Source: Bacillus sp. SB49 (GTDB lineage: Bacteria; Bacillota; Bacilli; Bacillales; Halobacillaceae). From it: 64,000 bases of DNA. The stretch is from positions 3,261,501 to 3,325,500 of the forward strand of contig NZ_CP048117.1 in assembly GCF_000469135.2 (NCBI RefSeq). The letters run 5' to 3'. Each line of letters begins with the position of its first letter. Within the stretch, counting starts at the first letter, position 1. The notes below the pieces were generated by a model that was not told the DNA's origin, did no database searches, and saw only the letters and a program-made list of their open reading frames with translations. A program made the translations under genes and the position numbers. Of the stretch, positions 1 through 64,000 are shown one piece after another.

Positions 1-677
1 CGTTCATTATATTTGGAGTCTGCAAGTCCTCGGCGCTTGTTCGTATTAGCAATAATCAGCGCGTGAGAATCAAGCTCTACCGGAGTGTAGCGGTAGTCGA
101 GCGTATTACAATTCAATAGAACCGCATGGTCCCGTTTTCCCATACCGATGGCGAACTGATCCATGATGCCGCAGTTGACGCCGACGAATTCGTTCTCCGC
201 CTCCTGCGCAAGCTTCACCATCTCCACTCTGTCCACCGACCAATCGCTCGTCTCCTCAAGCACTGTCCCCATGACAAGCTCGATCGAAGCGGACGAAGAA
301 AGCCCTGCCCCGTTCGGGATATTTCCGAAAAAGGCAATATCAAAGCCGGAAGAAACCGCATAGCCGTGCTTCTTGAAGGCAGCGACGACTCCCTTCGGAT
401 AATTGGCCCAGTCGTGCTTTTCCTCATATGTTAATTCTTCTATATCAGCATCGATGATTCCTTTTTCCGGGAAATTCATCGAATAAAACCGAAGTTTCGT
501 ATCTTCTCGTTTTCTCGCGACAGCGTATGTCCCGACACTCAGGGCGCATGGAAAGACGTGCCCTCCGTTGTAATCCGTATGTTCTCCGATCAAATTGACC
601 CGGCCCGGTGCGAAGAACAGCAATGCCCCCTGGTCCCCGCCGAACTTCTCTGCGAACGCATCTCGTAATTGTTTCAT
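1..677 (-). CDS. galK: galactokinase (partial, C-terminus outside window)
   Basis: Phosphorylates galactose to galactose-1-phosphate with ATP (Leloir pathway, cytoplasm). About 225 N-terminal residues are visible; the gene runs off the left edge. The galactokinase signature [15 protein letters not shown] lies at residues 25-39 and the GHMP-kinase ATP loop GLSSSAS at 125-131. The ATG at 677 has an AAGGAGT ribosome site 5-7 bases upstream. It starts 18 bp after the alpha-galactosidase stop, so the two are surely one operon: galactose is released, then phosphorylated. No galT or galE is visible, but they could lie just beyond the edge. Identification is firm; expression control is inferred from the upstream gene. 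Confidence 0.96.
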
Positions 678-695
678 TCTGACTCCTTCTCCCTT

Positions 696-2921
696 CTATT
701 CTTCTACCTTTTCGATTAAAAACAGCTGGGACTGAAAATCTCCGGCCCGCTCTGCCTGCGGTGCATTCGCCCCGTTGAACTCGACGGGAAGCGGAAGGCC
801 GCGGTACATGCATTCATCCCCGTAGTAAACCGTATCCTGCCCTGTGACTCTATAAGCTGCGTCCGGATCGAGTCCGGTAAGCTTCAAAACCTGATCCTGC
901 TTCGGATTCGGGTGATACGTCTGGCGATACCACCCGGCAAGCGCCTTCGTACCATCCTCCGACACGACGATCCAGGCGGTTTCTCCGCCTTCAAACGGGC
1001 TGAGCAGCCGGTGAAAGGTGCCAGTCTGAATCAAGCGGCGGACGTTCTGGAACTCTTTGATCTGGCGGCGGACTTCCAACTTCTCTTCTTCGGTCAAACC
1101 GGACGGATCGAGCTCATATCCGAACGTTCCGAAAACCGCGACATCATTGCGGAACTTCATCGGCGTCTCGCGCGACGTCTGGTGGTTCGGTACAGCAGAT
1201 ATATGCGATCCGATGCTTGACAGCGGATAAGCGATCGAGGTGCCGTACTGGATCTTCAGACGCTCGGCAGCATCGGTGTCATCACTAGCCCACGCCTGCG
1301 GGGCATAATACAGAAGGCCGGCATCGAAACGTCCCCCGCCTCCGGCACATGATTCGAACAAAACGTCCGGATGTGCCGACGTCAAGCGCTCATACAAATC
1401 ATAGACTCCAAGAATATAGCGGTGGAAGAACTCCCCCTGATGCTCGAGATGCGGGGAGAACGGTTCTGTGATGTTCCGGTTCATATCCCATTTGATGTAG
1501 TCGAGCTTCGTTTCCTTGATGATGCTGTCCATCCGGCTGAACAAGTAGTCGACGACCTCCGGATTGGCATAATCCAGCACCTTCTGGTTCCGTTCCAGCG
1601 TCTGGTGGCGTCCAGGTACACCGACGACCCATTCCGGATGTTCCTTGATCAAGTCACTGACAGGGCTGACCATCTCCGGTTCAAACCACAAACCGAACTG
1701 CAGCCCTTTCGCCTTCACCTGCTTCGCTAATGCACCGATTCCGTTCGGCAGCTTGGCTTCATCAACGAACCAATCACCGAGCGATGTCGTATCATCGTTC
1801 CGCTTCCCGAACCAACCGTCATCGAGGACAAACAATTCAATGCCGAGATCTTTCGCTTCCTCTGCAAAAGCGTCAAGCTTCGCTTCATCGAAGTCGAAGT
1901 AAGTCGCCTCCCAGTTGTTAATGAGGATCGGACGTTCTTTTTCGAGCCATCTCGGTGCGATTAAATGACCATGATGAAGCGCGTGCAGCGCCTGACTCAT
2001 CCCGTTCATCCCGTTTTCTGAATAGACGAGGACCGCTTCCGGCGCCTGGAACGAGGCTCCGCTCTCCAGATGCCACGTGAATGTATCCGGGTTGATTCCC
2101 ATCGACACCCGCGTCCGGTCGTAATGATCGACTTCCACTTCCCCGAGGAAATTGCCGCTGTATACGAACTGACAGCCGAGTACTTCGCCGGCAAACTCGG
2201 TCGCTCCCTTTCTTTTCAACGCGAGAAAAGGGTTGTGCTGATGCGAACTCGCTCCGCGGCTCGTGCCGATCGACTGGATACCAGGACGGAGCGGACGTTC
2301 TTCGATATGACGCTCGCGCGACCAGGCTCCTGCCAAATGGACCATGTCATACGCGCTGTCCGGAAGATCGACGGTCAGGGACATCAGCCGCTCCACCTTC
2401 ACCTTCTCTGTTCCATCGTTTCGGAGGATACTGCTCCTTGAAAGGACGGGATGGTCCCGGAAGATTGTATAGGAAAGGTCCCATTCTACACCGGATGGTT
2501 CATCTTTAAGCGTGATCGTCAGCGTCTCCGCTTCTTCCTCCTCCGCGAATGTCGCAGGAAGTCCCGGCAGCTTCGCTTTGCCTTTTTCCAGGTGGTAACG
2601 GTCAAATCGGAAATCAGAAACGTACGAGCCGTCGGCTGCTTCCAGCTTCACCGCCGGCTCTCGAAAATCTCCTTTCCCATAAGCTGTCGCTTCGTGAAGG
2701 ATCGTTTCCATTGAGAATCCGAGCTCTCCTTCATAGACGTGCGTACTGGAAGGTGCGACCGTCTCATAATCCTGAAACCTCGCAAATCCGGATCGATCCC
2801 GGATGGCTTTGCCGTAATACAAATGTCCAAGCTGTCCGTTACGCATGACATGAAAGATATAGCTGATCTTTCCGTTTGTCAGATGGAACTGTTTCTCCGC
2901 TTCGTGTATATGAATCAACAC
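696..2921 (-). CDS. alpha-galactosidase, GH36 family
   Basis: Hydrolyses terminal alpha-1,6-galactosyl residues of melibiose, raffinose and stachyose. The 741-residue length is typical of bacterial GH36 (AgaA/RafA type). The nucleophile motif KWDMNR sits near residue 479 and the acid/base motif SDDTDA near 548, after the GH36 sequence CAGGGGRFD. There is no signal peptide, so the enzyme is intracellular and needs an uptake system that is not visible here. It heads an operon with galK and is divergent from a ROK regulator. A cre-like site lies 33 bp upstream of the start, which suggests glucose repression through CcpA. Confidence 0.95.
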   Translation of the reverse strand: MLIHIHEAEKQFHLTNGKISYIFHVMRNGQLGHLYYGKAIRDRSGFARFQDYETVAPSSTHVYEGELGFSMETILHEATAYGKGDFREPAVKLEAADGSYVSDFRFDRYHLEKGKAKLPGLPATFAEEEEAETLTITLKDEPSGVEWDLSYTIFRDHPVLSRSSILRNDGTEKVKVERLMSLTVDLPDSAYDMVHLAGAWSRERHIEERPLRPGIQSIGTSRGASSHQHNPFLALKRKGATEFAGEVLGCQFVYSGNFLGEVEVDHYDRTRVSMGINPDTFTWHLESGASFQAPEAVLVYSENGMNGMSQALHALHHGHLIAPRWLEKERPILINNWEATYFDFDEAKLDAFAEEAKDLGIELFVLDDGWFGKRNDDTTSLGDWFVDEAKLPNGIGALAKQVKAKGLQFGLWFEPEMVSPVSDLIKEHPEWVVGVPGRHQTLERNQKVLDYANPEVVDYLFSRMDSIIKETKLDYIKWDMNRNITEPFSPHLEHQGEFFHRYILGVYDLYERLTSAHPDVLFESCAGGGGRFDAGLLYYAPQAWASDDTDAAERLKIQYGTSIAYPLSSIGSHISAVPNHQTSRETPMKFRNDVAVFGTFGYELDPSGLTEEEKLEVRRQIKEFQNVRRLIQTGTFHRLLSPFEGGETAWIVVSEDGTKALAGWYRQTYHPNPKQDQVLKLTGLDPDAAYRVTGQDTVYYGDECMYRGLPLPVEFNGANAPQAERAGDFQSQLFLIEKVEE

Positions 2922-2953
2922 TGTTCACCAACCCTTTCCTATGTCTTCCGTCT

Positions 2954-2969
2954 ATAGAAACGCTTACAT
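2954..2969 (-). promoter_or_regulatory. putative cre (CcpA) site upstream of alpha-galactosidase
   Basis: The 16-mer ATAGAAACGCTTACAT matches the Bacillus cre consensus WTGNAANCGNWNNCWW with one mismatch (G to A at position 3). It sits between the alpha-galactosidase start and the AT-rich operator, where a CcpA roadblock would act. Seen by eye only. Confidence 0.55.
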
Positions 2970-2987
2970 TTCAACGTTTTGACTTTG

Positions 2988-3004
2988 TTAATTAATTTAA
3001 TTTA
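2988..3004. promoter_or_regulatory. putative operator 1 of the ROK repressor
   Basis: TTAATTAATTTAATTTA on the plus strand. Its near-mirror image (TTAATAAAATTAATTAA) lies at 3162-3178. The two copies, in opposite orientation, flank the divergent intergenic region, one near each gene. ROK repressors such as XylR and NagC bind AT-rich operators of this sort, often in pairs that allow looping. The assignment is by position and symmetry. Confidence 0.4.
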
Positions 3005-3161
3005 TGTAAATAGTAACACAGCTTCCTAGCTTTGTCTGCTATCCTTTCGTAAATTTTTTAAATATTCTCATGTAACGGCCTTATGTCCTATCACCAAGGC
3101 GTTTAAGACGTTAAAATATGTCCATCTTTCCCGATTCCTCAAACAGGACTTTCTTCACAAC

Positions 3162-3178
3162 TTAATAAAATTAATTAA
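3162..3178. promoter_or_regulatory. putative operator 2 of the ROK repressor
   Basis: TTAATAAAATTAATTAA, the inverted partner of the element at 2988-3004. It covers the place where the -35 region of the ROK gene promoter would be, since an extended -10 is at 3193-3201. That fits autorepression. Inference. Confidence 0.4.
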
Positions 3179-3192
3179 AAAAGTGGAATTTG

Positions 3193-3201
3193 TGGTATGC
3201 T
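3193..3201 (+). promoter_or_regulatory. extended -10 promoter of the ROK regulator
   Basis: TGG-TATGCT is an extended -10 element about 30 bp before the ATG at 3231. No good -35 is present; that position is occupied by the AT-rich operator-like sequence. Confidence 0.4.
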
Positions 3202-3230
3202 AAACGAAGAATGAATAGTGGAGGAATCCT

Positions 3231-4442
3231 ATGAATACCAACTATACACGGGGCAGCTTCCAGTTGATGAAATCGATCAACCGCTCGATCATTTTGAACA
3301 TGATCCGTGAGCACGGCCCCATTTCAAGAGCTGATATTGCAAAACAGACACGCCTCACTCCCCCGACAGTCAGCAACATCGTCAAAGAGCTGATTCAGAC
3401 GAAATTCGTCATCGAAACGACGCAGGGAGAGTCCAAAGGCGGGCGCAAACCGACGCTGCTCGCTATCAATGCCGACCAGTTCTATATTCTCGGCGTCGAT
3501 GTCGGTACGAATCAGATGAAATTCGTCGTCACGAACCTGTTCGGTCAGCTGAAGCGTGATTTCCAACTCGAGATACCACTGAATCCGTCCAAGGAAGATA
3601 TTATCTCGACGATGAAGAACGGCATCCGTGAGCTGTTGACCTGCGGCGATGGAGATGAACACAAGTTTCTCGGTATCGGCATCGGTATGCACGGAATCGT
3701 CGATCCGGAAGAGGGGACATCCCTATTCGCCCCCTCCTTCCAGCTATACGATATCCCGATCAAGGAAGAGCTGGAGAAGGAATTCAACATGATCGTCAAA
3801 GTCGAGAACGACGCCCATACGATGACGCTCGGTGAGTATTGGTTCGGAAACGGCAACGATGCCGATAACCTCGTCGGCATTAATGTAGGAAACGGAATCG
3901 GTGCCGGGATCATGATCAACGGCAAACTATTCCACGGGGAAAACCACCTGGCAGGAGAAATCGGCCACGTCACTATTGATCTATCCGGAACGAAGTGCCC
4001 GTGCGGCAACTACGGCTGCCTTCAGACATTCGCGGCCGGACCCGCCATCGCTGACCGGGCACGGAAGGAACTGAAAACAGGCAAGCCTTCCTTGATCACC
4101 GAACTGGTCGACCATGACCTCGAAAAAGTGGATGGTGCGACCGTCCACAAAGCGGCACTGCAAGGCGACGCCTTCAGCATCCAGCTGTTGAACCAAACAG
4201 GCCGCTACTTAGGCATCGGCCTCGCCAATTTGATCCACACGCTGAACCCGAAACGGATCATCGTCGGGGGTGGTGTTGCGAGATCGGGTGACTTTTTATT
4301 AGAGGGTCTTCGTGAGACGATCCAGTCGCGCGGCTTGACGATAAAGGCGAAAGAAACGGAAATCGTGCTCTCGAAGCTCGGAGCCAACGCCTCCGCCATC
4401 GGTGCCTGTGTCCTCGTGTTAGAAGAATTCTTCTCCCGATAA
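3231..4442 (+). CDS. ROK-family transcriptional regulator (XylR/NagC type)
   Basis: DNA-binding repressor whose sugar-kinase-like domain senses a sugar ligand. Residues about 14-65 form a winged helix-turn-helix (ISRADIAKQTRLTPPTVSNIV), followed by a ROK domain with the nucleotide/sugar loop GVDVGTN. The zinc motif CPCGNYGC lies near residues 256-263. The 403-residue length is normal for the family. The ATG at 3231 follows a GTGGAGGA ribosome site. It is divergent from the alpha-galactosidase-galK operon, so regulation of alpha-galactoside or galactose use is the natural inference; a xylose-type ligand cannot be excluded. A bidirectional terminator follows the gene. Confidence 0.88.
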   Translation: MNTNYTRGSFQLMKSINRSIILNMIREHGPISRADIAKQTRLTPPTVSNIVKELIQTKFVIETTQGESKGGRKPTLLAINADQFYILGVDVGTNQMKFVVTNLFGQLKRDFQLEIPLNPSKEDIISTMKNGIRELLTCGDGDEHKFLGIGIGMHGIVDPEEGTSLFAPSFQLYDIPIKEELEKEFNMIVKVENDAHTMTLGEYWFGNGNDADNLVGINVGNGIGAGIMINGKLFHGENHLAGEIGHVTIDLSGTKCPCGNYGCLQTFAAGPAIADRARKELKTGKPSLITELVDHDLEKVDGATVHKAALQGDAFSIQLLNQTGRYLGIGLANLIHTLNPKRIIVGGGVARSGDFLLEGLRETIQSRGLTIKAKETEIVLSKLGANASAIGACVLVLEEFFSR

Positions 4443-4552
4443 ATCAGGACCGATTAACAGGAGATAAAGGAAATACGAAGAATGTCAGGGGTTTGATGTC
4501 CGTTTACGGAGTCCGTCCGCTCCTTTCTTATAAATACTCCTTCAACAAACTG

Positions 4553-4585
4553 AAAAGGAAACCAGCAGACGCTGGTTTCCTTTTT
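4553..4585. terminator. bidirectional intrinsic terminator
   Basis: Perfect 14-bp stem (4553-4566 with 4571-4584) and a 4-base loop, with A and T runs on the two sides. It can end both the ROK regulator on the plus strand and the lipoprotein on the minus strand. Confidence 0.85.
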
Positions 4586-4587
4586 AA

Positions 4588-4959
4588 TTATCCGTTATTC
4601 GCAAATTGGAGGACCATGCCCTCCAGGACGTCGAGGTTTCTCGCCTGGAACCGGATCCCCTTGTAATCGAAAACGACGATTTGTTTGTCTTCCACGTTCA
4701 ACGTTTCCTTATACTCATTGTCCTCCGTCAACGGCTGGTAGGTGACTTCGGCCTGCACGCTCTTCCGGGCAAGGAACACTTTCATCCCGTTCAGCCGGGA
4801 GCGCACCTTTTCCTCCGGCGGGTCCCCCTCATAGAAGTAGACGAAGTGCAAAGCATTGGTCACAGGTATTTTGAACTCATCAATCGACCGCTGTGTCGCG
4901 CTTTCCATACATCCCGTAAGCAGAACGATCCCCAACAACAGCCAGACACGCGTTCTCAC
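4588..4959 (-). CDS. small lipoprotein of unknown function
   Basis: A 123-residue protein with a lipoprotein signal peptide: positively charged start, hydrophobic core and lipobox LLTGC with the acylated Cys at residue 17. It is therefore predicted on the outer face of the membrane. I do not recognise the mature domain; it is a short alpha/beta sequence without repeats. The start is a GTG with GGAGG nine bases upstream; the ATG just before it is in another frame. It stands alone between two terminator- or gene-bounded intervals, with the ROK kinase gene ending 74 bp upstream of it. Confidence 0.75.
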   Translation of the reverse strand: MRTRVWLLLGIVLLTGCMESATQRSIDEFKIPVTNALHFVYFYEGDPPEEKVRSRLNGMKVFLARKSVQAEVTYQPLTEDNEYKETLNVEDKQIVVFDYKGIRFQARNLDVLEGMVLQFANNG

Positions 4960-5033
4960 TCAGACATTCCTCCAGAAAAGATAGCTTATACCATCTTATG
5001 CCGGGCGGGAATGGATTAGCACGGACGAGTCTA

Positions 5034-5933
5034 TTACTTTTTCTGAAGCGGGAGCAGGGCGGCACCGATGACGCCGGCATGTCCATCCAGCTCTGCACGC
5101 TTGAGCTTGATCTCCGGAATCAGACCGGGAAAAAGGTACTCCTTCACCCGCTCTTCAAGAGGAACCCAGATCAAATCCCCTGCATTCATCACACCGCCTC
5201 CAAGGACGAATACTTCCGGATTGATGATGTGGGTGAGATTCGCAATCGCCATCGCCAGGAAATCAACCGCTTCCTCGACAATGTGCTGCGCCTCCTCTTT
5301 CCCTTCCTTCACGAGTTCAAAGACACGCTCCGCTCCGCCTTCGATGCCGTATAACTCTTCCGCTCTCTTTCCGATCGCCGTGCCGCTTGCATAACTTTCA
5401 AGGGATCCTTTATTGAGGTTGCTGTATTGATAGCCGTTCGGCTGCAGGATCATGTTGCCGATTTCCCCGGCGTAGCCCTGCGCCCCGCTGAACACCCGGC
5501 CGTCGATCACTAATCCCCCGCCGACACCGGTACTCACCGTTATGTAGAAAACACTCGTATAGTCTCTGCCAGCTCCGAATTTCGCTTCGGCGAGCGCCGC
5601 GGCATTGGCATCGTTGTCCAACTGGACATCGACGCCGAAGTGGGACTCCATTCGTTCCACCAGCGCCACCTCTTCCCATCCCGGCAGGTTCGGCGGATCG
5701 AGAATGACTCCACGGTGCGGGTCGAGCGGACCAGGAGCTCCGATGCCGATGGTATCAATCGTTCGGCCGCCGGCGGTCCTCTCAATCATGTCGATCATTT
5801 TTTCAAGCGTCCGGTCCACCCCGTTTTCCACTTCCGTCTTCTCCTGAATGAGCTGTTCGACCGTTCCATCTTCCTGTACGATTCCCGTGCGGACGTTCGT
5901 CCCGCCGAGATCGACACCGATATGAATTCCCAT
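5034..5933 (-). CDS. ROK-family sugar kinase (glucokinase-like)
   Basis: Probably phosphorylates a hexose or aminosugar with ATP. The 299-residue protein has the N-terminal phosphate loop DLGGTNVR and the catalytic-base motif LDNDANAAALAE. It also has the TGVGGG loop and the C-terminal LGGGV segment of ROK kinases. The usual zinc-binding CxCGxxGCxE motif is missing: after GEIGNM the sequence runs on without a cysteine. Substrate therefore cannot be assigned; glucose, fructose, N-acetylmannosamine or another sugar are all possible. ATG 5933 has a GAGGGGGA site. It is not clearly in an operon. Confidence 0.85.
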   Translation of the reverse strand: MGIHIGVDLGGTNVRTGIVQEDGTVEQLIQEKTEVENGVDRTLEKMIDMIERTAGGRTIDTIGIGAPGPLDPHRGVILDPPNLPGWEEVALVERMESHFGVDVQLDNDANAAALAEAKFGAGRDYTSVFYITVSTGVGGGLVIDGRVFSGAQGYAGEIGNMILQPNGYQYSNLNKGSLESYASGTAIGKRAEELYGIEGGAERVFELVKEGKEEAQHIVEEAVDFLAMAIANLTHIINPEVFVLGGGVMNAGDLIWVPLEERVKEYLFPGLIPEIKLKRAELDGHAGVIGAALLPLQKK

Positions 5934-5994
5934 AAGATCCCCCTCATTATTCGCACTATTTAGTTAATAGTAGCACTTTTCTTAAAAACATGCT

Positions 5995-6023
5995 TTTACA
6001 TGATTCTACAAAAAACGTATAAT
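5995..6023 (+). promoter_or_regulatory. sigma-A promoter of the LCP gene
   Basis: TTTACA, a 17-bp spacer and a perfect TATAAT, 38 bp before the ATG at 6061. Confidence 0.8.
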
Positions 6024-6060
6024 ATAGAAGTACGCTTTTTTTTAGAGAAGGGGTGGAGGA

Positions 6061-6993
6061 ATGGGGCGCAAAGAGCTCAAACGCAGCAAACGTAAAAAGA
6101 AGAAACGCTGGAAAGTCCTCTTAGTCCTGTTAGCTCTCGTGCTGGCAGGCGGAGGCATTTACTTATATACGATATTCCATAATGTACGGGCGACCGTGAA
6201 TCAGGATCTACATGAAGACGTATCGTCGATCGATACCGAAGAAACGAAAGCGAAGGTCGACAAGAAGGAACCGTTGAATATTCTCCTTCTCGGTGTCGAT
6301 GAACGGGAAAACGATGTCGGACGCTCTGATACGATGATCGTGATGACCCTCGATCCGAACAATGATCAGATGCAGATGGTCAGCATCCCGCGGGATACGA
6401 GAACTGAAATTGCAGGCGACGGCCGCGTTACGCGGATCAACCACGCCTACGCCTATGGTGGAAGCGATATGGCCGTCGATACCGTCGAGAACTTTCTCGA
6501 TATCGACCTCGATTACTACGTCCGCGTCAATATGGAAGGACTCTCCCAGGTCGTGGATGCGGTGAACGGTGTAACCGTTCAGAACGACCGCGCCTTCAAG
6601 TCCGGCAACTTCACCTTTGAAGAAGGGGAGCTTGATCTCGACGGACGTGAAGCGCTCGCCTATGTTCGGATGCGTAAAGAAGACCCTCAAGGCGACCTCG
6701 GCCGGAACGAACGCCAGCGGCAGGTCATCCAGGGCATCATCAACAAAGGTGCCAGCTTGAACGTCGTCAATAAGATCAACGACATTCTCGACGTCCTCGG
6801 CAGCAATGTCAGCACGAACATGGAGTTCAGTGATATGCGCCGTCTGGCGACGAAATACAGCAGTGCCCGCAAGGAATCCTCTACGTATCAGATGAGCGGG
6901 GAAGGCCGGATGACAAACGGCATGTACCTGATTTACATGAGCGACGAAGAAGTCCAGAAAGCGCACGACATGATTGTGAATTTCGGTAAATGA
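6061..6993 (+). CDS. LCP-family cell-wall polymer ligase (LytR-CpsA-Psr/TagU type)
   Basis: LCP enzymes transfer teichoic acid or other glycopolymers from the undecaprenyl carrier to peptidoglycan, outside the membrane. This 310-residue protein has a very basic cytoplasmic tail (residues 1-20) and one membrane helix (about 21-38). The LCP domain runs from about 70 to 240. Conserved features include the GVDERE-GRSDT segment, the SIPRDT arginine, INHAYAYGG, and the RMRKEDPQGDLGRNERQRQ stretch with the arginines that hold the pyrophosphate. It has its own promoter and terminator, so it is a single-gene unit. Confidence 0.92.
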   Translation: MGRKELKRSKRKKKKRWKVLLVLLALVLAGGGIYLYTIFHNVRATVNQDLHEDVSSIDTEETKAKVDKKEPLNILLLGVDERENDVGRSDTMIVMTLDPNNDQMQMVSIPRDTRTEIAGDGRVTRINHAYAYGGSDMAVDTVENFLDIDLDYYVRVNMEGLSQVVDAVNGVTVQNDRAFKSGNFTFEEGELDLDGREALAYVRMRKEDPQGDLGRNERQRQVIQGIINKGASLNVVNKINDILDVLGSNVSTNMEFSDMRRLATKYSSARKESSTYQMSGEGRMTNGMYLIYMSDEEVQKAHDMIVNFGK

Positions 6994-6994
6994 T

Positions 6995-7033
6995 AAAAAA
7001 CCCCGCATCCTTGATTAGGATGCGGGGTTTTTT
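6995..7033 (+). terminator. intrinsic terminator of the LCP gene
   Basis: Perfect 16-bp stem (6995-7010 with 7018-7033) ending in T6; starts two bases after the stop codon. Confidence 0.92.
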
Positions 7034-7145
7034 AGGTTACCGAGAAGATAGGCAGAATCCGTCTACTCTCTAAAGGGTCCGAAGAAAATAGACAACGAAC
7101 CTCCGAAACGTCCTGCACATAATTTAATAAAAAGGAGGAAGATCC

Positions 7146-7619
7146 ATGTATAACACTCCCTACGACAGCCATAAACGGTCTATCCGTCAAGATTACGGCG
7201 CTGTTGGTGCGTTAAATGCAGCGACATTGACCATCCCCCAAATGTTGACCTACGCCCTTCAGGATGAATACCTGGCTCAGGCGAGGTATGCAGATATAAT
7301 AAATAAATTCGGCAGCATCCGTACTTTTGTGCAAATAAAAGAAGCAGAAATGAGACATATTTACGCATTATGGCAGCTGTTCGACCGTTACCAAATCCCT
7401 TTACCGGAAGACACATCCGCCTCCCTTGTCACCACTCCGGAGACAATAAAAGCCGCCTATGCCGCCGGAGTTCAAGGAGAAATCGATAATATCGCGATGT
7501 ACGAAAAATTTCTAACTTTCCAGCTGCCTCCAGACATCCGAATCGTTTTCAACTCCTTACGCAACGCTTCCGTCAACCACCTCTCCGCATTTGAGCGGGG
7601 ACTTGCCAGAGTTCTTTAA
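7146..7619 (+). CDS. DUF2202-type ferritin-like protein
   Basis: A 157-residue four-helix protein with carboxylate/histidine motifs spaced as in ferritin-like di-metal proteins: DEYLAQARY, KEAEMRHI, QGEIDNIAMYEKF and ASVNHLSAFER. The similarity is to the DUF2202 group, whose function is unknown; a metal-binding or oxygen/peroxide-related role is inferred from the fold. The AAAGGAGGAAG ribosome site is close to perfect. The gene is monocistronic. A weak inverted repeat (AATCCAAG...CTTGGATT) follows the stop. Confidence 0.75.
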   Translation: MYNTPYDSHKRSIRQDYGAVGALNAATLTIPQMLTYALQDEYLAQARYADIINKFGSIRTFVQIKEAEMRHIYALWQLFDRYQIPLPEDTSASLVTTPETIKAAYAAGVQGEIDNIAMYEKFLTFQLPPDIRIVFNSLRNASVNHLSAFERGLARVL

Positions 7620-7671
7620 TCCAAGCACTATCCTTATTCCCTCTTCTTGGATTCTTTCAAGCGGAGGGATT

Positions 7672-7869
7672 TCATCCATTCTTCAGAGCTTTTTTTATAA
7701 AAGAAGCGAGTAATAAGGATATGATGATCATAAGCGGGATCACAAAAATAACGGCGATCAAATTGGTTTTATAATTCAGCGGGACGAAGGCATTCCACAC
7801 AAGATCCATCCCTTTCCAAAGTGCAGAGAAGATTAGAACAGCCAGTACATAATAAACCACACTCCACAT
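7672..7869 (-). CDS. small two-helix membrane protein
   Basis: A 65-residue hydrophobic protein with two predicted membrane helices (about 3-20 and 36-58) and a basic C-terminus (KKALKNG). It has a start with AGGAAG upstream. I do not recognise a family. It is oriented opposite to the ferritin-like gene with 52 bp between the stops. Coding status is supported mainly by the ribosome site and helix pattern. Confidence 0.5.
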   Translation of the reverse strand: MWSVVYYVLAVLIFSALWKGMDLVWNAFVPLNYKTNLIAVIFVIPLMIIISLLLASFIKKALKNG

Positions 7870-8024
7870 AAATATCTTCCTTTCTCTCCTACCTGGTTAT
7901 AATCCAATCATTTCAAAAATTCCTATTGAGTACAATACGTTTCATTTCTCACTTTCCACGTACTAATTATGAAAGACCAGCCAAGTACATTCCCTTACGA
8001 ACACCTTTCCATTCATTCAATAAA

Positions 8025-8052
8025 AAAACAGCCTGGGACACCAGACTGTTTT
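8025..8052 (-). terminator. terminator of the acetyltransferase gene
   Basis: Stem AAAACAG-CTGG with CCAG-CTGTTTT (one mismatch); on the minus strand it ends in a run of seven T. It lies directly after the stop. Confidence 0.8.
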
Positions 8053-8555
8053 CAATCCAACCCTATTCTATTACTTCGTCTTTCCAGAAACACCGTATCA
8101 CGCCAGATGCCGTCCATCCTGCCGATCCGTTCACGGCGTCCGACTTCCCGGAATCCGTTTTTCTTATGGATCGCTATGCTGGAACCGTTCTCAGGGAAGA
8201 TCCCAGCCTGTAATGTCCAAAAGCCATGCGCTTCACTCGCCTCAATCAGCTGCTCCAATAATTTGCTGCCCACTCCCTGCCCTTTGCTTTCCGGGCGGAC
8301 GTAGACGCTGACTTCCGCCACGCCTGCATACACACATCTGCTCGACACGGGACTCAAGGCCGCCCAACCGATAATTTCGTCGTCGCGTTTTGCGACGATT
8401 CGGCACTCCAAAGCATGTCCGGCATCCCAGTCATCCCAAGATGGGACCTCCTTCTGGAAGGTTGCATTCCCTGTCGCTATTCCTGCTTCATAAATGGCCC
8501 GCACCTGCTCCCAATCTTCCGGAAGCATAGGTTCCACAACAATCTCTCTTCCCAT
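8052..8555 (-). CDS. GNAT N-acetyltransferase, phosphinothricin/YwnH type
   Basis: Transfers acetyl from acetyl-CoA to an amine. The acetyl-CoA loop is RPESKGQGVGSKLL, after beta-strand AEVSVYV, and the late motif is HKKNGF. These and the IYEAGIATGNATF beginning are those of the phosphinothricin/methionine-sulfone acetyltransferase (Pat/YwnH) subgroup. I use the ATG at 8555 (167 residues), which has AAGGTGCAGG upstream, not the ATG 42 bases earlier. It lies 71 bp after arsC on the same strand. It could share arsenic-operon read-through, but nothing ties its function to arsenic: ArsN-type acetyltransferases are related, so that link is only possible. Confidence 0.85.
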   Translation of the reverse strand: MGREIVVEPMLPEDWEQVRAIYEAGIATGNATFQKEVPSWDDWDAGHALECRIVAKRDDEIIGWAALSPVSSRCVYAGVAEVSVYVRPESKGQGVGSKLLEQLIEASEAHGFWTLQAGIFPENGSSIAIHKKNGFREVGRRERIGRMDGIWRDTVFLERRSNRIGLD

Positions 8556-8626
8556 CCCTGCACCTTCTCTCCTTCTATGTATAGAAAAATCCGCCAAAAC
8601 GATTCCGTCCCGGCGGCTTCTTCTGA

Positions 8627-9049
8627 TTATTTGCCTGTCTCAGCAAACTCCTGAATTCGAGCTTCGATTTCATCACGGACGCGCTGGAAGAAAGCCCACT
8701 TCTCTTCTTCGGTACCTTCTGCTTTGGCAGGGTCATCGAATCCCCAGTGGAAGCGTGTCACATGCGGCGGCGTCATCGGACATTTGTCGTTAGCATCCCC
8801 GCACAGCGTAATCGCATAAGCGGCGTTGTTCAAAATATCAGAATCGATGATGTCGGATGTTTGATCAGTAATATCGACGTCCACTTCCTTCATCGCTTTC
8901 ACGGCATTCGGGTTCAATCCGTGTGCTTCAATTCCCGCTGAACGCACATCGTATTTCTCCCCAAGGTATTTCTTTCCGAACCCTTCCGCCATCTGACTGC
9001 GGCAGGAGTTTCCTGTACATAGAAAATAAATAACTGGTTTGTTTGACAT
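8627..9049 (-). CDS. arsC: arsenate reductase, thioredoxin-coupled
   Basis: Reduces arsenate to arsenite so that it can be exported. This is the low-molecular-weight phosphatase fold type. The P-loop CTGNSCRS near residues 10-17 carries the nucleophilic Cys, and the relay cysteines are in LCGDANDKC (near 79-87), as in B. subtilis and S. aureus pI258 ArsC. The ATG at 9049 is chosen because AAGGAG lies nine bases before it; the earlier in-frame ATG would overlap the ribosome site. The gene follows arsB by 24 bp in the unit arsR-arsB-arsC. Confidence 0.95.
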
Positions 9050-9073
9050 AATTTCCATCTCCTTCGTGTTGGT

Positions 9074-10369
9074 TTATAAGAGTAACAGCCAGATATAAAG
9101 GCCGGTCAGTGTGATGAATAACGTCGGTACCGTCAGAATCACACCAACTTTAAAATAGTATCCCCATGAAATCTTGACGCCTTTCAAAGAAAGGACGTGG
9201 AGCCAAAGCAATGTAGCAAGCGACCCGATCGGAGTGATTTTCGGACCTAGATCCGAACCGATGACGTTGGCATAGATCAACGCTTCCCTGATTGTCCCGG
9301 ATGTATCGGTTCCTGCAATGGCCAGTGCATCGATCATCACAGTCGGCATGTTGTTCATGACCGAAGAAAGAATCGCTGCGATGAATCCCATGGAAATAGT
9401 CGCTGCAAACAATCCTTGATCCGCTGTGTACTGAATGACCTCTGCCAGTACGTCGGTCAACCCGACGTTCCGCAGTCCATATACAACGACATACATGCCG
9501 ACCGAGAAGAACACGATCGCCCAAGGCGCACCTTTGACGACCTTTGCCGTTTCCACTGCTGCACTTCTCCTCGCCATCAGCAGGAAGAAAATCGCCACGA
9601 TGCCGGCAATGATGGAAACCGGAATCTCAAGCGGCTCACTGGCGAAGTACCCGATGAGCAGCACAGCAAGGACGCCCCATGACAGGCGGAACATTTTAGG
9701 ATCTTTGATTGCCCTTTTCGGCTCCTGCAGCTGACTTACCTCGTACGTTCCCGGAATGCTCCTCCGGAAGAACAGGAAGAGGACGAGGATGCTCGCCGCA
9801 ATCGAGAACAAGTTCGGCACGATCATACGCGAAGCATATTCTACGAAACCAATGCCGAAGAAATCTGCGGATACAATATTCACAAGGTTACTGACGACAA
9901 GCGGCAGGGAGGCGGTATCGGCAATGAAGCCGCTCGCCATGATGAACGGCAGAATCATCGCTTCCTTGAAGTTCAAATTCCTGACCATTGCGAGTACGAT
10001 CGGTGTCAGAATCAGAGCCGCTCCGTCATTGGCAAACAGAGCAGAAACGAGCGCCCCGAGCAGGATGACGTAAATAAACATTTTCTTTCCGTTTCCTTTG
10101 GCAATGCGGGCCATATGTAACGCAGCCCACTCAAAAAAGCCGATCTCATCCAGAATCAAGGATATGATGATGATCGCTATAAACGCTAAAGTGGCATTCC
10201 AGACGATACCTGTTACATCAGCGACATCCTGGAAATCGACGACGCCGAACAGGAGGGCAAGCACGGCTCCCCCGCAGGCCGACCAGCCGATTCCCAAGTT
10301 CTTCGGCTGCCAGATCACCAATGTCAGGGTGATCAGGAAAATAATGATGGCAATAATGGCTGAACTCAC
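9074..10369 (-). CDS. arsB: arsenite efflux pump ArsB
   Basis: Membrane carrier exporting arsenite (and antimonite). The protein has about 430 residues with 11-12 hydrophobic helices and clear similarity to the ArsB branch of the ion-transporter superfamily, not to Acr3; motifs include [13 protein letters not shown] and [21 protein letters not shown] ribosome site abuts the ATG at 10375. The GTG two codons later (10369) has the better spacing and is used here; the difference is two residues. It starts within about 10 bp of the arsR stop, so translation is probably coupled. Confidence 0.95.
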
Positions 10370-10379
10370 GTGCATCCCC

Positions 10380-10727
10380 CTAGATGTCGCACTGGATTCG
10401 CAGTCCTGCTTCTTCCAATGCTCTTAATTTATCTCTTTGATCAGGTATTTGGTTTAACACCTGCTCGATGATCGAATACGTCTCATGTGCTTCATTCAAC
10501 GAATAAAAAACCCACTGCCCGCTGCGGCGCTCCTTTACGAGACCGGCGTCTCTCAGCTTCCGCAAATGCTGACTGATGGACGGCTGGCTCATCTGCAGCA
10601 CTTCCACGAACTCACACACGCAGCACTCGCCGCCCTTGATCATCCCGAGGATCGTCAAGCGCGTTTTGTCTCCAAGCAGCTTCAGCGTTTTTGCGGCATT
10701 TTCCAAATCGATCGTCTTCGGCTCCAT
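10380..10727 (-). CDS. arsR: ArsR-family arsenic-responsive repressor (first copy)
   Basis: Winged-helix repressor of the arsRBC unit, released by As(III)/Sb(III). It has 115 residues from the ATG at 10727, which has a GGAGGGGAAGG site; the longer frame upstream lacks one. The inducer-binding cysteines are in [10 protein letters not shown] before the recognition helix [19 protein letters not shown] 29-bp inverted repeat (10761-10789) overlaps its promoter region. Its cysteine motif and operator differ from those of the second ArsR, encoded divergently 150 bp away. Confidence 0.93.
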
Positions 10728-10760
10728 ACCCTTCCCCTCCCTTTCATCCACCGCCATTAT

Positions 10761-10789
10761 ATAAGTGTATGCTTATATATGCAACTTAT
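10761..10789 (-). promoter_or_regulatory. inverted repeat, putative operator of arsRBC
   Basis: ATAAGT-N17-ACTTAT with an AT-rich centre. It starts 34 bp upstream of the arsR start codon, where the minus-strand promoter must be. It is distinct from the ATCAA-N6-TTGAT elements of the divergent unit. Confidence 0.5.
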
Positions 10790-10810
10790 TTTTTACTGCC
10801 AATATAATCC

Positions 10811-10839
10811 TTGACTTACCGAATTTTCTGACATATGAT
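10811..10839 (+). promoter_or_regulatory. sigma-A promoter of arsR2-arsI
   Basis: TTGACT, 17 bp, TATGAT, immediately followed by the operator at 10843-10864. The start codon is 38 bp downstream of the -10. Confidence 0.8.
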
Positions 10840-10842
10840 TAA

Positions 10843-10864
10843 TTCATCAAAAAAAATTGATGAA
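10843..10864 (+). promoter_or_regulatory. ArsR-type operator O1
   Basis: Perfect palindrome TTCATCAA-N6-TTGATGAA just after the -10 of the arsR2 promoter. The core ATCAA-N6-TTGAT is the type of operator bound by ArsR repressors of Firmicutes. A second copy is at 11215-11230. Confidence 0.8.
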
Positions 10865-10877
10865 GGAGGAGGATTCC

Positions 10878-11198
10878 ATGAAAGAGAACATGGCCTTTAC
10901 AGATGTATCCCTTACGAATACATTCGCGCTCTATGAGAAGAAGTTCAAAGCGCTGGCAGACAAACGCCGCCTTCACATCCTCCATGAAATTACCGAATAC
11001 GGAGAAGTATGCGTCTGCGATTTGTCTGAGAAGCTGGAGCTCCCGCAATCCAAGCTGTCCTATCATTTGAAGATTTTGATGGATGCCGGTCTGATCGAGA
11101 AAGAAACACGGGGTACATGGAGCTATTACACCCTCCAACATAAAGAAATCAACCACCTTTTATCAGAAGAGCTATGCTGCCTGTTCCGTCGCGGTTAA
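10878..11198 (+). CDS. arsR: ArsR-family arsenic-responsive repressor (second copy)
   Basis: A 106-residue winged-helix repressor of the arsR2-arsI unit. The As(III) site CVCDLSEKL is on the helix before the DNA-reading helix LPQSKLSYHLKILMDAGLI, and a vicinal Cys pair (EELCC) is near the C-terminus. The ATG at 10878 follows AAGGAGGAGG; codons upstream (TTG, ATG at 10857-10862) lie inside the operator and ribosome site and are not used. Two operators flank the gene. It is divergent from arsRBC, so the locus carries two separate arsenic-sensing switches. Confidence 0.92.
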   Translation: MKENMAFTDVSLTNTFALYEKKFKALADKRRLHILHEITEYGEVCVCDLSEKLELPQSKLSYHLKILMDAGLIEKETRGTWSYYTLQHKEINHLLSEELCCLFRRG

Positions 11199-11214
11199 TT
11201 TTTTTACCTTATAA

Positions 11215-11230
11215 ATCAAAAAAAGTTGAT
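11215..11230 (+). promoter_or_regulatory. ArsR-type operator O2, between arsR2 and arsI
   Basis: ATCAA-N6-TTGAT with the same arms and the same 6-bp spacer as O1, 17 bp before the arsI start. No strong promoter is visible in the 48-bp gap. O2 may act as a roadblock or looping partner rather than a promoter operator. Confidence 0.7.
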
Positions 11231-11246
11231 GAATGGAGGAAAGTAC

Positions 11247-11627
11247 ATGAATGTACACGTGGGATTGAACGTCACCAATTTAGAGGAGTCGATCGCTTTT
11301 TATAACAAAGTTTTCGGTGAAACCCCGGTGAAGGAGGAAGAAGACTATGCGAAATATTTACCGGAAGGGCTCGGACTGAACTTCACCCTTAATAAGAAAC
11401 CGGAAGTCGCGGGCAATCAGGTCGGCCACTTCGGTATTCAAGTCGATCAACAGGAAGACATCGATCATCAGAAACGACGGTTGGAAGCTCTCGGCTTCTT
11501 CACTCGGGAAGAGAAGGACACGAACTGCTGCTATGCGCTTCAGGACAAGTTCTGGATCACGGACCCGGACGGAAACGAGTGGGAATTCTTCTATACGAAA
11601 GCAGACACGAACGGAGGAGAGAACTGA
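11247..11627 (+). CDS. arsI: ArsI-type C-As lyase (VOC-fold Fe(II) dioxygenase)
   Basis: Cleaves the carbon-arsenic bond of trivalent methylarsenite and aromatic arsenicals, giving arsenite. The 126-residue vicinal-oxygen-chelate protein keeps the ArsI pattern: metal ligands His4, His61 and Glu113, and the substrate-binding vicinal pair Cys94-Cys95 in TNCCYALQDKFW. Published ArsI has the same set within two residues. CadI-like cadmium proteins share this region, but the position downstream of an arsenic repressor favours ArsI. ATG 11247 has GGAGGAAAG upstream. It lies between operator O2 and a Cys-tailed small ORF one base after its stop. Confidence 0.88.
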   Translation: MNVHVGLNVTNLEESIAFYNKVFGETPVKEEEDYAKYLPEGLGLNFTLNKKPEVAGNQVGHFGIQVDQQEDIDHQKRRLEALGFFTREEKDTNCCYALQDKFWITDPDGNEWEFFYTKADTNGGEN

Positions 11628-11628
11628 T

Positions 11629-11778
11629 ATGGAGACCTTTTATGTCATAGAAAAGCAGTTAGAGTACGGTCGCCGCAATAACGAGTATCGCATTCCGATC
11701 GCCAAGAAGGAACCAAAGAACCCAAGTACCCGCTTCTTCCGGGAGAAGAAACAGCCGTGCTGTGCGCCGTGCTGCTAA
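11629..11778 (+). CDS. 49-residue peptide with CCAPCC tail, in the arsR2-arsI unit
   Basis: Starts one base after the arsI stop, with GGAGGA 10 bases before the ATG, and is followed directly by the unit's terminator. It is thus co-transcribed with the arsenic genes. The peptide is polar and basic in the middle (GRRNNEYRIPIAKKEPK) and ends KKQPCCAPCC. Two vicinal cysteine pairs at the extreme C-terminus could bind As(III) or another thiophilic metal; this is inference. I do not recognise a family. No signal peptide or membrane helix. Confidence 0.65.
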   Translation: METFYVIEKQLEYGRRNNEYRIPIAKKEPKNPSTRFFREKKQPCCAPCC

Positions 11779-11783
11779 ACACA

Positions 11784-11818
11784 AAAAAGGAACGGGATGG
11801 AAATCCTCGTTCCTTTTT
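11784..11818 (+). terminator. terminator of the arsR2-arsI unit
   Basis: Stem of 11 bp (11784-11794 with 11808-11818) ending in T5. It lies six bases after the stop of the Cys-tailed peptide. Confidence 0.85.
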
Positions 11819-11827
11819 CTTTACGTA

Positions 11828-12103
11828 TCAAGGGTTTTGAAATCCGAAGATGGCTACGAAGAGGACGAACCCCCAGAAGATGACGCTCGCCGTATTGAGA
11901 AGGATCAGCACCACTTTCCACGTCCCCTTCGATCCGAAGATGCTGAACAGCAGACCGGCAATGGCGAAAACAACAGGCAGGAAGATGCTGATACCGAAGA
12001 AAAATTCAGAAATACCGGAGCCGAATCCGTTCCATACCCCAAGAATCGGCAGAGCAGAAAGAACAAACAACAGACCACCTAAGAAAATAGACAACCGCTT
12101 CAC
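11828..12103 (-). CDS. small three-helix membrane protein
   Basis: A 91-residue hydrophobic protein with three predicted helices (about 3-22, 35-57 and 64-86) and few charges. The start is GTG with AGGGGGT about nine bases upstream. No family recognised; glycine-rich helices resemble small Bacillus membrane proteins of unknown function. It shares the terminator region at 11784-11818 on its 3' side. Confidence 0.55.
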   Translation of the reverse strand: MKRLSIFLGGLLFVLSALPILGVWNGFGSGISEFFFGISIFLPVVFAIAGLLFSIFGSKGTWKVVLILLNTASVIFWGFVLFVAIFGFQNP

Positions 12104-12146
12104 TTATCCTACACCCCCTAAAGCTTCCTTCTCTTATGATAACATC

Positions 12147-12611
12147 CTATGATTCCCTCAGGTCTTTTGTCAGAAAGACACTGTTTGGATCATCCGTATA
12201 ATCCGAAAACGGGGCGCAGTAATGGAAACCGAAACGCTCATACAACGTCCGCGCCGGCTTGAAGTATTCCATCGATCCGGTTTCCAGACTGACCCGTTCG
12301 TATCCCGCTTCCTTCGCTGCTTTCAGCACGTGTGCGAGGATACTTCTGCCGACGCCCTTCCGTTCATGACCAGCTTTCGTTTTCATCGACTTGAGCTCTA
12401 CATGTTTTCTGTCCAGCACCTTCCATGCCGCACAGCCAACCAACTCCCCATCTTCCCAGGCACTCCAAAATGTCACCTCCGATGCGCGCAGTGCCTCGAG
12501 ATCAAGGGCATGTTTACTTTCCGGAGGCGAATGCCTCCTCATCATCTGAAGATGTTCCTCCAGTAAATCCGCCACTTCCCGTCCCTGTAAATCATCTATC
12601 CTAATATCCAT
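12147..12611 (-). CDS. GNAT N-acetyltransferase (YsnE-like)
   Basis: A 154-residue acetyl-CoA-dependent acetyltransferase. The CoA loop is HERKGVGRSILAHVL after strand VELKSMKT, and YERFGFHYCAPF closes the fold. The order and the opening (MDIRIDDLQGREV...LLEEHLQMM) resemble B. subtilis YsnE and similar putative acetyltransferases. The substrate is unknown. AAAGGAGAGAAG precedes the ATG. It is not obviously in an operon: 43 bp separate it from the small membrane protein gene downstream. Confidence 0.85.
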   Translation of the reverse strand: MDIRIDDLQGREVADLLEEHLQMMRRHSPPESKHALDLEALRASEVTFWSAWEDGELVGCAAWKVLDRKHVELKSMKTKAGHERKGVGRSILAHVLKAAKEAGYERVSLETGSMEYFKPARTLYERFGFHYCAPFSDYTDDPNSVFLTKDLRES

Positions 12612-12669
12612 CGTCTTCTCTCCTTTTATCTGCCGTCAGCTATGTCACTTTAGACCATAAAACAAAAAC

Positions 12670-12699
12670 CCCCGGCTATTCCATATAGAATAGCCGGGG
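12670..12699 (-). terminator. intrinsic terminator
   Basis: Perfect 12-bp G+C-rich stem (12670-12681 with 12688-12699); the minus strand continues into a T5 run. It serves the membrane-protein gene at 12705-13115. Confidence 0.88.
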
Positions 12700-12704
12700 T
12701 TCCT

Positions 12705-13115
12705 TTATGCCGCGGACTTCTCGTCCCGCTTGTCAATCCACCGCTTCACTGCCTTTGAAATCAAACGCAGGATCATATAGATACCGCAGAAGAGGAAAAA
12801 GCCGAGTACGCTTGCGACCGCGTCTCCGAATTCCATGTTCCCGCTGCCTGTGATCTTCTGCTGGATTTCGACGGCGAAAACGAACACCAGCACCATGGCG
12901 AAGGTGAATAGAAACGAGATGGCCGTAATGCTCCACTTGGCGAGAATGTGAAAAAGAATATCGACGAATACGAGGCCAATAATGCCAAGTATCCCGATTA
13001 CCCAAAAATGCAGTTCCTTATCCGTCAGAGTCCACCCCATGGAGGACGAAAAATCTGCGATCACCTCATGCCAGATGTTGACGATCTCCGCTAACAGCAC
13101 AATGACTTCTTTCAT
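12705..13115 (-). CDS. membrane protein of unknown function
   Basis: 136 residues with an amphipathic beginning and three hydrophobic segments (about 36-57, 62-85 and 100-121), then a basic-acidic tail (KRWIDKRDEKSAA). I do not recognise a family. AAGGAGACAGAGG precedes the ATG. The gene has its own terminator and is separated from hutG by 67 bp. Confidence 0.65.
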   Translation of the reverse strand: MKEVIVLLAEIVNIWHEVIADFSSSMGWTLTDKELHFWVIGILGIIGLVFVDILFHILAKWSITAISFLFTFAMVLVFVFAVEIQQKITGSGNMEFGDAVASVLGFFLFCGIYMILRLISKAVKRWIDKRDEKSAA

Positions 13116-13182
13116 CCGTACCTCTGTCTCCTTGCAACTGATTTATATCCATACTTTACCACATCGATCGTCGACTGCCTAT

Positions 13183-14118
13183 CTATTTCGCATGGAGGAA
13201 CGTCATCATCGCATAGGCAGCCAAACGACTTGTCATGTCACGGATATCCTTAGATGGATCGTTTTCTACAAGATCCATCGCTTTAACCGAAGGATCTGCC
13301 GCGGCTGCCGCTATGCTTGAAATAAGCTCCCGCGATGTTATTCCCCCCGGTCCGGCTGCCGGGCAACCTGGTGCGAAGGCCTGGTCGACCACATCCATAT
13401 CGACAGATAAATAGACGGCGTCCGTCACTGTTTTCAACCGGGCTATTTCCTTCTGAAGAATCGTCGTGATGCCCTGCCGTTCCACTTCCTCCATCGTGTA
13501 CACGTGTACACCTTTCTCTTCGCCATATTCCGCATACGCTCCTGCGTTACAGTAGTCCCGGATACCGATCTGTACTAGATACTCACCCTTCAGAATACCT
13601 GCTTCCAGCAAACTGCGAAAAGGTGTCCCGTTTGTTCGTCCGCCGTCCTCCAGGTTACGCAGATCGTGATGGGCGTCCCACTGCAGCACGCCGATCGTGC
13701 CGTATTTTTCCTGAAAGGCAGCGATCGAAGGGTAGCTGATGCCGTGATCCCCACCGAGAATAATGTAGCGATGACACGCCTCCTGTTTCAACATGTCCCG
13801 GATGCTTTCTTTCAGCCTGGCAATATTCTCATCGATATCCGTCGGATGCATGAGGACATCGCCGAAATCGAGAATCGTTCCTGCATAATCCCCTTTTCCG
13901 GAGGCGTAAGTGGTCAAAGACCGGAACGCCTTCCTGATTGCAGCCGGCGCTTCCGATGCCGTCGACGGGGAAATCGAGGACTTCGACAAAGGCAGGCCGA
14001 TGATCCCTGCTTCCGCCCCCTTTCCTTGGCGGTACGGAACGATGCGGTCCTCCATCTTCGTCGTCAGGCTGTCTTTGAAAACTGCTTCCCCTGCCGGTTT
14101 AACGTAACGGAAAGACAT
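13183..14118 (-). CDS. hutG: formimidoylglutamase
   Basis: Last step of histidine degradation: N-formimino-glutamate to glutamate and formamide. Member of the ureohydrolase (arginase) fold, 311 residues. The dinuclear Mn ligands appear in [17 protein letters not shown] and [16 protein letters not shown]. The start chosen is the ATG at 14118 with AGAGGG six bases upstream; an ATG two codons earlier is too close to that site. It overlaps the end of hutI by 20 bp, so translation is coupled. It is the last gene of hutHUIG. Confidence 0.93.
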
Positions 14119-15349
14119 CGGCATCCCTCTTTTCCCAAATGTTCCGGCCGTCCTTCCAAACCGAACGGGCATGGTTCACGCCGTAATGATAGGGAAGGTA
14201 CGTGTAGTTCGGAATGTCCCAAAGTACGAGATCAGCGGCCGCTCCGATTTCAATGCGCCCGGCCGTATCTTCCAATCCGATGGCGCAGGCCGCGTTCGTC
14301 GTCACCGCATTCCAGATTTCCTCCGCCGTCATCTTCAGCTTCAATGCAGCAAGCGACATGATGAGCTGCAGGTTCTCGGTCACACAGCTTCCAGGGTTGA
14401 AGTCGGTCGCAAGGGCAACGGCGGCCCCTTTCCCGAGCATCCTCCGTGCATCGGCATACGCATCTTTCCCTAAGTAGAAGGTCGTGCCCGGAAGAAGCAC
14501 AGCAATCGTCCGGCCGGCGGCAAGCTTTTCCATCCCAATCTCTGTCGCAGCGACGAGATGATCCGCCGATACCGCTTCCAGTTCAACAGCAAGCTCTGTA
14601 CCGCCAAGCGCGTCGATCTCATCGGCGTGAATTTTGACAGGGAAGCCGAGTTTCTTCGATGCTTCCATAAACCGACGCGACTGATCGACCGTGAACACGC
14701 CCGTCTCACAGAAGATATCCGTAAAGCGTGCAAGGCCCTCGTTTTTGATATCAGAAAGCAGATCGATCATGCCCTGTAAAAAGACGTCCGGGTCCATGCT
14801 GTCAGGAATCGCATGTGGACCAAGGAAAGTCGGCACGACGGTCAGCATTCCTTCCTCCCCGAGACGTTTGATGACGCGGAGCTGCTTCCGTTCCGTTTCC
14901 CGATCAAGGCCGTAGCCGCTTTTTGCCTCCACGGCCGTCACCCCGTGAGCCGCCATTCTCGCAAGCGTCGCTTTCCCTTTTTCATAGAGTCCAGTCTCAG
15001 TCGCAAGCCTCGTTTTCTCGACGGTCGCAAGGATACCGCCGCCCCGTTTCAAGATTTCCAAATACGGCATGCCCGCCTGCTTCAACGGGAGTTCCTGTTC
15101 CCGGGAACCTCCGAAAACAAGGTGGGTGTGGGGGTCGATAAGTCCGGGGGAAACCACCTGATGACGAGCATCGACATAGGTACGTGCCGGGGCCGCTTCG
15201 CCCTGATTCCCAATCCACGTGACCTTGCCGTTCTGAATGCCGAGGGCCGCGTTCCGCCGAACGGGCAGCTCAGCCATTGCTTCGCCCTTCAGCGGTCCCT
15301 TTTCCGGCAGGATCAGCTCACCAATCCGGTCGATCACGAGATCCAACAT
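14099..15349 (-). CDS. hutI: imidazolonepropionase
   Basis: Opens the imidazolone ring to N-formimino-glutamate. The protein has 416 residues of the amidohydrolase superfamily, with metal ligands in [10 protein letters not shown] near the N-terminus, [10 protein letters not shown] and ATDFNPG. It starts within the hutU stop (TAATG overlap) and overlaps hutG at its end. The order U-I-G is the usual Bacillus order. Confidence 0.97.
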
Positions 15350-17013
15350 TACGTCTCCTCCTTCTTCATCGGAATATCGATGCCGTGCCGTTTCGCTTCT
15401 GCCACCGCTTTCTCATATCCTGCGTCAGCGTGCCGGATGATGCCCATGCCGGGGTCCGTCGTAAGCACCCGTCGGAGGCGCTCTTCTGCAAGCTGCGATC
15501 CATCAGCGACGGCGACCATTCCGGCGTGCAGGGAATATCCCATGCCGACACCACCACCGTGGTGGAAGGACACCCACGAAGCACCGGCAGCCGTATTAAG
15601 GAGTGCATTGAGTACCGCCCAGTCCCCCACCGCATCGCTGCCGTCGATCATCGCTTCTGTTTCCCTGTTGGGAGAGGCGACCGAGCCGCAGTCCAAATGA
15701 TCCCTGCCGATTACGACCGGTGCGCGCAGTTCCCCTTTCCGCACGAGTTCGTTGATCGCAAGCCCCATCTTCATCCGCTCTCCGTAGCCCAGCCAGCAGA
15801 TTCTCGACGGGAGGCCCTGGAACTGGACCTTCTCTTCTGCCATCCGGATCCAACGCAGCAGTTTTTCATCGTTCGGGAACAATTCTTTCAAAAGGTCATC
15901 CGTCCGTTTGATATCTGCCGGATCCCCGGAGAGCGCCGCCCAGCGGAACGGTCCTTTCCCCTCACAGAACAGCGGCCGGATATAGGCAGGGACGAATCCC
16001 GGGAAGGCAAAAGCATCCTTAACTCCTTGATCATAGGCGACCTGCCGGATATTGTTGCCGTAGTCGAACACGATCGTCCCCTCTTTTTGAAAATGAAGCA
16101 TCGACGTGACGTGATCGGCCATCGACCGGGAGGAAAGCTCCACATAGCGCTCCGGGTCTTCCTTTCTCAGTTCCGCCGCCTTCTCCAGACTCCAACCCTT
16201 CGGTATGTATCCGTTCAACGGGTCATGTGCCGAGGTCTGGTCTGTCAAAATATCGATTTCTTCCTTTCTATTAATCAAAGATGGATAGACATCTGCAGCA
16301 TTTGCGAGGAGCGCAATCGACAGCGGGCGCCCGGCACGCTTTGCTTCCTCCGCCCATTTTAACGCCTCTGTAAGCGACGCCGTTTTCCGGTCACAGTATC
16401 CTGTCGCAATCCGTTTATCGATCCGGGTTTCGTCCACTTCGACCGCGACGACGACTCCGCCGTTCATCGTCACTGCGAGCGGCTGTGCGCCCCCCATGCC
16501 GCCAAGGCCGGCCGTCCACGTAATTGTTCCTTGAAGCGATCCTCCGAAGTGCTGTTCAGCAAGCGACGCGAACGTTTCATATGTCCCTTGCAGGATTCCC
16601 TGCGAGCCGATATAGATCCAGCTCCCGGCCGTCATTTGGCCGTACATCATCAATCCTTTCCGGTCAAGCTCATGAAACGTATCCCAATCCGCCCATTTCG
16701 GGACAAGGACCGAATTAGCAAGCAGCACACGCGGCGCCTGTTCGTGGGTCCGGAAAACTCCGACCGGTTTACCGGACTGAACAAGCATCGTTTCATCCTT
16801 TTCCAGACGCTTCAACGTCGAAACGATGGCATCAAACGCCTCCCAATTCCTGGCCGCCTTGCCGATGCCGCCGTATACGACTAAATCCTCCGGCCGCTCG
16901 GCGACGTCCGGATCAAGATTATTGCAGAGCATCCGCAGCACCGCTTCCTGCTCCCATCCTTTACACTCAAGACCTCTCCCCGTCTTCGCGCGTACCTTCC
17001 TCGCTTCCGCCAC
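15349..17013 (-). CDS. hutU: urocanate hydratase
   Basis: Converts urocanate to 4-imidazolone-5-propionate with tightly bound NAD+. The sequence matches Bacillus HutU over its whole length, including the NAD-site cysteine motif in [20 protein letters not shown] and the closing [11 protein letters not shown] segment. The GTG at 17013 is the likely start: GGGGGAG lies six bases upstream, and the length becomes 554 residues as in the family. A longer frame to 17097 would add an arginine-rich extension that overlaps hutH further. It overlaps hutH by 47 bp. Confidence 0.95.
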
Positions 17014-18529
17014 TGGGATCTCCCCCTTCTCTCCATTTCTTCCAACCAAACACATCCGTCTGCAGCCACGCCGCCGCCCGTTCGATATCCTCCGCAAAAA
17101 CCCGGTCCTCTGTCATGCTCGGCACGACCTTTCGCCCTGCTTCATACAAGGTCGCCGTCTTCGGAGAGGCCTTCTCCACTCCCCGGTACTCCAGCGCCTG
17201 CATGCTGCAGATCAGCTCGATCGCCAGCACCTTGTACGTATTTCTGACAATCTCAGCGGCATGGCGGGCGGCGATCGTTCCCATACTGACATGGTCCTCC
17301 TGATTCGCAGAGGACGGAATCGAATCGACGCTCGCCGGATGGGCAAACGTTTTATTCTCCGAAACGAGAGACGCCGCCACATATTGCAGAATCATGGCAC
17401 CTGACTGAAGCCCGGGGTCTCTGCTTAAAAAAGGGGGAAGATCGTTCAACTGCGGATTGACGAGCCGCTCGACCCGACGTTCGGAAATGCTTGCAAATTC
17501 AGCGATCGCGATTTTCATAAAGTCCATCGCCAGCGCAATCGGCTGACCATGAAAATTCCCCCCGGAGACGACAACCCTTCCGTCTTCCAACAGCAATGGA
17601 TTATCCGTTGCAGCGTTCATCTCGATCGTCAGCTTGTCTTCCACGTAACGTAAAGCCTGCCAGGACGCTCCGTGGACCTGTGGAATACAGCGGATCGAAT
17701 ACGCATCCTGCACCCGCTTCTCTCCTTGGTACGTAACAAGCTGACTACCGTGGATCAAGTGCCTGATCCGCTCCGCCACCTCCTCTTGTTCCGGATACCC
17801 GCGCGCCGCGTGGATGCTCGGATGGAACGCATCACGAACCCCTTCCAACGCCTGCATCGTCATGCTGCTGATCCAGTCACACTGCAGAGCGAGCCGTTCC
17901 GATTCGATGAACTGGATGACCCCGACCGCCGTCATCGCCTGCGTACCGTTGATCAACGCAAGTCCTTCTTTCGCTTTCAATTGGATCGGCTCCATGCCAA
18001 GTCGCGCATACACATCTTCTGCCGGAAGTACTTCCCCCCGATAGTTGACCCAACCTTCTCCCATCAAAACAAGTGCAAGATGAGCAAGCGGCGCCAAATC
18101 ACCCGACGCCCCGAGCGATCCCTGTGATGGAATCACCGGATGGATGCCCTTATTGATCAAATCGCGCAGACGGCATACGACTTCTTCCCGTACCCCGGAC
18201 ACGCCTTTCAAGAGCGCATTGAGACGCAGCACGATCATTGCCCTGCTCACGATTTCCGGAAAAGGATCCCCGACACCGCAGGCATGCGATCGGATCAAAT
18301 GCTGCTGCAGTTGATCGACATCCGCCGCTGCTACCCGGACATCACTCAGTTTCCCGAACCCTGTATTAATGCCATATACGATGCTGCCCTTCTTCACAAT
18401 CTCCTCGACCACCCGACGGCTCGCCCGGACCTTCTCCAGACTAATCTCATTCAAAGAAACCGGCGCGTTTTGGTAACATACCGCTCGTATTTGACTGATA
18501 GTCAACGTCCTTCCGTTCAATTCGACCAT
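16967..18529 (-). CDS. hutH: histidine ammonia-lyase
   Basis: First step: histidine to urocanate and ammonia. The protein has 520 residues. The self-forming MIO cofactor triad Ala-Ser-Gly is in [14 protein letters not shown] near residue 143. The ATG at 18529 has GGAGGGGG upstream; a longer frame starts inside the leader hairpin and is rejected. The C-terminus ([14 protein letters not shown]) is unusually acidic and overlaps hutU. No hutP is present upstream and no hutM transporter is seen. The leader carries a terminator-like hairpin 37 bases before the start codon. Confidence 0.97.
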
Positions 18530-18559
18530 CGATCCCCCTCCTGCCTGTGCCTGCGGCGA

Positions 18560-18600
18560 AAAAAGAGGTGACAATGGCAGAACTCACACCACTGTCACCT
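18560..18600 (-). terminator. attenuator-like hairpin in the hut leader
   Basis: On the minus strand, 12-bp arms with one mismatch (AGGTGACAgTGG / CCAtTGTCACCT; plus-strand 18566-18577 and 18589-18600) and an 11-base loop are followed by CTTTTTT. The T run ends about 30 bases before the hutH start. It has the form of an intrinsic terminator placed before the first hut gene. This suggests transcription attenuation, as in B. subtilis hut where HutP prevents termination. Confidence 0.65.
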
Positions 18601-18889
18601 CCATAATAGGAGTCATAGACCACTCACTCTCATCTATATGCGCCCTTTCCACAGCTCATACCACCAAGGCAGCTTTTCCTTAACATCATTTCCTACTGAG
18701 AGATAAATCAGTGAGATGGCTTGAATGTAAGATGTGGAGGCTCCACGTAAAAAACACCTTCCTTTCCGAAGAACACTCCCCCAAAAACCTTTCTGTCTTA
18801 ACCTGCTGCTATTGTGGAAAGATATTTTCGCGCAGAAAGCGTCCCATATCCTCCAGCCCGTCCCTCCCACTTAAATGAAAACAACAAAA
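18601..18889 (-). other. hut leader/intergenic region
   Basis: About 290 bp between the hut attenuator and the terminator of the sugar operon, with no convincing gene; a 78-codon minus-strand frame here has no ribosome site or recognisable product. It contains a short inverted repeat GTGGAG-G-CTCCAC (18732-18748) next to a T6 run on the minus strand, and ACTGA/TCAGT pairing near 18696-18713. I could not match it to a T-box or a known riboswitch. The hut promoter must lie here, but I see no clear sigma-A pair. Confidence 0.4.
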
Positions 18890-18914
18890 AACCGGAAACC
18901 AAAGGCTTCCGGTT
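18890..18914 (-). terminator. terminator of the sugar operon (after yesL-like gene)
   Basis: AACCGGAA/TTCCGGTT stem (18890-18897 with 18907-18914), then T-rich sequence on the minus strand. It overlaps the stop codon of the upstream gene. Confidence 0.75.
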
Positions 18915-19608
18915 AAGCTGCTTCCGTTTTCTCCTGCCATTTCAGCACAAGACGATAAAAGGCAGAAAAAGCGAGGAAAGAAAGAATCGATCCCGTGAAA
19001 ATTGGAAGAATCAACGGGAAGATATAAAGACTGACCATCAGAATGAAACCGGCCGTCACTGCAACGGCGAGGAACAACACCGGACTCGAGAACGTCAGGA
19101 AGAACGCCTGTTTCAGCACACCACCCACCTTAAGGTCGTAATGCACCATGGCCGAAAATACGTTGATGGTATAGACAAAAAGGATGATGCTCGAGACGAG
19201 GAAGGCGTTCATCATCAACGGATTCGCTGCAGAGAAATAATACACATCTGCTGCGACAACCACCCAGAGAAAAGTCAATAGTGCTCCAACCTTCACGCTT
19301 CCAGCGTAGTTTTCTTTGTAATAGTACCAATAGCTGTATTCCCTGCCGTGTTTCTCCTCCTTCCGCACCCATTCCCGTGCTTTCGCGAACAGAGCGGTCG
19401 TCGCCGGGAAGAAGACGATCGGAAGAAGTAAGACGAGCGGCGGCAGCAGATACCAGAGTTGTCCCCTCTCCCCAATGCCGAGGATGCTTAACAAAATCAA
19501 CACGACCGGCAAATTGAACAATGTCCACAGCAGATTCGTCAGCGCAAACTTGGAAATCCACTCACTGACCGCATATAAGCCACCCCTGATTCCCTTCATC
19601 CGATCCAT
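18913..19608 (-). CDS. YesL-type membrane protein (DUF624)
   Basis: About 231 residues with five or six membrane helices, opening with MKGIRGGLYAVSEWISKFALTNLLW, typical of the DUF624/YesL family. These proteins are encoded in many Firmicute carbohydrate ABC operons; their biochemical role is unknown. The second of two close ATGs is chosen, because AGGGGA is six bases before it. It is the last gene of the nine-gene sugar operon, 41 bp after the isomerase-like gene. Confidence 0.85.
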   Translation of the reverse strand: MDRMKGIRGGLYAVSEWISKFALTNLLWTLFNLPVVLILLSILGIGERGQLWYLLPPLVLLLPIVFFPATTALFAKAREWVRKEEKHGREYSYWYYYKENYAGSVKVGALLTFLWVVVAADVYYFSAANPLMMNAFLVSSIILFVYTINVFSAMVHYDLKVGGVLKQAFFLTFSSPVLFLAVAVTAGFILMVSLYIFPLILPIFTGSILSFLAFSAFYRLVLKWQEKTEAA

Positions 19609-19649
19609 ATCCATTCCCCTTTCTTTCCCTTACAGACTGTACGTGCTGT

Positions 19650-20618
19650 TTACGCCCACCACATATCGGCCGGCTGTTCTTCTATCAAGACGGACTTCAA
19701 ATTCTTCACGGCCTGGCGGAAACCTTCATCAATCGACATGATCGGATCCTCATGCTCGATGCTGACGGCATGATCGTAGCCGAACGTCCTTAGTGCACTG
19801 ATAATATCCGACCATTCCTTGACACTGTGGCCGTAGCCGACGGAACGGAAACTCCAAGCCCGCGTCTGGACGGCTGCGTAATTCTGCATGTCGGTCAACC
19901 CGTACATGTTTACATTTTCCTGGTCGATATACGTATCCTTCGCATGGAAGTGATGGATGGCATTCTCTTTTCCAAGTATCTTAATGGCCGCGACCGGATC
20001 GATGCCCTGCCACCATAAGTGACTCGGATCGAGATTGGCTCCGATCGCCTCCCCTGCCGCTTCGCGAAGCTTCAGCATCGTGTAAGGCGTATGAACGAGG
20101 AATCCGGCATGAAGCTCGAGTCCGATTTTGACCCCGTTCTCCTCGGCAAGCTTCGCTTGTTCCTTCCAGTAAGGAATCAGTTTTTCCGTCCACTGCCACT
20201 CCAGAATATCGGAGTATTCCGGCGGCCAAGGTGTGACAGGCCAGTTCGGCGCCGTATCCTGTTCACTTCCACCAGGGGTTCCGGAGAACGTGTTGACGAC
20301 AGGGACTCCCATTAATCCGGCGAGCTTCACCGTCTTGACGAACGTCTCATGGCATTGATCAGCGAAAGCTTTATCCGGAGAAATCGGGTTGCCGTGACAG
20401 CTGAAGGCACTGATGGTCAAACCACGATCCTCCACCTTCGCCAAGTATTCCTTCCGCTTCTCTTCACTTTCAAGAAGCGCATCAACGTCACAGTGAGCGT
20501 TACCCGGATAGCCGCCTGTTCCGATTTCCACTGCTTTCAATCCGGATTCTTTTGCATGGTCAAGCATTTCTTCAAACGATTTATCAGAGAATAATACCGT
20601 AAATACGCCTAGTTTCAT
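19650..20618 (-). CDS. sugar phosphate isomerase/epimerase-like TIM-barrel protein
   Basis: A 322-residue xylose-isomerase-like (AP endonuclease family 2) barrel. Probable metal ligands are in GLELHAG (Glu), LDPSHLWWQG (Asp/His), HHFHAKD (His) and SIEHED (Glu), near the ends of the beta strands. Relatives act as isomerases, epimerases or, in 3-keto-glycoside pathways, as eliminases/lyases. The neighbours here (two Gfo/Idh/MocA dehydrogenases, ThuA protein, sugar ABC transporter) point to a step in breaking down a keto-glycoside or inositol-like sugar. The exact reaction cannot be read from sequence. It lies 14 bp after the preceding dehydrogenase. Confidence 0.85.
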   Translation of the reverse strand: MKLGVFTVLFSDKSFEEMLDHAKESGLKAVEIGTGGYPGNAHCDVDALLESEEKRKEYLAKVEDRGLTISAFSCHGNPISPDKAFADQCHETFVKTVKLAGLMGVPVVNTFSGTPGGSEQDTAPNWPVTPWPPEYSDILEWQWTEKLIPYWKEQAKLAEENGVKIGLELHAGFLVHTPYTMLKLREAAGEAIGANLDPSHLWWQGIDPVAAIKILGKENAIHHFHAKDTYIDQENVNMYGLTDMQNYAAVQTRAWSFRSVGYGHSVKEWSDIISALRTFGYDHAVSIEHEDPIMSIDEGFRQAVKNLKSVLIEEQPADMWWA

Positions 20619-20632
20619 CGCTCATTCCTCCA

Positions 20633-21676
20633 TTATCGATTTATTTTCACACTGGAACCGGTCCGACTGCTTTCGTAGATCGCTTCCATCAATTTCGTCA
20701 CTTTAAGCGCCTGTTCAGGCTGAACGACAAGCTCTGTACGCCCAAGACAGCTGTCCACGAAGTTCCTTGCCTGGGCCACTCCCGGTTCCGGATACCCTTC
20801 GTTTACTTTCATCGTACTATCGACCAGAGCACCATACTTCGCCTGATAAAGCTCCAGCGGATAAACGCTGAGTCCTCCATCGACTCCTGAAATAGAAAGG
20901 GATGTATGGTCCTCTTTGATATTCGCAGCCCAGGAGCATTCGAACTGCATGGAAGAACCATCCGCAAACGTGATATAACTGGTCACATGATCATCGACGT
21001 TGAACGTTTCATGATCAAATGTTCCCCAGTCATTCACCTGCCCCGGCGTCTTACTCAGCCGGTCATAGGCACGTCCCATCACTTCTACAGGCTCGGGATC
21101 ATCCAGCAGCCAGAGAGCAAGGTCGAGAAGATGACAGCCGAAATCAATCAAACTGCCTCCCCCCTGCAGCTCTTTATTCGTAAAGACGCCCCATCCCGGG
21201 ACTTTTCTCCGTCGCATCGCCTGGACACGGGTCACAAGCGGATCACCAATCTCTTTCTCAAGGATGGCGTTTTTCGCAAGTTTCGCCTCCGGAGTGAAAC
21301 GATAATGATACGCAATCGACAAAAGGCGGTCATTTTTCTCTGCCGCTTCGATCATTCTTTCGCATTCCTCTGTCGTAATCGCCATCGGCTTCTCGCACAA
21401 GACGTGCACGCCCGCTTCCAATGCCGCAACCGCAATCTCGGCGTGAAATTTATTCGGTGTACAGATGATAACGGCGTCGATATCCTGAAACATCGCAGGA
21501 TAATCTTCATATACGTGCGGAATGCCGTGTGTTTCTGCTACTTCCTTCGCTCTTTGTTCATTCACATCCTGGACAGCATGCAGGATGACATCCTCCTGTA
21601 ATTCAAGGAAAGAGGGAATATGCCTCCCTTGGGCAATTCCCCCTACTCCAATCAAACCTATACGGAGACGGGTCAT
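20633..21676 (-). CDS. Gfo/Idh/MocA-family NAD(P)-dependent sugar oxidoreductase (copy 1)
   Basis: A 347-residue dehydrogenase. The N-terminal Rossmann domain has GLIGVGGIAQGRHIP, and the family's catalytic lysine is in CEKPMAI. The C-terminal sheet domain carries GGGSLIDFGCHLLDLA, where the histidine/aspartate pair of the active site is expected. It oxidises a sugar or sugar derivative; the substrate is unknown. Start and the previous gene's stop overlap by four bases (ATGA), so it is translationally coupled to copy 2. ThuB of rhizobia, which makes 3-keto-trehalose, belongs to the same superfamily. Confidence 0.9.
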   Translation of the reverse strand: MTRLRIGLIGVGGIAQGRHIPSFLELQEDVILHAVQDVNEQRAKEVAETHGIPHVYEDYPAMFQDIDAVIICTPNKFHAEIAVAALEAGVHVLCEKPMAITTEECERMIEAAEKNDRLLSIAYHYRFTPEAKLAKNAILEKEIGDPLVTRVQAMRRRKVPGWGVFTNKELQGGGSLIDFGCHLLDLALWLLDDPEPVEVMGRAYDRLSKTPGQVNDWGTFDHETFNVDDHVTSYITFADGSSMQFECSWAANIKEDHTSLSISGVDGGLSVYPLELYQAKYGALVDSTMKVNEGYPEPGVAQARNFVDSCLGRTELVVQPEQALKVTKLMEAIYESSRTGSSVKINR

Positions 21677-22713
21677 TTCGTGACTTTCTCCAAGCTTGCA
21701 ATTTGACCTGTTTCACTGGAACGAAGCGCTCCCAGAATGACTTCCAGTGACTTCAGTCCTTCTTCTCCGGTGATCAACGGATCTTTCTTATTAATAATGC
21801 TGTCAAGGAAATGATCGATCACGTGAGAATTGCTTTGTCCACCCTCATCGTTGGACTGGATTTTTCCAAGCTCGTAACGGACGGTGTCCCCGTTGTTGTA
21901 GTTGGCAATCAAAGAATACGTCGGATCATCTTCTAAGCGAAGCGTTCCTTCTGATCCGTAGATGACCGTCGAATTGTCTTCCTTCGGGTTGTATGCCCAG
22001 CTCGCAGCCATTGTACCGACAATACCTGATTCAGAACGGAGGATGCAGACGGCATTATCATCCACCGTGCTGTTTTCTTTCGCACTGCTTTCGATGAAGC
22101 CGGCGACGTTCGTGAACTCTTCCCCCAGCACGTAGCGCATCAGGTCTGCCTTATGTACACCAAGGTCTCCCATCGCTCCGATGAACGCCTCTTCTTTCTT
22201 GAAGAACCAGCTGTCTTTCCCTTCTGCACTCCAGCCTTCCGGTCCGCCATGACCGAATGCCGTACGGAAGCTGTATACTTTTCCGATGGAACCTGCTGCA
22301 AGCAGTTCTTTCGCCTTTTCATGAGAAGGTACGAAGCGCTGGTTGTGGCCGATCATCAATTTCTTTCCTGCTTTTTCAGCAGCTGCGATCATCGCTTCAC
22401 CTTCTTCTTTCGACGTCGCCATCGGTTTCTCGCATAGGACGTGGCAGCCTGCATTCAGTGCTGCGATGGAAACAGGTGCGTGGAGGTAGTTCGGCAGACA
22501 GACGCTGACAGCATCTACGGATTCTTTCTCCAACAATTCTTCATAGCTCGTATACGCTTTCGCTCCGTATTCAGCTGCAATTTCCTCGGCACGGGCTTCG
22601 ACAATATCGCAGACAGCCGTGATTTCTGCATTTGGATTATTGTTGTATTCCGGGAGGTGACGGTGCTGAGCGATGCTTCCACAGCCGATGACGGCAATTT
22701 TCAATGTAGACAT
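21673..22713 (-). CDS. Gfo/Idh/MocA-family NAD(P)-dependent sugar oxidoreductase (copy 2)
   Basis: A 346-residue protein with the NAD loop VIGCGSIAQHRHLP, catalytic CEKPMATS and the C-terminal GAMGDLGVHKADLMRYVLG segment. It is clearly diverged from copy 1: the two need not act on the same substrate and may carry out oxidation and later reduction of one pathway. AAAGGAG lies upstream of the ATG. It is located between the ThuA-domain gene (21 bp) and copy 1 (4-base overlap). Confidence 0.9.
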   Translation of the reverse strand: MSTLKIAVIGCGSIAQHRHLPEYNNNPNAEITAVCDIVEARAEEIAAEYGAKAYTSYEELLEKESVDAVSVCLPNYLHAPVSIAALNAGCHVLCEKPMATSKEEGEAMIAAAEKAGKKLMIGHNQRFVPSHEKAKELLAAGSIGKVYSFRTAFGHGGPEGWSAEGKDSWFFKKEEAFIGAMGDLGVHKADLMRYVLGEEFTNVAGFIESSAKENSTVDDNAVCILRSESGIVGTMAASWAYNPKEDNSTVIYGSEGTLRLEDDPTYSLIANYNNGDTVRYELGKIQSNDEGGQSNSHVIDHFLDSIINKKDPLITGEEGLKSLEVILGALRSSETGQIASLEKVTK

Positions 22714-22734
22714 GATATCAGGCTCCTTTATTGT

Positions 22735-23454
22735 TTATTTCGGCGCAATCTTTTCGAGTGGCTGTGCGTTTCCATATACAGGTGTCGGCGTTTCCGTTTG
22801 ACGGGCCCATTTCACACCATTCTTGATCACGTGCTGGATCTCTTTATTATGATAAGTCGGGTACGTTTCATGTCCCGGGCGGAAGTAGAAGACTTTCCCT
22901 TTGCCGCGTCGGAAGGTCGCTCCACTTCGGAATACCTCTCCGCCTTCAAACCAGCTGACGAAAATCAGTTCATCCGGGGTCGGAATGTCGAAGTGTTCCC
23001 CGTACATCTCTTCTCTCTCAAGCTCGATATACTCTCCGATTCCTTCTGTAATCGGGTGGGATGGATCGACGACCCAGATCCGTTCCTTATCATCGGCTTC
23101 GCGCCACTTCAGATCACAGGACGTTCCCATCAGTTTCTTGAACGGCTTGGAGAAGTGACCGGAATGAAGCACGACCAGACCCATACCGTCCAATACCCGC
23201 TGCTTCACTTTCTCTGCGATATGATCCTCTACTTCATCGTGCGCCTTGTGTCCCCACCAGACGAGGACATCGGTTCCATCCAGCACGTCGTCGGTCAACC
23301 CGTGTTCTTCCTCATCCAGAGTTGCTGTACGAACGGTTACGTTTTCCTCTTCCAAAAATTCGGCAATCGCACCGTGGATTCCTTCCGGATAAATATCGCG
23401 GACGATCTCGCTTTCTTTTTCATGACGGTATTCGTTCCATACTAGGACGTTCAT
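22735..23454 (-). CDS. ThuA-like domain protein
   Basis: A 239-residue protein of the ThuA family (class I glutamine-amidotransferase-like fold), shown by [31 protein letters not shown] and [14 protein letters not shown]. ThuA with the dehydrogenase ThuB is needed for 3-keto conversion of trehalose and related disaccharides in rhizobia; the precise activity of ThuA is unsettled. The second ATG (23454) is chosen from the spacing to AAAGGGGA. Linkage to a LacI regulator, ABC permeases and two dehydrogenases is the same company that thu genes keep. Confidence 0.87.
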
Positions 23455-23479
23455 GTTCATTCCCCTTTTCTTTTTATAG

Positions 23480-24517
23480 TTAAGACGGACGGATCGGCGA
23501 TTTCCTGCTGCAGGATTCGCGTTCGATAATGATCGTCGGAATAATGACGCTCTTCTTGATTCTGTCCGGATGTTTCAACCATTCAATAAGGTTGCGTGCC
23601 GATTCATGGCCGAGCTGGAACGACTGGGTATCAACCGTCGTCAGCGGAGGGCTGGAGAGCCGGGCGATCATCGTGTTGTTAAATCCGATCACACTCATCT
23701 GCTCCGGCAGCTTCCAGCCTTTGGTCGTCAATTCACGCATGACCATCATGGCATTGTAGTCGTCCGTGATCACGAGTCCCGTCGGCGGGTCGGAGAGAGC
23801 CGTCAATGCAGCAGCCACTTCTTCCGCTCCCGACTGATCCGCCTGGATGTTCTTCCAGATGTGCGCCGTTTCATCCAGTCCGTTCGCCTGAAGCGCCTGC
23901 TTAAATCCTTGCAGACGATCCCGGGCTACTTCGTACTGTGCGTCGCCGCCGATGAAACCGAGCTTCTCATGGCCGAGCTTGATCAGATGGTTCGTCGCAT
24001 CTTTACTCGCCTGTACGTTGTCATTATCGACATAGAGGGTGTCTCCCGGAGAATCGACCGGTTTGCCGATCATGACGAAAGGAAATTCGCATTCCCTTAA
24101 ATACGGGACAACCTTGTCATCCTCGCGGGAATAAAGGACGATACAGCCGTCGACACGCTTTCCCTGGACCATCTTGACGACTTCTTTATAAATAGCTTCT
24201 TCTGTGTTTCCCGTCGTTAAGTAAATACTGTAGTCACTATCATGACAGGCATCGCTGATCCCTCTCAACAATTCCGAAAAAAACGGGTTGTCGAAGGAGT
24301 GGATCGAGGATACCTTCGTTACGATGCCGATTGTCTGGGTGGACTGACTGACAAGGACCCGGCCGTTGTAATTCAAATGATAGCCGAGCTCCTCCATTAC
24401 TTTCCTTACCTTCCGCTTCGTCTTCTCACTGATACGCGGACTGTCTGAAATAACGCGGGAAACAGTAGAGGGAGCCACGTTCGCCTTCTTCGCTACATCT
24501 TTTATCGTTACGGACAT
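23480..24517 (-). CDS. LacI-family transcriptional regulator
   Basis: A 345-residue repressor with N-terminal helix-turn-helix ([21 protein letters not shown]), hinge helix ([14 protein letters not shown]) and periplasmic-binding-like sensor domain. It lies inside the operon it is likely to control, between the second permease and the ThuA gene. Twin LacI-type palindromes upstream of the binding-protein gene (27791-27806, 27870-27885) are the likely targets. The second ATG is preferred because AGGGGAG is three bases from the first and nine from the second. The ligand is presumably the imported sugar or a product of it. Confidence 0.9.
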
Positions 24518-24538
24518 ACCCATCTACTCCCCTGCTGA

Positions 24539-25363
24539 TTATTTGACGGCACCTTCTGAAACACCGGCAATGATTTGCTTCTGAGCGAAGAAGTAGCCGA
24601 TGATGACCGGCAGGATGGCAATTGTCAATCCTGCAAGCGCCAGGTGCCACTGCTTCGTATATTGTCCGAAGAAATAGAACATCTTCAACGGGATCGTCGC
24701 ATTCGACTCATTCAAGACAAGAGATGGAAGGAGGTAATCGTTCCAAATCCAGATGACGTTCAAGATCGCGACTGTTACGGAAATCGGTTTAAGCAGCGGG
24801 AAGATGATGTGCCAGAATAGCTGGAAGCGGTTCGCTCCATCGATGATGGCTGCTTCATCCATGGATGTAGATACACCCGTCATTGCTCCGTGATACAAGA
24901 AGATCGACAGGCTGCATCCGAATCCGAGATACATAAAGATCAAACCGCCGGCGTTCAGCATGTCTGCCTGTCCGAAAATCGAAACAAGCGGAATCATGAC
25001 AGACTGGAACGGAATCAGCATTGCCGCTACAAACACGAAGAAGATGATGCCGCTGAGCTTGCTTTTATTCCGGGCCAGCGCGTAGCCGGCCATGGAAGAG
25101 AACAGGATGATGATCGCAATGCTTAAGCCCGTGATCATCAACGAGTTGAACAACGACTTTAGAAATTCCAGATCGATGAACGCTTCCACAAAGTTTGAGA
25201 AAACGAATTCGTCAGGAAGACCGAGGACACCTTCAAAGATGCCCCGTTTTGTTTTAAACGCATTGACGATCATCAAGTAAAACGGTGCAATCCAAATCAA
25301 GCCGAGCAGAAGGCCGAGGACTTCAATGGAAATTAAATTTCTTCTTTCTTTATTTCGCTTCAT
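24539..25363 (-). CDS. sugar ABC transporter permease, MalG type
   Basis: A 274-residue inner permease with six predicted helices and the EAA loop DEAAIIDGANRFQLFWHIIFPLLKP that touches the ATPase. The start overlaps the stop of the partner permease (TAATG). No ATPase gene is encoded in the operon, so energy probably comes from a shared MsmX-like ATPase elsewhere in the genome, as in B. subtilis. Confidence 0.93.
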   Translation of the reverse strand: MKRNKERRNLISIEVLGLLLGLIWIAPFYLMIVNAFKTKRGIFEGVLGLPDEFVFSNFVEAFIDLEFLKSLFNSLMITGLSIAIIILFSSMAGYALARNKSKLSGIIFFVFVAAMLIPFQSVMIPLVSIFGQADMLNAGGLIFMYLGFGCSLSIFLYHGAMTGVSTSMDEAAIIDGANRFQLFWHIIFPLLKPISVTVAILNVIWIWNDYLLPSLVLNESNATIPLKMFYFFGQYTKQWHLALAGLTIAILPVIIGYFFAQKQIIAGVSEGAVK

Positions 25364-26223
25364 TACATCTCCACCTCCCGCTTCTTGTTGTAATACACTT
25401 GGCTCAACGCAATAACCGCGACAATCAGGAAGAAGATGACGGCTTTCGCCTGTGCGTAGGCCATATCGTTATCCTGGAATGCTGTGTTGACGATTTCCAT
25501 TGCTACCATCTGTGTCGAGTTGAACGGCCCGCCGTTCGTCAACGACAAGTTCTGGTCATAAATTTTGAATGCCATCGACAATGTCAGGAACATACTGACC
25601 GTGAAAGCTGGTGCGACAAGTGGGAACGTGATGTTCTTGAAGCGCTGGAAGCTGCTCGCACCGTCGATCTTCGCTGCTTCGATCAGTTCTTTCGGAATGT
25701 TTTCTAAGTATGCGATATAGATGATCATGATATAGCCGGCCATCTGCCAGGCTGTTAAAATGACAAGCCCCCAGAAACCGGTGCCCTTCGTGGAAAGCCA
25801 GCCGTTCAGGCCTTCGATACCGGTCAGGTTGGCGACATCTCCGAACACGCTGATGAATATGAACTGCCAGATGAACCCGAGAATCAATCCGCCGATCAAG
25901 TTAGGCATGAAGAAAACCGTACGAAGCAGGTTTCCGGACCGGATTTTTCTTGTGACAAGAAGCGCAAGCCCGAGACCCATCACGTTTAATAAAATGACGG
26001 TGACGACTGCGAATTGTACTGTAAACCAGATGGAATCTACGAATTCCTGCTCCTGGAATAGATTGATATAGTTTTCAAGACCGAGGAACTGGGTCGCTGA
26101 TATTCCGTCCCAATCGGTGAACGAGTAGAAAAGACCATAGATGAAAGGAATGACGACGACGATTCCCAACCCGAGGATGACGGGGGTGAGGAACAGCCAG
26201 AAGGACAAACTGCGGTTCTGCAT
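25363..26223 (-). CDS. sugar ABC transporter permease, MalF type
   Basis: A 286-residue permease from the ATG at 26223 (GGAGGAG upstream). It has six helices and the EAA loop ELIEAAKIDGASSFQRFKNITFPLVAP. It pairs with the downstream MalG-type permease. A palindromic cre/LacI-like element (26247-26262) and a G+C-rich hairpin separate it from the solute-binding protein gene, so the permeases may be expressed at a lower level than the binding protein. Confidence 0.93.
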   Translation of the reverse strand: MQNRSLSFWLFLTPVILGLGIVVVIPFIYGLFYSFTDWDGISATQFLGLENYINLFQEQEFVDSIWFTVQFAVVTVILLNVMGLGLALLVTRKIRSGNLLRTVFFMPNLIGGLILGFIWQFIFISVFGDVANLTGIEGLNGWLSTKGTGFWGLVILTAWQMAGYIMIIYIAYLENIPKELIEAAKIDGASSFQRFKNITFPLVAPAFTVSMFLTLSMAFKIYDQNLSLTNGGPFNSTQMVAMEIVNTAFQDNDMAYAQAKAVIFFLIVAVIALSQVYYNKKREVEM

Positions 26224-26246
26224 GTAGAACTCCTCCAATGCTTATT

Positions 26247-26262
26247 ATGATAACGATTTCAT
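26247..26262 (-). promoter_or_regulatory. cre- or LacI-type palindrome before the permease genes
   Basis: ATGATAACGATTTCAT is a near-perfect palindrome around CG. It matches cre WTGNAANCGNWNNCWW with one mismatch. It lies 24 bp upstream of the permease start codon, inside the operon. Confidence 0.5.
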
Positions 26263-26342
26263 ATCTGCCTTTAAATAAAACATCCCGTCTATTAACATAC
26301 TTACCTTATAAATATCCTAATAGAGGGGATATTTTATAATGC

Positions 26343-26367
26343 CGGCAGGAGCGAGCTGCTCCTGCCG
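26343..26367 (-). terminator. intra-operon hairpin after the solute-binding protein gene
   Basis: Perfect 10-bp G+C-rich stem CGGCAGGAGC / GCTCCTGCCG with a 5-base loop, 20 bases after the stop. There is no long T run on the minus strand, so it fits a partial terminator or an mRNA-stabilising end that raises binding-protein expression. Confidence 0.6.
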
Positions 26368-26386
26368 ACCCTATAAGGTACGACCG

Positions 26387-27694
26387 TTATTGGCGGGCGT
26401 CTTCCCAAGCTTTCGTAGCTTTCTCTTCTACCTCTTCCCACTCGATGTCGCCTGCGATATATTCCTGCATCGCTACACCAAGTGCGTTTTCTGTCCAGCT
26501 CGTAGGAGCACCAAGGAAGACCCATCCAAGCGTGTTGCCTTCATTAGCATAGTTGTAGATTTCCTGAGAAATCGGATCAGCGATATTCTGATCTTCATAC
26601 CCTTCATATGCCGGGATGAACTTGAACTCTTCTGTTACGAACTTCTTACCTGCATCAGATGTGTACATCCAATCAAGGAAGTCTTTACTGGCCTGCACGA
26701 CTTCGTCATCGGATTCTTTGTTTACAACCCAGTAGTTAGGAACGCCGACAGGGATGCTTCCTTCATATCCTTCTACAGGAATCGGAAGAAGACCGACATT
26801 GTTTTCCGCGAATTCCGGATCCATGGACTCGATGGTGTTGTACACCCAGTTACCTTGCTGGATCATCGCTACTTTACCCAGTGAGAAGTTCTCTTCTACC
26901 TGTTGAGAATAGTCGAGGCTCAATGTAGGCTGAATGGAATACTCGTTCTGAATGTCTGTGAAACGCTTCATCTGATCGCCCATTTGGAATTCGACCGTAT
27001 CAGCTTCATATGCTTCCATGACATCATGATTGAATTCGTCTGCAAGATAAGCGTTCGCCAGGTGGTTACCCATTACCCACTTCTCTTTCGCAGGGAAAGC
27101 GAATGGTGCGTCGATACCAAGGTCGCCTTTCTTGGAGTCAAGCGTCTTCACTGCTTCTTCCAAGTCATCCAGTGTCTTGATATCTTCTGCTTTGATCCCG
27201 GCATCTTCAAACACCTGTTTGTTGTAAAGCAGGCCGTAACCTTCCTGGTTGAAAGGAAGACCGAGGACCTGATCGTTTCTGGATACGCCGGAAAGCGTTC
27301 CATCAAGCGCCGCTTTGGCAGCTTCCGTATCAGATAGATCTGCTAAGTATTTTTCATATTGATCGACATCTGTCGGACCACCGACGTTGAAGATGTCCGG
27401 TTCTTCACCAGAGGAGAAGGACGTTTTCAGAGAGGCCCCATAATCGTTTCCTCCACCGACTGTTTTGACATTGATATCGACGTCCGGATTCTCTTCCTCA
27501 TACATGGATACCAATTCTTCAAACTGATCTTTAAATTCCACTTTGAATTGGAAAACATCTACTGTAACAGCATCTCCGGAGTTTCCACTTGATTCTGAAT
27601 CTCCATCACCGGAACCGAAGGAACAACCAGCCAGGGCAACCGTCGAAGCGAGTACTGCTGTAGCAATCCCCGCGGACCATTTGTTTCTTTTCAT
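26387..27694 (-). CDS. sugar ABC transporter solute-binding lipoprotein
   Basis: A 435-residue family-1 extracellular binding protein. The signal peptide ends in lipobox LAGC with Cys near residue 23, followed by an acidic Ser/Gly linker. The mature part has the usual pattern (VSMYEEENPDVDINVKTVGGG at the front, GNWVYNTIE in the middle). It captures an oligosaccharide or glycoside for the two permeases; the exact ligand is unknown. The ATG at 27694 follows AAGGAG by nine bases. It is the first gene of the nine-gene operon. Confidence 0.93.
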   Translation of the reverse strand: MKRNKWSAGIATAVLASTVALAGCSFGSGDGDSESSGNSGDAVTVDVFQFKVEFKDQFEELVSMYEEENPDVDINVKTVGGGNDYGASLKTSFSSGEEPDIFNVGGPTDVDQYEKYLADLSDTEAAKAALDGTLSGVSRNDQVLGLPFNQEGYGLLYNKQVFEDAGIKAEDIKTLDDLEEAVKTLDSKKGDLGIDAPFAFPAKEKWVMGNHLANAYLADEFNHDVMEAYEADTVEFQMGDQMKRFTDIQNEYSIQPTLSLDYSQQVEENFSLGKVAMIQQGNWVYNTIESMDPEFAENNVGLLPIPVEGYEGSIPVGVPNYWVVNKESDDEVVQASKDFLDWMYTSDAGKKFVTEEFKFIPAYEGYEDQNIADPISQEIYNYANEGNTLGWVFLGAPTSWTENALGVAMQEYIAGDIEWEEVEEKATKAWEDARQ

Positions 27695-27725
27695 CTCATC
27701 CACTCCTTATTCATCCTATTAACCT

Positions 27726-27741
27726 TTGAATCCGCTTACAT
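27726..27741 (-). promoter_or_regulatory. putative cre site in the sugar operon leader
   Basis: TTGAATCCGCTTACAT on the plus strand matches the cre consensus with one mismatch, 32 bp upstream of the binding-protein start. It suggests carbon catabolite repression of the operon. Confidence 0.5.
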
Positions 27742-27790
27742 ATCACATGTAAAAAAAGAGCTTTCGTGGTATGCCTTCGTGCAACAAACC

Positions 27791-27806
27791 GTGCATACGT
27801 TTGCAC
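27791..27806 (-). promoter_or_regulatory. LacI-type operator O1 of the sugar operon
   Basis: GTGCATACGTTTGCAC, an imperfect palindrome with a central CG. On the minus strand a possible promoter (TTTACA, 17 bp, TATGCA) has its -10 inside this element. It shares ATACGTTTGCA with the element at 27870-27885. Confidence 0.6.
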
Positions 27807-27869
27807 AAATGGCATGTAAAAAACTCATCAGCTTGTACAAAATGAGTAAAAAATATTGCTATGGCGCAT

Positions 27870-27885
27870 GTGAATACGTTTGCAT
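27870..27885 (-). promoter_or_regulatory. LacI-type operator O2 of the sugar operon
   Basis: GTGAATACGTTTGCAT, second copy of the ATACGTTTGCA core, 79 bp from O1 centre to centre. The spacing would allow looping by a tetrameric or paired repressor. The rest of the 350-bp interval between 27695 and 28053 is AT-rich without a gene. Confidence 0.55.
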
Positions 27886-28053
27886 AAATTCATTGATTAA
27901 TGAAGTTGAGTAAATCATAACATGCAAAAAAAACAAATACAACAACATTTTTCAAATAATTCCCCAAATGGGTAACGCTTTCACGTATACCTTATCCTTC
28001 CCTCGCATGAATGTCCCTTATCCTTCATAAATTGATGGAAAGAGGTGAGTTTC

Positions 28054-28488
28054 ATGACAAAGAAAAAAGGGCAGCTCAATTGGGATGCGTTTTCTGAAAA
28101 TGTGGAGAAAGTACTTGGAGAGGATTTTTGGAACGACATGCATCATGTCATTCCGAAGAAAGGTCCTTCCTATGACTTTTTTCAAACAAAAGATCAAGGG
28201 GTGCTCGTCATCGAACTTCCCGGTATGACCAAGAACGATCATGTGCAGATGACACAGGAAGGCACCCGCCTGATTGTAAAAGGAACCGTCACGCCTCCCT
28301 ATCCTGTTCCGGTCGAGGAATTGATTCATGACGAGCGGATGAAAGGCAGTTTCAAGCGCATCATTCCGATTCCGTTCCCCTTTTCCATTGACGATATTAC
28401 AACGGCCTACAGCGACGGCCTGATGGTGATAACCTTGCGCAAACATGCGGACAGTAACGAAGTACGCATCCATTTCGACCCTCAATAG
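28054..28488 (+). CDS. Hsp20/alpha-crystallin-like protein (spore-coat type)
   Basis: A 144-residue protein. Residues about 45-140 form a diverged alpha-crystallin domain: YDFFQTKDQGVLVIELPGM opens it and a late strand DGLMVITLRK closes it, followed by a strand-rich end. Bacillus relatives with this look are spore proteins such as CotM, CotP and GerT. The start is set by AGAGGTGA six bases before the ATG at 28054; an in-frame GTG three codons earlier is inside that site. It converges on, and overlaps by seven bases, another Hsp20-like gene. Confidence 0.7.
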   Translation: MTKKKGQLNWDAFSENVEKVLGEDFWNDMHHVIPKKGPSYDFFQTKDQGVLVIELPGMTKNDHVQMTQEGTRLIVKGTVTPPYPVPVEELIHDERMKGSFKRIIPIPFPFSIDDITTAYSDGLMVITLRKHADSNEVRIHFDPQ

Positions 28489-28940
28489 CGCAGGAATATT
28501 TCCTTTTCATCGGAGTGACGTTTTGGCAGCCTCACTTCGACAATTCCCTCGTGGTACTGGGCATGGATATTACGCCGACTCGTCTGAGCGGGAAGTGCAA
28601 TTGCAAGGCGTTCCTGACCGACTCCATCTACAAACAATTTGCCGTTCCCTACAGTCAGCCGAAGTTCCTCGACAGCTACTTCCAGAGGAACGGTGATCGT
28701 GACGACGACTTCATTGACTAATTCGATCACTTTGTATGGGACCTTCTCTTTTTCTTTGGCGGCTGGCTGCTGCATAAATGGATTGGGGGATAATGCTTCT
28801 TCCATCTGCTTTTGAACGAATTCATTCATTTTGAACATATCCATCATTTGATTCGGAAATCCGTTCCCAAAAGGGGAATTCGATGGATTTCCTTCTCCTT
28901 GTTTTCCAAAAGACGGGAACCAATTCATAAAGTCTTTCAT
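28482..28940 (-). CDS. Hsp20-like protein (GerT/CotM-like)
   Basis: A 152-residue protein. The first 60 residues are Asn/Phe/Met-rich and likely disordered (FGNGFPNQMMDMFKM). The rest is a diverged alpha-crystallin domain (YKVIELVNEVVVTITVPL, then EGIVEVRLPKR). The low-complexity N-terminus with small-heat-shock domain resembles spore-coat GerT. It overlaps the plus-strand Hsp20-like gene tail to tail. Spore function is inferred from similarity and from the spore-type cluster next to it. Confidence 0.65.
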   Translation of the reverse strand: MKDFMNWFPSFGKQGEGNPSNSPFGNGFPNQMMDMFKMNEFVQKQMEEALSPNPFMQQPAAKEKEKVPYKVIELVNEVVVTITVPLEVAVEELRLTVGNGKLFVDGVGQERLAIALPAQTSRRNIHAQYHEGIVEVRLPKRHSDEKEIFLRY

Positions 28941-28983
28941 GCTTGACTATTCCTTTCATACATTAGTGATAGGAGGTGACGAC

Positions 28984-29178
28984 ATGTGCCGCATCATTTT
29001 CGATCAATTATCCGTCCATCAAATCTCCAACGCCTCTGGTATATATTCCGGTACGAACATCCCTTCCGGATTCCGCTCCACTCAGAAGAAATGGGAAGGA
29101 AACGGCAAGGTGGTCGGTGACAGGAACATCCTCCAATCCAACAAACACCTTGTCATCAAAAAGCCGCAGGGAGATTAA
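28984..29178 (+). CDS. small spore-type protein, paralogue A
   Basis: A 64-residue protein starting at the ATG preceded by AGGAGGTGA (four bases apart). Its centre has the pattern ASGIYSGTNIPSGF...K...GNGKVVGDRN. This pattern (small-x-Gly, then N, then aromatic, K, GxG, V, GxxN) recurs in the products at 29505-29798 and 29783-30043 and, weaker, at 30056-30301. I do not know the family name. The adjacent GerPC-like gene suggests a role in the spore coat or germinant permeability. Confidence 0.65.
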   Translation: MCRIIFDQLSVHQISNASGIYSGTNIPSGFRSTQKKWEGNGKVVGDRNILQSNKHLVIKKPQGD

Positions 29179-29182
29179 GGCT

Positions 29183-29503
29183 ATGTTTTTCTTTCGTAAA
29201 CGAACGCCTCCTCCCACCAACGATTTGAAGGAATTGCTGCAAGAGCTTCAGCGTCTGCGCCAGACCGTCGAGCATCTTCAGGAGAAACACGTGGAGTACC
29301 ACCTTCATATTGATCATGTCGATATTCACGATCCAAAGCTTGAGCAACTGACCTTTCAACTGGACAACTTGGATATTAAAGAGTTGAGCGGAGCTTTGAA
29401 CATGGGCAATAATTTTGGTGTCCACGTCAAAAAGGACCCTAAACCGGAAGCGAAGCCGACGAAAGACGGCATGAAAATAACGTTTAAACCGAAGGAGGAC
29501 TGA
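29183..29503 (+). CDS. GerPC-like spore protein
   Basis: A 106-residue protein with an N-terminal coiled coil (LKELLQELQRLRQTVEHLQEK). A beta-rich part follows, with KLEQLTFQLDNLDIKELSG and then ALNMGNNFGV. The arrangement of coiled coil followed by F-x-x-L-x-V/I-x-x-L-x-G-x-L-N-x-G is that of GerPC, a protein needed for normal spore-coat permeability. ATG 29183 starts four bases after the stop of paralogue A; paralogue B follows after one base. The three genes form an operon. Confidence 0.65.
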   Translation: MFFFRKRTPPPTNDLKELLQELQRLRQTVEHLQEKHVEYHLHIDHVDIHDPKLEQLTFQLDNLDIKELSGALNMGNNFGVHVKKDPKPEAKPTKDGMKITFKPKED

Positions 29504-29504
29504 C

Positions 29505-29798
29505 ATGGCCTTTTTGTCCCCGAACTTCTTCATCCAAAACATCCGGATCGGAGCGATTGAGAATGCCTCGTGCTTGAACATGGGCAACAACGTCCCGAAC
29601 GGATTTGAGAATCATCAGAAGCTTAATCAGGGGTTCGGAACCGTTCATGGTGATGAAAATACGCTGGAAGGGCTGCGTTCCATTCTAAGTGATTCCGCCC
29701 TCCTCGACATGATGATGGCTGATAAAGAACAAGAGATGCCTGAATGGCTCACAGACCTCATCAAACATAAAATGGAGGAGAATCAGCCTTCGGGTTGA
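29505..29798 (+). CDS. small spore-type protein, paralogue B
   Basis: A 97-residue protein with the shared core NASCLNMGNNVPNGFENHQK, then GFGTVHGDEN. A helical acidic extension (LRSILSDSALLDMMMADKEQEMPEWL) is absent from the other copies. AAGGAGGAC overlaps the previous stop. Its 3' end overlaps the minus-strand paralogue C by 16 bases, tail to tail. Confidence 0.65.
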   Translation: MAFLSPNFFIQNIRIGAIENASCLNMGNNVPNGFENHQKLNQGFGTVHGDENTLEGLRSILSDSALLDMMMADKEQEMPEWLTDLIKHKMEENQPSG

Positions 29799-30043
29799 TC
29801 TCCTGCCTTGTTTTGTTTATGAGAGGAAGACGTGGACGGACTGTAGACCGGCATATCAACGAGGTCATCATCGTGCACGACATTGATGTTATACGTAATC
29901 ATATTGCCTTCCCCGATCACAGATCCCAGCCCGACATTCTCCTTGCGATAGGTACTCCAGCCGTTCTGGGTGTTGGGACCGACGAAAATCCCGGAATTCC
30001 CTTCGATCTGATTAACATAAATGGAATCGAAACGAATATCGAT
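29783..30043 (-). CDS. small spore-type protein, paralogue C (apparent ATC start)
   Basis: An 86-residue frame with the shared core GNSGIFVGPNTQNGW, then K and GLGSVIGEGN. It continues with an acidic VVHDDDLVDMP segment and a Ser/Gln-rich tail. The strong ribosome site AAGGGGGAG ends five bases before the codon ATC at 30043-30041, where the paralogue alignment puts the first or second residue. No ATG, GTG or TTG occurs in frame nearby. Either AUC is the initiator or a point change has removed the ATG. It begins 12 bases after paralogue D's stop in the same orientation. Confidence 0.6.
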   Translation of the reverse strand: MDIRFDSIYVNQIEGNSGIFVGPNTQNGWSTYRKENVGLGSVIGEGNMITYNINVVHDDDLVDMPVYSPSTSSSHKQNKAGDQPEG

Positions 30044-30055
30044 GGAATCTCCCCC

Positions 30056-30301
30056 TTAGTACTGAACGTTCGGTTGAGGGTTATTGGCTGTAGGGACGAA
30101 GAATGGACTATCTGTGACATCGTTATCAAAGATTGTATTGACATTGTTTGCTGCAATAAAGAATCCGACCGTTATTCCCGCGGCATTGTTGTTCTTCCCC
30201 TGCCACGTCCAGTCCGGCTGGTTATTCTGACCTGTCGTTATCGTACCGTTCTCATTGAGCGCATTGACGGCAATCTGATTGAACACAACGGATACTGGCA
30301 T
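30056..30301 (-). CDS. small spore-type protein, paralogue D
   Basis: An 81-residue Asn-rich protein. The region NGTITTGQNNQPDWTWQGKNN, then AGITVG, aligns in spacing with the core of paralogues A-C (Gly, N, aromatic, K, Gly). It continues with an acidic FDNDVTDSPF segment comparable to C. ATG 30301 has AAGGTGAGGTGA upstream. It is expressed in the same direction as C and the zinc-ribbon gene before it. Confidence 0.6.
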   Translation of the reverse strand: MPVSVVFNQIAVNALNENGTITTGQNNQPDWTWQGKNNNAAGITVGFFIAANNVNTIFDNDVTDSPFFVPTANNPQPNVQY

Positions 30302-30357
30302 CTCAATTCACCTCACCTTATACCGATATCCTATTCGCACGTCCGGGATATGTGCCT

Positions 30358-30528
30358 TTACCTATGTCGCTTCCCCCTATGTTGTTCATAACAGCGATAA
30401 CAGAAGTCAATGGAGATCGAGTGACCGTCCGTGACCGTCATCACCTCCTCTTCCCGCAGTTCCGCCTTACACTTCCAGCAAATACGACTTGCTTCCTGGA
30501 GCGCTTTTAATCTGTCTTCCATCAACAT
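30358..30528 (-). CDS. 56-residue zinc-ribbon peptide
   Basis: Starts at ATG 30528 with AGGAGG seven bases upstream. It carries CWKC at residues 17-20 and CYRC at 43-46, a four-cysteine zinc-ribbon pattern, and ends in a basic tail (HRGKRHR). It lies 56 bp upstream of paralogue D, same strand, so it may be the first gene of that unit. The function is unknown; a small regulator or zinc-structured spore protein are both possible. Confidence 0.6.
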   Translation of the reverse strand: MLMEDRLKALQEASRICWKCKAELREEEVMTVTDGHSISIDFCYRCYEQHRGKRHR

Positions 30529-30866
30529 GGCCCTTCCTCCTTTTTCCTGGGTGTCTCTACTTTACCCTTCTCGCCTCCTGAACACGAGTACGCCATTTCC
30601 CTGTTTAATAATCCTGAATCGCTGTATTCTCGCTTTTCATCAGCCGGATTCAGAAAAAGAGAGGTACACCAAGACATAAAAGGACAATTATCCCCTTTTT
30701 CTAATACACGAAAAAATGCCACCCGTAACCGGATGGCATTCGAACATGTCAGATGAGGCTTCCACGTGTGGAAGGGATCGGCAGCTTTTTAGAAAAACCC
30801 TTCTGCGCCGGAACCCCGGCGCACTTTTTAGACCCTTCAAGAAAGGCATGACTACGCAGTCTGCAT
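30529..30866. other. intergenic region with hairpins downstream of sinR
   Basis: No convincing gene; a 66-codon minus-strand frame at 30522-30722 lacks a good ribosome site. Contents: a minus-strand terminator (30711-30740); the inverted repeat CTTCCAC-GT-GTGGAAG (30759-30774); and a hairpin GCGCCGG-AACC-CCGGCGC followed by ACTTTTT on the plus strand (30805-30829). The phrase CTTTTTAGA...ACCCTTC also occurs twice (about 30784-30802 and 30824-30838). This could be a structured sinR 3' end or a small RNA on the plus strand. Confidence 0.4.
30711..30740 (-). terminator. intrinsic terminator downstream of sinR
   Basis: Stem AATGCCA..CC / GG..TGGCATT with a T6 run on the minus strand; about 125 bp after the sinR stop. 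Confidence 0.7.
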
Positions 30867-31196
30867 TTATTTACTTTGGTGGATCCTCCACTTATTGAAC
30901 TCCAAGTATTCCCTGAATTGATCTTTCGATATCCCTGAATTCATTGCTTCTTGAACGAGGTTCATCCATTCTTCATCCAGATTCTCATCCTGAGGTTCCG
31001 CTTCCCCATGGAGAAGAAAATTAATGGTTACGCCCAACTCCTGAGATATTTTTGTCAGAAACTGAACGGAAGGATTCGTTTGGATATTCCGCTCGATGGA
31101 ACTTAGGTACGACTTCGCCACCCCTGCTCTTTCGGCTAATTCAGACAGCGACATATGACGGTCTTTACGTATTTTCTTAATCCGCTCACCGATCAT
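30867..31196 (-). CDS. sinR: SinR-like transcriptional regulator
   Basis: Master repressor of biofilm matrix genes in Bacillus. The 109-residue protein matches SinR over its full length. The N-terminal XRE helix-turn-helix has MSLSELAERAGVAKSYLSSIER and NPSVQFL. The C-terminal multimerisation/SinI-binding hairpin has LDEEWMNLVQEAMNSGISKDQFREYLEFNKW. The ATG at 31196 follows AGAGGTGAGAG; the upstream frame extension is rejected. In B. subtilis the antirepressor gene sinI lies directly upstream; here the 250 bp upstream have no SinI-like frame. Confidence 0.9.
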   Translation of the reverse strand: MIGERIKKIRKDRHMSLSELAERAGVAKSYLSSIERNIQTNPSVQFLTKISQELGVTINFLLHGEAEPQDENLDEEWMNLVQEAMNSGISKDQFREYLEFNKWRIHQSK

Positions 31197-31447
31197 ACTC
31201 TCACCTCTTTCTATGTAATTTGAGTATAACACAACACGACAGGCCGTTCTATTTAAAGCACGAAAAATAAATATCCCGGCCTAATTCAAAAAGGGTTTTC
31301 ATTTCTATGTATACATCGAATTCCCCATTTATTTATATCGGAAAATGACAAAAATGATAAAGCAATTTTTTATAAACGTTCTTTAAATGAGTATGAGTGA
31401 AGCGAGAAATGCAATACTAGGATTAAATGATGAGAAAGGTGAGCGAC

Positions 31448-32164
31448 ATGAATGATACCGTGGAACAGTTCGAAATCACATTCAATCAGATTCATCAGCA
31501 TTTAAAAGAGCTGAACGGCTACCCGAAAAACGACAACTTCGTCGAACTGCTGCAGCGATCCAAGCTGAAACACAGCGTCATCCGTATCCATTTTGATCAG
31601 CTGAAGCAGTATGCCAAGTTGAGGAACGCCATCGTCCATGAACGGATCAGCGGGGATTATTATATAGCCAGTCCCCACGAAGACGTCGTACGGAAGCTGC
31701 AGGAAATTAAACGAACGCTTGATCAACCACCGGAAGCGCTGCAGTTCGCCACTCGTCCCGTCCTCTACTTCAAGGAAGATACGACGCTCATTCACTTGGT
31801 CGAAGCGTTCGACGAACACCGAATCTCCCAATTTCCTATCTATGCCAAAGACCGTTCCTTTCTCGGCCTGCTGACCAATGAAGGGATTCTCCACTGGATG
31901 GCTTCTGCCACTGCCGATGAGCACCTGTCACTGAAAGGGGTGACTGCCGCAGACATCCTCCAGCATGAAAAAGAAGCGAACGTCGAATTCCTGGCAGCCG
32001 ACCGGACTGTTTTCGATTTGGAAGAGAGGTTTGAGAACAGTCTCGATCAAGACAGGAAACTGAAAGCGGTGCTTGTCACAGAAACCGGGTCCTCCAACGA
32101 ATTACCGATGGGCATCGTTACTACGTGGGACTTGATCAAAGTGGACCGGCGCGGGGAAGGTTAA
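31448..32164 (+). CDS. HEPN-like plus tandem CBS domain protein
   Basis: A 238-residue protein. Residues 1-95 are helical and contain RNAIVH (Arg59 to His64), the R-x4-H signature of HEPN domains. Residues about 103-230 are two CBS motifs (LVEAFDEHRISQFPIYAKDRSFLGLLTNEGIL; VLVTE...PMGIVTTWDLI), which usually bind adenine nucleotides. The ATG at 31448 is set by AAAGGTGAGC. It may be a nucleotide-sensing RNase or a structural fusion. The gene is alone, with about 80 bp to the PilZ gene downstream. Confidence 0.7.
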   Translation: MNDTVEQFEITFNQIHQHLKELNGYPKNDNFVELLQRSKLKHSVIRIHFDQLKQYAKLRNAIVHERISGDYYIASPHEDVVRKLQEIKRTLDQPPEALQFATRPVLYFKEDTTLIHLVEAFDEHRISQFPIYAKDRSFLGLLTNEGILHWMASATADEHLSLKGVTAADILQHEKEANVEFLAADRTVFDLEERFENSLDQDRKLKAVLVTETGSSNELPMGIVTTWDLIKVDRRGEG

Positions 32165-32245
32165 AAGATTATGTTGCAAAAACGTTGAACCTCTTCCCTC
32201 CACATTATATGATTATATAAATAAGGAGCATAAAGGGGATGGGGT

Positions 32246-32605
32246 ATGATGCATGAACGTAGGAGCGAGCCCTTTCGTTACACCTTCCAATCACCTCTGC
32301 CAGGCTTTTATAACAAGAAGTGGAACCGCCAAGTTTCAGGTCCTTTAGAAGTGAATGACATAAGTCTTAACGGTTTACGCTTCACGAGCGCCCTTCATCC
32401 TGATTTGATGATGAAAGACGAATTGCTTGTGACAATGATGATTCAAAACCGCACGTTTATTGCCGAAGGGCGCGTCATCTGGCTGCAGAAAGAAGAAAAG
32501 AAGATGTCCTGCGGAGTCCACGTCTTCGACTATCCCGAACCGTTGAAACAGATAATCCATACACTTGGGGAATCGATGTCAGAAGCAATTATCCATCATC
32601 CTTAA
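32246..32605 (+). CDS. PilZ-like domain protein
   Basis: A 119-residue protein with the PilZ beta-barrel pattern: basic RRSEPFR near the N-terminus, DISLNGLRF (the D/N-x-S-x-x-G c-di-GMP motif), then GRVIWLQ and SCGVHVFDYPE. The N-terminal arginine motif is RxxxxR rather than exact RxxxR, so c-di-GMP binding is uncertain. It is preceded by a purine-rich ribosome site and followed by a strong terminator. Confidence 0.7.
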   Translation: MMHERRSEPFRYTFQSPLPGFYNKKWNRQVSGPLEVNDISLNGLRFTSALHPDLMMKDELLVTMMIQNRTFIAEGRVIWLQKEEKKMSCGVHVFDYPEPLKQIIHTLGESMSEAIIHHP

Positions 32606-32610
32606 AACAA

Positions 32611-32668
32611 AAAAAACTGGAGGACCACCGCCTACTGATCAGCATGCGGTTGGAACACCAGTTTTTTT
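32611..32668. terminator. bidirectional terminator between PilZ and sortase genes
   Basis: Long hairpin: AAAAAACTGG (32611-32620) pairs with CCAGTTTTTT (32658-32667), with further ACC.CCGC/GCGG.T pairing inside. It serves both converging genes. Confidence 0.8.
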
Positions 32669-32670
32669 AA

Positions 32671-33624
32671 TCAATTCTCATTCGATTTCACGGATGGCGC
32701 GGATTCATTCCCTTCCGCATCAACCGCCGTAACGTAATAGATATGACTTCCCGCCTCAGGGTCGACATATGTCTTTCTTTCATGCGCAGAGATGCTGGCC
32801 ACTTGTTCGAAGTCTTCGCCATCTGCGCTGCGGTACACCCGGTATCCGACAACATCGTCTTTACGGACGGCGTGCCAGTTTACGAAGGAACCACTCACTT
32901 CCACGGCTGTCGGAGAAGGAAGTTCTGTTTCATCTTCCACTTCTTCCTTCAGAGTAGTGTAGACTACGAGCCGGTCTTGATGACCTCCTTTATCCCGGAT
33001 GAATTCACCGGTACAGGTAATTACATTCAGCCTCTTTTCACTCGTCGGACCGAAAATTTCTTCAATCGGAGATTCATCCCACGGATAGCTCTCCATCCGT
33101 TCCACTACATACGTTCTCTCTTTTTCTTCGTCATCCGTAACCGTTATCTCATCCCCCGGCTCCAGCTTCTCCAGATCGTAGAAGACAGCAGGACCGGTGT
33201 GACTGTCTACATGGCCCGCTATGACTGCGTTCCCTGTTTTTCCCGGCTGAGTCCCAGGCTCGAACCAGCCCGCTTTTGACGGGTCTTCCGGCACTCCCAT
33301 CTCCCCGTTTTCAAGGACACCGACATTTTCTACAGCGGCATCGACGTCGATGGCAGGAATTTTAATATTTACCGGGACTATTCCTGCTTCCGCCTCTTCC
33401 GCCCGCTCTTTATTCTCTTCATTCAAGACTCGGAATTCCTCTGTTACCGTCTGCTCGTCCGCCTGCTCTCCCGATGGGTAGATATCGGTATTCACGACGT
33501 TACGGCTCCCCTTGCTCACCGGCTCATCAGATGTCCACATGGCAAACACGTTGGACTGATATAAGAACATCAACAGGGCGATCGTGCCCACGATAGAAAA
33601 GTAAATTTTCCACTTTCTTTCCAC
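32671..33624 (-). CDS. class E/F-like sortase with C-terminal FN3 domain
   Basis: Membrane-anchored cysteine transpeptidase. A single N-terminal helix (7-25) is followed by an acidic linker, and the sortase domain runs about 84-226 with catalytic His138 (AGHVDS), Cys204 (ITCTG) and Arg218 (HQDRLVV). Residues about 236-312 form a fibronectin type III domain (VNWHAV...GYRVYRSADGEDF...YYVTAVDAEGN), which is unusual for a sortase. GTG start with AAGGAGGGG upstream. No LPxTG-type substrate is encoded in this window. Confidence 0.85.
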   Translation of the reverse strand: MERKWKIYFSIVGTIALLMFLYQSNVFAMWTSDEPVSKGSRNVVNTDIYPSGEQADEQTVTEEFRVLNEENKERAEEAEAGIVPVNIKIPAIDVDAAVENVGVLENGEMGVPEDPSKAGWFEPGTQPGKTGNAVIAGHVDSHTGPAVFYDLEKLEPGDEITVTDDEEKERTYVVERMESYPWDESPIEEIFGPTSEKRLNVITCTGEFIRDKGGHQDRLVVYTTLKEEVEDETELPSPTAVEVSGSFVNWHAVRKDDVVGYRVYRSADGEDFEQVASISAHERKTYVDPEAGSHIYYVTAVDAEGNESAPSVKSNEN

Positions 33625-33718
33625 TGTCTGCCCCTCCTTTTTCCTGGACGTGTACTTAAACAGCTATCGTTTCAACGTTCTATTTGGATCACCTTTTTCA
33701 TAAAAAAATCATTTAATA

Positions 33719-33752
33719 AAAACCCAAGCCTGTGTTTACAAGCTTGGGTTTT
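33719..33752 (-). terminator. terminator of the RND pump operon
   Basis: Perfect 11-bp stem AAAACCCAAGC / GCTTGGGTTTT, then T-rich on the minus strand. Confidence 0.85.
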
Positions 33753-33762
33753 GGAATCACTA

Positions 33763-36700
33763 CTATTTCTCTACCCGCCTCTGAAAGAAACCAGTCACTT
33801 TTCTCGATATATCATCGAAATACGTGTACACGACCGGAATGAGCACGAGTGTAAACAAGCTGGAAACGGATAACCCGAAGATGATTGTCACCGCCAGCGG
33901 CTGCTGGGCTTCGGACCCCTCACCGATGCCGAGGGCAAGCGGCACCATGCCGAGGATCGTCGTCAGCGTCGTCATGAGAATCGGACGCAGGCGGTTCGGT
34001 CCTGCCTCGAGAATCGCTTCCAACCGGTCATACGATTTCCTACGCAGAATATTGATGTAATCCACGAGAACAATTGCGTTGTTAACGACTATCCCTGCGA
34101 GCATAATGATGCCGACAAAAGCCGGAAGACTGAACGGCAGACCAGTCAACAGAAGACCACCCGATATACCGACAATCGTTGCCGGCAGCGAGAACATGAT
34201 GATGAACGGGAACAGGAAGTTCTCGAACTGGATCGCCATGACGGCGTAAACAAGGAAAATAGAGAATACAAGGGCGATAGCTAAATCGCCGAACGCATCC
34301 TGCATATCCTGCGCCTGACCGCCGATGGTGTAGGAATATCCATCCGGGAAATTCAGCTGTTCCAGTTCCGCTCTTACTTGTTCGGTCGCTGTTCCTAGAT
34401 CAATACCGCTGACTTCCGCTTCTACATTCACCTGGGGCTGCTGATTTTCACGTAACAGAGAGACGGGCCCCTGGACCTGTTCCAGTTCTGCGATCGTCGC
34501 AAGAGGAACAATCCCCCCACTCGGAGATTGAACCGGCATACTTTCGAGATCGGCGATCGTCTGCCGGTCCTCCTCAGGGAAGATGAATCGGACATCGACT
34601 TCGTCCGTGCCGTTCCGGTACCTTGTCGCAATTTGACCATTGAAGGCGAGCTGGACTTGACTGATGACCTGTTGATCCGTCAATCCATATTGGGCCGCTT
34701 TCTGGGAATCGACGTTGATTTGCATTTCCGGACGTCCTTCCTCTGTGGAAGAAGTGGCGTTATTTACACCGTCGACTTCGTTCATTACGTAAGCAACCTG
34801 TTCTCCAAGCTCATCAAGGACGTCATACTCTTCTCCGTTCAACTGGACTTGAAGAGGTGCTCCGGTTCCAAGGCCGGCATCGAGTTCACTCACCTCGATT
34901 TCCGCTCCTGCGATTCCAGCAACGGCTTCATCGAGCTCCCCCATCACTTCCTGGGTTGTCTTCTCCCTGGATTCAGGATCAATGAGCTGAATCGTATAGG
35001 ATGCCGAATCGGTAGAACCGTTACCAAAGCTTCCCATACCACCGCTGCCAATGGATAAATAACTGACGTCAACGATATCTTTGAACTTTGCAATTTGTTC
35101 ATCAACTTGATTTGTGACGGACTCCGTTTCGGAAAGCGATGTACCTGCAGGCATTTCGACTTGGATTTCCACCTGCCCTTGATCGGAAGGAGGAATGAAT
35201 TCGGTTCCGATAAATGGAATGACCGCTATCGCTGCAGCAATCAAGGCCGTCGTAATCGCCAGCGTCGTTTTTCTGAACTTCAACACCCAGCGCAGTACAG
35301 AACGGTACACGTCATTCACCTTATCAAGGAAGCGGTCAAACCAATAACGCCGGCCGTTTTCCTTCAACGACTTCGTTAACAATTTCGAAGACAGCATCGG
35401 AATGAGTGTCACCGATACAGCAAGCGATGCAATCAGTGCGAACATGATCGTCAAGGCAAGCGGTGTGAATAATTCTGATGCAATTCCTTCTACAAAGATG
35501 ATCGGCAGGAAAACAACCAAGGTTGTGGTAGCGGAAGCAACGACGGCAGGCGCGAGTTCCGATGCCCCCACTTTTGCCGCCTCCACCATAGAATACCCCT
35601 GCTGCCGGTAGCGGACGATATTCTCCAGGATGACAATGGAACTGTCCACCATCATTCCAATTCCAAGCGCCAGTCCACCCATCGTCAGGACATTCAACGT
35701 CTCTCCAGTGAAATACATCAACGTGAACGTCGAAATGATGGCGATCGGAATCGAAAGACCGATGACCAGTGTTGCCCGGAAGCTCTTTAAGAACAAGAGT
35801 AACACCAGAACAGATATGATTCCCCCGATAATAATATTCAAGACGACACTGTTGATGGATGTTTTGATAAAGTCGGACGTGTCCAGGACGATGCTCGTCC
35901 CGACCCCTTCCGGTAGATCCTCATCCAAATCTCCAAGTGCCGCTCTTACATTATCCGCCGTTTCTACACTGTTGGCATCGGTTTTCTTCAAGATGGACAG
36001 CACGACCGAAGACTCTCCATCGACCTTGCTGATCGAATTGGCATCGACAAGCGTTTCCTCGACATCCGCGATTTGATCGAGCGTCACTTTCGCACCCGAT
36101 GGAGACTGAATGATGGTCTCACGCACATCATCCACCGAGGAAAACTCCCCTTCCAGTCTAAGCTGCAAATCTTTCTGACCGGACTCGATATTCCCGGCCG
36201 ATGCGGATTGATTAGCGGCATTTAACGCTTGAATGACTGTCTGCGAATCCAGTCCATACTGAGCCATCTGTGCACGGTCGATAAGGACCTGCACCTCACT
36301 TACTTGTCCACCTTCCACGCTGACAGAGGCGACACCATCCTGTCGCTCAAGAAAAGGGACGATCCGACTTTCGGCAACCTGCTGTAACTCTGCCGGAGAT
36401 CCGCCGGATAAGCCGATCGTCATGATCGGCAGCTGCTGCGGATCGAAGCGCAGCACACTTGGATCGGAAGCTTCTTCAGGAAGGACGCCCGTTACCTGAT
36501 CGACGCTTTCCCTCACCTCAAGCAGCGTACTGTCAAGATTTACTCCTGTATTGAATTGAAGCAGCACGAGGGAAGAGCCTGCCTGAGACCTGGATTGAAG
36601 AACTTCCAGCCCTTCAATACTGCTTACTGCCGACTCCACCGGCCTGCTTACAAGCTTCTCTACTTCCTGAGGTGCCGCCCCTTCATAGGACGTCGAAACA

Positions 36701-36837
36701 ACAGCGATAGGGAGCTCAATTTCCGGATAGAGATCGATCGTTAAATTACGCAGAGAAACGAAGCCGAGGGCAAGAATGGCGGCAACGACCATAATGACCC
36801 CGACAGGTCTCTTGACGGAAAGATTAACGAGCTTCAT
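33763..36837 (-). CDS. RND-family efflux pump (SwrC/AcrB type)
   Basis: A 1024-residue inner-membrane, proton-driven exporter with the two-fold 6+6 helix repeat and two large outer loops. Typical sequences: [17 protein letters not shown] at the start, the TM4 proton-relay segment [21 protein letters not shown] and the second-repeat [16 protein letters not shown]. subtilis SwrC exports surfactin and other amphiphiles; the substrate here is unknown. It overlaps the adaptor gene by 14 bases. The promoter lies upstream of the adaptor. Confidence 0.94.
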
Positions 36838-38173
36838 CCGGAGAATCCTCCTTCATGACACGTACAAGATCCCCGTCCGTAAGGGTCAACTGCCCGGAAG
36901 TGATGACATCTGCATCTGAAGGGAGATCTTCCGAGGTAACAGCAACCTGATCCGTTTGTCTTTCCACGACTTCCACAGCAACCTGCACCGCTTTTTCGTC
37001 CACGATCTGATAAACAAATGTCTCTTCATTTTCTTCTACTAAACTGTCTGTCGGAATGATTAACGTATCCTCGACCACCTTTTCCGGTAAAAGGAAAGTT
37101 GCCATCATGCCGGGTTTGATCGTCTCTTCTCCATTATCTACGCGTGCTTCAACAGGATACAATCCGGTGTCGTCCGGGACAGATGAAACATACGTGACGG
37201 TCGCAGTGACTTCGTCTTCAAGAGCCCCAATATCGACCTTCAGTTCTTCCTCTTTGTTAAACAAATCCAATTGTTCAGCAGTCACGGAAGCAGTAATCGT
37301 CATCGGATTCAAACTGACAACGGTAGCAAACGGCTGTTGGTTCGTAACGAGGTCCCCCTCTGATGCATTCAGGGAAGCCACTTCTCCGGAAACCGGCGCA
37401 GTCACTGCTTCGTTCGCCGCCTGCTCCTTCGCCTGTTCCAATTGGACATTCGCCTGCTCGACTTGAAGCTCTGCCTGTTCTACGGCCATATCCGCCTGCT
37501 CGATCTGCTGCTCGGCCTGATCGACTTGAGCTTCTGCCTGGGCGACAGCGGAAGCAGATGCAGGCGCCTGCCCACTCAACTGCTTCATCTGTGCCTGTGC
37601 CTGCTCCGCACGATTTGCCGCCTGCTCATACAGCGCTTCAGGAATCTTCTCCTCTTTAAACAGCTTCTGTGTCTCATCAGCCAGCTGTTTTGCCTGTTCG
37701 TACTGCTGTTCAGCCGCTTCCGCCGCCTGGGCCGTCTGACTCTTTTCTGATTGAGAAGCCTGCTTGGCAAGCGTCACCTGATCTTCCGCATTCTCGACGC
37801 CGGCTGCTGCTTGTTCTTTGGACAACCGGGCATTCTCAAGCTGCTGCTCCGCTTGACGGACCGCCAATTCCTGCAGCTCCACCTGACTTTCTCCGTTACC
37901 AGGATCGACGACACCGATCGTCTCTCCCTTCTCCACTCTGTCGCCTTTCTCCACATTCAAGGTAACCAGTTCACCAGGCGTCTTGGCTGTCACAGGCGCC
38001 TGCTCCCCGGCCGTTGCGGATCCCGAAATTTCCCGTTCGATGACGAAATCATCTTTTTGGACTGTATCCACCTGAACAGGGGTCACACGCTCCTCCGCTT
38101 TCTCTGAACCCGTCTCTTCCTGCATACACGCCGCCAATACTACCAGCGACAACACCATTACCAGCTGTTTCAT
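36824..38173 (-). CDS. RND efflux adaptor lipoprotein (HlyD/MFP family)
   Basis: A 449-residue lipoprotein (lipobox LAAC) linking the RND pump to the cell wall space. It has two lipoyl half-motifs (ITAKTPGELVTLNVEKGDRVEKGE-like near 60-90, and the later VTAPVSGEVASLNASEGD). A very long Ala/Gln/Glu-rich coiled coil (about 105-250) lies between them, followed by beta-barrel and proximal domains. The second ATG-type codon (38173) is chosen: the first codon of the open frame is a TTG. It is the first gene of the pair. Confidence 0.92.
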   Translation of the reverse strand: MKQLVMVLSLVVLAACMQEETGSEKAEERVTPVQVDTVQKDDFVIEREISGSATAGEQAPVTAKTPGELVTLNVEKGDRVEKGETIGVVDPGNGESQVELQELAVRQAEQQLENARLSKEQAAAGVENAEDQVTLAKQASQSEKSQTAQAAEAAEQQYEQAKQLADETQKLFKEEKIPEALYEQAANRAEQAQAQMKQLSGQAPASASAVAQAEAQVDQAEQQIEQADMAVEQAELQVEQANVQLEQAKEQAANEAVTAPVSGEVASLNASEGDLVTNQQPFATVVSLNPMTITASVTAEQLDLFNKEEELKVDIGALEDEVTATVTYVSSVPDDTGLYPVEARVDNGEETIKPGMMATFLLPEKVVEDTLIIPTDSLVEENEETFVYQIVDEKAVQVAVEVVERQTDQVAVTSEDLPSDADVITSGQLTLTDGDLVRVMKEDSPDEAR

Positions 38174-38257
38174 CAAGACTTCCTCTCCTTCAAAGACTCT
38201 CTTCGATGTGTTTCCCCTGAACCTTTTATGTACGCCGAATACAAACCGCTGACCATG

Positions 38258-38304
38258 TAGTCATAATTACGATTAATGTTACTAAACTCCCCTATGTATT
38301 GCAA
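38258..38304 (-). promoter_or_regulatory. promoter and putative operator of the RND operon
   Basis: On the minus strand TTGCAA (38304-38299), 17 bp, TAACAT (38281-38276). An imperfect 27-bp palindrome TAGT...ACTA (38258-38284; 10 of 13 arm positions match) covers the -10 and the start site, typical of a TetR- or MarR-type repressor operator. No such regulator is encoded nearby. Confidence 0.55.
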
Positions 38305-38427
38305 CTTGCAGCATTCCGGGGAAAATGACAAAATTGTGTCTGCTTCCCGTGTCGGAATTTGCTGTACTTTCGTTTCATCTGCCCCTTATTGTGGTAATAA
38401 ATAACAGACGTTATGCGACGAGGGCAC

Positions 38428-38455
38428 AAAAAAAGCCAAACCGGATCGGTTCGGC
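38428..38455 (-). terminator. terminator of the 206-residue protein gene
   Basis: GCCaAACCG / CGGTTcGGC stem followed on the minus strand by a T7 run. Confidence 0.8.
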
Positions 38456-38463
38456 CGTGATGC

Positions 38464-39084
38464 CTATTGGAGGCTGTTTCCGAGCTGTGCCACGAGCAGA
38501 TCGAGTTTCTTAATCTTGGGAAGCTCATATTCCGGGAAACGCTGATCAAAATGAGTAAAAAGCGGCTCCAGTGCTTCATCCTCCATCATTTCACCGAACG
38601 TATGGAAAGTATGCTGGTACTGGGCGATGTAGCGTTTCATTTTCTTATCAAAACCGGACAGATGATACGTGGATGAGAAATCGAACGCTTTAACAATATC
38701 GCTGTCATACGAGGGGAAGCTGGGGTTCAGGGTATGCAGCATAGAGGCAGCAAGTGGAAACTGCATCGTAGGATTCCCTTTGTGGTTCTTTACTTCGTAC
38801 AGACGTTTCGTTATCTGGACGATATTCGGTCGTTCATGGTCCCGCTGTTCTTCCATCAGTTTGAAGTAACAGCTCTCAAACTCCTTCGTCAAACTCGGAT
38901 TATCCAATCGGAAGAAATGCCGGAAGATAAATTGATAGAGCTTGTCATCCGGGACATACGTATCTTCAAACACCGTATGCAGGTAAAGGTAAACATCCAG
39001 TTTTTCCTGCGGAATGTTGTTGACCACTCTCTCTCGCTCTTCTAACAATAATTCTTTTAAATCTTGTGCCGTTCTGTACTTCAT
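38464..39084 (-). CDS. protein of unknown function
   Basis: A 206-residue, mostly helical soluble protein. I do not recognise a named family. The centre carries AASMLHTLNPSFPSYDSDIVKAF, like a 'LNP...P.YDS' motif that I have seen in poorly studied proteins, but I cannot name a function. The start is taken at the ATG following GAGGTGATT; the codon before it is a TTG. It has its own terminator and stands alone between the pump operon and the small motility gene. Confidence 0.6.
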   Translation of the reverse strand: MKYRTAQDLKELLLEERERVVNNIPQEKLDVYLYLHTVFEDTYVPDDKLYQFIFRHFFRLDNPSLTKEFESCYFKLMEEQRDHERPNIVQITKRLYEVKNHKGNPTMQFPLAASMLHTLNPSFPSYDSDIVKAFDFSSTYHLSGFDKKMKRYIAQYQHTFHTFGEMMEDEALEPLFTHFDQRFPEYELPKIKKLDLLVAQLGNSLQ

Positions 39085-39279
39085 CAATAATCACCTCTAT
39101 TCGCTTATTCCACGCATCTAAAAACTGGAAACTTATAATTGTAAAGTTTTTATGAATTGTTCTATCTTCATTCTACCGAACCGACGCCTATTTTCCAAAG
39201 GATATAGACAATCTCTGGTCAAAATATCCCTTCATCCTCTTCTCTCGTATTCCGATACAAGAAAAGAAGGAGGGATCAA

Positions 39280-39459
39280 ATGGATATTGCAGCCTTATCA
39301 ATGGCGCTGAGCACAACACAGTTGAAACAGCAGACGAACCTGGCATTGATGGATAAAGTGATGGGGGACGCCGATACAAAAGGGGCCCGGATGGTGGAGA
39401 TGATGGAGAACTCCATCCCCCACCCGGATCTCGGAAACAGCCTTGATATAAAGGCGTAA
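39280..39459 (+). CDS. YjfB-family putative motility peptide
   Basis: A 59-residue protein from the ATG at 39280 with AAGGAGGGA upstream. MDIAALSMALSTTQLKQQTNLALMDKVMGDA at its front is the YjfB (putative motility protein) signature. The function is unknown; family members are encoded near flagellar genes or scattered in Bacilli. A small membrane protein gene follows 46 bp later on the same strand. Confidence 0.75.
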   Translation: MDIAALSMALSTTQLKQQTNLALMDKVMGDADTKGARMVEMMENSIPHPDLGNSLDIKA

Positions 39460-39505
39460 TCAAAAGATTGCCACCGGCGGGCGTGATGATAAAGGAGCTG
39501 AGCGA

Positions 39506-39673
39506 ATGGACAAAAGAATGGCATGGACTGGTTACTCCCTTTTCTTAGCAGGCATCGCTTTATTTCTCCTGTCCCCGCCCAAAGCTCAGCCGGTCTTCGT
39601 ACCGATCTTTACCATCGGTGGTCTCTGTCTACTGATTATCGCCTTATTTCTGTCCATGAAAAAAAGCCGCTGA
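39506..39673 (+). CDS. 55-residue two-helix membrane peptide
   Basis: ATG 39506 with AAAGGAG upstream. Two hydrophobic helices (about 6-23 and 30-50) are separated by PPKAQP, and the end is basic (KKSR). No family recognised. Its stop lies within the terminator hairpin at 39658-39686. Confidence 0.55.
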   Translation: MDKRMAWTGYSLFLAGIALFLLSPPKAQPVFVPIFTIGGLCLLIIALFLSMKKSR

Positions 39674-39686
39674 ACAGCGGCTTTTT
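39658..39686. terminator. bidirectional intrinsic terminator
   Basis: AAAAAGCCGCTG / AGCGGCTTTTT stem with a short AAC loop. It serves the small membrane peptide (+) and the acidic lipoprotein (-). Confidence 0.85.
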
Positions 39687-39694
39687 AAGACTTA

Positions 39695-39988
39695 TTATTC
39701 GTTGTCTTTGTTTTCATCGTTTTCCATCGTATCTTCGTTCGTCATGTCTTCTTCGTTCTGCTTCTCTTCTTCATTCATATCGTCTTCCATCTTGTTCTCA
39801 TCGTCCTGCATATCTTCTTCCATCTTGTTCTCGTCTTCCTGCATATCCTCTTCCATGTTATCTTCTTCTTCCTGCATATTCTCTTCTGTGTTGTTATCGT
39901 CCTCCGCGGGCTCCTCTTCCGAAGCACACGCACCTAAAAGAGAAACAGCGAACAAAGCGACCAACAATTTAAGTAACAAAGCTTTCAT
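39695..39988 (-). CDS. highly acidic repeat lipoprotein
   Basis: A 97-residue precursor from ATG 39988 (AGGAGG eight bases upstream). The signal peptide has lipobox LLGAC. The mature part is almost entirely Glu, Asp, Asn, Met and Gln. It consists of near-tandem 11-residue units of the type EDMQ(E/D)DENKME, with a 33-bp repeat visible in the DNA. Probably disordered and exposed on the outside; cation binding or a halophile surface role is possible. The function is unknown and the repeat number may vary between strains. Confidence 0.75.
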   Translation of the reverse strand: MKALLLKLLVALFAVSLLGACASEEEPAEDDNNTEENMQEEEDNMEEDMQEDENKMEEDMQDDENKMEDDMNEEEKQNEEDMTNEDTMENDENKDNE

Positions 39989-40069
39989 GGACATTTCCTC
40001 CTTTTTGATGATTACGTGCTCTAGTATGTCCAGAAGAAGAGAATCCATCCATATTCCACCAAGAAAATA

Positions 40070-40095
40070 AAAAAACCCGGCAGCAGCTGCCGGGT
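40070..40095 (-). terminator. terminator of fabZ
   Basis: CCCGGCAG / CTGCCGGG stem followed on the minus strand by a T-rich run. Confidence 0.85.
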
Positions 40096-40102
40096 CTCTC
40101 CA

Positions 40103-40525
40103 TTATTTCAATGCAAACATGATTTCCGCTTCACAGGCAAGCTGCCCGTCGACGGTGGCTTTCGCTTTCCCTTTGCCGATCGGTCCTTTCAAACGGACGA
40201 TTTCCACTTCCAGCTTCAACCGATCGCCCGGTTTAACCTGACGCTTAAAGCGGCACTTATCGATACCTGTGAAGAACGCCAATTTCCCTTGGTTTTCTTC
40301 TTTCTTAAGCATCGCAACCGCGCCCATCTGCGCTAAGGCTTCTGTAATAAGTACGCCGGGCATCACCGGATAATCCGGAAAATGGCCCTGAAAGAAGGGT
40401 TCGTTTATCGTTACATTCTTGTATCCAACCGCACGCTCGCCTTCGACAATCTCCTCTACCTGGTCGATTAATAGAAACGGGTAACGGTGGGGAATAATTT
40501 CTTTGATTTGTTCAATATCCAGCAT
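40103..40525 (-). CDS. fabZ: 3-hydroxyacyl-ACP dehydratase
   Basis: Dehydrates 3-hydroxyacyl-ACP in type II fatty acid synthesis. 140 residues, hot-dog fold, with the catalytic His in [13 protein letters not shown] and catalytic Glu in TEALAQMGA. Start at the second of two adjacent ATGs ([17 protein letters not shown]), which matches FabZ of other Bacilli and gives AGGAG a seven-base spacing; the longer frame is rejected. Its position downstream of flhOP agrees with B. subtilis ywpB. Confidence 0.95.
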
Positions 40526-40673
40526 CATCTTGCTCCTTTCATCAGTCCTGTTCTCCATTATAAGCGTAGATTCCACGTGGAACAAATCGTTTTCCGCAAT
40601 TTCGTTTGACATACCGAAATTAGGGAATGCTAATTTCTAGATGACACATCTAAAGGAAGGAGGATGAACAATC

Positions 40674-40817
40674 ATGCTTTGGACTATCTTTATTATCATA
40701 TTGGTATTATGGCTGCTTGGCGTCATCGGTGGTATTGCAGGGAACCTCGTCCACATTCTCTTAGTGGTCGCACTGGTTGTACTCATCATCCGCCTCGTCC
40801 AAGGAAAACGATTATAG
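40674..40817 (+). CDS. 47-residue lmo0937-type membrane peptide
   Basis: A single long hydrophobic stretch interrupted by Gly-rich GVIGGIAGN, with a basic end (VQGKRL). MLWTIFIIILVLWLLGVIGG is the form of the lmo0937-family small membrane proteins, often stress-linked. AAGGAGG lies about ten bases upstream of the ATG. Confidence 0.7.
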   Translation: MLWTIFIIILVLWLLGVIGGIAGNLVHILLVVALVVLIIRLVQGKRL

Positions 40818-40821
40818 CTTT

Positions 40822-40860
40822 AAAAGGCTGCCTGCATAACTACTGCGGCAGCCTTTTTTT
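40822..40860. terminator. bidirectional intrinsic terminator
   Basis: AAAAGGCTGCC / GGCAGCCTTTT stem with a 14-base loop and T7. It lies between the small membrane peptide and the converging methyltransferase gene. Confidence 0.82.
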
Positions 40861-41942
40861 CATGAACTCCTTGTCCAGGCACTTTCCCCGGCAGAAACCG
40901 GCACCTGCTCCCTGCTGTCTGTACCAGTCTGTCTGGCTTCCTGAACCGGAGAGGACGGACTCAGCCAGCACGTGTACCAGGATCCCTCTTTAACGATAGG
41001 GTCCAGATCAAACAGGTCATAGTTGCTTTTATTCGTTACACGTTCGAGCTCTGCTTTGTCTGGAAGGGCAAATAAATTGGAATGGGCAACGAAGAAACTA
41101 TTGAACGCAGAGGAAAAGGCTTCTCCGTACATCGTTTCATTCATCGGAGTAATGACGGAAATAAGACCGTCCGGCTTCACATATCCATGCATCTGCTCGA
41201 GCAGACCCGACCGCTCATCCGGGTGAATATAATGAAAGAGATTGTGCAGCAGCACCACATCCGCCTTCCTATCCTCCGGGCTCCAGTCATGGACGTCCCC
41301 GACGACAAATTCGATATTCGGGTATCCCTCCGATGCCGCGCGGGCGCTCTCAATCACCTTCTGGTTGATATCGACCCCGATCATACGGACGGAAGGATAA
41401 GTTGCAGCCAGTTTTCGTAAATAACAACCGTTTCCGCATCCAAGATCAATGACCGTGTCGATGTCTTTATCACGTAGTGTCTTCATTATTTTCTTCATGG
41501 CAAAATGCTCAAGCAGAGCAGACGTTTCGGCAACGACTTCTCCATGCCTGTCATGATCGAACTCCGCCCGCTCCAACGACCGCATTATATCCGGATACTG
41601 CAACAAAGTAGGGATATGAAGTTCCATCATTTCTTTAAGCAGCGCCTTCACCCCTGGAGACGATCGTTCACCCATGAGGCTTGCGCAATGTTTCTTCGAA
41701 GTGCGGTAGCGCCCGCCAGGCCGTTTCTTCAGATGCTTCACAGCAACACCGACTTTGACCCAGGAAGAGAGCAGGTCCATCGGATACCCCGTCTTCTCAC
41801 TAATTACATCAATGGTTCGTGCCGTTTCGAATTCATCAAACAAGTCGAGCTCCGATCCGACATATGCATGCCAAATCGGTAAAAAGGATTCATTCTTCTT
41901 CATCCACTTCCTCGCCTGCATCACGGTGATCCATTCATTCAT
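40860..41942 (-). CDS. SAM-dependent methyltransferase
   Basis: A 360-residue protein. The N-terminal 120 residues resemble the winged-helix dimerisation part of small-molecule O-methyltransferases. A class I methyltransferase domain follows, with VIDLGCGNGCYLRKL (SAM loop), IGVDINQ, VVGDVHDW and VLLHNLFHYIHPDE. The last 35 residues are Ser/Thr/Glu-rich and atypical. It overlaps the monooxygenase gene upstream by four bases (ATGA), so they act together, probably on a small aromatic or polyketide-like compound. Confidence 0.8.
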   Translation of the reverse strand: MNEWITVMQARKWMKKNESFLPIWHAYVGSELDLFDEFETARTIDVISEKTGYPMDLLSSWVKVGVAVKHLKKRPGGRYRTSKKHCASLMGERSSPGVKALLKEMMELHIPTLLQYPDIMRSLERAEFDHDRHGEVVAETSALLEHFAMKKIMKTLRDKDIDTVIDLGCGNGCYLRKLAATYPSVRMIGVDINQKVIESARAASEGYPNIEFVVGDVHDWSPEDRKADVVLLHNLFHYIHPDERSGLLEQMHGYVKPDGLISVITPMNETMYGEAFSSAFNSFFVAHSNLFALPDKAELERVTNKSNYDLFDLDPIVKEGSWYTCWLSPSSPVQEARQTGTDSREQVPVSAGESAWTRSS

Positions 41943-43270
41943 CTGATCCTTCCTTTCTCATTTTTTATCCAAGGGTAATCTTCCGCTTCCGAGAATAAGC
42001 GCCGGTACTGTTCCGTATCCTTCACCCGCCTCTTTCTTGCCGGAAGCATGTTTCCCTGAACCGCCCTGTCGGTTAATGTGAAATCCCATTTTCCTAATCC
42101 GGATATGTTCAGCATCTGCTTAACGTGCAGCTTATCATCTTCATACATCCGCTCCACAGCCCTGCATCTCAGCTTTCTCCACCACTCGTACCGGAAAGAA
42201 TAAACGAGGGCGGACATATGACTCAAGGTAAGGAGAAAGGAGACACGAGGCTTTCTTACTTCTTCATAATAGTGAAGGTATTCATGATAGCTTTTTCCCT
42301 CTTCTTTACACCAGGCCAGCAGTTCCCCGAGCACGTCGGCATCCTGCACCGCTAAGTTCATGCCTTCTCCCGCCATGGGATGTACCGTGTGGGCAGCGTC
42401 GCCGATCAATACAAGGTTACCGGCATAGTACCGATCGACATGATAGGTATAGGGAATCATAAGCTGGATATCGCGCCAGTCTCTGATGGCGCGGACGCCG
42501 TCCTTTAATTCAGGCGCAAGCTCGCTGTATGCTTCATAGAACCGCTCGAGTCCCTGTTTTTTGATTTGTTTATAACTCCCTGCTTCAATGAGGTAAACGG
42601 TACGGATCTCTTTGTCCGGCAAAGGGAATAAACCAAGGAAACCATTCGAAGTTGTAATGATTTTCCCCTTCGTGAAACGTTCCGGACGGGGAATAGTGAC
42701 AGTGAGGAAATGATGATTATACTCTTTCCGTTCCATATGGACGTTCATCGCATCGCGCGTCGGTGAGCTTCTCCCTTCCGCTCCGACATACACATCCGCC
42801 TGGATTGATATTCTCTCCCTCTTCTGTTTAACGACAGCTACACCGTTCTCAAAGCCCAGGAACCGGGCACCCGGGAGGTAGTGAAAGTATTGCTCAAACG
42901 ATTTCCCTTTATTTCTGAGGATATCCTTTGTCTTCTCATGAGGGACCATCAATGCATGATCATATACGCTCGCTACTCTGCCGTAGTCAAGCTCGGTCAA
43001 ACTGATTTCTTCAGGCGGACGCCCTTTCCTGCGGTGGACTTCCTGAAAACGGAGCTGATCGATCGGATGACCGCACGCTTCCACCTGTTCTCCAACGCCG
43101 ATTCGGTCTAATATAGCAATGGTCTTCGGCTGAAGGAGTTCCCCCTTATAAGCAGGCGATTTCCTGTTCATCTGCTCTGCAATGACGACATGAACTCCTC
43201 TGCTGGCAAGCTTCGCAGCAAGCATCAGGCCCCCTACACCGCCGCCTGCAATGAATACATCTGTTTTCAT
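41939..43270 (-). CDS. FAD-dependent aromatic-ring monooxygenase (PHBH fold)
   Basis: A 443-residue flavoprotein hydroxylase. The Rossmann loop VFIAGGGVGGLMLAAKLASRG is at the start, YVGAEGRSSPTRD is in the middle (DG-like motif), and the second FAD motif is LIGDAAHTVHPMAGEGMNLAVQDA. The ATG at 43270 has GGGAGGG upstream; the 31-residue upstream frame extension is rejected. Membership in the p-hydroxybenzoate/geranylgeranyl-reductase-like group is clear; the substrate is not. It is translationally coupled to the methyltransferase. Confidence 0.88.
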   Translation of the reverse strand: MKTDVFIAGGGVGGLMLAAKLASRGVHVVIAEQMNRKSPAYKGELLQPKTIAILDRIGVGEQVEACGHPIDQLRFQEVHRRKGRPPEEISLTELDYGRVASVYDHALMVPHEKTKDILRNKGKSFEQYFHYLPGARFLGFENGVAVVKQKRERISIQADVYVGAEGRSSPTRDAMNVHMERKEYNHHFLTVTIPRPERFTKGKIITTSNGFLGLFPLPDKEIRTVYLIEAGSYKQIKKQGLERFYEAYSELAPELKDGVRAIRDWRDIQLMIPYTYHVDRYYAGNLVLIGDAAHTVHPMAGEGMNLAVQDADVLGELLAWCKEEGKSYHEYLHYYEEVRKPRVSFLLTLSHMSALVYSFRYEWWRKLRCRAVERMYEDDKLHVKQMLNISGLGKWDFTLTDRAVQGNMLPARKRRVKDTEQYRRLFSEAEDYPWIKNEKGRIR

Positions 43271-43344
43271 AGTTTCCCTCCCGGCTGACTTCGCTGTATC
43301 TACCTCATACCCCATAGGGGAATTTGAAAACATTGGAAGAACAC

Positions 43345-43373
43345 AAAAAACACGGACTCTCATGAGTCCGTGT
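43345..43373 (-). terminator. terminator of the EpuA-like gene
   Basis: Perfect 10-bp stem ACACGGACTC / GAGTCCGTGT with a T6 run on the minus strand. Confidence 0.88.
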
Positions 43374-43420
43374 CGTCATATTCCGGAGGCTTCCACATAT
43401 AATGAAGACAAGCCCGGTTT

Positions 43421-43711
43421 TTATTCTGTTTTCGTCACGATGTCCCATATATGCTGCCACGTTTCCACTTTCAGCGCATCTGTAGGATCACCATCACCGA
43501 TCACACCATATCCGACCATCAATCCTATCAGTAAGGCAAGAGCACTGAGGAGGAGAACGATGAGGATCCGAAGCCATATCGGAAGAATCCGCCTGCGGGG
43601 TTTCTTTGTGGTCTTCTCTTTCTTCGGTTTATTCTTCCCTGCCTTCGGTTTGACGGCAGTTTCCTTCTCTTTCATTTGCTTTGTCCCTTTTGCTTTAGGA
43701 TCTGTTGCCAT
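43421..43711 (-). CDS. EpuA-like small membrane protein (often labelled RNA polymerase subunit beta)
   Basis: A 96-residue protein. A Lys-rich soluble start (KPKAGKNKPKKEKTTKKPRRR) leads into one membrane helix (about 44-66) and a short conserved tail (GVIGDGDPTDALKVETWQHIWDIV). This is the EpuA family (PF11772 as I recall). The common database label 'DNA-directed RNA polymerase subunit beta' is not supported by anything visible here. AAGGAG is 10 bases upstream. It lies 20 bp after flhP, as part of the mbl-flhO-flhP unit. Confidence 0.75.
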   Translation of the reverse strand: MATDPKAKGTKQMKEKETAVKPKAGKNKPKKEKTTKKPRRRILPIWLRILIVLLLSALALLIGLMVGYGVIGDGDPTDALKVETWQHIWDIVTKTE

Positions 43712-43731
43712 GGTCGTCTAACTCCTTACTA

Positions 43732-44556
43732 TTATGATCTCAGCTGATTGACAAGCCCCATCATCTGGTCTCCTGTCGAAATCGACTTCGCGTTGAATTG
43801 ATAAGCACGCTGAGCCATCAGCATATCCGTCATTTGTTTCGAAACGTCTACATTAGACGTTTCCAGCGTCCCACTTTTTAATACCGTTTCTCCCGGCTGG
43901 ACCGCGGTAACCAGTCCATCCGCAGCAATACCGTCCGGAATACGGAATCGATTGCCGCCGACAGCTTCCAGCATACGTGGTCGGACCGCATCAACGACAG
44001 CAAGCCTACCTGCTGTTTCTTCTGCTCCATTACGCCGTACAACAACGGATCCGTCCGCATTCAGTGTAATGGATTGAAAGCCATCTTCCAGGACAATCCG
44101 CTCCCCGTCTTCCCCTGCAACTGGATTGCCATTCGTATCCGTCAGCATGACTTCACCGTCATTCAACGGACTTAGATAAAAGTTCCCGGCACGGGTGTAC
44201 TGTGTTTCTATACCTGCTTCTGTCGGAACTAAAACCTCGAACATGTGCCCTTCCTGAAGAAAAGCCGCATCAAGGGTGCGCCCCGTCTCCTGAAGGCTTC
44301 CAAGACTCAAATCAATATTCGTATGTCCGATCCCGGCACCGGAACCGATTCGGATTCCGTCCGGTGTGAGCCGTCCCGTTTCCGCAAGATTATCTGACTG
44401 ATTATCAATCTGCTGATACAAAAGAGAGGAAAAATCAGCACTACGGCTTTTATATCCTGTCGTTTGACTATTGGCCAGGTTGTTACCGATCAAGTCCAGC
44501 TTCGTCTGCAGCTGGCCCATCGTTACTGCTGATTGAATCATGGAACGATTGATCAT
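43732..44556 (-). CDS. flhP: flagellar hook-basal body rod-type protein FlhP
   Basis: A 274-residue FlgG/FlgF-type rod/hook protein. N-terminal flagellar rod motif QTKLDLIGNNLANSQTTGYK and C-terminal LETSNVDVSKQMTDMLMAQRAYQFNAK are both present. Paired with flhO, 14 bp upstream. In B. subtilis these two genes lie directly downstream of mbl, as here. Confidence 0.93.
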   Translation of the reverse strand: MINRSMIQSAVTMGQLQTKLDLIGNNLANSQTTGYKSRSADFSSLLYQQIDNQSDNLAETGRLTPDGIRIGSGAGIGHTNIDLSLGSLQETGRTLDAAFLQEGHMFEVLVPTEAGIETQYTRAGNFYLSPLNDGEVMLTDTNGNPVAGEDGERIVLEDGFQSITLNADGSVVVRRNGAEETAGRLAVVDAVRPRMLEAVGGNRFRIPDGIAADGLVTAVQPGETVLKSGTLETSNVDVSKQMTDMLMAQRAYQFNAKSISTGDQMMGLVNQLRS

Positions 44557-44570
44557 GGCTGTTCCTCCCT

Positions 44571-45386
44571 TTACCGGACTCTGCCGATTTCTGTTACAGC
44601 TTTCTGCATGCTTTCATCATATGCTTTCAACACACGCTGATTCATTTCAAACGAACGATATGTATTCATCATTTCCGTCATCGTGGTCGCAGGATCAACG
44701 TTGGACTGTTCCAATTGTCCTTGCACCACATCAAAACGGACGGCTTCATTTCCCCCGGCATCCGCCAGGTCTTCCTCCGAACGGAACAAGTCGCTGCCTT
44801 CCTTGACCATGGATGCCGGATCAGCACTGTAGGCAAAGCCTAAAGCCACCTGCTGCCCGTCCAATTGAAGCGTACCATCCGTGTTTACAACAAAATCGAT
44901 TCCGGACGTATTGATTGGATTCCCGGCTTCATCAAGGACATACCCGCCCTGATTGGTCGTAAGGAACCCTTCTCCATCCACCGTGAAGTTTCCATTTCTC
45001 GTATAGCGTTCTTCCCCAGCATCGTTGCTGACACGGAAGAATACCATCCCTCCGTCATCCGGTACGCCTTGCTGAACGAGAGCCAGATCCGTCCCGACAC
45101 CCGTCTCCCTTACGTCTCCCTGGACGAAGGAAGGGATAGATTCTTGCACATATACACCTGTGTTAAGGGATCCTACTTCTCTGTTGACAGGTATTTTCGT
45201 TCCACGTGATGTAGGCAGTGTGCGGCTTCCCATTTGTTCAATCAGAAGCTCAGGGAAAGACCGCATCGTCCCTTGATCCGCTTTGTACCCTGGAGTATAA
45301 GCATTGGCCATGTTATTCGATAATGTTTCCTGCATCCGCTGATTCGCCTTCATACCTGAGGCAGCTGTGTAGAATCCTCTCAACAA
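44571..45386 (-). CDS. flhO: flagellar hook-basal body rod-type protein FlhO
   Basis: A 271-residue rod protein with MLRGFYTAASGMKANQRMQETLSNNMANAYTPGYK at the N-terminus and LEQSNVDPATTMTEMMNTYRSFEMNQ at the C-terminus, the two helices that coil together in rod and hook proteins. It sits 31 bp after mbl. Confidence 0.93.
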   Translation of the reverse strand: MLRGFYTAASGMKANQRMQETLSNNMANAYTPGYKADQGTMRSFPELLIEQMGSRTLPTSRGTKIPVNREVGSLNTGVYVQESIPSFVQGDVRETGVGTDLALVQQGVPDDGGMVFFRVSNDAGEERYTRNGNFTVDGEGFLTTNQGGYVLDEAGNPINTSGIDFVVNTDGTLQLDGQQVALGFAYSADPASMVKEGSDLFRSEEDLADAGGNEAVRFDVVQGQLEQSNVDPATTMTEMMNTYRSFEMNQRVLKAYDESMQKAVTEIGRVR

Positions 45387-45417
45387 GGTGATCGCTCCTT
45401 CCGAATCTCAAGAAAAA

Positions 45418-46416
45418 TTAAAACTTCGTCGAAATCCGTTTATCGATATTTTCAAGCATAATTCCTGTACCTGTCGCCACACAATCCATCGGTGCTTCTG
45501 CAACCAGAACCGGAACTTTCAGCTCCTCTGCAAGCAATTGATCGATTCCGTGAAGAAGTGCTCCTCCACCAGTCATGATCACACCACGATCGATGATATC
45601 CGCAGATAATTCCGGCGGCGTACGCTCCAGTACCTGCTTGGCTGCCTGAACAATCGCCTGAACAGATTCGCGCAGTGATTTCTCAATTTCTTCTGAGTTG
45701 ACCGTAATCGTCCTCGGAAGCCCTGACACCATGTCACGACCGCGGATTTCGATCTCTTCATTTCTTGAACCAGGGAAGACCGTAGCGACACTGATTTTAA
45801 TATCTTCCGCCGTACGCTCCCCAATTAGAAGTTTGTATTGTTTCTTGATGTATTGAAGTATTTCATGGTCGAACTTGTCTCCGGCCATTTTAATGGAAGA
45901 CGCCGTTACGATATCTCCCATAGACAGCACAGCTACATCCGTTGTTCCTCCACCGATGTCTACAACCATATTACCGCTCGGTTGGAAAATATCCATACCA
46001 GCACCAATCGCAGCCACTTTCGGTTCTTCTTCCAAGTACACTTTCTTCCCGCCGGATTTCTCCGCCGCTTCTTTGATCGCCTTCTGCTCCACTTTCGTAA
46101 TGTTTGTCGGGCAGCAGATCAGCATGCGCGGCTTAGAGAAGAATCCCTTCACGTTCGTCTTTTGGATAAAGTGCTTAAGCATCGCTTCCGTCACGTCAAA
46201 GTCCGCAATGACGCCATCCTTAAGTGGTCGGATCGCTTCGATGTTTCCAGGCGTACGTCCTACCATACGACGGGCTTCTTCGCCCACTTCCAATACTTTT
46301 CCTGTATTCCGGTCCATCGCTACGACGGATGGTTCATTCAATACGATTCCTTTACCTTTTACATGAATGAGTACATTCGCTGTACCGAGGTCGATTCCTA
46401 TATCTCTCGCAAACAT
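45418..46416 (-). CDS. mbl: actin-like cell shape protein Mbl
   Basis: MreB-family actin that positions the lateral-wall synthesis machinery. 332 residues from ATG 46416 (GGGAGGAT upstream); the longer frame starting at 46515 is rejected. Actin nucleotide loops DIGIDLGTANVL, VDIGGGTTDVAVLS and GGGALLHGIDQLL are intact. The position between spoIIID and flhO is that of B. subtilis mbl rather than mreB or mreBH. Confidence 0.96.
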   Translation of the reverse strand: MFARDIGIDLGTANVLIHVKGKGIVLNEPSVVAMDRNTGKVLEVGEEARRMVGRTPGNIEAIRPLKDGVIADFDVTEAMLKHFIQKTNVKGFFSKPRMLICCPTNITKVEQKAIKEAAEKSGGKKVYLEEEPKVAAIGAGMDIFQPSGNMVVDIGGGTTDVAVLSMGDIVTASSIKMAGDKFDHEILQYIKKQYKLLIGERTAEDIKISVATVFPGSRNEEIEIRGRDMVSGLPRTITVNSEEIEKSLRESVQAIVQAAKQVLERTPPELSADIIDRGVIMTGGGALLHGIDQLLAEELKVPVLVAEAPMDCVATGTGIMLENIDKRISTKF

Positions 46417-46677
46417 GTTCTGTAGATCCTCCCTATTGTATAAGCATAACCGCTCTCCAAACCTAATCCGCTCAAGAGAAACGGATATACGTTGGGACAT
46501 TGGCGTTTCAGTCATCTCGCTGACTTAGTTTTTCCCAAATGATTCGAGTATATTTTGGCTTTGTACATTACACATCTAATTCTATATTCTATCACAAAAT
46601 TACGACATTCGTCTCATGGGAAAAGAAAAAAGTTACCAATGTCGAGGATTTTTGACAAAGGGAGGGGAGTTATCTAT

Positions 46678-46959
46678 TTAAGCGAGAGGCTGCACCGGAT
46701 GATCTTCTATGATTTGGGTTTTATATTTGCGCCTCGTAGCTTCTCCGCCGCGCAGATGACGGATTTCTTTATGATAATCAAGGATCTTTTTGACTTCCTT
46801 CGCAAGCTCCGGATTCACTTCCGGAAGCCGTTCCGTCAAATCTTTGTGTACCGTACTCTTGGAAACACCGAATTCTTTAGCAATCACTCTCACCGTTTTC
46901 TTTGTTTCGATAATGTGCTCCCCGATCTTGATAGTCCTCTCTTTGATGTAATCATGCAC
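46678..46959 (-). CDS. spoIIID: mother-cell sporulation regulator SpoIIID
   Basis: DNA-binding regulator that switches mother-cell gene expression between sigma-E and sigma-K. 93 residues. Helix-turn-helix VRVIAKEFGVSKSTVHKDLTERLPE and the basic region HLRGGEATRRKYK are conserved. The GTG at 46959 is the start, as in B. subtilis, with AGGAGGCGA upstream; the longer frame is rejected. A sigma-E-like promoter is present 138-167 bp upstream. Confidence 0.96.
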   Translation of the reverse strand: MHDYIKERTIKIGEHIIETKKTVRVIAKEFGVSKSTVHKDLTERLPEVNPELAKEVKKILDYHKEIRHLRGGEATRRKYKTQIIEDHPVQPLA

Positions 46960-47076
46960 TCCACTCGCCTCCTGTGATTGACTATCCAAGGGGGTGGGCT
47001 TCATTGGAAAGCGCAGCGATATTAAGTGGGCGTTTAGGTTCATAGGTGTTTATCCTGATGTATCACCCTGGATGTT

Positions 47077-47090
47077 ACCGAGTGCTCGGT
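47077..47090 (-). repeat. inverted repeat in the spoIIID leader
   Basis: ACCGAG-TG-CTCGGT, immediately downstream of the sigma-E-like promoter, close to where transcription should begin. Role unknown. Confidence 0.5.
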
Positions 47091-47097
47091 TATCCTC

Positions 47098-47126
47098 ATT
47101 GTATTAATGAAACCTGCCGGATATGC
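47098..47126 (-). promoter_or_regulatory. sigma-E-type promoter of spoIIID
   Basis: On the minus strand GCATATC (47126-47120), 14 bp, AATACAAT (47105-47098). This matches the B. subtilis sigma-E consensus KMATATT-N14-CATACAMT with one mismatch in each box. Confidence 0.7.
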
Positions 47127-47182
47127 CACAGGATGCAAGTGTGTTGCTGTTCTTTCGGATTATGCCCATTTTTTCATGGAAT

Positions 47183-47217
47183 AAGCAGCCCTCCTTTTCA
47201 CCAAAGGAGGGCTGCTT
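47183..47217. repeat. perfect 15-bp hairpin between spoIIQ and spoIIID
   Basis: AAGCAGCCCTCCTTT and its exact complement AAAGGAGGGCTGCTT with a 5-base loop. No T run follows on either strand, so it is not a standard terminator. It lies upstream of the sigma-E-like spoIIID promoter. Confidence 0.6.
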
Positions 47218-47304
47218 AGAGGCAGCGGATATTCCCACATACGGGGAAGGCGCCGTTTTATATTATATGGGACCTTCTTCCAAAACAAGGAACGATTCGA
47301 CCAA

Positions 47305-47334
47305 TAAAAAAAAGAGGGCGGATGCCCTCTTTTT
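47305..47334 (-). terminator. terminator of spoIIQ
   Basis: AAAGAGGGC-GGAT-GCCCTCTTT stem, T-rich on the minus strand; overlaps the stop codon. Confidence 0.85.
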
Positions 47335-48304
47335 ATGCTTGTGTAGAAGAGATGGAGGAAGCACTTTCTTCATCCGGTGCCTGCTCTCCTTCTTCGGTTT
47401 GAGTTGGATCTTCTTCCACGTCTGCATCTTCCTGGCTTCCATCTTCAGGAGTTTCCGCCTGATCTTGAGATGGCGCCTCTTCAGAAGCATCGTCGGAAGT
47501 CTGTTCTTCCGCACCCTCTGCTGGATCATCGGCAGGAGCTTCTTCTGTTCCTTGCGCATCCTCTTCTGCAGGTGCTTCTTCTTTCGCTTCTTCAGCTTCT
47601 TGAGCCTTCTCTTTAATTTGAGTCATCGGCTGTCCGAAGAAGCTTTCCGGGTTGATCGGCTGTCCTTCGTTACGAACTTCAAAGTGGACGTGTACACCGC
47701 TTGCCTGGCCGAAGGAGTTGCGTCCGGCAGAACCGATAACGTCCCCTTGAGCAACGTCCGATCCCGCTTTCACTTCTACATCCTCAAGGCTTGCATAAAC
47801 CGTTGCGACTTCATCTTCATGACTGATTTCTACAACGTTACCATACAATGGATCTTCTTTCACTTCCGTGACTGTCCCTGATAAGGAAGCCGTTACTTCA
47901 AACGTTTCCCCATCTTCCCTAGTGATGTCGACGCCTTCACTTTGATAGTATTTATTGTTGTATAGGACCAGTGCACTTTCCTGTTCTTCTTCAGACGAGT
48001 TGTAATCATAGAATTTTGTAACGATGGAAGCTGCTTGTTCGTCCGCTACGGGCATCTTCAGATTCTCTTTGCTGTCCATGACCGGTACTGCTTCTTCTCC
48101 GTCTTTCGTCAGGAATTCATCCTGTACGTCGGACTGCGGTGTTTCCGCAACCTGATCTTGTCCATCATTTGATCCTTGATACCAGAACACACCGACGAGC
48201 ACCAGAGCTGCTACAGACAAGTACAAAGCTGGATACAACCACTTCTTGCGCATCAAGCGTTTAAACTTTAATTTTGTCACGCTTTTTTTACCTTCCTCTT
48301 TCAT
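47333..48304 (-). CDS. spoIIQ: forespore engulfment protein SpoIIQ
   Basis: Forespore membrane protein forming the channel/zipper with SpoIIIAH during engulfment. 323 residues. One helix (about 23-42) is followed by an M23/LytM domain (about 125-210) and then a roughly 100-residue tail almost all Glu, Ala, Asp, Gln and Pro. The HVHFEVR end of the M23 site is kept. The HxxxD metal residues and the histidine of the usual YxHL are missing (YASL), so it is not an active endopeptidase. ATG 48304 follows GAGGTGAT; earlier in-frame ATGs are rejected. Confidence 0.93.
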   Translation of the reverse strand: MKEEGKKSVTKLKFKRLMRKKWLYPALYLSVAALVLVGVFWYQGSNDGQDQVAETPQSDVQDEFLTKDGEEAVPVMDSKENLKMPVADEQAASIVTKFYDYNSSEEEQESALVLYNNKYYQSEGVDITREDGETFEVTASLSGTVTEVKEDPLYGNVVEISHEDEVATVYASLEDVEVKAGSDVAQGDVIGSAGRNSFGQASGVHVHFEVRNEGQPINPESFFGQPMTQIKEKAQEAEEAKEEAPAEEDAQGTEEAPADDPAEGAEEQTSDDASEEAPSQDQAETPEDGSQEDADVEEDPTQTEEGEQAPDEESASSISSTQA

Positions 48305-48424
48305 GTTCATCACCTCAAAAACCATTCTGAACAGTTATGAGCCAATATATACATGAACAGGAAAAATTTATGATGAACGAATAAGGAATCCAGGCACACA
48401 CGTTCAAGAATGCGAATATAAGAG

Positions 48425-48452
48425 AAAGAGCCGCTCCGAAGAGCCGCTCTTT
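48425..48452 (-). terminator. terminator of spoIID
   Basis: Stem AAAGAGC-GCTC / GAGC-GCTCTTT with one C-C mismatch and CGAA loop. Confidence 0.65.
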
Positions 48453-49503
48453 AGTCAGACGATGGATCCTCCGATGTACCCTCAGCAGAAGCAAGGGCTG
48501 CCGTCTGAGTGCTTAATGGGGAAATTTCTGTGTTGTGATAGTAATGCTGGATGATATCTTTATATGTTTTTCCCGATTTGGCCATTCCATTCGCTCCGTA
48601 TTGGCTCATGCCGACACCGTGCCCATAGCCTTTCGTCGTGAAGATGATGTGATCGTCCTTCTGCTGGATCGTGAAATCACTGGAAGGAAGACCGAGCTTT
48701 TCTCTCACTTCTCTTCCTGTAAACACTTGATTGCCGAAATGGACTTCATCCACCCGGTTTCCTTCTGTCTTCGTAATGGACGTTTGACTCAGACCATCCA
48801 CGGTAACGCCGAGCGTCTGTTGAAGCTCAGATACAGATACAACCTTTTGATCCGTAAACTTCGGTGAATCAGCATCCCATGGGCTCTCTACACTTTGCAG
48901 ATAGGGGATATCATTCTCCCAGTAATCGCCGGCATTTTCCGTATAGCCGTTACTCGTAGAGAAAAAGGATGCCGTGATGGGCTCATGGTCGTACGTGATG
49001 ATCTCACCAGCCGTCGCTTCCACAGCTTCGGTGATTTTCGCCATATTTGCATCATAATCATCTTTCCACAAATTTCTCAACTCATCTTCATCTTTATACA
49101 CTTGATGATTAACGGTATCTGTGACATCCGCCTGTTCCGATACTTTGCTGCCTTCGACTAAATATCTAGTGATATACGTCCTTGCTGCGAGTGCCTGCGC
49201 CTTCAATGCTTCCAACTCGAAGTTAACAGGCATTTCCGAAGCTACCACCCTTGCAACATACGTTTCGATCGGTACCTGCTCCACTTCCTGACTGTTGCTG
49301 CGCAGAACCTTGACTGCGAGGGAAGAACTTTCTGCTGAAGCCGATTTGGCAGCTTTTTGTTCTTCAGGGTGCTCCTGAACGGTTTCTGTCTTGTTGGAAT
49401 TGGTGAAAGGTACGACGATCAAGGTTGGAATGATTAGTATCACGATAAACAAACTCCCTAATGCGAGTAGTCCGACTCCATTGCTTTTCTTCTTCATCCG
49501 CAT
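48451..49503 (-). CDS. spoIID: stage II sporulation protein D (lytic transglycosylase)
   Basis: Septal peptidoglycan hydrolase of engulfment, working with SpoIIM and SpoIIP. 350 residues: one N-terminal helix, then the SpoIID domain. It has the catalytic Glu in VVASEMPVNFELEALKAQALAARTY, SFFSTSNGYTENAGDYW in the middle and TKGYGHGVGMSQYGANGMA at the end. Preceded by murAA on the same strand, as in B. subtilis. A near-match to a sigma-E -10 (GATACATT) lies about 50 bp upstream but its -35 is poor. Confidence 0.95.
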   Translation of the reverse strand: MRMKKKSNGVGLLALGSLFIVILIIPTLIVVPFTNSNKTETVQEHPEEQKAAKSASAESSSLAVKVLRSNSQEVEQVPIETYVARVVASEMPVNFELEALKAQALAARTYITRYLVEGSKVSEQADVTDTVNHQVYKDEDELRNLWKDDYDANMAKITEAVEATAGEIITYDHEPITASFFSTSNGYTENAGDYWENDIPYLQSVESPWDADSPKFTDQKVVSVSELQQTLGVTVDGLSQTSITKTEGNRVDEVHFGNQVFTGREVREKLGLPSSDFTIQQKDDHIIFTTKGYGHGVGMSQYGANGMAKSGKTYKDIIQHYYHNTEISPLSTQTAALASAEGTSEDPSSD

Positions 49504-49565
49504 CCTCCTGGTTCCAAAAGTAGATCTCTACTAAAATGTATCCAGAAATGGGAGATGATAGAACC

Positions 49566-49606
49566 AAAAAAGCTTGCCCGTTTCAAAAATATTGAAACAG
49601 ACAAGC
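49566..49606 (-). terminator. terminator of murAA
   Basis: GCTTG..GTTTCAA / TTGAAAC..CAAGC hairpin with a T6 run on the minus strand. Confidence 0.85.
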
Positions 49607-49622
49607 AATGAGGATGTATATA

Positions 49623-50933
49623 TTATAATGTCGATACAGATTCGCTCGGCTCATGTTCTTCTGCATAATGCTCATCTTCATGGATGCGTTCAATATCCGC
49701 ACCAATTCCGGCAAGTTTACCTGCAAAATCAACATAACCGCGATCCAAGTGTTTCAGTTCTGTTACGCGCGTGTAGCCATCTGCGACGAGGCCGGCCAGA
49801 ATAAGTGCCGCACCTGCACGCAGGTCTGTCGCCTGTACTTCTGCACCTTGAAGGGTGGAAGGACCTTCGACGATTACACTGCGTCCTTCGATTTTAAGGT
49901 TAGCGTTCATGCGACGGAACTCTTCGACGTGCATGAAACGATTCTCAAAAACGGTCTCTGTAATGACGCTGGTCCCAGGGGCATTCAGCATCAAAGCCAT
50001 CATTTGTGACTGCATATCTGTCGGGAATCCCGGGTGAGGCATCGTCTTAATATCCGTCGCTTTCAGGATATCAGGACCAATAACACGTAACCCATCGCCC
50101 TCTTCTTCGATGATGACACCCATCTCTTCCATCTTGGATACAAGAGAACGTAGATGCTCATGCAGCGCTCCTTTTACAAGGACGTTACCGCCGGTGATAG
50201 CCGCAGCCACCATGAAGGTACCCGCTTCAATGCGGTCAGGAATGATCGTGTGTACAGCTCCTGTAAGCTTCTCCACACCTTCGATGCGGATTGTTTCTGT
50301 TCCGGCACCGACAATCTTGGCACCCATCTTGTTTAAATAGTTGGCAAGGTCAACAATTTCCGGCTCTTTGGCACAGTTCTCAAGTACGGTTTTCCCTTCC
50401 GCCAATGCTGCAGCCATCATCACGTTCTCCGTTGCCCCTACACTCGGAACATCGAAGTAGATTTTGGCGCCCTGCAGGCGTCCGTTTACTTCCGCCTCGA
50501 CATAACCGTTACCAACGGTTACTTCTGCTCCCATCGCTTCAAACCCTTTCAGGTGTTGATCGATAGGACGGGAACCGATTGCGCAACCACCAGGGAGGGC
50601 AACCTTAGCATGGCCATAGCGGGCCAAAAGTGGTCCCAGTACAAGAACAGAAGCGCGCATCTTTCTCACATATTCGATTGGTGCTTCTGTTTCCAACCTG
50701 CCAGAAGCATCCACTGTAACTGTATTTCCAACCATATTGACGTCTGCGTTCATATGTCTGATTACTTCGTTAATTGTGTGTACATCGGCTAAAGCAGGTA
50801 CTTCGTGGAGTACGCTTTTTCCTTCACTTGCAATTATACTTGCTGCGATGACAGGCAGTACGGCATTCTTGGCACCTTCTACTTTGACGGTACCATTCAG
50901 CTGCCTCCCACCACGGACGATGATTTTTTCCAA
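49623..50933 (-). CDS. murA: UDP-N-acetylglucosamine 1-carboxyvinyltransferase
   Basis: First committed step of peptidoglycan synthesis, adding enolpyruvate to UDP-GlcNAc; target of fosfomycin. 436 residues. The reactive Cys in [13 protein letters not shown] (near residue 117) is present, so the enzyme should be fosfomycin-sensitive. The C-terminus has a short acidic extension ([16 protein letters not shown]) beyond the usual end. The position before spoIID identifies it as the murAA copy. Confidence 0.96.
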
Positions 50934-50967
50934 GGTTCATTCTCCTCCGCGTCCATATTCACTATTA

Positions 50968-51678
50968 TTAATATTCAGCAGTAATAATGGGTGTGCCAAT
51001 AGTGATGTTTGTCTCCCCGCCCAAAGTTCTTGATGCGAATTGAACATTCATCGGTTGATCCCCCGTAGGTATTGACTGACCCCATTCGGTTGTATGGCCG
51101 GATCTGCTAGTCCAGCCTTCTTCGTCGACTTCATCTATTGTTGTAACGTTGAAAGCTTCTTTGAATTCTTGATATACTAAAACATCGTTAATAATACCAT
51201 TATAATTCGCCTTAAGACAAGAGAAAATGGTAGCAGTTTTCGAGAAAAGTCGACTTTTTACTTCCTTCAGTAAAGATGATGATTGCGCTTGTTCTAAAGA
51301 GGGTGTTCCCTGTCCTCCGATGGCATAAACCATTTCCACACTGCTCTTCATTTTTTTGGGAACAATCAATATATAAGATTCGACGATATCTGAATGTTTA
51401 TGTCGGTTTTTCACCGAATATTTTACAGCATTCTTCAAATTTTCCCGCTTCATTTCCCTGTGGTCCGTAAGAGAGAGGATTTCCTTCTGCATCTTCTCGA
51501 ATGATGAAGCATCGATCGTTTCTTTTATTGTAATTGTCCACTCATTCACTTCTAGCTGCTTATCCTCAGCAAATGACGCAATGTCCATGAGCTCTTCATG
51601 GCCTTCTATCATTTCCTGTGGATAAGCACCTGTACCGATGATAAGCAATGCAATAATTCCAGTTAAAACACTCTTCAT
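50968..51678 (-). CDS. YwmB-family secreted/anchored protein
   Basis: A 236-residue protein with an N-terminal signal/anchor helix (VLTGIIALLIIGTGAYP) and a two-repeat alpha/beta mature part: WTITIKETIDASSFEKM at the front, NITIGTPIITAEY at the end. This matches the YwmB (DUF1779) family encoded at the same place in B. subtilis between ywzB and murAA. The function is unknown. The ATG at 51678 is used; the longer frame starts with TTG. Confidence 0.85.
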   Translation of the reverse strand: MKSVLTGIIALLIIGTGAYPQEMIEGHEELMDIASFAEDKQLEVNEWTITIKETIDASSFEKMQKEILSLTDHREMKRENLKNAVKYSVKNRHKHSDIVESYILIVPKKMKSSVEMVYAIGGQGTPSLEQAQSSSLLKEVKSRLFSKTATIFSCLKANYNGIINDVLVYQEFKEAFNVTTIDEVDEEGWTSRSGHTTEWGQSIPTGDQPMNVQFASRTLGGETNITIGTPIITAEY

Positions 51679-51776
51679 TTTTATATGCCTCCCCAAGCAT
51701 CAACTTACTATAAGTTTGACCTTGGCAGGCGGGATTCATACAGGACATTTGCTAACAACATTAGACAAATGAATCC

Positions 51777-52019
51777 TTAAAACAAATAGACCAGGCTGTT
51801 CGACCATTTAATGAAATCAAGAAAGAAATTACTGACCGTCGTGCCGATGGCGATCGTGATCAGGATGACGAGAATCCGTGCTTCGAAAACTTTGTTTCTT
51901 CTGAACAACGAATCGAAATTCACTGATTGAAGCACACGCCACGTAATGATGATGAAGATTAAATGGGACGTCATACTGAGAATGGCTTCTTCAGCAAAAT
52001 ACTGTTCCAAAACAAACAC
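51777..52019 (-). CDS. YwzB-family (DUF1146) membrane protein
   Basis: 80 residues with two membrane helices; SHLIFIIITWRVLQSVNFD and IAIGTTVSNFFLDFIKWS are the conserved parts of DUF1146/YwzB. In Bacilli it lies just downstream of the ATP synthase operon, as here. The function is unknown. The 212 bp between it and atpC contain only the atpC terminator and AT-rich sequence. Confidence 0.88.
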   Translation of the reverse strand: MFVLEQYFAEEAILSMTSHLIFIIITWRVLQSVNFDSLFRRNKVFEARILVILITIAIGTTVSNFFLDFIKWSNSLVYLF

Positions 52020-52199
52020 TCCTTCTTAAATAATGTCGACTTTCCCATCATACTATCAAACGGTTGCTGTGAATAGGAAAACGAGCGACAAAAGAGGAAA
52101 TAAAACGATTCATTTCCCGGGGAATAACCGTTTGTTCTGGCGAATTTTACTTTTTAAGCAACAATTAGAAATAAATAGAAACAAAACTCGGACTTTCTA

Positions 52200-52231
52200 C
52201 AAAAAAACAAACTGCTCTCATGTGAAAGCAG

Positions 52232-52232
<1 letters not shown>
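52200..52232 (-). terminator. terminator of the ATP synthase operon
   Basis: ACTGCT / AGCAGT stem with partly paired interior and a T7 run on the minus strand, at the atpC stop. Confidence 0.75.
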
Positions 52233-52678
<446 letters not shown>

Positions 52679-52711
52679 CTACCGGAGAGCCCCTCCGCTT
52701 TCACGAATCGT

Positions 52712-55036
<2,325 letters not shown>

Positions 55037-55063
55037 TCACCACCCTTTCCAGCTATCATTCAT

Positions 55064-56578
<1,515 letters not shown>

Positions 56579-56590
56579 TCACCCCTATCA

Positions 56591-57136
56591 TCATTTGTTC
56601 GTAGATATCAGCTTACGTTCGATGCGGCGCAGCTTCCCGCTGACCGATCCATCGAAGATCCGATTGCCGATTCTTACACGTAGACCGCCGAGAATGGAAG
56701 GGTCTACAATATTTCTAAGGTTCAAAGACTGTTTACCGACTTTTGGTGCGAAGGCCGCTGATACACGCTGCTTCTCTTCTTCAGAGAGCTCGCGCACAGA
56801 GTAAACATCCGCATCCGCCGTTCCTTTGGCATCATTCATCATAGTGATGAACTGCCCGATCATCTCCACGATGATATCCTCCCGGTGACGCTCGACGAGG
56901 AGCTGAACCGTATTTACGATTTCAACTGAGAAAGACTGGAGCGACTGGCGCACCGCTTCTTTCTTCTGATCGATAGTCACACGTGGATGCTTAAGGAAGG
57001 CCAACCATTGGGCATCGCCCTTATATACTTCACGTAATGTCAATAATTCCGTTTCGAACTGCTCTAGTTTAGATCTCTCTTTTCCAAGTTGAAAAAGAGC
57101 TTCCGCATAGCGTTTTGCAATGATCATTTCGCTCAT
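56591..57136 (-). CDS. atpH: ATP synthase F1 delta subunit
   Basis: 181 residues; peripheral-stalk cap. [14 protein letters not shown] at the start and [31 protein letters not shown] at the end are the family marks. Overlaps atpF by four bases (ATGA). Confidence 0.96.
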
Positions 57137-57657
57137 CGCTCTTTACCTGCCTCATCGATATATTGATTGATCAATGTATCCTGATCCTTCTCGGAGAGTT
57201 CCTTCTCGATCACTTTCGATGCAATCATGACAGACATGGATGCAACTTGATCTTTAAGAGCCTGGACAGCTTTCTCCTTCTCCTGTTCGATTTCCTGTCG
57301 AGCCGATTCTTTCATGCGCTCTGCTTCGGCACGGGCTGATTCCAGAATATCTTTTTCCTGTTGGACAGCCGTCTTACGGGCATCCTCAATGATATTCTGT
57401 GCATCCTGGCGAGTCGCCTTCAGCTCATCAGAAGCTTCCTTCTGCATGCGCTGCGCTTCTTCACGGCTTTTCTCCGCCGTATTGATTTCATTAGCTACGT
57501 AATCTTCACGTTCTTTCATCATATTCATCAATGGTCCCCAAGCAAACTTACCCAAAAGAGCAAGCAGCAACAGGAAGAAAATGAGCTGAATGATCATGTC
57601 ACCAACATGTAGTCCTCCTTCAGCACCGAGGACCAGACTATTTGTGAATCCTTGCAC
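57133..57657 (-). CDS. atpF: ATP synthase Fo b subunit
   Basis: 174 residues, one membrane helix (about 20-38, [22 protein letters not shown]) and a long charged coiled-coil stalk. The GTG at 57657 is preferred as start: GAGAGGAG lies about eight bases upstream and the length fits the family. The ATG-starting frame to 57708 would add 17 residues not typical of AtpF. Confidence 0.94.
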
Positions 57658-57886
57658 AGTTTTCACTCCTCTCCACACCATCTCGTAACAGTTTTTTGCC
57701 TGAGGCACTGCTCATCCCACCTCGATGGCGGTGCCTTACAAGCGAAAAACCCGGCTTCCGCTGTTAAACAGCTTCCGTCGAAGTTTTCTTACCATGACTT
57801 GCGGGTATATAGTTTTCGTAAAGTATAAAGGAAAGGCGAAGATCGATGGAGTTGAACTTCGCCATAAGCGTATATACTCGTCCGCT

Positions 57887-58144
<258 letters not shown>

Positions 58145-58149
58145 TTATA

Positions 58150-58881
<732 letters not shown>

Positions 58882-58896
58882 CTACCTTCCATCTTG

Positions 58897-59265
58897 CTAA
58901 ACTGTTGATTTATGGAACAGATAATCTATTAAAATGACAATATAGGCTGCCATTAAGCCCAATACTACTGAAATTAAATGGAAATATTCTTCAAACTGAA
59001 GGGCAATGACTACGGCCAGTGCGCCGGAAGCCAATCGCGTAAAGGTGCCAATTCCTCCTACTTTGCGGTTTTCCGCAGAAGCTTCGCCGAGCATGCGAAT
59101 CTTACGCTGCATAAGCCAGAGGTTGTAGAAGCTCAATGCACTTCCAAGTAGAAGTCCGAGGAAAATTGACGGCCATGGGGTTACGCCCCATCCAAGTACG
59201 AAAAGAGCCAGAAGATAGAACATCCATTTTCTTTGACGGGCTATCATGTGCTGATATGTCTGCAT
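58897..59265 (-). CDS. atpI: ATP synthase accessory protein AtpI
   Basis: 122 residues with four predicted helices (GVTPWPSIFLGLLLGSALSFYNLWLMQRK). AtpI aids c-ring assembly and, with AtpZ, Mg2+/Ca2+ handling in Bacilli. Located 15 bp before atpB. Confidence 0.9.
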   Translation of the reverse strand: MQTYQHMIARQRKWMFYLLALFVLGWGVTPWPSIFLGLLLGSALSFYNLWLMQRKIRMLGEASAENRKVGGIGTFTRLASGALAVVIALQFEEYFHLISVVLGLMAAYIVILIDYLFHKSTV

Positions 59266-59266
59266 A

Positions 59267-59485
59267 TTAATCGTCTCCCGTGTACGTTCGTACTAAATGA
59301 ATGGTTCCGTATGTACCTGCTCCTAATCCTAAGAGAAGTCCTATGATCAGAAATGTGGGTCCTGTGGAAAGATGACTGTCAAGCCAGTTCCCGAGAAATG
59401 CGCCGGCAAGTGGTCCGCCTGCGAGCTGGGAAAGGATGCTGCTTGTCAAAGCCATCGCACGAAAAGGGGGTTTTGATTGGTTCAT
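59267..59485 (-). CDS. atpZ: AtpZ-like ATP synthase operon protein
   Basis: 72 residues, two helices with Gly-rich AGGPLAGAFLGNWLD and LLLGLGAGTYGTIHL, typical of AtpZ/AtpQ-type small subunits encoded before atpI. It ends one base before the atpI start. First gene of the operon. Confidence 0.85.
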   Translation of the reverse strand: MNQSKPPFRAMALTSSILSQLAGGPLAGAFLGNWLDSHLSTGPTFLIIGLLLGLGAGTYGTIHLVRTYTGDD

Positions 59486-59568
59486 AGTTCTACCTTTCCC
59501 GACAATGGAATGATCTGTTGAAAACCTATGGTGTCACTGATGAAAACCTTATCATTCTACCCTATGTA

Positions 59569-59597
59569 AGAATACAATAGGGGTAGGTCCATGTCAA
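59569..59597 (-). promoter_or_regulatory. sigma-A promoter of the atp operon
   Basis: On the minus strand TTGACA (59597-59592), 17 bp, TATTCT (59574-59569), about 84 bp upstream of the atpZ start. Confidence 0.8.
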
Positions 59598-59760
59598 TGC
59601 GTTTGTGATTAAAAATACAAATGCACGACATGCTTTGCTCACATTTTCGTCACATTTCTGACAATACAAAATATTCCTTATTAACCACCAAAATTTTCCT
59701 TTGCTAGGTACTTCTGCTATCAATTATAACAGACGCTGTCGAAGCATGGCAGTAAAAATA

Positions 59761-59797
59761 AAAAGGACAATCTGCTACGGCAGCAGATTGTCCTTTT
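59761..59797 (-). terminator. terminator of the subtilase gene
   Basis: Perfect 16-bp stem (59761-59776 with 59782-59797), T-rich on both strands. Confidence 0.9.
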
Positions 59798-59805
59798 TTA
59801 ATATT

Positions 59806-61956
59806 TCACCCTTCCATATAAACAGGAAACGCATAGTGTTCGATACCATCTTTCGTCTCCACTAATGCGACAGCGATGTAACTGCCGGCCAGACTGTCCG
59901 CAGCAAGCTTCGCCGTTCCTTCTTTCATACCTGCGTCAGGATTGTCGATATCAAGCAGCTCTCCGGCATAGAAGAAGCTCCCGGCCCTGTACAAATCGAC
60001 AGTGACCCGCTCTACTTCTTCTGCCAGATGAAAGCGGTAGGAGGCTTCCTTTCCTTTTCCTTCATCCACGAGCTCAAATCCTGATATTTGTTGATAGGAT
60101 GCTTTCTCATTTACGTACGCATAAGGAAGCAGGTACTCTTTACCGTTTCCTCTCATTTTCAAATATCCTTGGTGGACACCGGGGTCAAGCAAGGAGGTCG
60201 TCAACCTGAGCTCCACTTCCACCTCTTTCTCCTCTGCCGGCAATAAATCAAACGACAACGGAACGGACCAGGATTCTCCATGCTTCATACTGGGCTGATC
60301 CATTTCCAACCGGACCACCTCATCTGTAGGGTTAGTTACACGGAAGCGGATCTTCTTCTTATAAAAAGCACCTTCTACTTTTCCAAAAGCAAGCGCTCCA
60401 TGGTCAATCATCAGATCCGGATGGAGTGCTTTCCCAATGTCCATGGCTCCTGCCCCTTGTTCCATAGGAAGAGAGTCTTCTCCGTTAATCGGAATTGCTG
60501 TACTAGCCAAGGCCGTCTTTACTTGGGCAGGGGTCCACTCCGGATGGGCTTCTTTCAATAAAGCAGCAGCACCAGCGACATGAGGGGCAGCCATGCTTGT
60601 CCCCTGCATCGGCTGATATCCACCCGGAACCGTGCTCCAAATGTTCACACCAGGGGCGACGATATCCGGTTTGATTTCCCAGTTGGTTGTAACGAGTCCC
60701 CGGGAACTGAATGGTGCGATACGATCATTCAATGTATCCCATTCCGTCGCCACCCACTGATTCTGTGCCACCGCTTCCTCCACCAAAAATTCACCGGCCT
60801 CTTTGGAAAGAGAAGCGACGGGTACCGGGAGCTTCTGACCGTCCAAGGAACCTTGGAATACCCCCTCTTCATTGTTATAAATCAAAACAGCAACAGCACC
60901 GGCTTGATACGCTTTTATCGCTTTCTCCACGAAAGGAATGGTCCCACGTTCCACTAACGCTATCTTTCCGCGCAAGTCTCCGAGATGTCCCTCCCCCTTC
61001 CCAGCATAAACAACGGGATACTTTCTGCTTAACTGCCACTGCTTCGACCCGGCGAACAATTGCAGCGGCACTTTAGCACGTACGCCCGGCACTTTTAAAA
61101 CCGGTATTTTCATCGATAAAGCCGATGCCCCCACGGTAATCGCCTCCGAGGAAGTGGCTGGGGAACCGACCGTCCAGGCATCAGGACCCGAATTTCCGGC
61201 GGCAACGACGACAACGGTCCCGAGTTCAACCGCTTTGTTGACGGCATGGGTCGTCGGCCAATCCGGGCCGTTGACATCATTCCCGAGAGAAAGATTAATG
61301 ACATCCATCCCTTCCTTCACTGCTTCCTCCAAAGCTGCAATCACCTGGACGGAAGAACCGACACCACCAGGGCCGAGCGCTCGATACGCATAAATCCTGG
61401 CGTCAGGGGCAATCCCTTTCATCTTGCCGTCTGCCGCGATTACTCCAGCAACGTGAGATCCGTGCGCGGTCGCTCCTTCCCCTTTCGTTTCCATCGGATC
61501 ATTATCGAAATCAACAGTATCAAATCCTCCAATGTAATTCTTCCTAAGGTCCGGATGCGTGTAATCCACGCCTGTATCGATGACGCCGACTTTGACACCT
61601 TTGCCCGTATAGGATGAGGAAAGATTTTCTCTCAGTTTTTCCGTCGAGAACGTCATTTCATCATCTCCAAGTGCTCGATACGTTTGAACCGGATATTGAT
61701 TGGTCACCATATCCATCCGGGCAAGCTTCTCCAATTCCTCCGCTTTCCCCCGAACCGCCAAGCCGTTGAACAAACGATCATAGACGGCGACTACTTCCAA
61801 CCGGGGAAGGCGGGCTTCCAACATCTCCTGGAAATCAGAAGGTTTCTCTTCTACTTCCACAATGATGGTTACTTCCTCTGATGGTTCGGGAGGATCAGGT
61901 GGGTCAAAACCAGTCAACAAAGCAAAAGCCATAACGGCAAGCAACCATAATCGCAT
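59806..61956 (-). CDS. secreted subtilisin-like serine protease (Vpr type)
   Basis: A 716-residue exported protease. Signal peptide 1-15 is followed by an acidic/proline linker (DPPDPPEPSEE) and an I9-type propeptide (about 28-90). The S8 catalytic domain has Asp127 (GVIDTGVDYTHPDL), His165 (AHGSHVAG), oxyanion Asn255 (AAGNSG) and Ser454 (GTSMAAPHVAG). A protease-associated (PA) domain is inserted at about 300-400, and a beta-rich C-terminal extension runs from 540. The layout is that of B. subtilis Vpr. Single-gene unit between atp and mnaA. Confidence 0.93.
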   Translation of the reverse strand: MRLWLLAVMAFALLTGFDPPDPPEPSEEVTIIVEVEEKPSDFQEMLEARLPRLEVVAVYDRLFNGLAVRGKAEELEKLARMDMVTNQYPVQTYRALGDDEMTFSTEKLRENLSSSYTGKGVKVGVIDTGVDYTHPDLRKNYIGGFDTVDFDNDPMETKGEGATAHGSHVAGVIAADGKMKGIAPDARIYAYRALGPGGVGSSVQVIAALEEAVKEGMDVINLSLGNDVNGPDWPTTHAVNKAVELGTVVVVAAGNSGPDAWTVGSPATSSEAITVGASALSMKIPVLKVPGVRAKVPLQLFAGSKQWQLSRKYPVVYAGKGEGHLGDLRGKIALVERGTIPFVEKAIKAYQAGAVAVLIYNNEEGVFQGSLDGQKLPVPVASLSKEAGEFLVEEAVAQNQWVATEWDTLNDRIAPFSSRGLVTTNWEIKPDIVAPGVNIWSTVPGGYQPMQGTSMAAPHVAGAAALLKEAHPEWTPAQVKTALASTAIPINGEDSLPMEQGAGAMDIGKALHPDLMIDHGALAFGKVEGAFYKKKIRFRVTNPTDEVVRLEMDQPSMKHGESWSVPLSFDLLPAEEKEVEVELRLTTSLLDPGVHQGYLKMRGNGKEYLLPYAYVNEKASYQQISGFELVDEGKGKEASYRFHLAEEVERVTVDLYRAGSFFYAGELLDIDNPDAGMKEGTAKLAADSLAGSYIAVALVETKDGIEHYAFPVYMEG

Positions 61957-62031
61957 AGGACGGCGACCCCTTTTTTTACCTTTAGCTTCTGTCTCAACCT
62001 TTCATTTATACGTACATCCGACAAAAGAAAA

Positions 62032-62055
62032 ACCGAACCCCGGAGTGGGTTCGGT
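62032..62055 (-). terminator. terminator of upp-mnaA
   Basis: ACCGAACCC / GGGTTCGGT perfect 9-bp stem followed on the minus strand by TTTTCTTTT. Confidence 0.85.
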
Positions 62056-62065
62056 CGTTGTGTGA

Positions 62066-63214
62066 CTATTCAATTTCAAACGGGGCAGGTTTATCTTCAC
62101 GCTGTTTGAAGAAATAGCGGATCGCTTCCGCAATACGCGCAGACGCCTTTCCATCCCCATAAGGATTGGAAGCCTGAGCCATCGCTTGATGCTTCTCTTC
62201 ATCTGAAAGCAGTTCATGAGCAAGGTGGAAAATATGATCTTCTTCCGTACCTGCAAGCTTTAATGTACCTGCTTCGATCCCTTCCGGGCGTTCCGTCGTA
62301 TCACGAAGCACCAGGACAGGCACACCAAGAGACGGTGCCTCTTCCTGGACTCCACCGGAATCGGTTAAAATCAAGTGTGCCCTGGAAGCGAAGTTATGGA
62401 AATCGATGACGTCCAGCGGATCGATCAGCTTGATTCGATCATCATTCCCAAGAATATCATCCGCCGTCTCTTTAACAACAGGATTCAAATGCACGGGATA
62501 AATGACCTGGATTTCATCATGCTCTTCCACGAGACGCTTGATCGCACGGAACATCTGCCGCATGTTGTTCCCAAGGTTTTCCCGACGGTGGGCAGTCATG
62601 AGAACAAGTCGTTTATCCCCTATTTCTTTAAGGATTTCTGAAGAATACCCTTCATCTACCGTCGTCTTCAACGCATCAATCGCTGTGTTACCCGTTACGA
62701 AGATATGCTCCTCCGGCTTCCCTTCCGCCAAGAGGTTATCACGCGATTTGTTGGTCGGAGAGAAATGCAGGTCCGCCATAACCCCCGTCAACTGGCGATT
62801 CATCTCTTCCGGGAATGGAGAATATTTGTTCCATGTCCGTAAACCGGCTTCGACATGGCCGACTGGAATTTGATTATAATAGGCGGCAAGGGATGCGGCG
62901 AATGTCGTCGTGGTATCGCCATGCACAAGAACCATGTCCGGTTTGGTTTCTTTCATTACTTCATCGAGACCTTCCAACGCGCGGGTCGTAATTTGAGCAA
63001 GCGTCTGACGGGATTTCATAATATCCAAATCAAAATCGGGTTGAATATCGAAAATTGCCAGTACCTGATCCAACATTTCCCTGTGCTGAGCCGTAACGGT
63101 AACAATCGGTTCGAACTGATCCGCCCGCTTCTTCAATTCAAGAACAAGCGGAGCCATCTTAATTGCTTCCGGTCTTGTCCCAAAGATTGTCATCACTTTA
63201 ATACGATCTGCCAT
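62066..63214 (-). CDS. mnaA: UDP-N-acetylglucosamine 2-epimerase (non-hydrolysing)
   Basis: Interconverts UDP-GlcNAc and UDP-ManNAc, supplying ManNAc for teichoic acid linkage units. 382 residues from the third of three tandem ATGs (best spacing to AAAGGAG). FGTRPEAIKMAPLV, VHGDTTTTFAAS, GHVEAGLRT, TAHRRENLG and LTDSGGVQEEAPSLG are all conserved. Located 32 bp after upp, as in B. subtilis. Confidence 0.95.
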   Translation of the reverse strand: MADRIKVMTIFGTRPEAIKMAPLVLELKKRADQFEPIVTVTAQHREMLDQVLAIFDIQPDFDLDIMKSRQTLAQITTRALEGLDEVMKETKPDMVLVHGDTTTTFAASLAAYYNQIPVGHVEAGLRTWNKYSPFPEEMNRQLTGVMADLHFSPTNKSRDNLLAEGKPEEHIFVTGNTAIDALKTTVDEGYSSEILKEIGDKRLVLMTAHRRENLGNNMRQMFRAIKRLVEEHDEIQVIYPVHLNPVVKETADDILGNDDRIKLIDPLDVIDFHNFASRAHLILTDSGGVQEEAPSLGVPVLVLRDTTERPEGIEAGTLKLAGTEEDHIFHLAHELLSDEEKHQAMAQASNPYGDGKASARIAEAIRYFFKQREDKPAPFEIE

Positions 63215-63246
63215 CATCATTCTCCTTTAATGAAGAAATGTACCTC

Positions 63247-63879
63247 TTATTTTGTGCCGTACAAACGATCCCCAGCATCTCCGAGGCCTGGTACGATGTA
63301 ACCTTTCTCATTAAGCTTCTCATCAAGCGCCGCAAGATATATATCTACGTCCGGGTGCTCTTCTTGTACAGCTTCCACACCCTCCGGTGCTGCAACGAGA
63401 CACATCAAACGGATTTGACGTGCACCGCGTTTCTTCAGTGAGTGAATGGCTTCATTTGCGGATCCACCTGTCGCAAGCATCGGATCGATAACGATCAGTT
63501 CACGTTCTTCAATATCACTTGGAAGTTTGACATAGTATTCGACTGGCTTTAACGTCTCTGGGTCACGATAAAGGCCGACATGCCCGATCTTCGCAGCAGG
63601 AATCAATTGAACGATACCGTCTACCATGCCGAGACCGGCACGTAGAATCGGCACAAGACCGATCTTCTTACCAGTCAGCACTTTCGCTTTGGCGTTCTCC
63701 ACCACTGGTGTATCGATTTCTACTTCCTCGAGGGGCAGGTCACGGGTAATTTCGAATGCCATCAGTGCCGCTACTTCATCAACTAATTCACGGAAATCTT
63801 TCGTTCCTGTCTCTTTTTTGCGTATGTACGTCAACTTATGCTGAATTAATGGATGATCCAGTACATAAACGTTCGCCAT
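63247..63879 (-). CDS. upp: uracil phosphoribosyltransferase
   Basis: Salvages uracil to UMP using PRPP. 210 residues. PRPP loop [14 protein letters not shown] and uracil-site [18 protein letters not shown] are present. The ATG at 63879 has GGAG nine bases upstream; an in-frame TTG two codons earlier is less likely. Confidence 0.97.
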
Positions 63880-63915
63880 TGCCAATCACTCCTTCTCAGT
63901 GTTTACATCCTTTAA

Positions 63916-63944
63916 ATTGTACTGAAAAAGTAGTGTCCCTGCAA
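63916..63944 (-). promoter_or_regulatory. sigma-A promoter of upp-mnaA
   Basis: On the minus strand TTGCAG (63944-63939), 17 bp, TACAAT (63921-63916), 37 bp upstream of the upp start. The last 50 bases of the window show no recognisable gene end. Confidence 0.75.
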
Positions 63945-64000
63945 CCCGGGAATCGACATCTTGTCATTTATCCAGACAAAGACCGACGCCATAAAAGGAT

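Follow-up and report, generated by a model that had tools for sequence, protein, structure and literature searches.

A nine-gene operon of Bacillus sp. SB49 with a ThuA-GfoA-TIM core and its proposed role in non-hydrolytic glycoside use

Gene content and control of the operon

The window, by which we mean the whole analysed stretch of 64,000 nucleotides from Bacillus sp. SB49, holds at 18913..27885 nine genes, every one on the minus strand, from the families SBP_bac_1, BPD_transp_1 (twice), LacI, ThuA, Gfo/Idh/MocA (two different members), AP_endonuc_2 TIM barrel and DUF624/YesL. The initial annotation had described these families as tightly spaced in one direction, with no glycoside hydrolase, sugar kinase or ATPase among them, and this description holds throughout: the family matches agree, the intergenic spacings in operon order are 148, -1, 15, 19, 21, -4, 14 and 35 nt, the sole long one lying 3' of the SBP gene and containing a strong hairpin, and in a family search 0/9 operon proteins matched glycoside hydrolase, sugar kinase or ABC ATPase families. 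The features, in coordinate order, are as follows.

18890..18914, minus: intrinsic terminator closing the operon, after YesL (z -5.0)
18913..19614, minus: YesL/DUF624 membrane protein (PF04854)
19650..20618, minus: TIM, AtHYD/LgdB2-like candidate 2-hydroxy-3-keto-glucal hydratase, possibly also an eliminase (homology and fold)
20633..21676, minus: GfoB, DgpA-like glycoside 3-oxidoreductase by homology (PDB matches DgpA1 and DgpA)
21673..22713, minus: GfoA, core Gfo/Idh/MocA dehydrogenase, candidate 3-keto-glucose reductase or glucoside 3-dehydrogenase (kept beside ThuA and TIM)
22735..23460, minus: ThuA, core protein, putative 3-keto-glucoside-cleaving enzyme (PF06283, 141 bits)
23480..24523, minus: LacI-family regulator (family match and two predicted operators)
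24539..25363, minus: ABC permease, MalG-like position (PF00528)
25363..26238, minus: ABC permease, MalF-like position (PF00528)
26325..26400, minus: stretch with the intercistronic hairpin 3' of the SBP gene (-33.9 kcal/mol, z -5.0)
26387..27703, minus: SBP, sugar-binding lipoprotein (listed start GTG; ATG at 27694 equally likely)
27792..27805, minus: predicted LacI-type operator 2, TGCAAACGTATGCA, 79 nt downstream of operator 1
27871..27884, minus: predicted LacI-type operator 1, TGCAAACGTATTCA, conserved ahead of the SBP gene among relatives that have a related LacI

The identical nine-gene order recurs as one operon run at five further loci (L031, L032, L055, L059 and L073; 49-93% identity), and the arrangement is therefore not due to chance. 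For the operators, we scanned 14 upstream regions, comprising the window and 13 loci with an SBP at least 50% identical; 12 of the 14 also encode a LacI with 50% or more identity, the window's own included. A pair of sites 78-98 nt apart was found at 10 of these 12, the exceptions being L139, with three weaker sites, and L098, with a single weak one, and the scan returned zero operator sites for L074 and L092, which have no LacI at this identity. Base shuffles yield approximately 0.014 sites of such quality per upstream region. The operon is thus real and probably autoregulated: LacI would repress its own operon at the two predicted operators until an inducer arrives. The upstream limit at 27885, as originally drawn, lies one base from the first of these sites (27884-27871).

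The dehydrogenases, the TIM barrel and ThuA

The two dehydrogenases differ in how specifically they match solved structures. For GfoB, the best PDB matches are DgpA1 (9m3d, 243 bits) and DgpA (7xr9, 217 bits), with the next family at 110 bits, and its K96, D178 and H182 align with DgpA, including a long shared stretch around D178..H182; among 66 aligned rows, these residues are invariant in all 64-65 that reach them, two rows being fragments. With DgpA proteins as closest solved relatives and the Gfo catalytic K and D..H retained, GfoB is classed with the DgpA type by homology. The matches of GfoA are less specific (DgpA, 143 bits; glucose-fructose oxidoreductase, 127 bits), its K96, D183 and H187 being shared by 98% or more of 93 relatives. 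We rejected LgdA, the levoglucosan dehydrogenase, as an identity for either protein (136 bits for GfoA and 134 for GfoB against an NF052479 cut-off of 650); a search of the SB49 genome for NF052479 at E<=1e-100 found none.

The TIM protein is a hydratase-like PF01261 TIM barrel, its fold being close to that of AtHYD. Its E168, D197, H225 and E288 are invariant and H170 nearly so, all of them aligned with AtHYD, and would thus serve as metal ligands and catalytic His. The initial annotation had anticipated a resemblance to 3-keto-glycoside eliminases; the comparison of active sites supports an enzyme of the 3-keto-glycoside route, albeit one that resembles the hydratases AtHYD and LgdB2 and not an eliminase. 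The likeness to LgdB2 derives from a protein in the LgdB2 position at locus L050, to which TIM is 56% identical, and not from the exact B. smithii LgdB2 sequence. In a tree of 49 TIM proteins, 13 of 14 members from ThuA operons form one part and the lgd-like proteins another, with L048 beside the lgd group.

ThuA has a glutamine-amidotransferase-like fold, and thuAB have been assigned jointly to the formation of 3-keto-disaccharides; we know of no proven reaction or catalytic activity for the family. The SB49 protein is a true ThuA, 58.6% identical to that of S. meliloti and 57.5% to R. etli ThuAc, and matches the solved structure 1t0b with 387 bits. Conservation spans rhizobia to haloarchaea, and 89 of 241 positions are the same in 98% or more of 87 proteins, among them H13, E14, H29, H71, H74, H99, H102, H135, E155, H197 and E198.

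The rhizobial thuEFGKAB system, which is specific for trehalose, maltitol and sucrose isomers, had been invoked as a parallel. The parallel stands for ThuA itself and for the order SBP, permease, permease, ThuA, Gfo, and fails for the rest, so that we reject orthology to ThuB and ThuEFGK: the Gfo proteins are 23-34% identical (GfoA 23-27% to ThuB), the permeases 24-28% to ThuF and ThuG, R. etli ThuE gave no match at E 1e-3, the rhizobial system has its own ATPase, ThuK, in contrast to the SB49 operon, and the R. etli region has no TIM or YesL next to thuB.

The closest described precedent is levoglucosan catabolism in B. smithii, where LgdA-LgdB1-LgdB2-LgdC act by oxidation, elimination, hydration and reduction (PMC7676230). 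That locus is likewise from Bacillaceae and combines Gfo and TIM-barrel enzymes with LacI and ABC transporter genes close by (PMC7676230), whereas the SB49 operon has no LgdA, carries ThuA and a DgpA-like Gfo instead, and uses a maltose-type transporter without its own ATPase. Of 398 genomes of the class, nine score above the NF052479 cut-off, and three of these (G116, G038 and G155) are also in our panel of 199 genomes of the order; in 3/3 a TIM homologue, 53-56% identical to the window's, lies within 6 kb of the levoglucosan dehydrogenase. One of these loci, L050 in G038, reads LacI, small TIM, SBP, LgdA, ABC ATPase, permease, Gfo, TIM, a gene set that resembles the described lgd locus (PMC7676230).

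The AtOGE/AtHYD operon of A. tumefaciens (PMC10628242) shares with SB49 the AtHYD fold and active-site pattern and the presence of oxidase and reductase in one operon; it differs in using a flavoenzyme, GlycDH, as oxidase and a dedicated eliminase, AtOGE, and ThuA goes unmentioned in the sections covered. The DgpABC system for puerarin deglycosylation in gut strain PUE shares the DgpA 3-oxidoreductase family with GfoB. Unlike it, the SB49 operon has no gene for a DgpB-type small subunit. A C-glycoside deglycosylase (DgpBC/CGE) was rejected, as no small beta subunit lies beside TIM and all nine genes belong to other families. The DUF1080-hydrolase systems (BT2157; PMC9007349) also proceed through 3-keto disaccharides, in contrast to SB49 in that DUF1080 has no match anywhere in its genome and both Gfo proteins score far under the BT_2158 and BT_2159 cut-offs.

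Recurrence of the core and the likely substrate

We surveyed 110 loci chosen around TIM matches (30 + 80), ending operon runs at a strand change or a gap of at least 350 nt, so that all neighbourhood counts are minima. TIM of at least 55% identity lies inside an operon run at 106 loci, together with ThuA (at least 60%) in 79, GfoA (at least 55%) in 89, GfoB (at least 50%) in 63 and sTIM, a smaller TIM-barrel protein discussed below (at least 35%), in 21; 14 runs have none of the four. The union of ThuA with a TIM-barrel element, which had been presented as a feature of this one operon, is thus present, with a true ThuA and a hydratase-type TIM, and is a common arrangement in the order.

Among the 199 genomes of the order panel, ThuA (E<=1e-60) occurs in 108, all of which (108/108) also have TIM (at least 367 bits), as do 20 of the 91 without ThuA. 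sTIM (at least 167.5 bits) occurs in 76 genomes and TIM in 75 of them, G212 being the exception. ThuA lies no more than 5 kb from 91 of the 149 TIM copies, and sTIM no more than 10 kb from 37. In a second panel of 398 genomes of the phylum (Bacillota), ThuA was found in 18, TIM in 30 and both in 13; ThuA thus does not always need TIM, five of the 18 having no TIM at E<=1e-60, although two of these genomes are only 72% and 86% complete. As the genomes are related and the two panels overlap in a few of them, co-occurrence is inflated and we do not read the Fisher values literally. Such a distribution is compatible with, and does not prove, a scheme in which TIM is a common downstream step and ThuA and sTIM are alternative upstream steps.

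Transporters vary widely among the surveyed loci. The SBP of SB49 has a 'maltose-binding protein' (9xor, 250 bits; runner-up 70) as its closest solved structure, and this match, together with the gene neighbourhoods, points to alpha-glucosides as the substrate. GH13 genes stand beside the core at L090, L112 and L125 (above the cut-off of NF008183, the alpha,alpha-phosphotrehalase subfamily model, and below that of TIGR02403); a plasmid of Priestia megaterium, from a hypersaline site, carries as neighbours the genes for a maltose transporter, an alpha-glycosidase, LacI, ThuA, Gfo, TIM, UgpC, ROK glucokinase and pullulanase, and on a Halorientalis plasmid Gfo, TIM and Gfo adjoin trehalose synthesis genes. 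A role restricted to alpha-glucosides is weakened by clusters L039 and L041, in which genes of beta-glucan type (SOGP and GH3) lie close to the core and ThuA is also present, and by a GH38 alpha-mannosidase gene with the core at L033. GfoB, too, fits an alpha substrate less well, since the DgpA substrates reported in the accessible literature are beta-glucosides.

A proposed pathway and its alternatives

The reading that we favour, and consider reasonably probable, is that the operon serves to take up a di- or oligosaccharide containing glucose, most likely an alpha-glucoside, and to cleave it non-hydrolytically, in the sequence oxidise, eliminate, hydrate, reduce. SBP and the two permeases would import the sugar, powered by a shared MalK/MsmX-type ATPase from elsewhere, for which the only PF17912 (MalK OB domain) hit of the genome, located at 1054455, is a candidate. 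GfoB, by homology, would oxidise the glucosyl unit at C3, and the glycosidic bond would then break by beta-elimination to give 2-hydroxy-3-keto-glucal, with ThuA as the best candidate and a possible contribution from TIM. Strong homology and fold evidence suggests that TIM, as a metal-dependent hydratase of the AtHYD/LgdB2 type, would add water to give 3-keto-glucose, which GfoA, or GfoB itself, would reduce to glucose. According to PMC11239390, the substrates that D3dgpA oxidises at C3 include C- and O-glucosides, and 3-oxo-glucose serves to re-oxidise the enzyme in a ping-pong cycle; as a DgpA can pass electrons to 3-keto-glucose, oxidation and final reduction could form a redox-neutral loop. 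The original idea of a non-hydrolytic 3-keto-glycoside route is thus correct in outline, given the DgpA-like GfoB, the AtHYD/LgdB2-like TIM and the true ThuA, with the amendments that TIM is hydratase-like and GfoA is not ThuB. Its description as little known in Firmicutes does not survive, because the B. smithii levoglucosan system (PMC7676230) and gut strain PUE (PMC10628242) already use the same chemistry.

For the bond-breaking step, the operon encodes no AtOGE-type eliminase, and PMC10628242 reports that AtOGE cleaves 3'-keto-cellobiose and leaves 3'-keto-maltose uncleaved after 20 h. Because AtOGE spares 3'-keto-maltose, DUF1080 is absent and ThuA is widely conserved with fixed His and Glu residues, we tentatively propose that ThuA could be a new kind of 3-keto-glucoside lyase, which would break alpha-glucosidic bonds beyond the reach of AtOGE-type eliminases and pass 2-hydroxy-3-keto-glucal to the TIM hydratase. 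In the literature on ThuA or 3-ketotrehalose, covered through titles, abstract starts and term counts and with most subscription journals outside this scope, such a role is unstated.

The main rival to ThuA as the cleaving enzyme is a double function of TIM, which would perform both elimination and hydration, like LgdB2, with ThuA in an accessory role, such as keto-sugar mutarotase or partner to GfoA; we regard this as somewhat unlikely. LgdB2 is reported to be bifunctional (PMC7676230; PMC10066097), and since the B. smithii enzyme itself eliminates, a separate cleaving enzyme may be unneeded, although it eliminates with low affinity and LgdB1 is retained as a separate enzyme (PMC7676230). By their apparent spacing, a Glu and a His of TIM sit where CGEs carry the coordinating Glu and catalytic His, and 3-oxo-O-glycosides can break without an enzyme (PMC11239390); against this, 3-keto-phlorizin is not acted on by AtHYD, and the retention of ThuA in 79 of 106 TIM operons with so many fixed positions suggests that ThuA is itself catalytic.

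A second operon in the same genome (G000:C1:2984736-2991917) offers a further, unlikely alternative. It encodes LacI, sTIM (G000:C1:2990024-2990794), SBP, two permeases, Gfo and a GfoA paralogue (62% identical to GfoA), without hydratase and ThuA, and sTIM, the one AtOGE homologue in the genome, is 62% identical to a protein of L038 whose best PDB match is AtOGE (8bvk, 132 bits). sTIM could thus be the missing eliminase and the two operons a split beta-glucoside pathway, in line with its place inside 21 of the 106 TIM operon runs and with TIM in 75 of 76 sTIM genomes. The dependence that these counts make likely is, however, that of sTIM on TIM, and the reverse does not remain likely: 53 of 128 TIM genomes have no sTIM, regulators and transporters differ between the two operons, and in G026, where the operon is complete with all nine genes (L059), neither sTIM nor any AtOGE-like match occurs, so that the window-type operon apparently manages without sTIM. 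The gene content of G026 also speaks for elimination by TIM.

The E. coli ycj cluster, with a binding protein, permeases, LacI, Gfo and a TIM barrel, interconverts glucosides and gulosides by means of the 3-keto-glucoside 4-epimerase YcjR. Interconversion of this kind through 3-keto intermediates, without cleavage, is very unlikely for SB49, notwithstanding the similar parts list and a GH65 gene that accompanies the core at L119. Least probable of all is catabolism of inositol or a free sugar, in which TIM would be an inosose dehydratase like IolE and both Gfo proteins inositol dehydrogenases: the matches to TIGR04379 (TIM, 33 bits; cut-off 290) and TIGR04380 (GfoB 124 and GfoA 168 bits; cut-off 355) are all far under cut-off, so that we rejected myo-inositol (iol) membership by the IolE and IolG equivalog models; ThuA, the DgpA-like GfoB and a maltose-type SBP do not suit inositol use, and the remaining genes are those for transport, regulation and YesL.

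New in this analysis are the hydratase role assigned to TIM, the ThuA-GfoA-TIM core and a testable role for ThuA, whose function is narrowed to one candidate; a single odd operon becomes a widespread module, one member of which has a likely chemical step. A ThuA lyase, if true, would give a gene to the alpha-3-ketoglucosidase activity of Agrobacterium from 1970 (as cited in PMC9007349), and would account for the company that ThuA keeps, namely the hydratase in Bacillales and Gfo dehydrogenases in rhizobia and Deinococcus. If the proposed pathway is right, bacteria whose annotation shows no glycosidase for a given sugar may nevertheless consume that sugar by a 3-keto route.

Genes flanking the operon and possible control sites

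The nine-gene operon is followed on its downstream side by a row of genes that make up a histidine-utilisation (hut) cluster, and a convergent gene pair is also found in the window:

14099-18574, minus strand: amidohydrolase, urocanase and aromatic amino acid lyase genes
28045-28940, convergent: Hsp20-family gene (plus strand) and a second small gene (minus strand), whose 152-aa product has no Pfam match at E 1e-5

Upstream of the operon, TGAAAGCGTTACCC (window 27970-27983) is a possible CcpA site by its resemblance to the consensus. Elsewhere in the host genome, a LacI-type site lies close to the start of an alpha-amylase-family gene (L071 near 9275, G000:C1:2815274), and its owner may be the operon's LacI regulator or another LacI-family protein.

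TIM-barrel homologues in other gene settings

Homologues of the TIM-barrel protein (61-65%) also occur outside ThuA operons, at loci L045, L046, L047 and L147-L152, where some of their genes are divergent from LacI and ABC/Gfo genes; the eight included in the tree form one clade. Further settings are:

L203 3102-9060 (plasmid pHOS100 of the haloarchaeon Halorientalis): Gfo-TIM-Gfo genes adjoining trehalose-6-phosphate synthase and phosphatase genes
L039 2901-8420: genes for SOGP (GH94-like 1,2-beta-oligoglucan phosphorylase) and a GH3 protein, close to the ThuA/TIM core
L041 38-5152: SOGP and GH3 genes, likewise near the core

The closeness of SOGP and GH3 to the core at L039 and L041 suggests that sophoro-oligosaccharides are handled there by the 3-keto route.
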